Positions 1 through 39,692 of a DNA stretch of 39,692 bases are shown here, piece after piece. The stretch comes from Sebaldella sp. S0638 (GTDB lineage: Bacteria; Fusobacteriota; Fusobacteriia; Fusobacteriales; Leptotrichiaceae): NCBI RefSeq assembly GCF_024158605.1, contig NZ_JAMZGM010000031.1, positions 1 to 39,692 on the forward strand. The letters are read 5' to 3'. Positions within the stretch are counted from its first letter, which is position 1. Each line of letters starts with the position of its first letter. The notes below the pieces were generated by a model. That model was not told the DNA's origin and did not search any database. It was given only the letters and a program-made list of their open reading frames with translations. The position numbers and the translations under genes were made by a program.

Positions 1-3
1 CAT
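1..3 (-). CDS. start codon of a gene running off the left edge
   Basis: The first three bases are the reverse complement of ATG. A perfect AGGAGGA Shine-Dalgarno sequence lies at 11-17 on the minus strand, 7 nt upstream of it. This is the normal arrangement here, so a minus-strand gene very probably begins at base 3 and continues left. Nothing of the product is visible. Confidence 0.6.
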
Positions 4-77
4 AATAAAGTCCTCCTGTTTTTAGTTTATCATAAAAAGATTTTTTTATTTACAGACTTTTTATCACAGGCTCTTTT

Positions 78-203
78 TCAAGACTGGAAAACGGCGGTAA
101 GGTAACTATGCCCCTCCAAAAAACACCATGGAGCGAATGTTACGGTTCTGTAACAGATAAATTCGGCTTATCATGGAATTTAAATCATGATATAAAATTA
201 TAA
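78..203 (+). pseudogene. C-terminal remnant of a PhnB-like (glyoxalase-fold) protein
   Basis: Plus-strand reading from about 78 to the TAA at 201-203 gives a peptide beginning SRLENGGKVTMPLQ and ending DKFGLSWNLN plus a few residues. It has the ending typical of PhnB/3-demethylubiquinone-methyltransferase-like glyoxalase-fold proteins: GG.V.MPLQ, then W....G...DKFG..W..N. Family members are about 140 residues long; only about 40 are left. The in-frame codons before position 78 do not resemble the family and reach a stop at 33-35. There is no start codon or ribosome binding site. I read it as the 3' end of a gene whose 5' part was deleted. It lies between the leftward gene and the terminator at 227-266. 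Confidence 0.6.
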
Positions 204-226
204 AAATTGTTTTATATGCACTCTCA

Positions 227-266
227 AAAAATACAGAATATTGTGTATTCAATATTCTGTATTTTT
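227..266. terminator. bidirectional terminator-like hairpin
   Basis: A perfect 15-bp inverted repeat (227-241 with 252-266, 10-nt loop). A-runs on one side and T-runs on the other make it usable from both directions. It lies just past the stop of the secreted protein ending at 295 and past the PhnB remnant. Confidence 0.75.
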
Positions 267-294
267 CTGATATGTATTTCTTAAAACAATTTTT

Positions 295-675
295 TTATCT
301 TCTCGGTCCGTAAGCAGTAAGATTATTTCTGTCCAGTTCTCTTCTTAATTCTGCATGTGTCGAATCCAATTCTCTTTTTATAGAGTTTCTTTCACTGTTT
401 AATCTTTCCACTCTTCTCCAGTTAGTTCTTTTCAGCATTTTTTCTCTTTTAATCTCGCTGTCTTTATTTCTGAGACTTATTTCCAGAGAATTTATTTTCC
501 CGCTGTATCTTGAGTATATCTGATTGTATCTTTTTTCATTATCGTTTCTGTATCTTTCATTCCTATATCTGTCATTATGCCCTCTGTTTGGATTTCTGTC
601 ATTGTGTCTCGCACTAAAACCTGTTGAAGATATTCCTAACATTAATATCATTCCTGTTAATAATAACTTTTTCAT
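295..675 (-). CDS. small secreted coiled-coil protein, paralogue 1
   Basis: Protein of 126 residues. Residues 1-22 form a signal peptide (MKKLLLTG, hydrophobic core, then SST-GFSA). A low-complexity Asn/Arg/His/Tyr stretch follows (about 23-50), then a highly charged helical region with heptad-like leucines and isoleucines to the end. The conserved core is Y-S-x-K-I-x-x-L, then V-E-R-L-x-x-E-R, then I-K-R-E-L-D-S-T-x-A-x-L-R. The next two genes share this core, so the three are tandem paralogues. The layout (short, exported, mostly helical) recalls FadA-type fusobacterial adhesins, but I see no residue-level match and assign no function. Start: ATG 8 nt after GAGG. Its own promoter is at 708-739 and its terminator at 227-266, so it is probably monocistronic. 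Confidence 0.85.
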   Translation of the reverse strand: MKKLLLTGMILMLGISSTGFSARHNDRNPNRGHNDRYRNERYRNDNEKRYNQIYSRYSGKINSLEISLRNKDSEIKREKMLKRTNWRRVERLNSERNSIKRELDSTHAELRRELDRNNLTAYGPRR

Positions 676-707
676 TTAAATCACCTCATTGTTTTTTCTA
701 TACTATT

Positions 708-739
708 ATAATACTACATCTATGTGAAGTTATTATGAA
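708..739 (-). promoter_or_regulatory. promoter with TTCA direct-repeat operator (copy 1)
   Basis: On the minus strand TTCATA (734-739), 5 bp, TTCACA (723-728), 9 bp, then TATTAT as -10 (708-713). No consensus -35 is present; the direct repeat (11-bp period) covers that position, as at promoters activated by OmpR/PhoB-type regulators. The same layout recurs at 1206-1237, 1680-1711 and 30667-30698. Confidence 0.7.
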
Positions 740-774
740 CTTTATAATTTTTTTTTATTTTTTATTCAATAAAA

Positions 775-804
775 AAAGATTGTAATTTTCACACTACAAT
801 CTTT
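775..804 (-). terminator. terminator of coiled-coil paralogue 2
   Basis: A 10-bp stem (775-784 with 795-804) flanked by an A-run on the left, which reads as a U-tract on the minus strand. It directly follows the stop codon at 816. Confidence 0.75.
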
Positions 805-815
805 TATTTTATTAT

Positions 816-1172
816 TTAATTTTTATATGAATAATCTCTTACCCTGTTTTGCCGCAAATCATATCTCAAATCTGCATAAGTGCTGTCCAGTTCTCTTTTT
901 ACTATTCTCTTTTCATTTTCGAGTCTTTCTACTTTTTTATAATCAGGATTTTTTCTTCTTCTTTCATCTGATATTGCCGTATTTTTCTCATCCAGTCTTT
1001 TATATAAAAGATCTATTTTATCGCTGTATCCTGAATAAACTTCCTCGTATCTGATTCTTTCCTTTGTTTCCGAAGCTGTATTTTTCCCGTTTGCATATAG
1101 CTTTCCCCCGCTGAATCCGACTTCATATAGTCCTATAGTAACAATTATTATGCCAATAATTTTTTTTATCAT
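816..1172 (-). CDS. small secreted coiled-coil protein, paralogue 2
   Basis: 118 residues from the chosen ATG at 1172. A GTG two codons upstream (1178) lies only 3 nt after the GAGG core (GAGG-TGA-GTG), too close to be used, whereas the ATG sits 9 nt after GAGG. N-terminus: MIKKIIG and a hydrophobic stretch to about residue 20, acting as signal peptide or anchor. The rest is charged helix. It shares with paralogue 1 the stretch YSGYS-x-KI, KVERLENEK and VKRELDSTYADLR, and ends in a tyrosine-rich tail. Function unknown. It has its own promoter/operator (1206-1237) and terminator (775-804). Confidence 0.82.
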   Translation of the reverse strand: MIKKIIGIIIVTIGLYEVGFSGGKLYANGKNTASETKERIRYEEVYSGYSDKIDLLYKRLDEKNTAISDERRRKNPDYKKVERLENEKRIVKRELDSTYADLRYDLRQNRVRDYSYKN

Positions 1173-1205
1173 ATTCACTCACCTCATTAGTTTCTTTCTA
1201 AGTAT

Positions 1206-1237
1206 ATAGTACACTGTCAATGTGAAGTTATCATGAA
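1206..1237 (-). promoter_or_regulatory. promoter with TTCA direct-repeat operator (copy 2)
   Basis: Minus strand: TTCATG (1232-1237), 5 bp, TTCACA (1221-1226), 9 bp, -10 TACTAT (1206-1211). Spacing is identical to copies 1, 3 and 4. The gene it serves starts at 1172, giving a leader of about 27 nt. Confidence 0.7.
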
Positions 1238-1295
1238 GTTTCAAAACTTTTTCAAATAATAATTTTGATCTGTTAATTATTCTGAGTATAAAAAA

Positions 1296-1317
1296 AAGCA
1301 GCTAAATTTAGCTGCTT
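1296..1317 (-). terminator. terminator of coiled-coil paralogue 3
   Basis: A perfect 22-bp palindrome (11-bp arms meeting at 1306/1307). Seven A's on its left read as a U-tract on the minus strand. It starts one base beyond the stop codon at 1319. Confidence 0.75.
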
Positions 1318-1318
1318 A

Positions 1319-1648
1319 TTAAAAGTCACTCAAATTGTTTTTTGATAAATCTTTTCTAAAATCAGAATGCACTGACTCAAGTTCACCTTTGATTTTATCT
1401 CTCTCGCCTGTTATTTCATTTATTTTTTTGTTATCGGGTTTTTTCTGATTCTTTACTTTATCAAGCTCGTCATTTTTTTTAGAAAGCTTTTTATTTAAAT
1501 CCTCTATCTTTTTTTCATATTTTGAAGAAATTTTATCATATGCTTTTTGTTTTTCCACCCTGTTTTTATAGTGATCGTCTTTTGCACCAAAACTCACTGA
1601 AGACAGACTTAAGACTATTAAAAACATGGCTAACAATACTTTTTTCAC
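1319..1648 (-). CDS. small secreted coiled-coil protein, paralogue 3
   Basis: 109 residues from a GTG start at 1648, 8 nt after GAGG. The frame stays open upstream to a TTG, but that extension contains the ribosome binding site and would spoil the signal peptide. Residues 1-21 form a clear signal peptide (MKKVLLAMFLIVLSLSSVSFG-AK). The mature part is almost entirely charged helix, rich in Lys, Asp and Glu: SSKYEKKIEDLNKKL, then ERDKIKGELESVHSDFRKDL. It aligns with the two neighbouring paralogues but has a shorter linker and a more acidic surface. Function unknown. Promoter at 1680-1711, terminator at 1296-1317. Confidence 0.83.
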   Translation of the reverse strand: MKKVLLAMFLIVLSLSSVSFGAKDDHYKNRVEKQKAYDKISSKYEKKIEDLNKKLSKKNDELDKVKNQKKPDNKKINEITGERDKIKGELESVHSDFRKDLSKNNLSDF

Positions 1649-1679
1649 TTTAATCACCTCATTATTTTTTACCAATTTA

Positions 1680-1711
1680 ATTATACTACACCAATGTGAA
1701 CTTATTATGAA
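1680..1711 (-). promoter_or_regulatory. promoter with TTCA direct-repeat operator (copy 3)
   Basis: Minus strand: TTCATA (1706-1711), 5 bp, TTCACA (1695-1700), 9 bp, perfect -10 TATAAT (1680-1685). The operator ends 4 bp before the stop codon of the upstream membrane-protein gene. Confidence 0.72.
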
Positions 1712-1715
1712 CTTT

Positions 1716-3002
1716 TTACATTTTTTCTATTTTTACCCTTAATGCCCTTTTATTATCTGATTTTATTATGGTAAACTCATATCCTTCATGTATTATTTTT
1801 TCTCCTGCCTCTGGAAGTGAACCATACTCTAAGCTGAATAATCCGCCTATTGTTTCTACCTTGGTTTCTATATTTATGTTCAGCAGTTTATTTATTCTGT
1901 CTATAGTTACTTTTCCATCCACTGAATACACTGTCTCAGATATTTTATTTATTTCTGATACATCATTTATATCAAATTCATCCTGAATTTCTCCTACCAG
2001 CTCCTCCAATATATCTTCAAGAGTAACAAGCCCCGCGGTTCCGCCGTATTCATCAATTACTATGGCAATCTGGGCATGATCATCCTGAAATCTTTTAAAA
2101 AGAGCATTTACTGACATAGTATCAGGGACGAATATTATTTCCCTCATTATATCCTCAATTCCGTTTTCCGTGTTCAAAATAGCCTGTTTGCACAAATCTC
2201 TTATATGTACGAAGCCTACAACATTGTCTTTATTTTCAAGGCAGACAGGATATCTCGTATACTTTCCGTCAAGTACATATCCCATTATTTGATTTAGGTC
2301 GTCTCCCATATATATACAATGCATATCTGTACGCGGAATCATAACACTCATAACATTTTTTTCAGAAAGTTCAAAAACATTATCCACAAGAACTAATTCC
2401 TCTTTATTCAAAAGTCCGTGCTTGTAATTTTCTGTTAATAACAGCATTATTTCATCATTTGTGTGTATTTCTTCATGAGTACTTATATTTTTTATACCGA
2501 AAATTTTCAGTATGAAATTTGTACTTTTATCAAACATCCATATTATAGGGTAGCTTATTTTATAGAATATTATTAAAGGGTGCGAAGCCATAAGCGCTAC
2601 CTTTTCAGAATTCAGAATTGCCATTGATTTTGGCACCAGTTCCCCCAGCACTATATGAAACGCCGTTATCAAAGAAAAACCTATTACGAATGAAATAGTA
2701 TGTTTTAATACCTCATCCACTGCAAAATAATTAAATAACGGACTCAACATATTGGCAACAGCAGGTTCACCTATCCATCCCAGTCCCAGCGAAGCCAGCG
2801 TTATGCCGAACTGGCAGGCTGACAGATATGAATTCAAATCATTTAAAACTTTTTTGGTATATCCGGCTTTTTTATTACCGGAACTCAAAAGTGTTTCTAT
2901 TTTGGAAGCTCTTATTTTCACAATGGAAAACTCGGCTGCTACAAAGAAGCCATTTAAAAAAACCAGTAAAAATACTATAATCAGATTTAGAAAATTACCC
3001 AT
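1716..3002 (-). CDS. CNNM/CorC-type membrane protein with CBS pair
   Basis: 428 residues with the three-part layout of the HlyC/CorC (UPF0053, CNNM) family. An N-terminal CNNM (DUF21) membrane domain covers about residues 1-190, starting with a hydrophobic helix followed by AAEFSIVKIRASKIE, and includes HIVLGELVPKS. A CBS-domain pair follows at about 205-330 (VMIPRTDMHCIYM; QIAIVIDEYGGTAGLVTLEDILEELVGEI). A C-terminal CorC_HlyC (transporter-associated) domain covers about 345-428. Characterised relatives export Mg2+ or Co2+; that role is inferred here. The best Shine-Dalgarno (GGGAG) is 12 nt from the ATG, rather far, but no better start exists. It lies 49 bp downstream of rarA with no terminator between, so the two may be co-transcribed. 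Confidence 0.9.
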   Translation of the reverse strand: MGNFLNLIIVFLLVFLNGFFVAAEFSIVKIRASKIETLLSSGNKKAGYTKKVLNDLNSYLSACQFGITLASLGLGWIGEPAVANMLSPLFNYFAVDEVLKHTISFVIGFSLITAFHIVLGELVPKSMAILNSEKVALMASHPLIIFYKISYPIIWMFDKSTNFILKIFGIKNISTHEEIHTNDEIMLLLTENYKHGLLNKEELVLVDNVFELSEKNVMSVMIPRTDMHCIYMGDDLNQIMGYVLDGKYTRYPVCLENKDNVVGFVHIRDLCKQAILNTENGIEDIMREIIFVPDTMSVNALFKRFQDDHAQIAIVIDEYGGTAGLVTLEDILEELVGEIQDEFDINDVSEINKISETVYSVDGKVTIDRINKLLNINIETKVETIGGLFSLEYGSLPEAGEKIIHEGYEFTIIKSDNKRALRVKIEKM

Positions 3003-3051
3003 ATTTTTGTTTTTCTCCCATCTTTAATAAAGTTCGATACGTATTTCCTTA

Positions 3052-4278
3052 TTATTGTCCCCATAATTTTTTCAGCCTTTCATTGGCAGCGGTCTCAAAC
3101 TTATTTTCACCATGTTCATAAAATTTAATTTTTATTTTCATATAATCCTGTTTTACAAAATTACCTTTATAACTGTGCGGATATTTATAATCCTTTGCTC
3201 CCAGTTTTGTGAGATATTTTGGTACTTCCTGTATACTGTTATTTTCTATTTCGTTTATTGCTTTATCAATTGCCAGATACGCTGAATTGCTTTTTGGTGA
3301 TAAAGCCAGATATATTGCTACCTCTGACAAAATTATGCGTACTTCGGGCATACCTATATCTTTAGCCGCCTGCATTCCTGCCACTGCAATGGGCAGGGCA
3401 TTGGCATTTGCCAGTCCTATATCTTCAGAAGCGAGTATCACAAGCCTTCTGGCAAGATACAGCGGATCTTCCCCGCCGGAAAGCATTTTTGCTACCCAGT
3501 AAACTGCTGCATCGGGATCGCTTCCTCTTATACTTTTTATCATTGCAGAAATAGTATCATATTTATCCTCTACTCTGTCATAAGACTTTCTTGTCTGAAT
3601 TATCTGTCTGACTTCATCCACACTTAAATTCACATCTTCAAGATTACTTAAAAGCTCAAGAAAATTTATTGCCTGTCTGGCATCGCCTTCTACGATATCA
3701 GAGATATAATTCAGTACGTCATCACTGATTTCTATTTCCTCTTTTTCTCTTATTCTTTTCAAAATACCAAAAATATCTTCTTTATCAAGTTTCTTAAATT
3801 CAAACATAAGACATCTTGACAAGAGTGCATTATTAAGATTGAAATAAGGGTTTTCAGTGGTTGCACCTATCAGTATAATATTACCTATTTCTATATCATG
3901 AAGCAGGGAATCCTGCTGCAGCTTATTAAATCTGTGGATTTCATCAAAAAATAAAATTGTCTGTTTTCCCTCTATGGAAAATCTCTTTTTTGCCTTTTCA
4001 GCTATCTCTTTAATGTCATTAACAGAGGCTTTGGTCGCATTCAGATATTCATAGTAATAATTCAGGTGCTCTGCTACTATTTCGGCAAGCGTTGTCTTCC
4101 CTGTTCCCGAAGGACCCCAAAATATAGAATTCATAAATCTTGATTTTGTTAATATCTTCTTTAATACACCCTTATCCCCTACTATAGTCCTTTGCCCTGC
4201 GAATTCTTCCAGAGTTTTTGGTCTGTATCTGTATGCCAGAGGTTTTTTATCCTGATTCTGATTTTCAAAAAGATTCAT
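3052..4278 (-). CDS. rarA: replication-associated recombination AAA+ ATPase RarA/MgsA
   Basis: 408 residues, typical of the MgsA/RarA/WRNIP1 family, clamp-loader-like ATPases acting at stalled replication forks. N-terminal LAYRYRPKTLEEFAGQ matches the family. Walker A is GPSGTGKT at about 55-62, Walker B is ILFFDEIHRFNK at about 108-119, and sensor 1 is GATTENPYF. The C-terminal half carries the MgsA domain with SAMIKSIRGSDPDAAVYW and LASEDIGLANANAL. GGAGG lies 4 nt before the ATG. The gene precedes the CNNM gene and is separated from secG by a terminator hairpin. Confidence 0.96.
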   Translation of the reverse strand: MNLFENQNQDKKPLAYRYRPKTLEEFAGQRTIVGDKGVLKKILTKSRFMNSIFWGPSGTGKTTLAEIVAEHLNYYYEYLNATKASVNDIKEIAEKAKKRFSIEGKQTILFFDEIHRFNKLQQDSLLHDIEIGNIILIGATTENPYFNLNNALLSRCLMFEFKKLDKEDIFGILKRIREKEEIEISDDVLNYISDIVEGDARQAINFLELLSNLEDVNLSVDEVRQIIQTRKSYDRVEDKYDTISAMIKSIRGSDPDAAVYWVAKMLSGGEDPLYLARRLVILASEDIGLANANALPIAVAGMQAAKDIGMPEVRIILSEVAIYLALSPKSNSAYLAIDKAINEIENNSIQEVPKYLTKLGAKDYKYPHSYKGNFVKQDYMKIKIKFYEHGENKFETAANERLKKLWGQ

Positions 4279-4295
4279 AATTCCTCCATTTACAT

Positions 4296-4339
4296 AAAGA
4301 AAATAGATATGCTGATTTTTCCTGCATACCTATTTCTTT
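4296..4339 (-). terminator. terminator after secG
   Basis: Imperfect inverted repeat of about 15 bp (4296-4312 with 4324-4340, one bulge) between the secG stop and the rarA start. A T-rich tail follows on the minus strand. It ends the tpiA-gpmI-secG transcript. Confidence 0.55.
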
Positions 4340-4347
4340 TATTAAAA

Positions 4348-4548
4348 TTATCTGATTATCTGGAATAACACAGCTACAACCAGAAAAGCAATAGCTACAT
4401 ACTCTGTAAGCTGCTCTATCGGTTCTTTTGTGTTATCGAATATGTTCGAGTTATTCATCATACCCTGGCTTCTGTCAGGCTGCATTAATATCAGCCCTAT
4501 TAATAAAGCTGCCAGTACTACCAGTACAATTGTCAGTAAAGTTGTCAT
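4348..4548 (-). CDS. secG: preprotein translocase subunit SecG
   Basis: 66 residues with the SecG layout: an N-terminal transmembrane helix (about 1-22, TTLLTIVLVVLAALLIGLILMQ), a short polar loop with QGMMNNSN, and a second helix at the C-terminus (about 48-65). SecG is the small, non-essential SecYEG channel subunit. Its GGAGG ribosome binding site sits at the gpmI stop codon (9-bp separation), so it is translated from the tpiA-gpmI transcript. The pairing of secG with glycolytic genes is also seen in other low-GC bacteria. Confidence 0.92.
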   Translation of the reverse strand: MTTLLTIVLVVLAALLIGLILMQPDRSQGMMNNSNIFDNTKEPIEQLTEYVAIAFLVVAVLFQIIR

Positions 4549-4556
4549 TTTTCCTC

Positions 4557-6098
4557 CTATTTTACTATTAACGATTCTCCTGTCATTTCAGCAGGCTTCT
4601 CTATTTTTAAGATGTCCAGAATAGTCGGCGTCAAATCAGCCAGTTTTCCGTCATTTCTTAATTTTACATTTTTTAGTGCATCCGATATTAATACAAATGG
4701 TACCGGATTTGCAGTATGTGCAGTATACGGAGCTTTAGTCACAGGATCTACCATCAGGTCACCATTTCCGTGATCTGCTGTTATCAGAACCATTCCTTCC
4801 ATTTCCAATACTTTGGAAGTTATTTTATCCAGACACTCATCCACTGCTTTTACAGCTTTTATTTCTGCTTCTATAATCCCTGTATGCCCTACCATGTCAG
4901 TATTGGCAAAATTCAGTATAACTACGTCTGTATCTCCTTTTTTCAGTTCCTCAAGAAGTTTGTCAGTTACTTCATATGCACTCATTTCAGGTTTCAAATC
5001 ATATGTAGCTACACTTGGTGAAGGAGTAAGAAGTCTTATTTCACCCGGATAGGTATCTTCTACACCACCGTTAAAGAAAAAAGTCACATGTGCGTATTTT
5101 TCTGTTTCTGCTGTTCTTATCTGCTTCATTCCGTGCTTTGATAATATTTCCCCGAAAGTATTTACTATAGTTTCCGGTGGAAAAGCTACAGGAAGACCAA
5201 ATTTCTCGTCATACTGTGCCATACACACAAAGCTTACTTTTGGATGTGCTTTTCTTGTAAATCCTGTGAAAGGCTCTTCCATAAAAGCTCTTGTAAGCTG
5301 TCTTGCTCTGTCAGGTCTGAAGTTACAGAAAATAATACCGTCTCCGTCTTTTACTGTAGCAACAGGTGTTCCGTCTTCTTTTACTATTATTGTTGCTTTT
5401 ACGAATTCGTCTGTTTCATCTCTGTTATATGCTCCGGTTATTGCTTCTTCAGAACTCCCAGCCTTTACTCCGTCTCCTAAAGTCATAAGATCATATGCCA
5501 GTTCTGTTCTTTCCCAGTTTGTATCTCTGTCCATTGCATAGTATCTTCCTATGACAGAAGCTGTTTGTCCTATTCCTATTTTTTTCAGCCCGTCTTCAAG
5601 GTCTTTAAGATAGTTCACACCAGACTTAGGAGGTGTATCTCTTCCGTCCATAATAGCATGAATATAAACTTCGTTAATTCCTTTTTCCTTGGCCATTTCA
5701 ACCACACCAAGAATGTGATTAATATGTGAATGCACTCCTCCGTCAGACATCAGTCCTGTTAAATGAAGCGCCTTTCCGTTCTTTTTTGTTTCTTCCATAA
5801 TATCAGATAAGACTTTATTATCTAATATTGTTCTGTCTTTTATTGCTTTAGTTATTTTGGGAAGAAGCTGGTACACTACTCTTCCGGCACCTATGTTCAA
5901 GTGTCCTACTTCCGAATTCCCGAATTGCCCGTCAGGCAGTCCTACGAACTCTCCGTCTGCCCTAAGCTGTGTATGTGGGTAAGAATTCCAGTATTTGTTA
6001 AAATTCACCGGATCTGCCATTCTTATTGCATTTACCTGATCCTGATTTTCATTTATTCCCCATCCGTCTAAAATCATCAGTACTATTGGTTTTTTCAT
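4557..6098 (-). CDS. gpmI: 2,3-bisphosphoglycerate-independent phosphoglycerate mutase
   Basis: 513 residues, the normal length for this two-Mn2+ enzyme of the alkaline phosphatase superfamily, which interconverts 3- and 2-phosphoglycerate. It opens with PIVLMILDGWGI (metal-binding Asp). The phosphorylated serine is Ser62 in GQFGNSEVGHLNIGAGR. The segments HAIMDGRDTPP, NFRPDRARQ, NFANTDMVGHTG and ITADHGNGD carry further metal and substrate ligands. It lies 20 bp downstream of tpiA and 8 bp upstream of secG. It contributes to lower glycolysis, together with the phosphorylation-bypassing GapN encoded at 33.7 kb. Confidence 0.97.
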   Translation of the reverse strand: MKKPIVLMILDGWGINENQDQVNAIRMADPVNFNKYWNSYPHTQLRADGEFVGLPDGQFGNSEVGHLNIGAGRVVYQLLPKITKAIKDRTILDNKVLSDIMEETKKNGKALHLTGLMSDGGVHSHINHILGVVEMAKEKGINEVYIHAIMDGRDTPPKSGVNYLKDLEDGLKKIGIGQTASVIGRYYAMDRDTNWERTELAYDLMTLGDGVKAGSSEEAITGAYNRDETDEFVKATIIVKEDGTPVATVKDGDGIIFCNFRPDRARQLTRAFMEEPFTGFTRKAHPKVSFVCMAQYDEKFGLPVAFPPETIVNTFGEILSKHGMKQIRTAETEKYAHVTFFFNGGVEDTYPGEIRLLTPSPSVATYDLKPEMSAYEVTDKLLEELKKGDTDVVILNFANTDMVGHTGIIEAEIKAVKAVDECLDKITSKVLEMEGMVLITADHGNGDLMVDPVTKAPYTAHTANPVPFVLISDALKNVKLRNDGKLADLTPTILDILKIEKPAEMTGESLIVK

Positions 6099-6118
6099 TG
6101 TTTTTTATTCCTCTCTGT

Positions 6119-6874
6119 CTATAACGCTGCTTTTACTATTTCAGAAAAACTTTTTGCTTCTAAGCTTGCTCCGCCTATCAGCCCGCCGTCTATATTTGTT
6201 TGTGAGATTAATTCTTTAGCATTATCAGGTTTCATCGAACCTCCGTATTGGATAGTTACACCTTCTCCGATTACTTTTCCGTACATATCTATTAATAATA
6301 ATCTTATAAAATTATGAACAAGTTCAGCCTGCTGAGGTGTAGCTGTTACTCCTGTTCCAATTGCCCATACAGGTTCATAAGCTATTACTACATTTTTCAT
6401 TTCCTCTGCAGTTATTCCAGCAAGTCCGCCTTGTATATGATCAGCCACTACATCTTCAGTTTTCCCGGCTTCTCTTTCTTCAAGCTTTTCCCCTACACAC
6501 AAAATAGGTTTTAATCCATGATTTAAAGCTGCTTTTACTTTAGCATTTATGAATTCGTTAGTTTCACCATAATACTCTCTTCTTTCAGAATGTCCCAGTA
6601 TTACATATTCCACACCTAGTTCTTTTAACATAAGAGGAGATATTTCTCCTGTATATGCACCACTTTCATTTGGATTCATATTTTGTGCAGCTATTTTTAT
6701 ATTTGAACCTTCTGTTTCTTTCACAGCATCTGATAAAGCTGTAAACGGTGCTCCTATTACTGTTTCTACACCATCAATCCCATTTACAAGCCCTTTTAAC
6801 TCTGATAAAAAACTTACCGCTTCTTTATTTGTTTTGTTCATTTTCCAGTTTCCTGCTACAATTATCTTTCTCAT
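6119..6874 (-). CDS. tpiA: triosephosphate isomerase
   Basis: 251 residues, a standard TIM-barrel length, interconverting dihydroxyacetone phosphate and glyceraldehyde 3-phosphate. Catalytic residues are visible: Lys11 in AGNWKMN, His95 in ILGHSERR and Glu167 in AYEPVWAIGTG. The phosphate-binding loops YGGSMKP and GGLIGGASL are intact. First gene of the tpiA-gpmI-secG operon, behind a near-consensus promoter (6906-6934). Here tpiA and gpmI are separated from gapA and pgk, which are not in the window. Confidence 0.98.
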   Translation of the reverse strand: MRKIIVAGNWKMNKTNKEAVSFLSELKGLVNGIDGVETVIGAPFTALSDAVKETEGSNIKIAAQNMNPNESGAYTGEISPLMLKELGVEYVILGHSERREYYGETNEFINAKVKAALNHGLKPILCVGEKLEEREAGKTEDVVADHIQGGLAGITAEEMKNVVIAYEPVWAIGTGVTATPQQAELVHNFIRLLLIDMYGKVIGEGVTIQYGGSMKPDNAKELISQTNIDGGLIGGASLEAKSFSEIVKAAL

Positions 6875-6905
6875 GGCAAACTTCCCTTCTTCATTTTTTT
6901 GTTTT

Positions 6906-6934
6906 ATTCTATCATATTTTAGTTATTTTTTCAA
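6906..6934 (-). promoter_or_regulatory. promoter of tpiA-gpmI-secG
   Basis: Minus strand TTGAAA (6929-6934), 17 bp, TAGAAT (6906-6911). This is a housekeeping-type promoter giving a leader of about 25 nt before the tpiA start at 6874. Confidence 0.65.
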
Positions 6935-7026
6935 TTAACACTTCCATAATCTTGCATCATATCTTATTTATATTGTAAACTTTCAAGATATGAACAGTCC
7001 GTAAAATTCATTCAGAAAATTTTTCA

Positions 7027-7506
7027 TTACAAATACCACAGAGAGAATATATTATATTCATCTATATGCAGGTATATATATGTTATTGCAAAAATCAGTT
7101 TTATGAATAAAAAGTAACATGGTATAAGAAAAATAAGAAATTTTCTTTTTTTATCTTTTTTTTCATTTTTATTAAAATAGTAATACACCAGTACCATTAT
7201 CACAGACAAGATAAAGAAAAAAATCAGATACAACACCATATATCCTGTTCCTTTTCTCAAAAAATACGCCACAGCCGCTGTATCAGCGATAATATACATC
7301 ACAATCATTAACTTTTCTTTTCTTTCACTGAATAACCGGGCTAAAATGAAATAAGCAAATGCCAGATAACTCACTGCATACACTTCCGGCATACGTTTTA
7401 CCTCAAAAAAACTTTCCACAAGTTTGAATGCACATAAAATTAATATAAACACAAGCATTTTTACTAGCATATGAAGATACTTCTTGGTTTCGTTAATTAT
7501 TGACAT
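7027..7506 (-). CDS. multi-spanning membrane protein of unknown function
   Basis: 159 residues with no family I recognise. It is very hydrophobic, with about five predicted membrane segments near residues 14-32, 42-58, 66-84, 89-110 and 122-146. Basic clusters lie between them (SERKEKL and KNEKKDKKRKF), placing those loops in the cytoplasm by the positive-inside rule. A GAGGAG sequence lies 11 nt before the ATG. No catalytic or binding motif is evident. It stands alone between tpiA and the helicase gene. Confidence 0.7.
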   Translation of the reverse strand: MSIINETKKYLHMLVKMLVFILILCAFKLVESFFEVKRMPEVYAVSYLAFAYFILARLFSERKEKLMIVMYIIADTAAVAYFLRKGTGYMVLYLIFFFILSVIMVLVYYYFNKNEKKDKKRKFLIFLIPCYFLFIKLIFAITYIYLHIDEYNIFSLWYL

Positions 7507-7633
7507 ATTTATACTAACTCCTCTTATTGATTTCTATATTTATATTAATATAAATAAGTTCTAAATTCAACTTTTTTCTGATAATATTTCCACTTGTTAT
7601 TTTTTTGAATAAAAAATGACTATCTCAAAATTT

Positions 7634-7664
7634 TCTGCACAAATAACCCCATTTTTTGTGCAGA
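7634..7664. terminator. terminator-like hairpin between helicase and membrane-protein genes
   Basis: A perfect 10-bp stem (7634-7643 with 7655-7664, 11-nt loop). T-rich sequence follows on either strand. It lies 29 bp past the helicase stop and probably ends that minus-strand transcript. Confidence 0.6.
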
Positions 7665-7692
7665 TTTTATTCTGAAACAGTCTGCTGTATTT

Positions 7693-9285
7693 TTATTTTT
7701 TATTGGCTTTTTCTACAAGCGGCTTTTTCTTATTGCTTTTATTTAGCGCCTTCATTATAAATTCAGCTTCTCTAAGCGGTACAGTGATAAAAGAAAAATT
7801 ATCCATGATCTTTATATCACGTACTTTTCGACCCGGCGTTTTAGCTTTTTTATTCAGTAAATCCAGTAATTTCCCCGGAGTATACCCGTCTTTTTTACCA
7901 AGAGCTATGAATAATCTAGTCTTATCATCACCGGCATTATTTGCATTTGACCCTCTTCCAGTCTTTACTTCTGAAATTTCATTATAACTTTCAGGAAGAA
8001 ATTCATCATCGTAGATATGTCTCAAAAGTGAAGCCATAACCACTTCAGGATCTTTTTCTCCCAGAAGTTCCTGTGCCATTTTTGTGTAAGCGCTGTAATC
8101 TTCTTCTTTTTCTATCTCTTCTACACACGCATAAAGATTTTCTCTTTTTACATTTATAACTTCGTCTATTTTAGGTATTTTTTCTTTCTTAATGTCTGTT
8201 TTTGTAAGTCTTTGTATTTTTGAAATTTTCGAAGCTTCCTTTGGTGTAACAAATGTTATTGCTATACCTTTTTTCCCTGCTCTTCCTGTTCTTCCTATTC
8301 TGTGAACATATGATTCAGGTTCCTGCGGTATAGAGTAATTAATTACGTGTGTAAGGTCATTTACATCTATTCCTCTTGCTGCTACATCTGTGGCTACAAG
8401 AATGTTTATTCTTTTTTTCTTAAAATCTTCAAGTGTCTTTGTTCTCATTGCCTGAGTTATGTCACCATGTATAGATTCGGCATCATAGCCTCTTCCTTTC
8501 AAATGCTGTGCCACATCATCCACATCCGACTTTGTTCTGCAGAATACAATTCCGTAAAAATCCTGTACATAATCCAAAACTCTGCATAAAGCCTCGAATT
8601 TATCTCCTTCTGATACTTCGAAATAAATCTGCTCTGTAAGATTAGTAGTCAGTTCTTTTGCTTTTACTTTTAGAAGTTTGTAATCCTTCATGAATTTCTT
8701 AGCTATTTTCATTATAGAATCAGGTATTGTAGCAGAGAAAAACAGCATTTTCTTATCTTCGTTTGTTCTCTCCAGTATAAGCTCTATATCTTCTATAAAT
8801 CCCATATTAAGCATTTCATCTGCTTCATCCAGTACAAAATACTCAAGATTATTAAGCTTTATAATTTTTCTGTTCATTAAGTCAAGTATTCTTCCCGGTG
8901 TTCCTACTATTACGTCTATTCCTTTTTTTATCTTTTTTATCTGCTGGTCAATTGACTGTCCGCCGTATACAGGAAGCACTTTGATTTCTCTTTTACCCCT
9001 TAAAGAATACATTTCATCCGCTACCTGGTTTGCCAGCTCTCTTGTTGGCGCCAAAACTATTGCTCTTACGCTTCCGTCACATTCCAGTGTCTCCAGAATA
9101 GGTATAGAAAATGCAGCTGTCTTACCTGTTCCTGTCTGAGCCTGTCCTATTAAGTTTGTTCTTTCTTTTAAAAGTTCGGGAATAACAAGTGTCTGAATCG
9201 CACTTGGAGTTGTGAATCCCTTTTTCTCAAGTGCTTTAAGTGTTGCTTCGCTCACTCCCAAATCTAAAAAGCTTTTATCGTTCAT
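7693..9285 (-). CDS. DEAD-box RNA helicase with C-terminal DbpA-type RNA-binding domain
   Basis: 530 residues. All core helicase motifs are present: Q motif (FTTPSAIQ), motif I AQTGTGKT (about 49-56), PTRELA, TPGR, DEAD, SAT, then ARGIDV and HRIGRTGR in the second RecA domain. The C-terminus has a basic DbpA-like RNA-binding domain (RLFIALGKKDGYTPGKLLDLL and KVRDIKIMDNFSFITVP) and a lysine-rich tail, as in CsdA/DeaD-type helicases. Likely role: unwinding structured RNA in ribosome assembly or RNA decay. The 228 bp upstream (9286-9513) hold no gene; a long leader is possible, as in cold-shock helicases, but I see no defined element. Confidence 0.93.
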   Translation of the reverse strand: MNDKSFLDLGVSEATLKALEKKGFTTPSAIQTLVIPELLKERTNLIGQAQTGTGKTAAFSIPILETLECDGSVRAIVLAPTRELANQVADEMYSLRGKREIKVLPVYGGQSIDQQIKKIKKGIDVIVGTPGRILDLMNRKIIKLNNLEYFVLDEADEMLNMGFIEDIELILERTNEDKKMLFFSATIPDSIMKIAKKFMKDYKLLKVKAKELTTNLTEQIYFEVSEGDKFEALCRVLDYVQDFYGIVFCRTKSDVDDVAQHLKGRGYDAESIHGDITQAMRTKTLEDFKKKRINILVATDVAARGIDVNDLTHVINYSIPQEPESYVHRIGRTGRAGKKGIAITFVTPKEASKISKIQRLTKTDIKKEKIPKIDEVINVKRENLYACVEEIEKEEDYSAYTKMAQELLGEKDPEVVMASLLRHIYDDEFLPESYNEISEVKTGRGSNANNAGDDKTRLFIALGKKDGYTPGKLLDLLNKKAKTPGRKVRDIKIMDNFSFITVPLREAEFIMKALNKSNKKKPLVEKANKK

Positions 9286-9513
9286 TTTTTTTCCTCTTTT
9301 CTTTCTTCTTTTTTATATCCATAATTTATGTATGATTGAGTATCCTTCTGTTTCAAATCCTAAAAATCCGATGACCGGTTCCCATTTCTTCCCATATCCG
9401 AAATCCGGCAATCATAAGAAAGAAATACAAATATTTTTATATCAGCAGACATTGGATACTGTATTTTGACCGTGTTAATTGTCTGTTATTTTTCGACCTG
9501 CACTGATGAAATA

Positions 9514-10299
9514 TCAGCCAAGTAAGTTTTTCTGTAATTTTCTGCTGGAAAAAGTAAGTATAATTGTTCCGATTATCAAAATTACAGATAGTGCATTTAC
9601 CACCGGAGAAACTCCACGTTTTATTGATGCATATATGTATATAGGCAGTGTCGGCTGTCCGTTTCCAGATACAAACGACGTTATTACAAAGTCATCAAAG
9701 GAAAGTGTCATTGCCATTAAAAATCCGGCTATTATTCCCGGCATCATCATTGGAATAATTACTTTTATCAGTGTGGTAAATTCGCTTGCCCCCAGATCAT
9801 ATGCTGCTTCTACCACAGAATAATCAAATTCGTCAAGCCTTGACATTATTATAAATAATGCAAATGGTATGTTAAATGTAGTATGCGCTATAAATATAGT
9901 CCACAAACTCAAAGGCACTCCGCCTTTTATTATGTTGGCAAAAAATATTGCCAGTGATATTCCCATTATAATATCAGGTATTACCAACGGAATATACGAA
10001 ATAAATTTTACATATTTTTTCGCTTTAAAATTATACCATTTTATGGCGATAGCACCAAGAGTTGCTATTACCACTGATATAAATGATGAAGTAAATGCTA
10101 TGATTATACTTCTTAAGAATGCCTCCCATAAATCAGGGGATTTCATGAATAACTCCACATACCATTTCAGTGAAAAGCCGCCCCAGTTAAATCCTCTTGA
10201 ATTATTAAATGAAAGCACTACAAGCATTAATATCGGCAGATAAAAGAATATCAGAACCAATATAAAGAAAAAAAGTGAAATTCTTCTTTTGTCGTCCAT
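9514..10299 (-). CDS. potC: spermidine/putrescine ABC transporter permease PotC
   Basis: 261 residues with six membrane segments and the ABC-permease EAA loop (VVEAAYDLGASEFTTLIKVIIPMMMPGI at about 172-199). It opens with a PotC-like FFFILVLIFFYLPILMLVVLSFNNS. Its ATG overlaps the potB stop by one base (TAATG), so the genes are translationally coupled. It is the last gene of the pot operon: the usual potD (substrate-binding protein) does not follow. Confidence 0.93.
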   Translation of the reverse strand: MDDKRRISLFFFILVLIFFYLPILMLVVLSFNNSRGFNWGGFSLKWYVELFMKSPDLWEAFLRSIIIAFTSSFISVVIATLGAIAIKWYNFKAKKYVKFISYIPLVIPDIIMGISLAIFFANIIKGGVPLSLWTIFIAHTTFNIPFALFIIMSRLDEFDYSVVEAAYDLGASEFTTLIKVIIPMMMPGIIAGFLMAMTLSFDDFVITSFVSGNGQPTLPIYIYASIKRGVSPVVNALSVILIIGTIILTFSSRKLQKNLLG

Positions 10300-11132
10300 T
10301 ATTCATCCTCCCCGCTGTCTGATCTCATAAATAATAATACTGCAATCGTAGTAAACACAATAAGAAGCATGGACACTGCCGACGCTATAGGCCAGTCTCT
10401 TGCATCCAGAAGCCTTTTACCGATTATATTCCCCAGCATTAATGCATCATTTCCTCCAAGAAGATCAGGTACTGCATACGAACCTACTGCCGGAATAAAT
10501 GTCAGTATAATTGCCGAAATAAGTCCCGATTTTATACCCGGTAAAAAAACTTTTACCATAGCTTTAAATTTAGTAGCTCCCAGATCTCTTGCAGCATCCA
10601 GCAATGAAAAATCAAATTTTTCTATTGATGAATAAAGCGGAAGTATTGCATACGGCAGATAAATATAAACAGTTACTATTATTACCGCATTTTTATTATA
10701 AAGCAACTGTATGGGTCCGTCAAGATTAAATACAAATTGAAGGACTTTGTTTACTATACCGTTATTCCCTAATATTGCTATGAAAGAATATATTCTTACA
10801 AGAAAATTCGTCCAAAACGGAATTATTATCAAAAGAAGCCAAAAGCTCTTTAGCTTTGATCTTGAAATAAAGTATGCAGTAGGCAGTGCAAGAACAAGAG
10901 TTACTACTGTTACCCATATAGATATCTCCACTGTTTTGAATACTATTTTCAAAAATACTTTATCAAATAAATTCGCATATGCATCCAGACTGAATTTCCA
11001 GAAAATCACTCCTCCATAAGGCCCTTTTTTCAGAAAACTGATAACTGCTATTATCAGCGTCGGAATAACAAAAAAGGCTGTTAACCACAAAAGAAGTGAA
11101 ATATAATAAGAAAAACCACCTTTTTTTCCCAT
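10299..11132 (-). CDS. potB: spermidine/putrescine ABC transporter permease PotB
   Basis: 277 residues with six membrane segments. The EAA loop is DAARDLGATKFKAMVKVFLPGI at about 180-201, and FWTNFLVRIYSF is typical of PotB-type permeases. The ATG is 9 nt after GGAGG, which itself lies in the end of potA (stop at 11134), giving tight coupling. It forms the channel with PotC; the pair is energised by PotA. Confidence 0.93.
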   Translation of the reverse strand: MGKKGGFSYYISLLLWLTAFFVIPTLIIAVISFLKKGPYGGVIFWKFSLDAYANLFDKVFLKIVFKTVEISIWVTVVTLVLALPTAYFISRSKLKSFWLLLIIIPFWTNFLVRIYSFIAILGNNGIVNKVLQFVFNLDGPIQLLYNKNAVIIVTVYIYLPYAILPLYSSIEKFDFSLLDAARDLGATKFKAMVKVFLPGIKSGLISAIILTFIPAVGSYAVPDLLGGNDALMLGNIIGKRLLDARDWPIASAVSMLLIVFTTIAVLLFMRSDSGEDE

Positions 11133-11133
11133 A

Positions 11134-12237
11134 CTATTTCACCTCCACTAAATAGGCATCTTCATAATTCCAAAAAATATAAACTTCCTCTTTCCACTCG
11201 TAAATTTCTTCTTCTACAAGGTATTCCACATGCGGATTAAAAACTTTTATAAGTTTTTCGCTGTTTTCTACCTTTACAAAAAGTTTACTCTGAAATCCTG
11301 TATAAATAACCTCTTCTATCATTCCATGAAGAATATTATAGTTATCATGTAAAAAATTTGGTCTGTTATTCGAGATTTTTATTTTTTCCGGTCTTAACGT
11401 TAATACTACGGTGTCTCCTACTTTTACTGGTTTGTCTAGCTCTATTTTCATTCTTCCGAGAACTGGTGTTTCTATATAGCCGTGTTTTTCATGTACTTCT
11501 GTTACCTTACCTTCGAGAAAATTCGTTTCTCCTATGAAATCTGCCACAAAAGCATTTTCCGGAGATTCGTATATCTCGTTTGGTGTTCCTATCTGAAGTA
11601 TTTCCCCTTTATTCATAATTGCAATTCTGTCTGAAACACTCAGTGCCTCTGTCTGATCATGAGTTACGAAAATAAAAGTTATTCCTACTTCATCATGGAT
11701 AGTATCCAGTTCTATCAGAAGTTTCTGTCTGAGTTTAGCATCCAAAGCTGATAAAGGCTCATCCAAAAGTAAAATATCCGGTTTTCCTATAAGGGCTCTT
11801 GCTATTGCTACTCTCTGCTTCTGTCCTCCCGAAAGGCTTTTCGGGAATTTGTCCTTATATTCTTCCAGATGAACAAGTTTCAGATATTTCAAAACTTCTT
11901 TTTCTATCTCATCTTTTGGTGTCTTCTTTATCTTTAAAGGAAATGCCACATTATCAAACACTGTCATATGAGGAAACAGCGCATAGTTCTGAAACACTGT
12001 ATTGACATTTCTTTTATTCGGATCTATCTTATCTATTCTTTCATTATTTAAAAGAATTTCTCCCTCATCAGGCTTTATAAAACCAGCAATCATTCTTAAA
12101 ATTGTAGTTTTCCCACAGCCTGAAGGTCCTAAAATCGAGAAAAATTCACCTTTTTTTATATTTAAGTCTACACCTTTCAGAATTTCATCTTTTCCAAAAG
12201 TCTTTCTTACTCCCTTTATTTCTAAATCTCTTTCCAA
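11134..12237 (-). CDS. potA: spermidine/putrescine ABC transporter ATPase PotA
   Basis: 367 residues. The nucleotide-binding domain has Walker A GPSGCGKTT, signature LSGGQKQRVAIARAL, Walker B ILLLDEPLSALD and switch His in FVTHDQTEAL. A C-terminal TOBE region starts at about residue 240, as in PotA/CysA-type ATPases. The start is a TTG at 12237, exactly 8 nt after AGGAGG; the usual family N-terminus follows, so TTG is real. First gene of potABC. Substrate is inferred from family resemblance: these transporters usually move spermidine or putrescine. Confidence 0.93.
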   Translation of the reverse strand: MERDLEIKGVRKTFGKDEILKGVDLNIKKGEFFSILGPSGCGKTTILRMIAGFIKPDEGEILLNNERIDKIDPNKRNVNTVFQNYALFPHMTVFDNVAFPLKIKKTPKDEIEKEVLKYLKLVHLEEYKDKFPKSLSGGQKQRVAIARALIGKPDILLLDEPLSALDAKLRQKLLIELDTIHDEVGITFIFVTHDQTEALSVSDRIAIMNKGEILQIGTPNEIYESPENAFVADFIGETNFLEGKVTEVHEKHGYIETPVLGRMKIELDKPVKVGDTVVLTLRPEKIKISNNRPNFLHDNYNILHGMIEEVIYTGFQSKLFVKVENSEKLIKVFNPHVEYLVEEEIYEWKEEVYIFWNYEDAYLVEVK

Positions 12238-12275
12238 TTATCAATCCTCCTGAACCGTAAATGACTACAATCTCT

Positions 12276-12284
12276 ATTATAGCA
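12276..12284 (-). promoter_or_regulatory. extended -10 element upstream of potA
   Basis: Minus strand TGC-TATAAT: a perfect -10 at 12276-12281 with the TG extension at 12283-12284. No convincing -35 element lies 17 bp upstream, which fits an extended -10 promoter. Confidence 0.5.
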
Positions 12285-12378
12285 CATAAAAAAACAAATA
12301 CATACAGAATTTTTTATATGTAATGTTTTTTTTGCAGTTTCTTGCGTAAATACTGTATTTAACAGATGTACTTTTTTA

Positions 12379-13872
12379 TTAATCCAGTTTTTGCATCTGG
12401 CCTTTTATTTTTTTTATAAGTGACGACTTTAGGTGATAAAGATCCATAGATAAATCCACCATATACGTATGCGGATTATCCAGTCTTTTATGCCCTTTCA
12501 AAAGTTCTGTAAGTCTTTTTTCATAATGCTGTTTTGATTTTTCAATATCTGTAAGAGCGGCAAAATCTTCTGTTTTTTCCCCGTCTACTATAAAATCTTT
12601 TGTTATTTTCTCAAAATCGTATTCATTTTCTTTGAATTTATAAGAATTAAACCTGTTATTTTCATCTACTATTACAAGTTCTTTTTTCTTGAGTATTTTT
12701 TTTGTGTCAGAATCTTTATCCTTTAACACAATAAGGTCTGCCACAGCCTTTCCGTTTTCAAAAAGTCTGTATATTTCCTTTTTTCCGGGATTCGATATTT
12801 TTACTATGTCATTTGACAGCTTTATCAGTCTTTCCCCGTCTATCTCCACTATTTTATAAACTCCGCCGAAGCATGGATTATCTTTTGAAACGGCAATAGA
12901 GTCTCCTACTCCGAATAAGTCAGCTTCTACTCCCTGATCCAGCAGCGATCTTATAAGATATTCGTCAAGACTGTTTGTAAGAGCTATTTTAGCTTTAAAC
13001 AATCCGGCTTTATCCAGTGCCGCTCTGCATTTCTTTGACAGATAAGCCAAATCTCCCGAATCAAGTCTGACACCGTATGATCCTTCGTAAGTATCGTCTA
13101 TACCATTAGCCTGAAAAGCCTTTATAGCATTTTTCAGTCCCATTTCGAGTGTATTATAAGTATCTATAAGTAATATGAGAGTATGTTTTTCATCTTTATT
13201 ATGTTTTATAAATTTATCAAATGCTATATACTCAGCTTCTTCACCTACACCAAAACTCTGTACATATGAATGTGCCATTGTTCCTATACTTTTTATTCCG
13301 TATAAATATTCAGTCACAAGATTGGAATGTGAACCGCAGCCTGCTATATATGATGCTTTCGAACCTTTTACCGCACTGTCAAACCCGTGAGCTCTTCTGC
13401 TCCCGAAAGCTGACACAGGTATTCCTTTTGCTGCCCTTGTTACTCTTGATGTTTTCGTAGCCACAGCCATCTGATGATTCAAAATGTTCAAAAGGGGTGT
13501 TTCCAGAATTTTTGCCTGTATAAGGGGGGCTGTTATTGTAAGTACCGGTTCATTCGGGTAAGCTATTTCCCCGTCGCGCAATCCGCTTATCGATCCGGTA
13601 AATTTCATGTTTGCGAGATAATCGACAAGATCTTCCTCTTGGATTACCCTGCTCAGATATTCTCTTTTTGTCTTTTCATCAGTGTTATTAATGATATCTA
13701 TCAGTTCCAAAACATCTGATATCCCTGAAACCACTGCAAACCCATTCCCTTCCACTTTTCTGAAAAACATATCAAATGTTGCGATTTTGTCTTCCATTTT
13801 TTCTTCGATAAATACATTACTTTCAGTATACTGATATCTATCTGAATTCATTACTCTCAAAAAATCATTCAT
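12379..13872 (-). CDS. pncB: nicotinate phosphoribosyltransferase
   Basis: 497 residues from the ATG at 13872. An upstream GTG (13881) overlaps the GAGGTG Shine-Dalgarno and cannot be the start; the ATG lies 8 nt after the GAGG core. Family features are LRVMNSDRYQYTESNVF at the N-terminus, SAFGSRRAHGFDSA with the conserved His, GTMAHSYVQSFG, LIDTYNT, VRLDSGDLAYLS and ALTNSLDEYLI. The enzyme converts nicotinate and PRPP to nicotinate mononucleotide in NAD salvage. It is monocistronic; a TATAAT lies upstream near 13905. No NAD-related riboswitch was recognised. Confidence 0.95.
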   Translation of the reverse strand: MNDFLRVMNSDRYQYTESNVFIEEKMEDKIATFDMFFRKVEGNGFAVVSGISDVLELIDIINNTDEKTKREYLSRVIQEEDLVDYLANMKFTGSISGLRDGEIAYPNEPVLTITAPLIQAKILETPLLNILNHQMAVATKTSRVTRAAKGIPVSAFGSRRAHGFDSAVKGSKASYIAGCGSHSNLVTEYLYGIKSIGTMAHSYVQSFGVGEEAEYIAFDKFIKHNKDEKHTLILLIDTYNTLEMGLKNAIKAFQANGIDDTYEGSYGVRLDSGDLAYLSKKCRAALDKAGLFKAKIALTNSLDEYLIRSLLDQGVEADLFGVGDSIAVSKDNPCFGGVYKIVEIDGERLIKLSNDIVKISNPGKKEIYRLFENGKAVADLIVLKDKDSDTKKILKKKELVIVDENNRFNSYKFKENEYDFEKITKDFIVDGEKTEDFAALTDIEKSKQHYEKRLTELLKGHKRLDNPHTYMVDLSMDLYHLKSSLIKKIKGQMQKLD

Positions 13873-14036
13873 GATACTCACCTCAAAAAAAATTATTAAA
13901 TCAATTATACTATATTTTCTATATAATAATCCAGTTATAATTATATTTATTTTATTTCGCTATTAAGCTTTTTTATATTACAGCTTTCTATTAATACAAA
14001 AAAAGAAAACTCCCGTCTTTTTATGTATAATATATG

Positions 14037-14061
14037 AAAAAGCCCTAAAAAGGGCTTTTTT
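14037..14061. terminator. strong terminator between pncB and the deoxynucleoside kinase gene
   Basis: A 10-bp stem with a GC-rich core (AAGCCC / GGGCTT), 4-nt loop, A's on the left and T's on the right. It can stop transcription from both sides. It is downstream of the kinase gene on the minus strand. Confidence 0.8.
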
Positions 14062-14100
14062 GAAGGAGTTTTATGAAGAAAATTATTTTCTTATAATACA
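14037..14100 (-). ncRNA. sRNA-like 3' module downstream of the deoxynucleoside kinase (copy A)
   Basis: Read on the minus strand: an AT-only hairpin (AAGAAAAT / ATTTTCTT, 14077-14093), then an unpaired stretch ending AAAACTCCTT (14063-14072), then a strong hairpin of 10 bp (14037-14046 with 14051-14060) with a T-rich tail. The block at 14063-14082 matches 19 of 20 bases of a second locus at 30526-30545, which has the same parts in the same order. ACTCCTT is complementary to AAGGAGT, the local Shine-Dalgarno sequence. No strong promoter is visible, so it may be processed from the kinase mRNA. Confidence 0.5.
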
Positions 14101-14164
14101 AACAGTTTACACGCTCCGTCTTAGCTTTTTCTTTGGATAGCCTTTATTTTACCAAAGAACGTTT

Positions 14165-14791
14165 TTATTTCCTCTGGCTTTCTATCTCTTTTATTTTATT
14201 ATCAACGAGTTTCAGTATATGTTCCTCATCTTCGTAACTAGATACAAAATCCATATTATCCACATTTATTTTTAAAATATCTGAAATATTGTAGCTCTCA
14301 AAATACGCTCTGTAGTTATCATTAAGACTTTCCCAGTATTCTCTCGGAACTACCAGTTCGTATTCTCTGCCTCTTTTTTTTATTTTATTAATGGCAGAAT
14401 CTACGCTTGTCTCAAGATAAATCATCAGTTTCGGCTTTTGGATATGTTCCAGCATATTATAAAGAAGCTCTTCATAAAGCTCGAATTCTTCATGTGTCAT
14501 ATCCCCGTCTTCCATAAGCATTCTGGAAAATATAACATCACCGTATATTGATCTGTCCATTACACATTTATTTATTCTTGCAGCTTCTTTCATAGCTTTA
14601 AATCTTTTGTTCAGAAAAAATATCTGCAGCGGAAAACTGTATCTCTTTCTGTCATAATAAAATTTATCTAATATAGGATTATTGACCACAGGCTCCTCAA
14701 AAAAAATCATGTTATATTTATCGGCTATTAATTTGCCCAGTGTGCTTTTGCCTACACCAACTACTCCGTCTACACATATTATGCCTTCCAT
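14165..14791 (-). CDS. deoxynucleoside kinase (dGK/dAK-type)
   Basis: 208 residues from the ATG at 14791 (MEGIICVDGVVGVGKSTLGKL), which places the P-loop right at the N-terminus as in the deoxyguanosine/deoxyadenosine kinase family. A second ATG at 14845 also has a good AAGGAG site and would add 18 residues (MNNYYMEYFKNL...), giving 226. Both are plausible; the family pattern favours the shorter form. Other features are the DRS motif (CVMDRSIYGD), the LID-like arginines in KKRGREYE, and IYLETS. The enzyme phosphorylates deoxynucleosides with ATP for salvage. It stands alone; its 3' region holds the sRNA-like module at 14037-14100. Confidence 0.88.
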   Translation of the reverse strand: MEGIICVDGVVGVGKSTLGKLIADKYNMIFFEEPVVNNPILDKFYYDRKRYSFPLQIFFLNKRFKAMKEAARINKCVMDRSIYGDVIFSRMLMEDGDMTHEEFELYEELLYNMLEHIQKPKLMIYLETSVDSAINKIKKRGREYELVVPREYWESLNDNYRAYFESYNISDILKINVDNMDFVSSYEDEEHILKLVDNKIKEIESQRK

Positions 14792-14943
14792 TATACTCTC
14801 CTTAGTCTTCAGATTTTTAAAATATTCCATATAGTAATTATTCATAAATACTCCTTATGTAAATTCTCTTTACTATAATATCATAAGTTTTATATTTATT
14901 AAAGGAGGTCTTTGTTTTTTTTCGCGGTACTTTTTCTATGACA

Positions 14944-14972
14944 TAAAAAAACTGCCATTTTAGCAGGATTTT
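14944..14972 (-). terminator. weak terminator beyond the CRISPR remnant
   Basis: On the minus strand CTGC, a 7-nt loop, GCAG, then seven T's (GCAG at 14952-14955, CTGC at 14963-14966). It would end transcripts that cross the repeat array from its leader. Confidence 0.4.
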
Positions 14973-15008
14973 TGAATATTTGTGATAAAAGTTCTGATTA
15001 ATTTTTAT

Positions 15009-15160
15009 GATTTTGTTCTAGGGTAGTTAGATTAATACGAAATGACTTACTTGAGAAATGAAATATTAGACTTAATTTACATTCTAAGATAGTTATAAGC
15101 TACATGTGTACGTTTTAATACAGTGAAAGCATTTACATTCTAAGATAGTTATATTAATAC
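15009..15160 (-). CRISPR. remnant CRISPR array with three repeats, no cas genes
   Basis: Three 30-nt units. R3 at 15131-15160 is intact. R2 at 15075-15104 is identical to it over 23 nt (15075-15097), then diverges. R1 at 15009-15038 keeps 20 of 30 bases. Spacers are 36 nt (15039-15074) and about 33 nt (15098-15130). The minus strand is the likely transcribed strand: the repeat then starts GTATTAAT and ends AATGTAAAT, resembling clostridial/fusobacterial type I-B repeats as I remember them. The promoter at 15186-15214 points into R3, and the most degenerate repeat (R1) is at the far end, as expected for a trailer. No cas gene lies in the window, so it is an orphan or decayed array. Confidence 0.72.
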
Positions 15161-15185
15161 CCTACACGTAAAAAGCCTTTTATTT

Positions 15186-15214
15186 ATTATACCTCAAACA
15201 AGCGTTTCTGTCGA
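15186..15214 (-). promoter_or_regulatory. promoter in the CRISPR leader
   Basis: Minus strand TCGACA (15209-15214), exactly 17 bp, TATAAT (15186-15191). The predicted start is near 15179, about 20 nt before the first repeat. The leader, roughly 15161-15340, also has an inverted TGACA/TGTCA pair (15241-15256) and a repeated TGTCGACC octamer (15209-15216, 15301-15308). Confidence 0.6.
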
Positions 15215-15378
15215 CCACTTTTTTTCGTCTGTTCAAAACATGACACAATAATGTCACACTCAGCATAAAAACCCACACCAGACATTGAAAGATAAAGATT
15301 TGTCGACCTCAGGTATTTTTTCCCTTACCAGCAATCGACAGAATTTTTGTCACTAAATCAATATAATTTCCCAAGTCA

Positions 15379-15403
15379 AAAGGCCGGACTAACTCCGACC
15401 TTT
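15379..15403 (-). terminator. terminator of the ferredoxin-AOR-MoaD operon
   Basis: A 10-bp stem (15379-15388 with 15394-15403, one mismatch), GC-rich core and a short T-tract on the minus strand. It lies 36 bp past the stop of the MoaD-like gene. Confidence 0.65.
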
Positions 15404-15438
15404 CCATACCCTAGTAACATTCAAAATAAAATACAAAC

Positions 15439-15669
15439 TTATCCTCCGATAATTCTGGTAAAAACCTTCAATACCTCAGAATCACTGACAATTTCAGACA
15501 TACGTTTCACCTTACCGTCTAAATGTACAAATCCAATCTCGTCAAAAGGAAGCCCGCTCTTTTTCAGCACATCTTCCACACTGCTTCCTTTTGGCACTTC
15601 TACTTCCAGAAAGTCCTTCCCGTCTGCATATCTCTTAAACCAGGAAGTCAACAGAAGTTTTACTTTCAT
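15439..15669 (-). CDS. MoaD/ThiS-like small sulfur-carrier protein
   Basis: 76 residues with a beta-grasp ubiquitin-like pattern and the C-terminal Gly-Gly (FTRIIGG) that is adenylated and thiocarboxylated in MoaD and ThiS. The upstream GTG at 15678 lies within the AAGGTG Shine-Dalgarno. Of the two tandem ATGs (15672, 15669) the second has the 8-nt spacing usual here. It lies 50 bp downstream of the AOR gene. The place suggests it supplies dithiolene sulfur for that enzyme's pterin cofactor (MoaD role) rather than thiamine; this is inference from context. Confidence 0.85.
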   Translation of the reverse strand: MKVKLLLTSWFKRYADGKDFLEVEVPKGSSVEDVLKKSGLPFDEIGFVHLDGKVKRMSEIVSDSEVLKVFTRIIGG

Positions 15670-15719
15670 CATTATCACCTTCCATTTTCATTCTGCACAA
15701 AATCCGGCTGTTAACAACC

Positions 15720-17474
15720 CTACACTTCCCTGTTCATAAGCTCTTCATTCTTGCTTATAAATTTATCTATTAATTCCTGTGCAATTTCTGGACTCAGCTT
15801 TCCGTTCATACTCTCGGTTTCAAAAAATCTTTTAGGAAATTTTATATCTCTTTGATTATAGCCAAGAGCCTTTTTTATACGCAGCTTTGTTCTGTAAATT
15901 CTTTCAGATATTGCAGTAAGTTCCTCATCTGTTGTTTCTCTGCCGATAGAATTCAAAACTTTCAAAACTTTTTCCCTGCTGTATACCTTTCTTGCGAACA
16001 GGCATATTATCAGAGAATTAAGCATACATCTTTCCACTTCTACTTTATAAAGCTTATCCACCAGTTTATCCCCGTCAAATTCTCCGTCACCGCTCTGATC
16101 TATAGAATATCCTCCATTGCATAAATGCGAGTGCCTCGTTCCCACGGCTGCTCCAACAAGCGCGCCGTAACCTGTGTGATATCCCGCCATTTCATTTTTT
16201 GATATTTCCATTGCAAAGTCTGATCCGCCGTATTTTGCCGAAACATAAGCAGACCCCTTGCCAAGATCCCTGTAAAATTCATTTATTCCTTTAGCTGTAT
16301 ATTCTATAGCTTTCGCATAACTTTCAGAATCTCCGAAAGCTAAGGGAAGCATCGTCTGTTCCTCTGTTATCATACCTTTTGCCAAAGCCTCGGTTGCCCA
16401 TCCAAGCACCACTCCCATGGACATTGCATCAAATCCTGTTTTCTCCACATGATCAATTAAATTCAATACCTCTTCTGAAGTCTTAACCCCGAGAAAAGTC
16501 CCAAGTGAAAATATCAGTTCATAATCATACGCCACTGTAAGTGACTCATATTCATGCCCTTTGTCAAACTGCCTTCTCAGCTGCCCAATATGTATGCATC
16601 CCACAGGACACCCGGTGCATGACATTTTTCTCACAAGATTTTTATCTGCAAAAGTTTCTCCTGATATATCTTCACTGTTTTCAAAAGATGTCTGCTGGAG
16701 ATTTCGTGTGGGAAGAGCTCCGGCAGCATTCAGCGGCTCTATATTAACAGGTGTTCCCAGATCATGATATTTTGTCATGGCTGTTGTTTCACTGCATTCT
16801 TTATATATTTCCTGATATGTTGAAAAATAATTTTTAAAATCTTTAATTGGAATATCCTTATCTCCTATTGTCAGAACAGCTTTTAGATTTTTACTCCCAA
16901 AACATGCTCCAAGCCCCAGCCTTCCAAAATGTCTGAAAATATCCACACATACACATGCGAAACTGCTCAGATTTTCTCCCGCCGGACCAATACTTACTAT
17001 ACTTCTCTTCCTGTGACCTTTTTCTCTTTCACGAAGTATTCTCTCTACTTCATTGGGATCTAAGCCCCACATTGCCCTTGCATCTTTGAATTCCACATTA
17101 TTCTTCTTTATAGATACGTAAACCGGCTTATCTGACTTTCCGGTAATTACCATTGCATCATATCCCGCATAAAACAAAGACATTGCCATTCTTCCGCCTG
17201 CATAGCTTTCACCGTACTCTCCTGTAAGCGGTGATATGAAAGTTGCTACTGTTTTTGTAATAACCGGGAATATTGTACTTGCAGCCCCTATAGCAAATAT
17301 TACCGGCTGTCTTTCATCCAGAGGATCAAGACCGGGATGCATGTTTTCTTCAAGAAGCTTCGAAGCTACACCCACTCCTCCAAGATATTCATACAGATCT
17401 TCTCTGTGTTCTATTCTCACTTTTTTAGCAGTAAGATCTACATGTAATACTCTTATATATTTTTCATAAATCAT
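15720..17474 (-). CDS. aldehyde:ferredoxin oxidoreductase family (tungsten/molybdopterin) enzyme
   Basis: 584 residues, close to the usual 600. The AOR N-terminal domain starts at residue 1 (YIRVLHVDLT, LGGVGVASKLL; cofactor-binding YAGGRMA at about 91-97). The [4Fe-4S] ligands are C286, C289 and C293 in CTGCPVGC; C483 or C491 is the likely fourth. The middle and C-terminal domains are full length. Such enzymes oxidise aldehydes or reduce carboxylic acids with two pterins around W or Mo; substrate is not deducible. Its start overlaps the end of the ferredoxin gene by 11 bp and its GGAGG lies inside it, so translation is coupled. The arrangement recalls YdhY-YdhV and archaeal AOR/WOR loci. Confidence 0.92.
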   Translation of the reverse strand: MIYEKYIRVLHVDLTAKKVRIEHREDLYEYLGGVGVASKLLEENMHPGLDPLDERQPVIFAIGAASTIFPVITKTVATFISPLTGEYGESYAGGRMAMSLFYAGYDAMVITGKSDKPVYVSIKKNNVEFKDARAMWGLDPNEVERILREREKGHRKRSIVSIGPAGENLSSFACVCVDIFRHFGRLGLGACFGSKNLKAVLTIGDKDIPIKDFKNYFSTYQEIYKECSETTAMTKYHDLGTPVNIEPLNAAGALPTRNLQQTSFENSEDISGETFADKNLVRKMSCTGCPVGCIHIGQLRRQFDKGHEYESLTVAYDYELIFSLGTFLGVKTSEEVLNLIDHVEKTGFDAMSMGVVLGWATEALAKGMITEEQTMLPLAFGDSESYAKAIEYTAKGINEFYRDLGKGSAYVSAKYGGSDFAMEISKNEMAGYHTGYGALVGAAVGTRHSHLCNGGYSIDQSGDGEFDGDKLVDKLYKVEVERCMLNSLIICLFARKVYSREKVLKVLNSIGRETTDEELTAISERIYRTKLRIKKALGYNQRDIKFPKRFFETESMNGKLSPEIAQELIDKFISKNEELMNREV

Positions 17475-17883
17475 TTCCTGCCTCCTCCATTCTTAGACAA
17501 TCATGCGGGCAAAATCTGGCACATGCACCGCAATGTTTGCATATTATCGGTCTGTCTTCTGTTTCATCCCAATGAACTGCATTTACTATACATGCCTGTT
17601 CACAAGAACCGCATCCTATGCATTTCTCCGAAATGAATTTCACACCGCCGCCGGCTCTTTTTTCCAATGCTCCGGATGGGCATGATTCTGCGCAGGCTCT
17701 GTCATTTTTACATGCAAGACATACTATTCCTACGAATCTTCCCGCTATACCTCCGCTCGTTCTGATTTTTATAGCGCTTTTAGTTAACGAATGACTCTTA
17801 TGATTTACTATAGAACATATATTCATGCATGTAAAACAACCGAGACACTTTTTCATTTCATCTGCCCGAAGTACTTTTGACAC
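17464..17883 (-). CDS. polyferredoxin with four [4Fe-4S] motifs, partner of AOR
   Basis: 139 residues from the GTG at 17883, 8 nt after GAGG; the GTG and ATG upstream (17892, 17889) lie within or right beside the Shine-Dalgarno. Cysteines group into four motifs: C13/16/19/23, C55/58/64/68, C88/91/94/98 and C115/118/121/125, plus C129. This is the layout of electron-transfer subunits of the DmsB/HycB/YdhY kind in a small form. It overlaps the AOR gene and is first in the operon, so it is the likely electron acceptor of the oxidoreductase. No membrane anchor or signal peptide is seen, so it should be cytoplasmic. Confidence 0.9.
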   Translation of the reverse strand: MSKVLRADEMKKCLGCFTCMNICSIVNHKSHSLTKSAIKIRTSGGIAGRFVGIVCLACKNDRACAESCPSGALEKRAGGGVKFISEKCIGCGSCEQACIVNAVHWDETEDRPIICKHCGACARFCPHDCLRMEEAGNDL

Positions 17884-18235
17884 TTCCATCACCTCTTTAA
17901 ATTCTCTTTTTCTTCCTCTTCCAAAGGCTGTACTTATCCAATATCTTTTTTGTTTCTGCCCAAATAAAATATTTTAACTAACAAATAATTTGACGTTAAA
18001 ATATACTATCAAATGAAATTTTGTTTATTCCATTTTATTTATTTTACCTCGATTTTGTGAAAAAATCAACAATTTCACAAATTTTTTATATATTATTTTT
18101 TTACTGATAATTACTTTTTTATCCTGAATTCTAAGGCTGATAAATCAATCAGCAAATTATATGACAGATTTTTTTTGTTTTTTATTATAATTTATATCTC
18201 ATATTTTTTCACAATTTCCCTTATTACAAAAAAAA
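17884..18235. other. AT-rich intergenic region upstream of the ferredoxin gene
   Basis: About 350 bp with no gene on either strand. It contains an inverted repeat, TTTGTGAAA and TTTCACAAA (18054-18062 and 18073-18081, 10-nt spacer). A possible weak minus-strand promoter (TTGATA at 18007-18012, 17 bp, ATTATT) could serve the ferredoxin-AOR operon. The half-site spacing does not fit Rex or CRP boxes. Confidence 0.35.
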
Positions 18236-18252
18236 GCTGCCATTACGGCAGC
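18236..18252 (-). terminator. terminator of the secreted protein gene
   Basis: GCTGCC, 5-nt loop, GGCAGC, followed on the minus strand by eight T's. It lies 9 bp past the stop at 18261. Confidence 0.85.
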
Positions 18253-18260
18253 CTGATCCA

Positions 18261-18899
18261 TTATAAATCATTAAGCATATCTTGTTTTATTTTTTCTTTT
18301 TGCTTCTTTTCATTTTCTATTCTGATTCTCTGAAGTTCTTTTTCTTCTGTCTCGCCTTTAATCACTCTGTCATACTGTGTAGGACTCTGATAATAAAAAG
18401 TTATCATATCAGGATCAAAAATAATAAAAAAACTATTCTCCCTGTCTCTTGTAATAAGCATCTTTAATTCATCAGTATTTGTCTCTATTATTTTCCCTTT
18501 ATATTTAGTACTGTAAGTATCCTGCAGTCCTCTTGAAATTTCCGCATCTGCCCGTCCAAAGCCGATCCAGCTTACCAGCCTGTCATTTTCATAATTTAAC
18601 TTCAGTTCTGACAATACCATTCCCGCAAAATTAATATTAGTGAATATTAACTCATTTCCACGGTCTGTATAATTTTTTCCTTCAAAAAATTTTATTGCTG
18701 TATCTTTTGAAGTATTCCATTCAAAAGCCCTGAAATTGAAATCTTTTCCGGTTTTCGGAAGAAAGTAATCACTTTTTCTCATAAGAAGTTCTTTTTCAGC
18801 ATAATGACTTCTTATTATCTTTTTAGTGTCTATCCCCGTTATATCAGAAAATGAAATGCAAAAGAAAGCTAATGTCATTGCAAATATAATTTTCTTCAT
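18261..18899 (-). CDS. exported protein of unknown function
   Basis: 212 residues from the ATG at 18899, 6 nt after AGGAGG; an upstream in-frame ATG (18926) precedes that site and would bury the signal peptide. The N-terminus is a signal peptide (MKKIIFAMTLAFFCISFS, cut probable near residue 18-22). The mature part is mixed alpha/beta with conserved-looking F-N-F-R-A-F-E-W-N and a C-terminal charged helix rich in Glu and Lys (about 185-212). No lipobox and no recognised family. Monocistronic with a strong terminator. Confidence 0.78.
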   Translation of the reverse strand: MKKIIFAMTLAFFCISFSDITGIDTKKIIRSHYAEKELLMRKSDYFLPKTGKDFNFRAFEWNTSKDTAIKFFEGKNYTDRGNELIFTNINFAGMVLSELKLNYENDRLVSWIGFGRADAEISRGLQDTYSTKYKGKIIETNTDELKMLITRDRENSFFIIFDPDMITFYYQSPTQYDRVIKGETEEKELQRIRIENEKKQKEKIKQDMLNDL

Positions 18900-18969
18900 T
18901 CCATCCCTCCTAAAAACATTATTCATGTTATAATTTTACATTATAATCGAAAAAATTTCAACTATGCAG

Positions 18970-19455
18970 TTAAAATGCTTCCATAATATTATCTACCCAA
19001 GTCTCTACCATTGTTTCCATATTGTATTTTGTCTGTTTCAGCGGATTTAAAAATTCCATTTCGCTTATCACTTCATTTTCATAAAGTTCTTTTTTCATGT
19101 TTTCCAGCGCTTTTCCCATTCCGCCTTTACCACAGCTAAATAAAGCTACTTTCTTTTCCTTTATTTTATTCTCTGAAAAAAAAGTCTTTAATGCCGGAGC
19201 ATAATTCAATTTCCATACCGGTGTCCCCAGAAAGATAAAATCATAAGAATCAACATTCTTTTCCAACGGAAAGAGTTCAGGGTGTTCATTTGCAAAAGCC
19301 TGTTTTCCGCCAAAAATATATTTTAGTATTCCCTTAGCTTTTACATCTGCTTTAGGTTTCAATTCCAAAATTTCGGCATTCACGCTTTTACTGATCTCTT
19401 CTGCCACATACTTGCAATTTCCTTCAAAAGAATAATAAACTATCAAAATTTTCAT
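18970..19455 (-). CDS. flavodoxin family protein
   Basis: 161 residues from the ATG at 19455, 7 nt after GGAG; the upstream GTG (19470) precedes the ribosome binding site. The N-terminus MKILIVYYSFEGNCKYVAEEI is the FMN phosphate-binding loop of the flavodoxin fold (S-x-E-G-N in place of T-x-T-G-N). Further flavodoxin-like segments are YDFIFLGTPVWKLNYAPALKTF and KKVALFSCGKGGMGKALENM. Likely a small FMN electron-transfer or reductase protein. Not in an evident operon: it lies divergent from ada and 70 bp upstream of the exported-protein gene. Confidence 0.85.
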   Translation of the reverse strand: MKILIVYYSFEGNCKYVAEEISKSVNAEILELKPKADVKAKGILKYIFGGKQAFANEHPELFPLEKNVDSYDFIFLGTPVWKLNYAPALKTFFSENKIKEKKVALFSCGKGGMGKALENMKKELYENEVISEMEFLNPLKQTKYNMETMVETWVDNIMEAF

Positions 19456-19698
19456 ACTATTTCTCCTCACTAAAATAATTATAAAAATTTACATAATCTC
19501 AATTGCTAGAAATTTTTTATTTAATTGCCAAATATCAGTGTTATAGATGTGTTTCTGTTGAATAGAATATTTTCTCTTTGTAAATGATATCACATTATTT
19601 ATTTAATATCTACCTCGATATATAAAGTTTATATATTTTTTCTTAAAAAATTAATTTTAAATAAACTTTACACAAAAAAATATATGTTAATTTTTCGG

Positions 19699-19728
19699 TT
19701 GAAAAAATCCTCTGATATCAGGTATACT
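19699..19728 (+). promoter_or_regulatory. promoter of ada
   Basis: TTGAAA (19699-19704), 18 bp, TATACT (19723-19728), giving a short leader before the start at 19750. A possible Ada box (AAAGCGCA-like) was not found. Confidence 0.6.
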
Positions 19729-19749
19729 AAAATAAAAAGGAGTATGTCC

Positions 19750-20799
19750 ATGAAACTGAAATTTGAAGAAATGTATAATGCTTTATTAAATAAAGACAGT
19801 TCTTATGAAGGAAGTTTTTTTGCCGGAATAAAAACTACAGGAATATTCTGTCGTCCTACATGTACCGCAAGAAAACCCAAAAAAGAAAACGTAGAATTTT
19901 TTTCTACAAGTAAAGAGGCAGTATCGCATGGATACAGACCCTGCAAAGTCTGCCATCCGCTGGAACATTTAGGTTCTACTCCGGAGTTTATAAACATCAT
20001 TCTGGAAAAGCTGGAGAAAAATCCTGATGAAAAAATAAAAGACAGTGATCTTTTTGAATTGAATATAGAACCAAACAAAGTAAGAAGATGGTTCAAAAAA
20101 AATCTTAATATTACTTTTCATGAATATCAGAGAATGTTAAAAATAAATTCTGCACTGCATCAGATTTCCAGCGGGGAAAAGGTAATCGATTCGGCTTTTG
20201 ACAGCGGATATAGTTCACTCAGCGGTTTTTCGCACGCTTTTAAAAATGCTACAGGGACTATCCCGTCAGATTCTGCTGAAATAAATGTTATTAATATAAT
20301 GCGTTTTACTACTCCTCTGGGTCCAATGACTGCATGTGCCGATGAAAACGGTGTGTATCTTCTGGAGTTTTCTGACAGAAAAAATCTTGAAGACGAACTT
20401 GAATATCTAAAAAAAGCATTTCATGCCAAAATTATTTTCGGGCAAAATAAATATCTTGATATGCTGAAAGAACAGATTGACGAGTATTTTTCCGGTAAAA
20501 GAAAGAATTTTGACCTTCCGCTGCATACTCCGGGAACTGATTTTCAAAATCTTGTATGGAAAAAATTACTTGATATTCCATATGGAGAACACAGATCATA
20601 CAAAGATCAGGCATTAGCCATAAATAATCCAAAGGCTGTGAGAGCTGTGGGGAAGGCTAACGGTTCAAACAGAATTGCTATAATAATTCCGTGCCACAGA
20701 ATAATCGGAGGAGACGGAAAACTTACAGGCTATGCCGGTGGTCTGTGGCGTAAACAGTGGCTTTTGGAATTCGAAAAGAAAAACAGCAGCTCTCAATAA
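19750..20799 (+). CDS. ada: bifunctional Ada: methylphosphotriester/O6-methylguanine-DNA methyltransferase and activator
   Basis: 349 residues from the ATG at 19750, 7 nt after AAGGAG. The N-terminal Ada zinc domain has C34, C38, C65 and C68 (FCRPTC and PCKVC), where one cysteine takes the methyl group from methylphosphotriesters. An AraC-type helix-turn-helix segment (about 75-180) includes SGYSSLSGFSHAFK. The C-terminal methyltransferase domain has the active site IIPCHRIIGGDG. All three parts are complete, so it should repair alkylated DNA and act as methylation-dependent activator. It is not next to alkA or ogt; the following gene is a transporter 78 bp downstream. Confidence 0.95.
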   Translation: MKLKFEEMYNALLNKDSSYEGSFFAGIKTTGIFCRPTCTARKPKKENVEFFSTSKEAVSHGYRPCKVCHPLEHLGSTPEFINIILEKLEKNPDEKIKDSDLFELNIEPNKVRRWFKKNLNITFHEYQRMLKINSALHQISSGEKVIDSAFDSGYSSLSGFSHAFKNATGTIPSDSAEINVINIMRFTTPLGPMTACADENGVYLLEFSDRKNLEDELEYLKKAFHAKIIFGQNKYLDMLKEQIDEYFSGKRKNFDLPLHTPGTDFQNLVWKKLLDIPYGEHRSYKDQALAINNPKAVRAVGKANGSNRIAIIIPCHRIIGGDGKLTGYAGGLWRKQWLLEFEKKNSSSQ

Positions 20800-20877
20800 T
20801 TTTTTTAAGTATCTATTGTTATTTTTTATATCTTGTGATACAGTTATAATAGTTGATTTTATTTCTACGGAGGACTT

Positions 20878-21795
20878 ATGAAGAACAAAAAATGGATCGG
20901 AATTCTCATGGTTATAATAAGCTCTATTTTATGGGGAGTTTCCGGAACAGTATCACAGTATTTATTTAACAATGCCTCTGTATCTGTATCATGTGTAGTT
21001 TCCATAAGGATGTTTACCGCGGGCATTATGCTCATAATTATATCTCTTTATAAAGGAAATAAAGATAAAGTTACAGGAATATGGAAAGATAAATATTCAC
21101 GTTTTCACATAATAATTTATTCCGTTTTCGGAATGCTGGGAGTCCAGTTTACATATTTTACCACTATTGCGAAAAGTAATGCGGCTATTGCCACTTTGCT
21201 GCAATATCTGGCTCCTGTTATAATAATTGTTTATTATCTGATACGTTTAAAACAAAAAATATCATTATCAGAGACAGCAGCACTTTTTATGGCTCTGGGC
21301 GGTACGTTTCTTCTGCTTACGAATGGTAATACAGAATCACTTACCATCTCCGGCGAAGCATTTTTCTGGGGACTGCTTTCTGCATTTGCCCTTGCTTTTT
21401 ACACAATTTATGTAAAAAAACTTCTAAAATGGCCTTCATCTGTTATCATAGGATGGAGCATGGTTATAGGAGGATTCCTGCTGGGATTATTTGTTCCCGA
21501 CTGGGGAGCAGTGAGGGATTTTATGCGTACTGATATTTTATTATCTATGTTATTTATAGTAATTCTCGGTACTCTCATACCATTTTACTTTTTCATTGAG
21601 AGCCTGAGATATATTAATGCAAAGGAAGCTTCGCTTCTCAGCTGCAGTGAACCATTATCCGCACTGGTGACTTCCATTATATGGCTTCATGTAAGCTTTG
21701 GGATATATCAGTTTGCAGGAGCATTCCTGATCATACTTATGATTGTGATGCTCACACTTACTTCAGAAAATAAAAAAACCAAAAATAAATCCTGA
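20878..21795 (+). CDS. EamA/DMT-family transporter
   Basis: 305 residues with ten hydrophobic segments in two EamA repeats. The first repeat starts ILMVIISSILWGVSGTVSQYLF; the second starts near residue 155 (GEAFFWGLLSAFALAFYTIYVKKLL) and ends with IPFYFFIESLRYINAKEASLLSCSEPLSALV. The lysine-rich tail is cytoplasmic. These drug/metabolite transporters often export amino acids or small metabolites; substrate unknown. A good GGAGG lies 6 nt before the ATG and a TATAAT at 20845-20850, so it has its own promoter rather than relying on ada. Confidence 0.9.
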   Translation: MKNKKWIGILMVIISSILWGVSGTVSQYLFNNASVSVSCVVSIRMFTAGIMLIIISLYKGNKDKVTGIWKDKYSRFHIIIYSVFGMLGVQFTYFTTIAKSNAAIATLLQYLAPVIIIVYYLIRLKQKISLSETAALFMALGGTFLLLTNGNTESLTISGEAFFWGLLSAFALAFYTIYVKKLLKWPSSVIIGWSMVIGGFLLGLFVPDWGAVRDFMRTDILLSMLFIVILGTLIPFYFFIESLRYINAKEASLLSCSEPLSALVTSIIWLHVSFGIYQFAGAFLIILMIVMLTLTSENKKTKNKS

Positions 21796-21810
21796 TTTTA
21801 TCGGAATCTC

Positions 21811-21852
21811 AAAACAGCCTCTGTTTATGAACTTAATATCTAAGGCTGTTTT
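21811..21852 (+). terminator. terminator of the EamA transporter gene
   Basis: AAAACAGCCT and AGGCTGTTTT (21811-21820, 21843-21852) form a 10-bp stem with a 22-nt loop, followed by further T's. Confidence 0.75.
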
Positions 21853-21893
21853 TTTAATGCATAATTATTTGAACAAATTAAATATTTTCTATT

Positions 21894-22232
21894 TTATATA
21901 CAGTGTTCAAAATATGATGCTAAAGAATAATCAGCACTTTCAAAAAAATAACAGCTCACTGATGCTGAAATAATCGAATACTTTAAACCTTCATTTTGTG
22001 TAAATGTATGCTTCCAGCGATATTGGTCATACTGTTCTGCTTCTATGGAAACAAGCCCGTATAAATCAGTGGGGATATCAATTTTCAAAACATCTGTGAA
22101 CAACAGATCTGTAATAATTTTATTATTCTCAATTGCCCGCAGTAATAATGTTCTGTGGGATACACTGTATTTCCACAGACGAAATTTCTTGTTTTGAATG
22201 ATATTATTGATTTCCGAAATATCTTTAATCAT
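21894..22232 (-). CDS. small protein of unknown function
   Basis: 112 residues from the ATG at 22232, 6 nt after GAAGGG; a TTG seven codons upstream precedes that site. It is soluble, with an aromatic-rich pattern: FRLWKYSVSHRTLLLRAIENN, then a stretch of beta strands (IDIPTDLYGLVSIEA, WKHTF) and YSIISASVSCYFFESADYSLASYFE. I have seen similar short proteins annotated as hypothetical in Firmicutes and Bacteroidetes but cannot name a family. No signal peptide. Lies alone between two terminators. Confidence 0.7.
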   Translation of the reverse strand: MIKDISEINNIIQNKKFRLWKYSVSHRTLLLRAIENNKIITDLLFTDVLKIDIPTDLYGLVSIEAEQYDQYRWKHTFTQNEGLKYSIISASVSCYFFESADYSLASYFEHCI

Positions 22233-22261
22233 AAAAATCCCTTCTTGGTTCAAATATAGAA

Positions 22262-22291
22262 AAAATGACCGGTTTTTTGCCCGGTCATTTT
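22262..22291 (-). terminator. terminator of the VanW gene
   Basis: AAAATGACCGG and CCGGTCATTTT (22262-22272, 22281-22291), an 11-bp perfect stem with an 8-nt loop, 36 bp past the VanW gene stop. Confidence 0.8.
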
Positions 22292-22326
22292 ATAGTATCG
22301 CTGTAAAACGATTACCTGATGATATT

Positions 22327-23637
22327 TTATAAACTTGAATCTCCGCTTTCTACAGCCGGAGTCAATACTACTACTCTTGCTTTCGGCGGATAATAATTAC
22401 TTGACAATACTTCTTTTGTCTCATTTCCATTTTTAACTGTTACTCTGTAAGTCGTTGCTTTTATACCGTCTCTTCCGTTAGTTGCTTTTCCGGATTTTAC
22501 TGTTTTTGTTTTTCTTGGTATACTTCCGTTTACTACTGCAAACAGTTTTACTTCATCTGCTTTATCGCTTCTGTTTCCGTATACTTTGATGTTTATTTTA
22601 TTACCGACTACATTTGCTACTACATAAACAGGATTCTGAAAATTATTCTGCATTTTCAAATCCAGATTTCCATAGTCTACCACGGCATCTCTTCCAAGTG
22701 CTACATATGAAGACGGAATTGAATGATTACTTCTTTCTACTATTTTCAATCCTGAAAGAGCTCCGGCATTGAATAATGTCGACGAAACCTGACATACTCC
22801 TCCGCCAAGACCTTGTTCTATCTCACCGTTTACTATAACAGGCGCACTTTTATATCCGTTTTTCGGATTACGCATTCCTGTACTGTCATTAAATGACAAA
22901 GTTTCCTGCGGATCAAGAAGAACATCATTTATCGATTTTACCGCGAGTCTTATATTCTCACTTCTTCCGTATACTCCTGCATTAAATGTAGTAGTATACT
23001 CACCGAGAAGAGTATTCACAGGACTCAGTTTTTCTCTGGTTACTTTCGCAACAGCTGTTTCAGCCACAAGACTAATGTCATCATGTTTAGCATATTTTAT
23101 GCTTTCCTTTACAGCATTTAAAGTCTTTTCTATGTTAATTTTCTTACCGTTTACCTCGTCTACCACAGAAATCTGATCCTCATTAATCACAAGTCTCGCA
23201 TCCTGCTCTTTTACATCCACTTCGGAAGCTATCTTAACAAGTTCATTTTTCAAAGCCTCCTCATCAATAGTATAATGAAGCGGTAAACTTACCTTTTTCC
23301 CTAAAGCTTTCAAAGCGAATATCTTAGCCTTGTTTTTCAGAAAATTACTCTTTCTTCCGACATTGTATGCATCATTCACCACAGTATCAGAATCAACTTT
23401 ATATGATATACTGTCACCAGATATCATAAATTCCTTACCTTCATAATTTAATTTTACATTTTCTAATTTTATCTCATCTATCTTCTTCTTTGCTGTTTCT
23501 TTGGATGTATCAGATAAATCAACACCGGATACTGATATATTATTATATATCTTCTCCGTATCTCTTGTAAAATATAAAAACGCACCGCCAAAAAGTAAAA
23601 ATACACCTGTTATTATCAGTGTTACCTTTTTCCACAT
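22327..23637 (-). CDS. VanW family cell-surface protein
   Basis: 436 residues. An N-terminal membrane anchor (about 5-24) is followed by GVDLSDTSKETA, typical of the start of the extracellular part. A putative peptidoglycan-binding domain (PG_binding_4 type) covers about 75-190. The VanW domain covers about 210-345, with FNAGVYGRSENIRLA, LSFNDSTGMRNPKNGYKSAPVI and GGGVCQVSSTLFNAGALSGLKIVERSNHS. The C-terminus (about 350-425) is G5-like. These YoaR-type proteins occur in many Gram-positives and fusobacteria; no biochemical activity is established, and the vancomycin link comes only from the gene name. Monocistronic with its own promoter and terminator. Confidence 0.92.
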   Translation of the reverse strand: MWKKVTLIITGVFLLFGGAFLYFTRDTEKIYNNISVSGVDLSDTSKETAKKKIDEIKLENVKLNYEGKEFMISGDSISYKVDSDTVVNDAYNVGRKSNFLKNKAKIFALKALGKKVSLPLHYTIDEEALKNELVKIASEVDVKEQDARLVINEDQISVVDEVNGKKINIEKTLNAVKESIKYAKHDDISLVAETAVAKVTREKLSPVNTLLGEYTTTFNAGVYGRSENIRLAVKSINDVLLDPQETLSFNDSTGMRNPKNGYKSAPVIVNGEIEQGLGGGVCQVSSTLFNAGALSGLKIVERSNHSIPSSYVALGRDAVVDYGNLDLKMQNNFQNPVYVVANVVGNKINIKVYGNRSDKADEVKLFAVVNGSIPRKTKTVKSGKATNGRDGIKATTYRVTVKNGNETKEVLSSNYYPPKARVVVLTPAVESGDSSL

Positions 23638-23688
23638 TTTCCTTTTAAACCTCCTTCTAAAAATATTGTTAATAAAGTTAGCACTTCT

Positions 23689-23718
23689 ATTATAATATTT
23701 TCATATACACTAAATCAA
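23689..23718 (-). promoter_or_regulatory. promoter of the VanW gene
   Basis: Minus strand TTGATT (23713-23718), 18 bp, TATAAT (23689-23694). The leader carries GGAGG upstream of the ATG at 23637. Confidence 0.55.
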
Positions 23719-23846
23719 ATATTTTTTATGAATTTTAATTGTATATTTTATATATCTTATAAATTTTTATAACAAATCCTTGAAAATACTGCGTCACAAT
23801 AAGCTGAAACGGATTTTTAGTTATATATAATTTCATAATTAATGTT

Positions 23847-25892
23847 TTAAATGTTCGTATCTCTCTTTTTAGCAAGTTTATAAAATTCACTTTGTGCATT
23901 TATCTTCTTTGATGATCTTGCATTTGAATTCCTGTATGTACCATCCGGCTCCAGAATTCTTCTTTTTACATTATCAGTGAGATTCAGTTCCAGTATCTTT
24001 GTCACCTGCTTTTTCAAATCCTCATCTTCCACAGGAAACATAATTTCGATTCTTCTGTCCAGATTTCTTGACATCAGATCGGCACTTGAAAGATATATTT
24101 TATTCTCTCCGTCATTCTCAAAGTAATAAATTCTGCTGTGTTCAAGATATCTGCCTACTATACTGTATACCTCTATATTTTCCGAAATATCTTTTATTCC
24201 CACCTTCAAAGAACATGCACCCCTTATTACCAGCTTTATCTCTACACCTGCCCTTGAAGCATCATACAGCTTTTCTATCATTTCTTTATCTGTAAGGGAA
24301 TTCGCCTTCATTATAATGCCGGTCTTTTTCCCTGCCTTCTGATTTTCTATCTCATTGTCTATGAGTTCATAAATCTTGGTTCTCAGATCATTTGGAGCCA
24401 CTGCTATTTTATTCCAGTATCTTGACATGGAAAATCCTGTAAGTGTATTAAACAGATAAGAAATATCCGTGCATAAATCCTCATTAGTGCTGAAAAATCC
24501 AATATCGGAATATAACTTTGCAGTATTATCATTATAGTTCCCTGTACTCAAATGAACATATCTCTGTATACCTTCAGCTTCCTGTCTGACTATCAACAGA
24601 AGTTTTGCGTGTGTTTTCAGTCCTTTCAGACCATATATCACATGACATCCGGCTTTTTCCAGTTCTTTTGCCCAGGTAATATTCTGCTCCTCATCAAATC
24701 TCGCCTTTATTTCCACAAGAACTGTAACTTGTTTACCGTTGTTAGCTGCATCTTTCAGAGCTTTTACTATTGGCGAGTGTCCGCTGACCCTGTACAAAGT
24801 CTGTTTTATTGCCAGCACTTTAGGATCATTTGCTGCTTCTGTTACAAGATCAATAACAGGTTCAAAGCTTTCATAAGGAAGATGATATATTATCTCTTTC
24901 TGCTTCATTATATCAAAAACAGATTCATTTTCCTGAAATTCTTCTATTAAAACAGGCGGCTCGGAATTAAATTTCAGTTTACTCCTGTCTACTCCGGCCC
25001 ATAACTTCATAAGAAATGTAAGATCTATTGGTCCGTCAATTCTGTATACATCTGATTTTTTCAGTTTCAGTATATCTTTCAAATATTCTCTTGTTTCCTT
25101 TTCTATTGATTCACAAATTTCAAGCCTTACAGGGCTTCCCCATTTTCTGTTTTTTATTGATTTTTCTATTTTACTAAGCAGATCTTCTGCATCATCCTCG
25201 TTTATTATAACATCCGAATCTCTTGTCACCCTGAATTCAGAGGCCTTCTTTATGCTGTATCCCTCAAAAAGAGTCCCTATGAATTCTTTTATTATTTCCT
25301 CGATAAGAATAAATCTGTATCCGTTTCTTCCCGGCAGCTTAAACATTCTGTTTACTATTGACGGCACCTGAACAAACGAATATCTGTCTTTCTCCTTTTT
25401 TAACTCTACTATTATATTAAGGCTTTTATTCTGTAAAAGCGGAAAAGGTCTGCTGCTGTCTATTGCTGTGGGGGTCAGAATTGGAAACAGTGTTTCTTCA
25501 AAGTATTCTTCCGCTGCTTTTTTTTCATCATCTGAAAGCTCTTCATATTTCAAAAAAACAATTTTATTTTCTTCAAGCTCTGGTATAATGCCGTTTTTAT
25601 ATATTGAATACTGCTTTTTAATTAAGGCTTCTATTCTGTCCTCTATTTTTTCCATTTGCTGTATCGGAGTCATACCGGCAATATCTTTTTGTGTAAATTT
25701 ACTGTCTATCTGGGCTTTTAACGCTGCTATTCTAATCATAAAAAACTCGTCCAGATTAGAAGAAGTTATGGAAATAAATTTACACTTTTCCAACAAAGGA
25801 TTACCCGGATATTCTGCTTCGCTCAGCACTCTGTCGTTAAATTCCAGCCAGCTTAATTCTCTATTTATAAAATATTCAGATTTATATTTCAT
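23847..25892 (-). CDS. ppk1: polyphosphate kinase 1
   Basis: 681 residues from the ATG at 25892 (GAGG 6 nt upstream; a GTG four codons earlier overlaps the Shine-Dalgarno). All four Ppk1 domains are present. The N-terminal domain opens YFINRELSWLEFNDRVL, and the middle has LKTHAKLLLIVRQ and GTGNYNDNTAKLYSDIG-like sequence. The C-terminal domains carry GRYLEHSRIYYFEN, and both conserved catalytic histidines (GLKTHAK, YLEHSR) are intact. The enzyme makes polyphosphate from ATP reversibly. It is last in the glk-ppx-ppk1 operon, 18 bp after the Ppx-like gene. Confidence 0.96.
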   Translation of the reverse strand: MKYKSEYFINRELSWLEFNDRVLSEAEYPGNPLLEKCKFISITSSNLDEFFMIRIAALKAQIDSKFTQKDIAGMTPIQQMEKIEDRIEALIKKQYSIYKNGIIPELEENKIVFLKYEELSDDEKKAAEEYFEETLFPILTPTAIDSSRPFPLLQNKSLNIIVELKKEKDRYSFVQVPSIVNRMFKLPGRNGYRFILIEEIIKEFIGTLFEGYSIKKASEFRVTRDSDVIINEDDAEDLLSKIEKSIKNRKWGSPVRLEICESIEKETREYLKDILKLKKSDVYRIDGPIDLTFLMKLWAGVDRSKLKFNSEPPVLIEEFQENESVFDIMKQKEIIYHLPYESFEPVIDLVTEAANDPKVLAIKQTLYRVSGHSPIVKALKDAANNGKQVTVLVEIKARFDEEQNITWAKELEKAGCHVIYGLKGLKTHAKLLLIVRQEAEGIQRYVHLSTGNYNDNTAKLYSDIGFFSTNEDLCTDISYLFNTLTGFSMSRYWNKIAVAPNDLRTKIYELIDNEIENQKAGKKTGIIMKANSLTDKEMIEKLYDASRAGVEIKLVIRGACSLKVGIKDISENIEVYSIVGRYLEHSRIYYFENDGENKIYLSSADLMSRNLDRRIEIMFPVEDEDLKKQVTKILELNLTDNVKRRILEPDGTYRNSNARSSKKINAQSEFYKLAKKRDTNI

Positions 25893-25910
25893 AAGTCTCC
25901 TCACCCTAAA

Positions 25911-27434
25911 TTATTTATTTATAATCAAATGTGTTTTCAAACCAAATACATTCTCAAAAACTTCTTTTTTCTCTTCGAATTCCAGTTTTTCCAAAAAAAT
26001 CATCTCTTTTAGTTTCACATTAAAATAAATATCATTTTCATCACTTGTAATTTCCATATCATCTATTTTCTGCTCCATACTGGAATCAAGTGATTCAGCT
26101 AATTTTAGTATAGCTGCCAGTTTTGCCACAGACAGTTTTTCTTCTTTGCTTATAGATTTGCTGTTCTCCAGCTCCAGAATATCATCTTCAAAATATTTCA
26201 GTATTTTTGAGATAAAAAGATGCTCTCTTGCAGTTATCCCGAATATCCCCGCTGCTACTAAAATATCTCTGGAAAAATTGATATAGTTTTCAAGTGTAAT
26301 ATACTTCCCTGTTTCCCTGAAAATATTGGCAAGGGTAAGATAATACCTGTCTCTTTTGTTAAGACCGTGTGTTTTATGTACTTTATTAAAAATTTTATCT
26401 ATTATCTCTTCGAGTTTATCCACATGTTCTTCCATATAATAGTATCTTTTGGCTATTTTTCTTGCACTCTCCACAGATTCTTTCTCTATTTTCCTTCTTA
26501 TTTTTTCATTTTTAAAAAAGTGAAATTCAGCTATTGAATTGGATAATTTGAAATTCACAAATATAAGTTTATTGCTGTCGAATTTTTGTATTATATTTTT
26601 TATGATGTTTACTTTTTGAATAAGCATTTCTGCTTCTATCTTTTTTATATTATAAGCTTTGGCAATTTCTTCCGGCGACTTTTCATAAAGCTTTTTATTA
26701 TATTCAAAAACCGCCTCTCTCGTAAATTCCTCCACAAAGTCAATTCTTTTTTTGTTCAATATTCTTTCTATATAAATATCAAAGAATTTCCCTGCAAGAA
26801 TGACTCTTTCTATTTTTATATCCGAAATATTCCTGAATATACCACTCAGGTGTCTTTTTATATACTCATCAATTACTATATTTCTTTTTTTGGTTCCCAG
26901 ATTCAGTTTCTCAGATACATCTGATAAAACAAGAGAACCTATCTCTATATTGGTATTATAAATATTTATTCCGTTGCTTATAACCGAAAAAGATATATTC
27001 CCCGATCCCACATAAACAATCAGATTATTTTTTTCATTATAATCAGCAAGACATTTTTCAAGGCTGACTGATATTTTTTCATAAGCCAGATAGTTTTCAT
27101 CAAGCTTATCCATTATTAACAAATCAAGACCGGTATTTATTTTCAGCTGATCCTGAAGATAATAATTATTCTTTGCCTTACGTATCGCAGTGGTACCTAT
27201 AACGACTATCTTGTCCGCCTGATAGCCGTCGGCTATTATTTTCATCTTTTTTATTGTATCTATTATTTCTTTTATTTTATTAAATGTAAGCTTATCCTCA
27301 AAAAACACTTCTTTTCCTATCTGTGATACATGTACTGCCTTATCTATTATCTTTACGGCAGTTCCTTTTTTCTGAAACACTTTCATGTAAATACCGTGTG
27401 ACGCTATACTTATGACGCACAACATATCCTTCAT
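25911..27434 (-). CDS. Ppx/GppA-like protein with both active-site motifs degenerate
   Basis: 507 residues with the layout of Ppx/GppA exopolyphosphatases: an ASKHA phosphatase fold (about 1-300) plus a C-terminal HD-like domain (about 315-507). Key motifs are altered. The first phosphate loop, normally D-x-G-S-N, reads ISIASHGIYM. The second, normally D-I-G-G-G-S-T-E, reads VYVGSGNISF. In the helical domain the HD dyad is replaced by FRETGKYI, and the histidines of the following H-H-K-H-S motif are missing. The family resemblance remains in GTTAIRKAKNN and DENYLAYEKI. A non-hydrolytic, perhaps polyP-sensing or regulatory role is inference. It overlaps glk by one base (TAATG) and precedes ppk1. 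Confidence 0.85.
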   Translation of the reverse strand: MKDMLCVISIASHGIYMKVFQKKGTAVKIIDKAVHVSQIGKEVFFEDKLTFNKIKEIIDTIKKMKIIADGYQADKIVVIGTTAIRKAKNNYYLQDQLKINTGLDLLIMDKLDENYLAYEKISVSLEKCLADYNEKNNLIVYVGSGNISFSVISNGINIYNTNIEIGSLVLSDVSEKLNLGTKKRNIVIDEYIKRHLSGIFRNISDIKIERVILAGKFFDIYIERILNKKRIDFVEEFTREAVFEYNKKLYEKSPEEIAKAYNIKKIEAEMLIQKVNIIKNIIQKFDSNKLIFVNFKLSNSIAEFHFFKNEKIRRKIEKESVESARKIAKRYYYMEEHVDKLEEIIDKIFNKVHKTHGLNKRDRYYLTLANIFRETGKYITLENYINFSRDILVAAGIFGITAREHLFISKILKYFEDDILELENSKSISKEEKLSVAKLAAILKLAESLDSSMEQKIDDMEITSDENDIYFNVKLKEMIFLEKLEFEEKKEVFENVFGLKTHLIINK

Positions 27435-28384
27435 TATTTAACACCCTCCTGTGCAAGCACAAAAGCTCCCATTATTCCTGCATCATCTCCAAGCTGTGCT
27501 TTTCTGAATTTTACATTTTCAAAAATACTTCTCATAGCGTAACGCGAAGCTTCTTCTTTTACTATTGGAAGAATTACATCACCGAGTTCTTCAATTACAC
27601 CTCCTCCGAATACTATAGCTTCAGGATCAAATATATTTATCAGGTTAGCCACGCCCACACCGAAATATTTTGCTGCTCTTTCCACAGTTTCTACTACTAC
27701 AATGTCTCCTTTGTCATAAGCTGCTTTCAGAGGACCGCTTTTCAAAATACCTTCTTTTTCAAGGCTTTCTTTTATATCTGTAGATTCCCCTCTTTTTATT
27801 CTGGCAAGTATTTCTGCCTGAATACCTGTTTTTGACGCCACAGCTTCCAGACATCCTCTCGAACCGCATCCGCAGATTGCTCCGTTACTGTCCACTGTCA
27901 TATGACCCAGTTCCCCTGCTACTCCCCCTGAACCGGTATAAAGCTTATTATCAATAATAATTCCGCCTCCTATACCTGTTCCTACGAAAATCCCTATAAA
28001 ATTATTTGCCTTATCCTCAAGAGAGTATCTCCATTCCCCAAGAGTCCCCACATTAACGTCATTCCCCACAAAAACATTAATTTTATACTTTTCTCTGATC
28101 AGATTCCCGATAGGATAATTATCCATGGCAATATTAGGAGCAAATTTCACAGTTCCTGTTTTCACATCTACAAGTCCCGGTACTCCTATTCCTATTGCTT
28201 TTATTTCATCTTTTTCATTTTTTCCCATAAGATCGTCTATCAGGGAAAACAGCTGCTCTTCTACTGCTTTTATCCCGTTTTTAGCTTTCGTCTTTTTTTT
28301 ATTTTTATATATAACCGTTCCTTTATCATCGAATAATGCACCTAATATTTTTGTTCCTCCAAGATCTATCCCTATATAACTCAT
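27434..28384 (-). CDS. glk: ROK-family glucokinase
   Basis: 316 residues. The ROK signatures are IGIDLGGTKILGALFD at the N-terminus, GVPGLVDVKTGTV, GNDVNVGTLGEW (catalytic Asp), GTGIGGGIIID, and the zinc motif with His and three cysteines (GHMTVDSNGAICGCGSRGCLEAVAS, split by the usual spacing). Likely phosphorylates glucose. First gene of the glk-ppx-ppk1 operon, which hints that either ATP or polyphosphate might be the phosphoryl donor; the sequence cannot decide. GGAGG lies 8 nt before the ATG. A TAAAAT -10 is present upstream near 28440. Confidence 0.94.
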   Translation of the reverse strand: MSYIGIDLGGTKILGALFDDKGTVIYKNKKKTKAKNGIKAVEEQLFSLIDDLMGKNEKDEIKAIGIGVPGLVDVKTGTVKFAPNIAMDNYPIGNLIREKYKINVFVGNDVNVGTLGEWRYSLEDKANNFIGIFVGTGIGGGIIIDNKLYTGSGGVAGELGHMTVDSNGAICGCGSRGCLEAVASKTGIQAEILARIKRGESTDIKESLEKEGILKSGPLKAAYDKGDIVVVETVERAAKYFGVGVANLINIFDPEAIVFGGGVIEELGDVILPIVKEEASRYAMRSIFENVKFRKAQLGDDAGIMGAFVLAQEGVK

Positions 28385-28536
28385 CTAAAATTCCTCCTTT
28401 GAAATTTTATTTACAGTTTCATTCTTAGTTGTATTTTACCATAAATATAGTTTTTAGTAACCAATTAATTATTAAAAAATGTCAGTTCCAAAATATATCC
28501 ACAGGCTTCTCAAGGATGTATTTTTCGTATATAAAA

Positions 28537-28563
28537 ACAGCCCTGCTATCCAGCAGGGACTGT
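28537..28563 (-). terminator. terminator of the short unit at 28.6-28.8 kb
   Basis: An 11-bp stem with one bulged base (28537-28547 with 28552-28563, 4-nt loop) and a minus-strand tail TTTTT. It follows the 35-codon ORF by 56 bp and insulates it from glk. Confidence 0.8.
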
Positions 28564-28618
28564 CATAAACATTTTTATTTTTAAGAACATAAAAATAAAA
28601 ATTTTAATTCTGTTGTTT

Positions 28619-28726
28619 TCATTCCAAATAAATTATGGGTATGTTTAGGTATAATTTCAAATTTTTTAACAAATTGTTATTTTCATTTGGAATAATTGCA
28701 GCAATTTTTGGTTGTTCCATTTGCAT
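28619..28726 (-). CDS. candidate 35-residue peptide in its own transcription unit
   Basis: A 35-codon frame (MQMEQPKIAAIIPNEN..., ending IPIIYLE) lies inside a unit with a near-consensus promoter (28778-28806) and a strong terminator (28537-28563), giving a predicted RNA of about 235 nt. The ribosome binding site is weak (AAG, 8 nt from the ATG), so translation is uncertain. The start looks like the first strand-helix-strand of a Rossmann-like or sensor domain, so it may be the decayed 5' end of a larger gene. It could also be a noncoding RNA. An inverted repeat, ATTCCAAAT (28621-28629) with ATTTGGAAT (28685-28693), lies within it. Confidence 0.35.
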   Translation of the reverse strand: MQMEQPKIAAIIPNENNNLLKNLKLYLNIPIIYLE

Positions 28727-28777
28727 TACTTAAATTTTTTTGAAAAGATAGTATTACTACTTATCTTATCGCACTAA

Positions 28778-28806
28778 ATTGTACAGTAAACTTTATTATT
28801 TGTCAA
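28778..28806 (-). promoter_or_regulatory. near-consensus promoter of the 35-codon unit
   Basis: Minus strand TTGACA (28801-28806), exactly 17 bp, TACAAT (28778-28783). Predicted start near 28771. Confidence 0.7.
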
Positions 28807-28824
28807 TAAATTTTCTACATTGTT

Positions 28825-28905
28825 ATGTACTGTATCTCCAGCAAATATCCCTGTACATGAGTAAATTAATATAAGGTTTACTCCCGAACGGAATCATTTC
28901 GGGAG
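28825..28905. other. two hairpins between the short unit and ahpC
   Basis: ATGTAC/GTACAT (28825-28830, 28853-28858) and CTCCCGAA/TTCGGGAG (28881-28888, 28898-28905). Neither is followed by a T-tract. They lie upstream of both divergent promoters; no known riboswitch pattern was recognised. Confidence 0.3.
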
Positions 28906-29003
28906 AAAGCTGTGATATTCCGACAATCCATATAACAGATTCATATTTTTTTTATTCATCAGAATATCTGCATGGTTTCTAAGTTTTTTTCTTTTTTTAT
29001 CCA

Positions 29004-29032
29004 TTGACAAACAAAAAAAAATATTATATAAT
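29004..29032 (+). promoter_or_regulatory. consensus promoter of ahpC
   Basis: TTGACA (29004-29009), 17 bp, TATAAT (29027-29032): full consensus, so strong unless repressed. Confidence 0.8.
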
Positions 29033-29036
29033 ACAA

Positions 29037-29051
29037 ATGTAATAATTACAA
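29037..29051 (+). promoter_or_regulatory. PerR/Fur-like operator at the ahpC start site
   Basis: The 15-bp element ATGTAATAATTACAA matches 11 of 14 defined bases of the PerR consensus TTATAAT-N-ATTATAA and contains the exact inverted repeat TGTAAT-A-ATTACA. It lies just downstream of the -10, where a bound repressor would block transcription. PerR control of peroxiredoxin genes is well known in low-GC bacteria. Confidence 0.55.
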
Positions 29052-29080
29052 AAATAAAACTATTTTAAGGAGGGATTTTA

Positions 29081-29644
29081 ATGTCATTAATAGGAAAAAA
29101 ATTAGATGATTTTAAAGTTGAATATTATCAAAACGAGGAGTTCAAAACTCTTACATTAAATGATATCATGGGTAAATGGAGTATTTTCTTTTTCTATCCG
29201 GGTGACTTCACATTTGTATGCCCTACAGAACTAGGAGATGTTGCTGATCATTATGAAGAATTCCAAAAAGCTGGATTTGAAATTTATTCGGTAAGTACAG
29301 ATTCTCATTTTGTACATAAAGCATGGCATGATACATCGGAAACTATTAAAAAGATAAAATATCCTATGTTAGGTGATCGTAACGCAATTATTGCTAAAAT
29401 GTTTGAAGTATATAAGGAAGACGAAGGTGCAGCATACAGAGGAAGTTTTATTGTTAACCCTGAAGGACAGATCATGGCTTACGAAATAAACGAAATGGGT
29501 ATCGGAAGAGATGCTAAAGACTTACTTAGAAGAGCAAAAGCGGCTAAATTCATCACAGAAAACCCTGGATTAGTTTGTCCTGCTCACTGGGAAGAAGGAA
29601 AAGAAACATTAAAACCAGGACTTGATCTTGTAGGTAAAATCTAA
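29081..29644 (+). CDS. ahpC: typical 2-Cys peroxiredoxin AhpC
   Basis: 187 residues, the exact AhpC length. The peroxidatic Cys47 is in DFTFVCPTE and the resolving Cys166 in GLVCPAHW. The segments FFFYPGDFTF, VSTDSHFVHKAWH and RGSFIVNPEGQI are classical. It reduces hydrogen peroxide and organic hydroperoxides in the cytoplasm. AAGGAGGG lies 7 nt upstream. It is followed by an AhpF N-terminal-like protein, its likely reductant, with a stable hairpin between the two genes. Confidence 0.97.
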   Translation: MSLIGKKLDDFKVEYYQNEEFKTLTLNDIMGKWSIFFFYPGDFTFVCPTELGDVADHYEEFQKAGFEIYSVSTDSHFVHKAWHDTSETIKKIKYPMLGDRNAIIAKMFEVYKEDEGAAYRGSFIVNPEGQIMAYEINEMGIGRDAKDLLRRAKAAKFITENPGLVCPAHWEEGKETLKPGLDLVGKI

Positions 29645-29675
29645 TTAATAAAACGGGATGACTGATATCCCCTAG

Positions 29676-29724
29676 AATGGTGTCATTCCATGAAGTCGGC
29701 AAGATGCTTCATAATGGCACCATT
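29676..29724 (+). other. long intercistronic hairpin between ahpC and the AhpF-NTD gene
   Basis: 29676-29695 pairs with 29707-29724 over about 18 bp with a 2-nt bulge and an 11-nt loop. There is no T-tract, so it is not a standard terminator. A small GGGAT/ATCCC stem precedes it. It may stabilise the ahpC mRNA or reduce read-through into the next gene. Confidence 0.6.
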
Positions 29725-29746
29725 ACTTTATATTCAGGAGGATAAA

Positions 29747-30379
29747 ATGGCTTTATTAGATGAAAATATTGTAAAACAATTAAAAGGATTTTTTGATAAA
29801 ATCACTGAAGATATAAAAATCATATCTTTTTTAGGAGAAAACGATAAATCAAAAGAACTGGACAGCTTCCTAAATGAAGTTGCCGATATATCAGATTCTC
29901 TAAAATACGAATCTTATATGTTTGGTTCGAATAATGAACTTGAAGAATTATATGGAATAAAGAGAGAAACAGCTTTCACTCTTGTAAAAAATAATGAAAA
30001 AACAGGAATTAACTTTTTCGGAATACCGGGCGGACATGAGTTTAACAGCTTTGTTCTGGCAATACTAAACCTTGCCGGTCTAGGAAAAAAACTCGATACG
30101 GATAAAGCAGATGAGATCAAAGGTATCAGCAAACCGCTGGATATAGAAGTTTTTGTTTCTTTGTCATGTACTCACTGTCCTGATGTTGTTCAGGCTTTGG
30201 ATTCTATAGCGCTGTATAATGACAATATTACAGTATCTATGATTGACTCGGGAATATATCCTGAAGAAGCAAAGTTAAAAGACATTCAGGCTGTTCCTAC
30301 TGTATTCATAAATAATAAATTAGCCTCAATAGGTGCGAAAACATTTGATGAATTACTTGAAATAGCAAAAAACAGTTAA
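29747..30379 (+). CDS. stand-alone AhpF N-terminal-domain protein (tandem thioredoxin fold)
   Basis: 210 residues from the ATG at 29747, 5 nt after AGGAGG. It matches the N-terminal part of AhpF: two thioredoxin-like folds, the first without cysteines and the second with a redox-active CxxC (C141, C144 in SLSCTHCPDVV, like the CHNC of AhpF), plus IPGGHEFNSFVLAILNLAGLGK and IQAVPTVFIN (cis-Pro). The FAD/NADPH thioredoxin-reductase half is absent. It therefore probably passes electrons from a separate TrxB-like reductase to AhpC. It lies 102 bp downstream of ahpC, with a terminator 6 bp after its stop. Confidence 0.9.
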   Translation: MALLDENIVKQLKGFFDKITEDIKIISFLGENDKSKELDSFLNEVADISDSLKYESYMFGSNNELEELYGIKRETAFTLVKNNEKTGINFFGIPGGHEFNSFVLAILNLAGLGKKLDTDKADEIKGISKPLDIEVFVSLSCTHCPDVVQALDSIALYNDNITVSMIDSGIYPEEAKLKDIQAVPTVFINNKLASIGAKTFDELLEIAKNS

Positions 30380-30384
30380 TAATA

Positions 30385-30414
30385 AAAGGGTTGCGTCATA
30401 TGACGCAGCCCTTT
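30385..30414 (+). terminator. terminator of the ahpC operon
   Basis: A 14-bp stem (30385-30398 with 30401-30414, one G-U pair), GC-rich core, T-tract on the right; also works from the left. Confidence 0.85.
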
Positions 30415-30441
30415 CTTTTGTCTTTTTTAACCTCCAGCACT

Positions 30442-30469
30442 TTGTCTAAGGAAATTATGAGTATATAAA
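30442..30469 (+). promoter_or_regulatory. promoter of the candidate sRNA (copy B)
   Basis: TTGTCT (30442-30447), 16 bp, TATAAA (30464-30469). Predicted start near 30476. Confidence 0.5.
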
Positions 30470-30475
30470 AAGGAA

Positions 30476-30578
30476 AAACTAAGTTAATAAAGTTACAATG
30501 GATCATGCTAAAAGAAAAATAACTTTTTTCTTCAAAAAACTCCTTAAAACCAAGCTTTCAGCTTGGTTTTCTTTTTTT
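30476..30578 (+). ncRNA. candidate small RNA with anti-Shine-Dalgarno seed (copy B)
   Basis: About 100 nt between the promoter at 30442-30469 and a strong terminator: an 11-bp perfect stem (30546-30556 with 30560-30570) followed by C and seven T's. In front of the hairpin lies an AT hairpin (AAGAAAAAT / TTTTTTCTT) and then unpaired AAAAAACTCCTT (30534-30545), complementary to AAGGAG. The block 30526-30545 matches copy A (14063-14082, minus) at 19 of 20 bases, while the terminator stems differ. A conserved seed next to a variable terminator is the layout of trans-acting sRNAs. Fusobacterial FoxI is a known envelope-control sRNA, but I cannot say whether these are related. Confidence 0.55.
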
Positions 30579-30666
30579 ACTTCTACTACACTATATCCAA
30601 AAGTTCTGCTAAAAACAACTCTTCTTCCCTACTCTCAAAAAACCTTTATCTTTCTTATATACTACT

Positions 30667-30698
30667 ATTATTTCATACTAATGTGAACTCTGTGTGAA
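30667..30698 (-). promoter_or_regulatory. orphan promoter with TTCA direct-repeat operator (copy 4)
   Basis: Minus strand TTCACA (30693-30698), 5 bp, TTCACA (30682-30687), 9 bp, -10 AATAAT (30667-30672). This is the same geometry as the three operators at 0.7-1.7 kb. It fires leftward into 30.4-30.66 kb, where no gene of size exists; the transcript would run antisense to the candidate sRNA. A short frame after AAGGAG (from 30537 leftward, MKKKVIFLLA then stop) might be the wreck of a fourth signal peptide. Confidence 0.6.
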
Positions 30699-30771
30699 GA
30701 TTTTTAAAAAAAAATTTCACTTTGACTTCTTATACGCAGTAACAATTATTCAACCATAATTATATAAAAAA

Positions 30772-30798
30772 ATCTGCCCCTCTTATGAGCGGACAGAT
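30772..30798 (-). terminator. terminator of nifS-hydE
   Basis: An imperfect stem of about 11 bp (30772-30782 with 30787-30798) with seven A's on the left, giving a U-tract on the minus strand, 10 bp past the hydE stop. Confidence 0.7.
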
Positions 30799-30807
30799 AT
30801 TTTTTTA

Positions 30808-31899
30808 TTATTTTTTTCTTTTGAAATGAGGAGAATCTCCCCATTCGCCGTAGCCTACTATATCTCCCACGCTTGAAACCCTTCCTGTGAGACATACTTT
30901 GCATTCTTCGGCATTATCATCAATACATGGTTTATTATCATACAGCTGATATTTTTCCCTGTGCTCTTCTATTGTTATTATCGGCATTAATATATTTGCC
31001 CCGGCTTTCAGTCCAAGCTCCCTGCCAAGGGGATTCAATGCCTGAAGTGCCGTTGTCGCCGCTATATTAACATCTTTTAGATAGAGTCTTGTTATTGCTA
31101 CCATCTTTAGTCCTAATACAAATCTTTTGTATTTCTCCTCTTCTGTATTAAGATTATTTTCTATTACGTCTTTTCCCATAGGTGTATCTTTATGTACAAC
31201 ATAAGGACCCATACCTATCATATCAATATCCATTTTTTCAAAAAACAAAATATCATTTACCAGATCTTCCTCTGTCTGTCCGGGAAGCCCTATCATTACT
31301 CCAGTTCCTACCTGATATCCAATTTTTTTTAATGTTTTCAGACAGTCTACTCTTTTTTGAAATGAGTGAATATCATTATCGGGATGGATTACCTTATAGA
31401 GTTCTTCATTTGTAGTCTCTATTCTCAGCAGATATCTGTGACCGCCTGCTTCAAACCATTCTCTGTATATGTCTTCTGTCTGTTCTCCAAGACATAATGT
31501 AAGCCCGAGCTTTCCGTCACTTACTTTTTTTATGTCATGAATCATATCCTTTACAAATTTTTCAAAATTTTTATCCTGTCTTTCACCTGACTGAAGTGTA
31601 ACAGACCCGTAATTATTTTCATATGCCCATTTGGCCATTTTGATTATTTCATCACCGGTCATATCAAATCTTTCCACACTCTCATTACCAGACCTTATAC
31701 CGCAGTAATAACAATTTTTGATACATTTATTTGAAAACTCTATTAAACCTCTGTAATAAGCCTTTTTCCCCACATACTTTTCTTTTATGCTGTATGCTTT
31801 TTCATACAATTTATTAAGATCATCCTGTTTTGTGAGTTTCATTAAATAAATCAGGTCGTCTTTTGTTAAATTTTCTTTCTCTAATATCTGCTCCAACAA
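30808..31899 (-). CDS. hydE: [FeFe]-hydrogenase maturase HydE (radical SAM)
   Basis: 363 residues. The radical-SAM cluster motif is C59-x3-C63-x2-C66 (CIKNCYYC), followed by LIEF upstream and YRGLIEFSN typical of HydE. The C-terminal second-cluster motif C325-x7-C333-x2-C336 matches that of Thermotoga HydE and helps separate it from BioB or PylB. It builds part of the H-cluster diiron unit of [FeFe]-hydrogenase with HydF and HydG, which are not in the window. The start is a TTG at 31899, 8 nt after GAGG, only 1 bp from the nifS stop. The pairing with a cysteine desulfurase is functionally sensible. Confidence 0.93.
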   Translation of the reverse strand: MLEQILEKENLTKDDLIYLMKLTKQDDLNKLYEKAYSIKEKYVGKKAYYRGLIEFSNKCIKNCYYCGIRSGNESVERFDMTGDEIIKMAKWAYENNYGSVTLQSGERQDKNFEKFVKDMIHDIKKVSDGKLGLTLCLGEQTEDIYREWFEAGGHRYLLRIETTNEELYKVIHPDNDIHSFQKRVDCLKTLKKIGYQVGTGVMIGLPGQTEEDLVNDILFFEKMDIDMIGMGPYVVHKDTPMGKDVIENNLNTEEEKYKRFVLGLKMVAITRLYLKDVNIAATTALQALNPLGRELGLKAGANILMPIITIEEHREKYQLYDNKPCIDDNAEECKVCLTGRVSSVGDIVGYGEWGDSPHFKRKK

Positions 31900-31900
31900 G

Positions 31901-33037
31901 TTACTCGCCTCTTTCGATTTTTACAATTTCCTTTAGATTCTCAATAAAAAAGTCAATTTCTTCTGCTGTATTATATCTTCCTATGCTGATTCTTATAGTA
32001 GATTTCAAGTCTTCTTTTGATAATCCCATAGCCTTTAATACCGGAGACTCTAAAAAAGCTCCTGACATACAGGCAGAACCGGCACTTACACATATTCCCC
32101 TGAGATCCAGCGCTACAAGCAGAGTCTGTACATCACAGCCTCTTATGGTAAGACTCGTTACTGTGTTCAGCCTGTCAGCTTCTTCTCCGTTTATTACTAC
32201 GTCATTTATTTCATTCTTAATTCTCTTTTCCATATAATCATGGAGTCTTTTCTCATTCATCTGTTCCTGAAAAATATTCCCGTATATTACTTCCAGAGCT
32301 TTCTGCATTCCAAAAATAGAATTAAGATTCTCTGTACCTGCTCTTCTGTTTCTTTCTTGATGCCCGCCAAATATCTGCTTTTTAACCAGAAAATTTTTAT
32401 CCAGAAAAACTATCCCTGTCCCCTTCGGTCCGTAAAACTTATGCGCACTTGCAGTAAAAGCTGATATTCTCGATTCTTTTGGATAAAGAATATCCTTTCC
32501 TATGCTCTGCACTGCATCAACATGGAAAAAAACAGCTGTTTTGGATAATATCTTACCGATTTCCTCTATCGGCTGGACAACTCCTGTTTCATTATTGGAA
32601 CTCATAACAGATACCATTATCGTATCAGGTCTTAATGAATCCCTTAATTCGTCTACATTTACCACTCCGTTTTTGTCAGTGTGGAGATAAGTGATTTCGT
32701 ATCCTTTTTCTTCTAAGTCCAAAAAAGTATTAAGAACTGTCGGATGCTCTATGTCACTTGTTATGATATGTTTCCCCTTATAAGAATAGGCTTCCGCCGC
32801 ACCCTTTATAACCAGAGTATTTCCTTCAGCACCGCCGGAAGTAAAGATTATCTCTTTTCCTTCAGCACCAAACAGGCCAGCTATTATTTCCCTGCTGTTT
32901 TCCAGCAGCTTTTTCGCTTTCTGCCCTGCACTGTGAATAGACGACGGATTTCCATAATATTGTTCGCAGTTCTTTACCATTTCCTGAACTACTTCAGGTA
33001 AAATTCTGGTAGAAGCTGCATTATCCAGATAAATCAT
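31901..33037 (-). CDS. cysteine desulfurase (NifS/IscS-like)
   Basis: 378 residues, a class V PLP enzyme. N-terminal MIYLDNAAST is the family start. The PLP lysine is K200 in TASAHKFYGPKG and the catalytic cysteine is C323 in VSAGSACMSGAFLESPVL, with the long active-site loop of the NifS/IscS group. It releases sulfur from cysteine for Fe-S clusters, here probably serving HydE, whose gene follows directly. The GGAGG lies about 14 nt from the ATG, unusually far, but no closer start keeps the conserved N-terminus. A TATAAT at 33076-33081 lies upstream; no clear -35. Confidence 0.94.
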   Translation of the reverse strand: MIYLDNAASTRILPEVVQEMVKNCEQYYGNPSSIHSAGQKAKKLLENSREIIAGLFGAEGKEIIFTSGGAEGNTLVIKGAAEAYSYKGKHIITSDIEHPTVLNTFLDLEEKGYEITYLHTDKNGVVNVDELRDSLRPDTIMVSVMSSNNETGVVQPIEEIGKILSKTAVFFHVDAVQSIGKDILYPKESRISAFTASAHKFYGPKGTGIVFLDKNFLVKKQIFGGHQERNRRAGTENLNSIFGMQKALEVIYGNIFQEQMNEKRLHDYMEKRIKNEINDVVINGEEADRLNTVTSLTIRGCDVQTLLVALDLRGICVSAGSACMSGAFLESPVLKAMGLSKEDLKSTIRISIGRYNTAEEIDFFIENLKEIVKIERGE

Positions 33038-33146
33038 TTTACAGTTATACTCCTCCGTTTATAATTTATTACCTTATTATACTATATTTTATTTAATTTT
33101 TCTATTTCAAAAAATTATTCCCCATTATTTGTAAACAATTTCTATA

Positions 33147-33178
33147 TAAAAAGCAGATTTCGTAAAAAACCTGCTCTA
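33147..33178 (-). terminator. terminator of the 36-codon peptide unit
   Basis: AGCAG/CTGCT stem (33152-33156 with 33171-33175, extended by A/T pairs inside). The tail TTTTTAT follows on the minus strand. It ends a transcript started at 33427-33455. Confidence 0.6.
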
Positions 33179-33276
33179 ATTTTTATATTAATATCCTACT
33201 TACACTTTAGCTTTTCTCTGAAAGCTTGTAATAAAAATCTTCATTTTTTTAATGTTATTGTGTGTATTCAGAATCT

Positions 33277-33387
33277 TTAAGATGTAAAAATCAATTTTGA
33301 AAATAAAAATACTAACATTAAAACAATTAAAATTTTCCCTAGTAAAACATTCGCAGTATATTTGAATTTGTCCTTGTTAAAATTCAC
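33277..33387 (-). CDS. candidate 36-residue single-span membrane peptide
   Basis: GTG start at 33387, 9 nt after GGGAG, behind a promoter with consensus -35 (33427-33455). The peptide opens MNFNKDKFKYTAN (charged) and continues with one long hydrophobic helix, VLLGKILIVLMLVFLFSKLIF, ending TS. A 100-nt 3' part holds a hairpin (AGCTTT/AAAGCT near 33212-33229) and then the terminator at 33147-33178, so the RNA is about 270 nt. Short hydrophobic peptides on well-punctuated RNAs with long 3' ends are typical of type I toxins, but no antisense RNA is evident; it might also be a small subunit of a membrane complex. No family recognised. Confidence 0.5.
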   Translation of the reverse strand: MNFNKDKFKYTANVLLGKILIVLMLVFLFSKLIFTS

Positions 33388-33426
33388 CTTACTTCACTCC
33401 CTGATACATTCTTTTGCTATATCCCC

Positions 33427-33455
33427 ATCATATTCCTTTTTAATCTTATTGTCAA
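33427..33455 (-). promoter_or_regulatory. promoter of the 36-codon peptide unit
   Basis: Minus strand TTGACA (33450-33455), exactly 17 bp, TATGAT (33427-33432). Confidence 0.7.
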
Positions 33456-33485
33456 TATTTTTTTTAATAAAATTCTTCAATACAA

Positions 33486-33524
33486 AAATAACTGCCTTAA
33501 TACATGGTATTTTAGCAGTTATTT
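33486..33524. terminator. terminator downstream of gapN
   Basis: AAATAACTGC and GCAGTTATTT (33486-33495, 33515-33524) with further partial pairing inside. It works from both sides and lies between gapN (stop 33722) and the small peptide unit. The 195 bp between it and gapN hold AT-rich sequence with a CCGTTT/AAACGG-type inverted repeat and no gene. Confidence 0.65.
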
Positions 33525-33721
33525 CCTAATTTTATACTGGTATTTTGTCTATCACAGGTATCTGCCAATATCAAAATACATATCCCGTTTCTGATTATCT
33601 GAGTTTCTGTCAGAAATAAAAACGGATGCTGATTTATTCAAAAAATTACTTTGTCAAATTTTATATTTTGAATAATAAAATCAGTTTTCAGATTTAGTTC
33701 ATTGGAAAACTTTCTGTAAAT

Positions 33722-35152
33722 TTAGATATTTATAACAACAGATTTTAATTTCGTCATACTTTCTATACTGTATCTTATCCCCTGGACACCTACTCCGGAC
33801 TTCTTTATTCCCAAAAACGGAAAGTTATCAGGCCCTCTCTGTGTTTTATTGTTCATATGAACAGTTCCCACTTCAAGCTGGTCGGCTATTTCCAAAGCTC
33901 TTGTAGTATCCTTTGTGAAGATAGCAGCCTGAAGACCATATTCTGATTTATTCGAAATCTCTATAGCTTCATTTTCATCTTTTACTCTTATTATTGGAAG
34001 TATAGGTCCAAAAGGTTCTTCCCAAGCTATTCTCATATCAAGAGTTACATTGTCGAATACTCCCGGCCATATAAGATTGCCTTCTCTCTTAGGATGGTTA
34101 ATAACTTTAGCACCTTTTGACACTGCATCATCGATCAGCTCTACTACGAAGTCAGCGGCTTTATTGCTTATAAGCGGTGTTATTTCAGCATTATCAAACG
34201 GATCTCCCACTGATAGAGCGCTTACTTTTTTTTCCAGTATTTCTGTCAGTTTATCAGCGACCTCTTCTACTACAAGCACTCTTTTAATAGCAGTACATCT
34301 CTGCCCAGAATAGCTGAATGCACCAGCTATGATCTCACTGGCAGCCTTTTCAAGATCAGCATCCTCAAGAACAATTGCTGCGTCTTTCCCTCCAAGTTCA
34401 AGTAAAATAGGCTTCATTCCTGATACTTCTCCTATTTTCTCTCCCACTTCAGTACTTCCTGTAAAATTAATGAAGTTTACGTCAGGATGTGCTATCAGAT
34501 AATCACCTATCACACTTCCTTTTCCTGTAACACTGTTAAGCACTCCCTTTGGAACACCTGCCTCTTCAAAAACCTCTGTAAGCAGAAGACCGCTTATTGC
34601 TCCCTGAGTAGGCGGCTTGAATATTACTACATTTCCTCCTATAAGAGCCGGAGCTATTTTTGATGCGGAAAGATTTATAGGATAGTTAAACGGTGCTATT
34701 GCCAGCACCACTCCCATAGGCTCTCTTCTTATAATCGCCAGTTTATTTTTACTTGCTGCCTCGAAAGTGTCACCTTTCATAACCTCACCATGTACCCTTA
34801 TTCCCTCTTCTGCTGTGTATCTTATTAAATCAGCTGTTCTCACTACTTCAGAAACAGCTGATTTCAGATTTTTTGATACTTCTCCGGCAAGAATCTCGCC
34901 GATCTCATCTTTTCTCTTTTCCAGAAGCTCTGCAGCTTTATACAAAACTTTCGCTCTTTCCACTATAGGAACCTCTCTCCAGGCTTTCATCGCTGCTTTA
35001 GCAGCATTCATTGCCTCGTCTATTTCCTTATGCGTCATAGCCTGTACTTTTCCCATTTCTTTATTATCAATAGGAGAATATATTGTGATCTGCTCTTTTG
35101 ACTCTTTCCATTCTCCATTTATCAGATTTTTATAATTTTTCATTTCTGCCAT
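33722..35152 (-). CDS. gapN: non-phosphorylating NADP-dependent glyceraldehyde-3-phosphate dehydrogenase GapN
   Basis: 476 residues, the length of streptococcal GapN (475). Aldehyde dehydrogenase features are N156 (APFNYPIN), IGGNVVIFKPP, the FTGSTEVGEKIG loop, general base E252 in LELGGKD, and nucleophile C286 in YSGQRCTAIKRV. The C-terminal MNNKTQRGPDNFPFLGIKKSGVG is GapN-like. It oxidises glyceraldehyde 3-phosphate straight to 3-phosphoglycerate with NADP+, giving NADPH without ATP. In a fermenting anaerobe this is a source of NADPH. The ATG is 7 nt after GAGG. Monocistronic. Confidence 0.94.
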   Translation of the reverse strand: MAEMKNYKNLINGEWKESKEQITIYSPIDNKEMGKVQAMTHKEIDEAMNAAKAAMKAWREVPIVERAKVLYKAAELLEKRKDEIGEILAGEVSKNLKSAVSEVVRTADLIRYTAEEGIRVHGEVMKGDTFEAASKNKLAIIRREPMGVVLAIAPFNYPINLSASKIAPALIGGNVVIFKPPTQGAISGLLLTEVFEEAGVPKGVLNSVTGKGSVIGDYLIAHPDVNFINFTGSTEVGEKIGEVSGMKPILLELGGKDAAIVLEDADLEKAASEIIAGAFSYSGQRCTAIKRVLVVEEVADKLTEILEKKVSALSVGDPFDNAEITPLISNKAADFVVELIDDAVSKGAKVINHPKREGNLIWPGVFDNVTLDMRIAWEEPFGPILPIIRVKDENEAIEISNKSEYGLQAAIFTKDTTRALEIADQLEVGTVHMNNKTQRGPDNFPFLGIKKSGVGVQGIRYSIESMTKLKSVVINI

Positions 35153-35330
35153 AATTCCACCTCGTTTTATTTTGTTCTAAAACCATTTTATCATAAAAAT
35201 AATTGGAAATAAAATATTATAATCGTATACTATTATTAATTTTGTATATACTACTATCAATGCTTAGTTTGGCAGATATACAAAAAATATATCATTATCT
35301 GATATGACATTCTTTTAATTTATGATTAAT

Positions 35331-36227
35331 CTAAGCTTTTTTTTCATATTGTCTATTCAGCCATTCTAATATAGAATCATATATCTCATACTTGTTTATT
35401 TCATTTAGAGATTCGTGTCTTCCATTTTTGTTTTCTAAAATATTTATCTTTCTATCTATTGATTTCAGTTTCTTTTTCAGTTTGCTGACACTTTTCCCTC
35501 TTCCCGCTGCCATATCTTCAGTACCGTATATCATAAGTAATTTTGCATTCTTATTTATCTTCTTTATATTTCTGCCTGAATCCCCTGTTATTTTCAAAAA
35601 GTTTCGAAAAAATCCCGGTGCTGCATAAAAACCGCATTTAGGATCTTCTGCATATTTGACAGTTTCCACCTCATCTCTTGTAAGCCAGTCATATTCTGTC
35701 TTATTAGGCTTAAAATGGTTATTATATGACTTAAACACTCTGTTCAAAAGTGACTTTCTTTTTTTTACGAATATTCCTTCAATCCCTGTCCATATCTTTC
35801 CAAAAAATATAGAAATGCCATTTATATGCGGATGTCCTGAAAGTATAAATCTTTCTGTTTCAGGATATTCCTCGGCATATTTCAGTGCAAGAACAGAACC
35901 AAAGCTATGTCCGAATATCAAAGGCTCTTCTTTAATTATATTTTCTATAAAAAACTTCATATCTTCCAAAATAGTATATGCAGTTTCACCTTTTTCAAAA
36001 TATATTGGCTTCTTATCTTCCGAAAAATCTCCATGCCCTCTTAAATCAAATATATATACATTATATCCGTTATTGGCAAGAAACTCTGAGAATTCACCGT
36101 ATCTTTCTTTTGTTTCCATCATACCGTGTATCAATAACACATTCTTTTTTATTTCTGTTCTCTTTGATTCAAAAAATAAATATGAAATTTCTTTATCGTC
36201 AAAAGACTTAAACTGTGATTTTAACAT
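35331..36227 (-). CDS. alpha/beta hydrolase, lysophospholipase/monoacylglycerol-lipase type
   Basis: 298 residues from the ATG at 36227 (GGAGG 4 nt upstream; an ATG five codons earlier lies before that site). Fold markers are VLLIHGMMETKERYGEF (oxyanion strand), DLRGHGDFS, and the nucleophile elbow GHSFGSVLALKYA. A late acid is in YGTEDMAAG, and the catalytic His is in GRHESLNE. Length and the RGHG/GHSFGS motifs match the PldB/YtpA-type hydrolase_4 family that acts on lipid esters. Substrate unknown. It lies 25 bp downstream of the SDR gene, probably in one operon. Confidence 0.9.
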   Translation of the reverse strand: MLKSQFKSFDDKEISYLFFESKRTEIKKNVLLIHGMMETKERYGEFSEFLANNGYNVYIFDLRGHGDFSEDKKPIYFEKGETAYTILEDMKFFIENIIKEEPLIFGHSFGSVLALKYAEEYPETERFILSGHPHINGISIFFGKIWTGIEGIFVKKRKSLLNRVFKSYNNHFKPNKTEYDWLTRDEVETVKYAEDPKCGFYAAPGFFRNFLKITGDSGRNIKKINKNAKLLMIYGTEDMAAGRGKSVSKLKKKLKSIDRKINILENKNGRHESLNEINKYEIYDSILEWLNRQYEKKA

Positions 36228-36252
36228 AATGCCTCCATTCATTTTATCTGTT

Positions 36253-37023
36253 TTATCTTTTCTTTTCCTGTATTCTTCTGGCTATATTTACTTTTATTCC
36301 CGTAGGGATAAATACTCCCGCTGTTACTGCAAATCTATTAAAAAATCCCGGTATTATCACTGCCCTGTTTTTCATAAGCCCCTTATAGCCGACATATGCC
36401 ACTTTCTCAGCAGTAACCGGTTTTAATCTGCTGAAAAGCTTTGATTTGGTAAGTTCCGAACTTTTTTCAAATTCTGTTTTCACAGGCCCGGGACACAAAG
36501 CTGATACACTTACACCTGTTTTTCTCGTTTCATTTCTTACTGCTTCTGTAAATGACAGCACAAATGCCTTGCTGGCATAATACACGCTCATATAAGGTCC
36601 GGGCTGAAAAGCAGCTATTGATGCCACATTTAGTATTTTCCCCGAGTTTCTTTCAAGCATTTCCTGTAAAAAATATTTACTTAATTCTACAAGGACTTTT
36701 ATATTAAGGTCTATTATTTTTTTTTCTTTTTCAATATCAGTTTCATAAAATTCGCCGAACAGACCTAAACCTGCATTATTTATAAGTATATCCACTTTTA
36801 TATTTCTTTTTTTTATTTCTTTATAAAGATATTCTGCACCTGTTTCACTTCCAAGATCACAGGGAATCACTTCTATTCTGCTTTCAGGATACATTCTTTC
36901 TAATTCTCTGAGTCTTTCTTCCCTTCTTGCTGTAATTACAAGGCTGTATCCCTTTTCTGCAAACAATCTCGAAAATTCATAGCCTATACCGCTGCTTGCC
37001 CCTGTTATCAGAACTGTTTCCAT
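36253..37023 (-). CDS. short-chain dehydrogenase/reductase
   Basis: 256 residues of classical SDR. TGASSGIGYEFSRLFA binds the nucleotide, and ITARREERL has a basic residue after the second strand, favouring NADP(H). ILINNAGLGLFG and the catalytic set S (VASIAAF), Y-x3-K (YYASKAF) are intact, with PGPVKTEF after. The C-terminal segment (about 220-256) is hydrophobic and basic (VIIPGFFNRFAVTAGVFIP), suggesting peripheral membrane association, as in DltE/YqjQ-type SDRs. Together with the downstream hydrolase this suggests lipid-related work; that is inference. Confidence 0.92.
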   Translation of the reverse strand: METVLITGASSGIGYEFSRLFAEKGYSLVITARREERLRELERMYPESRIEVIPCDLGSETGAEYLYKEIKKRNIKVDILINNAGLGLFGEFYETDIEKEKKIIDLNIKVLVELSKYFLQEMLERNSGKILNVASIAAFQPGPYMSVYYASKAFVLSFTEAVRNETRKTGVSVSALCPGPVKTEFEKSSELTKSKLFSRLKPVTAEKVAYVGYKGLMKNRAVIIPGFFNRFAVTAGVFIPTGIKVNIARRIQEKKR

Positions 37024-37160
37024 ACTTCACCCCGTTTCATCTGTTTAGTTAATTATACTATTTTTAAAAATTTTTTCCAAATATATTTGGTTACGATTAT
37101 GCAGTATATATTTTTTTTAATTCAGCCCTGTTTTTTATTATATGTCCCGGATTTCTGTCC

Positions 37161-37189
37161 TTGCATATTACCGGCAAATATAATATACT
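37161..37189 (+). promoter_or_regulatory. promoter of the sulfurtransferase gene
   Basis: TTGCAT (37161-37166), 17 bp, TATACT (37184-37189), with a leader of about 30 nt and AAGGAGG before the ATG. Confidence 0.55.
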
Positions 37190-37226
37190 TAAAATATAAA
37201 ATATTTGTATATAACAAGGAGGTACT

Positions 37227-38042
37227 ATGAGTAAACTTATGAACCCTGATTTTTTAAATGAAAATATGGATAAATATGTTATTCTTGACTGCCGTTTCAG
37301 CCTTGGCGATAAAGAATACGGACGAAAATCCTATGATGCCGAACATATAGAGAATGCTGTTTTTATTGATTTTGAAAATGAATTAAGCAGTAAAATAGGA
37401 GATCACGGCGGAAGACACCCTCTTCCAAATACGGAAAAATTTCTTGCTGCTATGGAAAAGCACGGCATAAGTGATTCTACAGAAGTAGTTATTTATGATG
37501 ACGGTGATCTTGCAGGAGCAGGAAGATTATGGTGGCTTTTTAAATATACCGGAAAGGATAATGTTTATGTTCTTGACGGAGGACTCCCCTTATGGAAGAA
37601 AAAAGGATACAGAACTTCAAATAAAGAACATAATCCGGAAACTGCCGGAAAACTCTCGGCTAATATTCAAAGTAATATTTTATGTGATGTAAATCATGTA
37701 AAAACAAAATTAAATGATCCTGACACTATTCTTGTAGATTCACGTGCTGCTGAGAGATATCAGGGACTTACAGAGCCTGTGGACAGAATACCAGGGCATA
37801 TTCCCGGAGCAGTTAATTTCCCATATGGAGAGGCCATTGTAAACGGAATGGTTATGAGCAGAGAAGAATTAAACGAGAGATTCAAAGACCTTAATAATAA
37901 AAATATTATAGTTTACTGCGGCTCTGGGGTAACAGGCTGTGTTAATTTTCTTCTTCTTGAAGAAATCGGGTTAAAGCCTGTCTTATATTCAGGAAGTTAC
38001 AGTGACTGGGTAAGCTATCCCGAAAATGAAGTGGAAAAATAA
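37227..38042 (+). CDS. two-domain rhodanese-type sulfurtransferase
   Basis: 271 residues with two rhodanese domains. The first (about 8-125) has YVILDCRFSLGD, HIENAVFIDFE and WWLFKYTG but no active-site cysteine. The second (about 145-265) has ILVDSRAAERYQG, GHIPGAVNFPYGE and the active-site loop with C231 (YCGSGVTGC). A CG-S-G-V-T loop is the pattern of 3-mercaptopyruvate sulfurtransferases (SseA) rather than thiosulfate-specific enzymes, so that activity is probable. No signal peptide, so cytoplasmic. Monocistronic: promoter at 37161-37189, terminator at 38055-38079. Confidence 0.92.
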   Translation: MSKLMNPDFLNENMDKYVILDCRFSLGDKEYGRKSYDAEHIENAVFIDFENELSSKIGDHGGRHPLPNTEKFLAAMEKHGISDSTEVVIYDDGDLAGAGRLWWLFKYTGKDNVYVLDGGLPLWKKKGYRTSNKEHNPETAGKLSANIQSNILCDVNHVKTKLNDPDTILVDSRAAERYQGLTEPVDRIPGHIPGAVNFPYGEAIVNGMVMSREELNERFKDLNNKNIIVYCGSGVTGCVNFLLLEEIGLKPVLYSGSYSDWVSYPENEVEK

Positions 38043-38054
38043 TTTTTAAATATG

Positions 38055-38079
38055 AAGTCTTTTGCTTTTTGAAAGACTT
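38055..38079 (+). terminator. terminator of the sulfurtransferase gene
   Basis: AAGTCTTT/AAAGACTT stem (38055-38062, 38072-38079) followed by TTTTATTTT. Confidence 0.75.
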
Positions 38080-38174
38080 TTTATTTTATAATTTAAAAAC
38101 AGATCATTCATTCTAAAAAATTGATTTTATTGAGATTTTTTAATCAGTATATAATATATATATGATAAACTCAG

Positions 38175-38202
38175 TTGACATAATAAACTGAAATTTTATA
38201 CC
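38175..38202 (+). promoter_or_regulatory. promoter of the Fpg-like gene
   Basis: TTGACA (38175-38180), 16 bp, TATACC (38197-38202). Confidence 0.5.
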
Positions 38203-38244
38203 ATGTTTTCAAAAAATCTATATTTTATATAGAGAGGTGATGAT

Positions 38245-39078
38245 ATGCTGGAAATACCGGAAAGTTTTAATCTTGCAAAACAATTGAATCAGACTGTAAA
38301 AGATAAAGTTATAAAAAATGTTATTGCTGCTCAGTCTCCACATAAATTTGCATTTTATTTTAATGATAATCCCAATGGTTATAATGCCCTGCTTTCAGGA
38401 AAGAAAATAGAGCATGCCGTTCCTGTGGCAGGACAGGTAGAAATCACTGCTGAAAATACACGAATTATATTTACAGACGGAGTAAATGCAAGATACTTGG
38501 CACCTAATGAAAAAATCCCTGAAAAACACCAGCTTCTTATAGAGTTTTATGATAACTCACATATTGTCTGCACTGTTCAGATGTATGGTGTTCTTCACGC
38601 ATTTATTCAAGGGGAAAATGATAATCCTTATTATCATATGGCGAAAGATAAACCGTCTCCTTTGTCAGAAGACTTTGATATCAAATATTTTGAAAAAATA
38701 GTGTCTGCTACAAAACCGACATTGTCAGCAAAAGCTCTTCTCGCCACGGAACAGCGCATTCCGGGTCTTGGAAACGGAGTATTACAGGATATTTTATTTA
38801 TTTCGGGAATTAATCCTAAAACTAAAATAAAATTTCTTGATGATTCTGATATAAAAAAACTTTTCCAAAATATTAAGGAAGTATTAGCTAAAATGACTGA
38901 AAACGGAGGGCGTGACACAGAAAAAGATTTATTTGGAAATTACGGAAATTACAAAACTGTTTTATCTGCCAAAACTTATAAAGAGCCTTGTCCGGTTTGT
39001 AAAAACGCAGTTATGAAACAGGCTTTTCTCGGAGGGAATATTTATTTCTGCCCTGTATGTCAGCCTTTGAAAGTATAA
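38245..39078 (+). CDS. Fpg/Nei-like DNA glycosylase homologue lacking the N-terminal proline
   Basis: 277 residues, the normal Fpg/Nei length. The helix-two-turn-helix region (LATEQRIPGLGNGVLQDILF) and the C-terminal zinc finger (C249/C252 and C269/C272: CPVC...CPVC) are intact, and K53/K54 fits the conserved lysine. The N-terminus reads MLEIPESF where Fpg and Nei read MPELPE: the catalytic Pro that becomes residue 1 is Leu, while the Glu beside it is kept. The start is firm (GAGG 7 nt upstream). It probably binds DNA or damaged bases; classical beta/delta-lyase chemistry through Pro1 should not be possible. I recall similar proteins in clostridia annotated as endonuclease VIII. Confidence 0.87.
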   Translation: MLEIPESFNLAKQLNQTVKDKVIKNVIAAQSPHKFAFYFNDNPNGYNALLSGKKIEHAVPVAGQVEITAENTRIIFTDGVNARYLAPNEKIPEKHQLLIEFYDNSHIVCTVQMYGVLHAFIQGENDNPYYHMAKDKPSPLSEDFDIKYFEKIVSATKPTLSAKALLATEQRIPGLGNGVLQDILFISGINPKTKIKFLDDSDIKKLFQNIKEVLAKMTENGGRDTEKDLFGNYGNYKTVLSAKTYKEPCPVCKNAVMKQAFLGGNIYFCPVCQPLKV

Positions 39079-39145
39079 TAAAATTATAAATATTAAAGAT
39101 ATCAGGTAATATAATTAATTAGCTGCATATTTACGGAGGACTTTT

Positions 39146-39637
39146 ATGATTATTGCAATGAGTATAGGAAACACAAATTTTGTACTGGGAACAAAAGAAA
39201 AAGACTATATGAATGTTACCAGATATCCTGTGGAATTTATCAAATCTGCCGAAGATTTCATGAAAATTATTACTGAAAATACAGATACCAAGAAGGTCAG
39301 CGGAATTATTATTTCATCCGTTAATCCAAAACTCACTCCTCGGCTTGCTGAAACTGTCAAAATAATATTTTCACTATCTCCTGTTATTGTAAATTCCAGT
39401 ATGAAAATGAAACTGGATTTATCGCTTTATGATACAAAACTGTTTGGAAGTGATCGGATTGCTGCATGTGAAGCTGCTATTGCCAAATATAAAATGCCTG
39501 TTATTATTTTTGATTTCGGCACTGCTACTACAATTAACGTAGTAGACTCCAAAAATACATTTTTGGGCGGATCAATTCTCCCCGGGATAAGTATGGGGCT
39601 TAATGCTTTATATAAGTGTAGTGCTATAGTAAAGTAG
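39146..39637 (+). pseudogene. coaX: type III pantothenate kinase (CoaX) gene, truncated
   Basis: 163 codons against about 255 for CoaX. The fold is clear: IGNTNFVLGTK at the N-terminus, IISSVNPKLTP, LFGSDRIAACEAA, and the second phosphate loop DFGTATTINVVDS, GGSILPGISMGLNALYK. After LYK (about 39615) the reading no longer resembles CoaX and stops six codons later, so the C-terminal third is missing. The catalytic Asp expected at position 6 (D-x-G-N-T) is Ser (AMSIGNT). The ribosome binding site GGAGG is intact. The cut is probably due to the insertion described next; whether the gene was already inactive cannot be told. Confidence 0.8.
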
Positions 39638-39692
39638 GAACACCAAAATCTAAACAATGATATAATAAAAAAAGAAAGAGGTGTTTTGAAAT
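39615..39692 (+). mobile_element. probable left end of an insertion element with start of its ORF
   Basis: Immediately after the CoaX sequence breaks off, a non-homologous stretch begins (TGTAGTGCTATAGTAAAG...). It has a TATAAT at 39661-39666 and GAGG at 39678-39681. The window ends with AT at 39691-39692, 9 nt after GAGG, where an ATG would be expected. This looks like the end and leader of an IS carrying a transposase gene. Family not assigned; the other end is outside the window. Confidence 0.45.

Follow-up and report, generated by a model that had tools for sequence, protein, structure and literature searches.

Predicted small RNAs antisense to translation starts form a multicopy family in Sebaldella and related Leptotrichiaceae

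Streptococcus genomes each carry several similar small RNAs (sRNAs), the csRNAs, under the control of CiaRH. According to the parts of the published accounts available to us (PMC3091779, PMC8186281), they are activated by a response regulator through 11-bp direct repeats (the CiaR box, NTTAAG-N5-TTTAAG, ten bp from the -10 element; PMC3091779) and hold anti-Shine-Dalgarno (anti-SD) and anti-start sequences in an unpaired region. LhrC1-5 of Listeria are likewise multicopy and governed by one two-component system, LisRK, and in the available part of PMC4132741 a CU-rich seed is directed at the SD of an mRNA for a cell-wall protein, in connection with envelope stress. Within the Fusobacteriota, the envelope-targeting FoxI and FoxJ of Fusobacterium nucleatum have a C-rich seed and are transcribed from Sigma-E promoters (PMC11005410, also available in part). 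A further RNA of similar layout is Enterococcus sRNA 84 (Ref84; RF02846), in which a 5' UACCAA, a U run, CAU, ACUCCUU and a terminator follow one another.

The window analysed here is the whole of a 39,692-nucleotide stretch, contig 31 of the 4.27-Mb draft genome of Sebaldella sp. S0638. A preliminary description of it had reported two 20-base blocks on opposite strands, identical at 19 of 20 bases, and had proposed that they belong to an sRNA family; we confirm both blocks in position, strand and identity, and resolve the following features around them.

30446..30483, plus strand: regulator box of the 30 kb locus, with CTAAG (30446-30450), a degenerate ATGAG (30457-30461), AAAAG (30468-30472) and CTAAG (30479-30483) in an 11-bp register
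30494..30499, plus strand: -10 element TACAAT, with the last CTAAG 10 bp upstream
30507..30578, plus strand: predicted sRNA of about 72 nt, its putative start 13 nt past the first base of the -10
30512..30532, plus strand: A/U hairpin, 5' of the seed
30526..30545, plus strand: shared block, antisense of the SD, a start codon (CAA, anti-UUG) and AAG-AA codons
about 30533-30545, plus strand: predicted single-stranded part of the block
30546..30578, plus strand: intrinsic terminator with T tract
14120..14146, minus strand: regulator box of the 14 kb locus, with TAAAG (14146-14142), CAAAG (14135-14131) and CTAAG (14124-14120) in an 11-bp register
14104..14109, minus strand: -10 element TAAACT, with CTAAG 10 bp upstream
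14032..14096, minus strand: predicted sRNA of about 65 nt, its putative start placed as at the 30 kb locus
14076..14092, minus strand: A/U hairpin, 5' of the seed
14063..14082, minus strand: shared block, antisense of AAGGAG-UUUU-AUG-AAG-AAAA
14036..14061, minus strand: intrinsic terminator, or 14032..14061 when taken to the end of the predicted sRNA

Both predicted starts are placed by analogy with the C44_28172 member, and the resulting sizes (about 72 and 65 nt) fall short of the roughly 100 nt first suggested. As had been described, a terminator with a different stem sequence follows each block; the AT hairpin said to precede it does fold at both loci, but it is weak and absent in some other members. 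ACTCCTT is indeed the complement of AAGGAGT, and the complementarity moreover extends across the start codon and two Lys codons. Allowing up to 3 mismatches, the window contains 3 matches to the block, 2 of them exact when one base of the pattern is left free, where 0.17 would be expected; none of 100 shuffles attains that number. Folded whole, both members are more stable than their shuffles (z -2.9 and -2.8), probably mainly on account of their terminators. The seed is unpaired in both predicted folds, with part of the CUCC of the 14 kb member pairing weakly upstream.

The blocks might instead be ordinary 3' ends, that is, terminator-proximal untranslated parts of upstream genes lacking promoters of their own. 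The 14 kb locus lends itself to this reading, as the kinase gene upstream of it lies on the same strand with no intervening terminator seen. At the 30 kb locus, however, the upstream peroxiredoxin/thioredoxin-like genes are directly followed by a terminator-like hairpin and T tract (about 30388-30420), which makes them and the sRNA two transcription units, and the -10 and the boxes are conserved in register; we regard a 3'-end origin as highly improbable.

The source genome contains five exact matches to the 20-mer (one base free), all of them followed by a terminator and preceded by CTAAG 10 bp before a TANANT hexamer, while a reversed control pattern of the block matches nowhere at up to one mismatch. 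The block is thus not a common repeat scattered through unrelated contexts without terminators. The promoter signature CTAAG-N10-TANANT is itself no evidence, being rarer (61 places) than its reversed control (83), and yet the seed and terminator are also present at 18 of the 49 places inspected singly; the other 12 of the 61 were covered by a later whole-genome search with a sequence-only model built from 18 members. This search returned 23 matches, of which 22 were judged and 21 accepted, 20 of them at E 1.6e-10 or better (high by construction for the 18 members that built the model) and one, C22:40269, at E 2.7e-4 with seed, terminator and a partial box. C44:15967, C44:16219 and C22:40269 were newly found by the model, and C53:4628 was rejected as the start of a gene beginning MKK.

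The two-member or larger family first proposed therefore extends to 21 credible members with promoter, seed and terminator, and to relatives across the bacterial family. In nearly every member we recognize a promoter of its own, an anti-start body and an intrinsic terminator, and on these sequence features we hold with very high confidence that the sRNA family is genuine, conserved and multicopy, and that its seed is anti-start.

We further searched 98 genomes of the phylum with the model. The three Sebaldella congeners yield 13, 11 and 21 matches (45 in total, a few of them weak or cut off), and 23 of the 29 other genomes of the bacterial family have 1 to 5 matches each; the remaining six (G065, G083, G084, G087, G091 and G092) have none. 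In all 23, at least one inspected match per genome has the seed, a terminator, a -10 and the box or a box variant (CTAAT, CAAAG), and some second matches within the family are gene starts or ambiguous (e.g., in G074, G076 and G080). Outside the family, 44 of 65 genomes give weak matches at E <=0.01 (best 1.2e-4). We inspected six such loci and accepted none: the box is missing from all six, three or more are starts of MKK genes, and one (L134) has a terminator-like hairpin after a seed-like stretch. E-values are thus loose for so AT-rich a model. The block itself occurs at up to one mismatch in 21 of the 98 genomes, and the inspected loci are family-like in 7 of 8 cases in the congeners and in 0 of 19 outside the genus. 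A wider contig scan gave at least 118 stretches; the model was applied to the 80 loci listed, and its top six matches come from five contigs of Sebaldella or Leptotrichiaceae (L194, L199, L217, L219 twice, L263); the best other score is 19.7 bits.

The arrangement of the copies bears on whether they are a mobile or palindromic repeat that carries promoter and terminator motifs by chance. Clustering would fit such a repeat: seven members lie on one contig, C44 (L088:1994-11494 and L147), including four tandem copies inside 0.93 kb. Yet terminator stems vary between members while promoter and seed persist, each of 13 g6 genomes has at least one credible copy, and both window members have counterparts in G090 (at 1204807 and 1221517) about 16.7 kb apart, a spacing nearly equal to that of the window pair, which counts against mobility. 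We consider a mobile repeat extremely improbable.

Read in reverse complement, the shared block spells out an entire translation start, AAGGAG-UUUU-AUG-AAG-AA. Among the 83 members whose bodies were parsed (from 88 alignment rows, 5 dropped), the anti-start triplet is CAU in 68, CAA in 13 and otherwise in 2, the 30 kb member being anti-UUG and the 14 kb member anti-AUG. The seeds fall into two classes, A(A)ACUCCUU and A(U)ACCCCCUU, and the 5' part is A-rich, with ACCAA common to many members (ACCAAU in many). RNAalifold finds no consensus pairs in the 88-row alignment, so structure was assessed one sequence at a time: the 64 distinct bodies fold at a mean of -2.6 kcal/mol against -1.3 for shuffles, with 16 of the 64 reaching the 5% level or lower. 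Most Leptotrichia-like and g11 genomes have a good A/U hairpin (-5 to -7 kcal/mol), which is weak or lacking in some of the Sebaldella set and in certain others.

A block that is the complement of a translation start also reads, on the opposite strand, as a ribosome site and start (AAGGAG-UUUU-ATG-AAG-AAA), and the conserved unit could be a small open reading frame whose product, a short hydrophobic peptide starting MKK, might serve as a toxin or leader peptide. The opposite-strand peptides are in fact MKK-initial and hydrophobic, and in many Leptotrichia-like genomes they have their first 11 residues in common. They range, however, from 7 to 67 amino acids with no common end; 15 of 83 starts are not ATG (13 TTG, one ATA, one ACG); the lengths from -10 to seed are out of frame (23, 28 and 32 of 83 at 0, 1 and 2 modulo 3); and the terminator T tracts and the conserved promoter are both oriented for the sRNA strand. 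A peptide gene is accordingly very unlikely to be the conserved unit.

The shared promoter is CTAAG-N10-TANANT, in which TANANT is a -10 of the TATAAT type, with NWAAG copies upstream at an 11-bp period. Anchoring on the -10 by model alignment (87 rows), we counted NWAAG at -15, -26 and -37, in that order. The 21 members of the source genome have it 19, 19 and 16 times, the 41 of the congeners 37, 39 and 32 times, and the 25 from other genomes of the family 15, 6 and 12 times, compared with a background of 0.009-0.018 per site elsewhere. The -15 position belonged to the search; -26 and -37 were in neither pattern nor model. These statistics treat paralogues and orthologues as independent, so the probabilities come out too small, and the 11-bp register is plain regardless. 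Placing the -10 by text pattern instead (4 of 100 places dropped) gives lower counts: 14, 13 and 12 of 20 in the source genome, 28, 28 and 23 of 40 in the congeners, and 13, 6 and 11 of 32 in the rest.

OmpR/PhoB-type response regulators use this layout, in which 11-bp direct repeats end 10 bp upstream of the -10. Control of the family by a response regulator is, we judge from this layout, a likely reading. The source genome has eight OmpR-type regulator genes, none with the box within 250 nt upstream, where autoregulation was sought; for the seven that were submitted, NCBIfam returns no model above cut-off. Two types, C47 and C7, are present in all five family-positive genomes checked (G000, G068, G074, G082 and G095). 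The C47 type is 73-85% identical across them and adjoins a putative histidine kinase (HAMP in the first 260 residues). The C7 type is 68-77% identical, only 38% in G095, and has an atypical receiver; in the source genome (L108) this lacks the acidic pair and K-P, the neighbouring genes resemble sodA and an Mrp-type ATPase by eye, and there is no kinase gene in the 3.2-kb locus. G065, which has no sRNA match, still carries a C47-type gene and a C7-like one (38%), so the profile, which omits one regulator each of G068 and G074, is not clean, and it does not decide between the two types. By tblastn, four of the six loci in which a first script had found no regulator were placed clearly and two (L320, L322) weakly.

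Within the stretches of the genome analysed for this, promoters with three or more boxes in register also occur outside the sRNA family. A three-box promoter (L080, minus strand; C22:13101) precedes an exported protein with two LTXXQ (Spy/CpxP-type) stretches (PF07813, 43.9 bits), which, with the analogy to known systems, points weakly to envelope stress, on one protein gene. Another three-box promoter (L061:1501-1610; C4:21449, plus strand) is followed by a short putative RNA unlike the family (ACCCG ... UUUACCUUUUU), which has a terminator of its own and may represent a second type of sRNA in this regulon. On the minus strand of L063 (about 455; C6, near 14.7 kb), four boxes in register precede a short putative RNA that ends in a hairpin and lacks the family seed. 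The three-box promoter at L062 lies inside a coding region and was set aside as probably due to chance.

We next consider targets among 291 script-called genes from part of the genome, 87 of them signal-peptide-like by a simple rule. The preliminary description had proposed target prediction with the ACTCCTT seed, and the outcome differs between its two loci. The type A seed of the 14 kb member binds gene starts at -10.1 kcal/mol against -6.0 in coding interiors, and beats its shuffles there (mean -7.7, best of 20 -9.2); the 30 kb seed (type A with CAA), at -8.9, is better than the shuffled mean (-7.4) but not beyond the best shuffle (-9.3). Signal-peptide-like genes are favoured by type A (p 0.024) and by the C63 seed (-9.9 at gene starts; p 0.042), and the 30 kb seed has no significant preference for them (p 0.088) over the 291 gene starts. 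Type B does no better than shuffles at gene starts (-8.8 against -9.0; signal-peptide-like p 0.11), and type B2 is not clearly better either (-9.5 against -8.9, best shuffle -11.7) while it favours signal-peptide-like genes at p 4e-7. Such genes make up 6 (A), 4 (B) and 6 (B2) of the ten best starts. Among the starts examined, no exact seed match occurs outside the sRNAs, the nearest being one base off (L010). These results support the view, short of naming particular targets, that the ACUCCUU class would aim at gene starts generally, with a bias to exported proteins.

The RNAs could instead titrate a protein, as sponges of the CsrB/RsmZ type do, rather than pair with mRNAs. The very many similar copies, as for some sponge RNAs, the conserved A-rich 5' part with ACCAAU in many members, and the failure of type B seeds to prefer gene starts over shuffled seeds would all suit a sponge, which, on the other hand, would not need complementarity to both SD and start codon, and CAU or CAA is kept in 81 of 83 members. 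We think a sponge unlikely. Blocking of ribosome binding sites by the seed is the natural reading, and repression at translation starts with a bias to envelope proteins appears reasonably probable, a judgement lowered slightly by the unevenness of the seed tests between seed types.

Set beside the known systems, the design of the family is by analogy that of the csRNAs and, less closely, that of LhrC, so far as the available parts of those sources describe them. The csRNA comparison is by description, not by RNA sequence. Shared with the csRNAs are several similar sRNAs per genome, an anti-SD and anti-start sequence in an unpaired region (here CAU or CAA beside a C/U run in all but two of the 83 parsed members) and, as we infer for the present family, activation by a response regulator through 11-bp repeats 10 bp before the -10, for which the regulators here are OmpR-type candidates only. 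Period and distance are the same and the box letters differ (NWAAG ... CTAAG, often three repeats), as do copy number (five in S. pneumoniae against 21 here) and phylum. With LhrC1-5 the family shares its multiple copies, a CU-rich seed complementary to the SD and, putatively, a single two-component system and a link to envelope stress; LhrC differs in having three CU-rich UCCC motifs per RNA and two stem-loops, and the available text describes no anti-start codon. FoxI and FoxJ, compared by description only, share the phylum, a C-rich seed and probably envelope targets, and differ in their Sigma-E promoters.

Rfam 15 has no family at gathering score in the window or in nine distinct member loci. 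The Ref84 model aligns full length, below threshold, to four places with C-rich-seed members, and its best two of 11 phylum matches at E <=0.1 are C-rich-seed Sebaldella members (43.5 and 39 bits; E 5.2e-4 and 3.2e-3 per genome); some 10 matches at this threshold would arise by chance in 98 genomes. None of these genomes yields a score at the gathering cut-off of 52 bits. Ten of the 11 matches were inspected, and the eight outside Sebaldella look chance-like; neither window member (L086, L087) has a Ref84 match at E up to 1. The hairpin that Ref84 has between CAU and ACUCCUU is absent in the family, its model positions being skipped. In Bacilli, Ref84-type genes occur in 8 of 398 genomes at E <=0.001 (4 above gathering), with none in three Bacillus- or Breznakia-type genomes searched; unlike the family they carry the extra hairpin, and NWAAG stands at the corresponding positions in 0 of 12 of their places against 22, 20 and 22 of 27 Sebaldella members. 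Four Ref84-like loci in two Bacilli genomes (L411, L412, L415, L417) have NWAAG at roughly 11-bp steps in a register unlike that of Sebaldella and may be under related control; one of these genomes has three tandem copies about 195 bp apart. We take the likeness to Ref84 as convergence or very remote kinship.

We found no report of this family in the literature searched, which covered few subscription journals. Leptotrichia buccalis was among 50 genomes searched in PMC11109978, and the ten sRNA candidates reported in the part of that paper available to us might include an earlier sighting.

Taking promoter, body and seed together, we consider it likely that the family consists of multicopy trans-acting sRNAs of about 65-75 nt that are activated by an OmpR/PhoB-type regulator and block translation initiation. 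A response regulator of this family would bind the 11-bp direct repeats and switch all copies on together, perhaps upon envelope stress; the sRNAs would then base-pair across the SD-AUG region of mRNAs, keeping the 30S subunit from binding and so reducing translation. Preferred targets would be genes beginning MKK, i.e., those for exported and envelope proteins, with the seed classes ACUCCUU and ACCCCCUU splitting the targets between them and the many copies summing to a fast and strong response. More tentatively, and somewhat short of calling it probable, we propose that this response-regulator-driven regulon, with its 21 or more similar antisense-of-start RNAs in a phylum of diderms, would slow the synthesis of exported proteins as a class and arose independently of the streptococcal CiaR/csRNA system, whose promoter geometry and anti-SD/anti-AUG design it shares.

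The family adds a large sRNA group, without an Rfam match here, to the Fusobacteriota. Its promoter signature defines a regulon and could lead to the sensor, and its 21 copies in two seed classes suit it well to the question of why a bacterium should multiply one sRNA. If regulator and action are as we infer, the pairing of a two-component system with anti-start RNAs would be present in a second phylum, where convergence can be tested against common origin.
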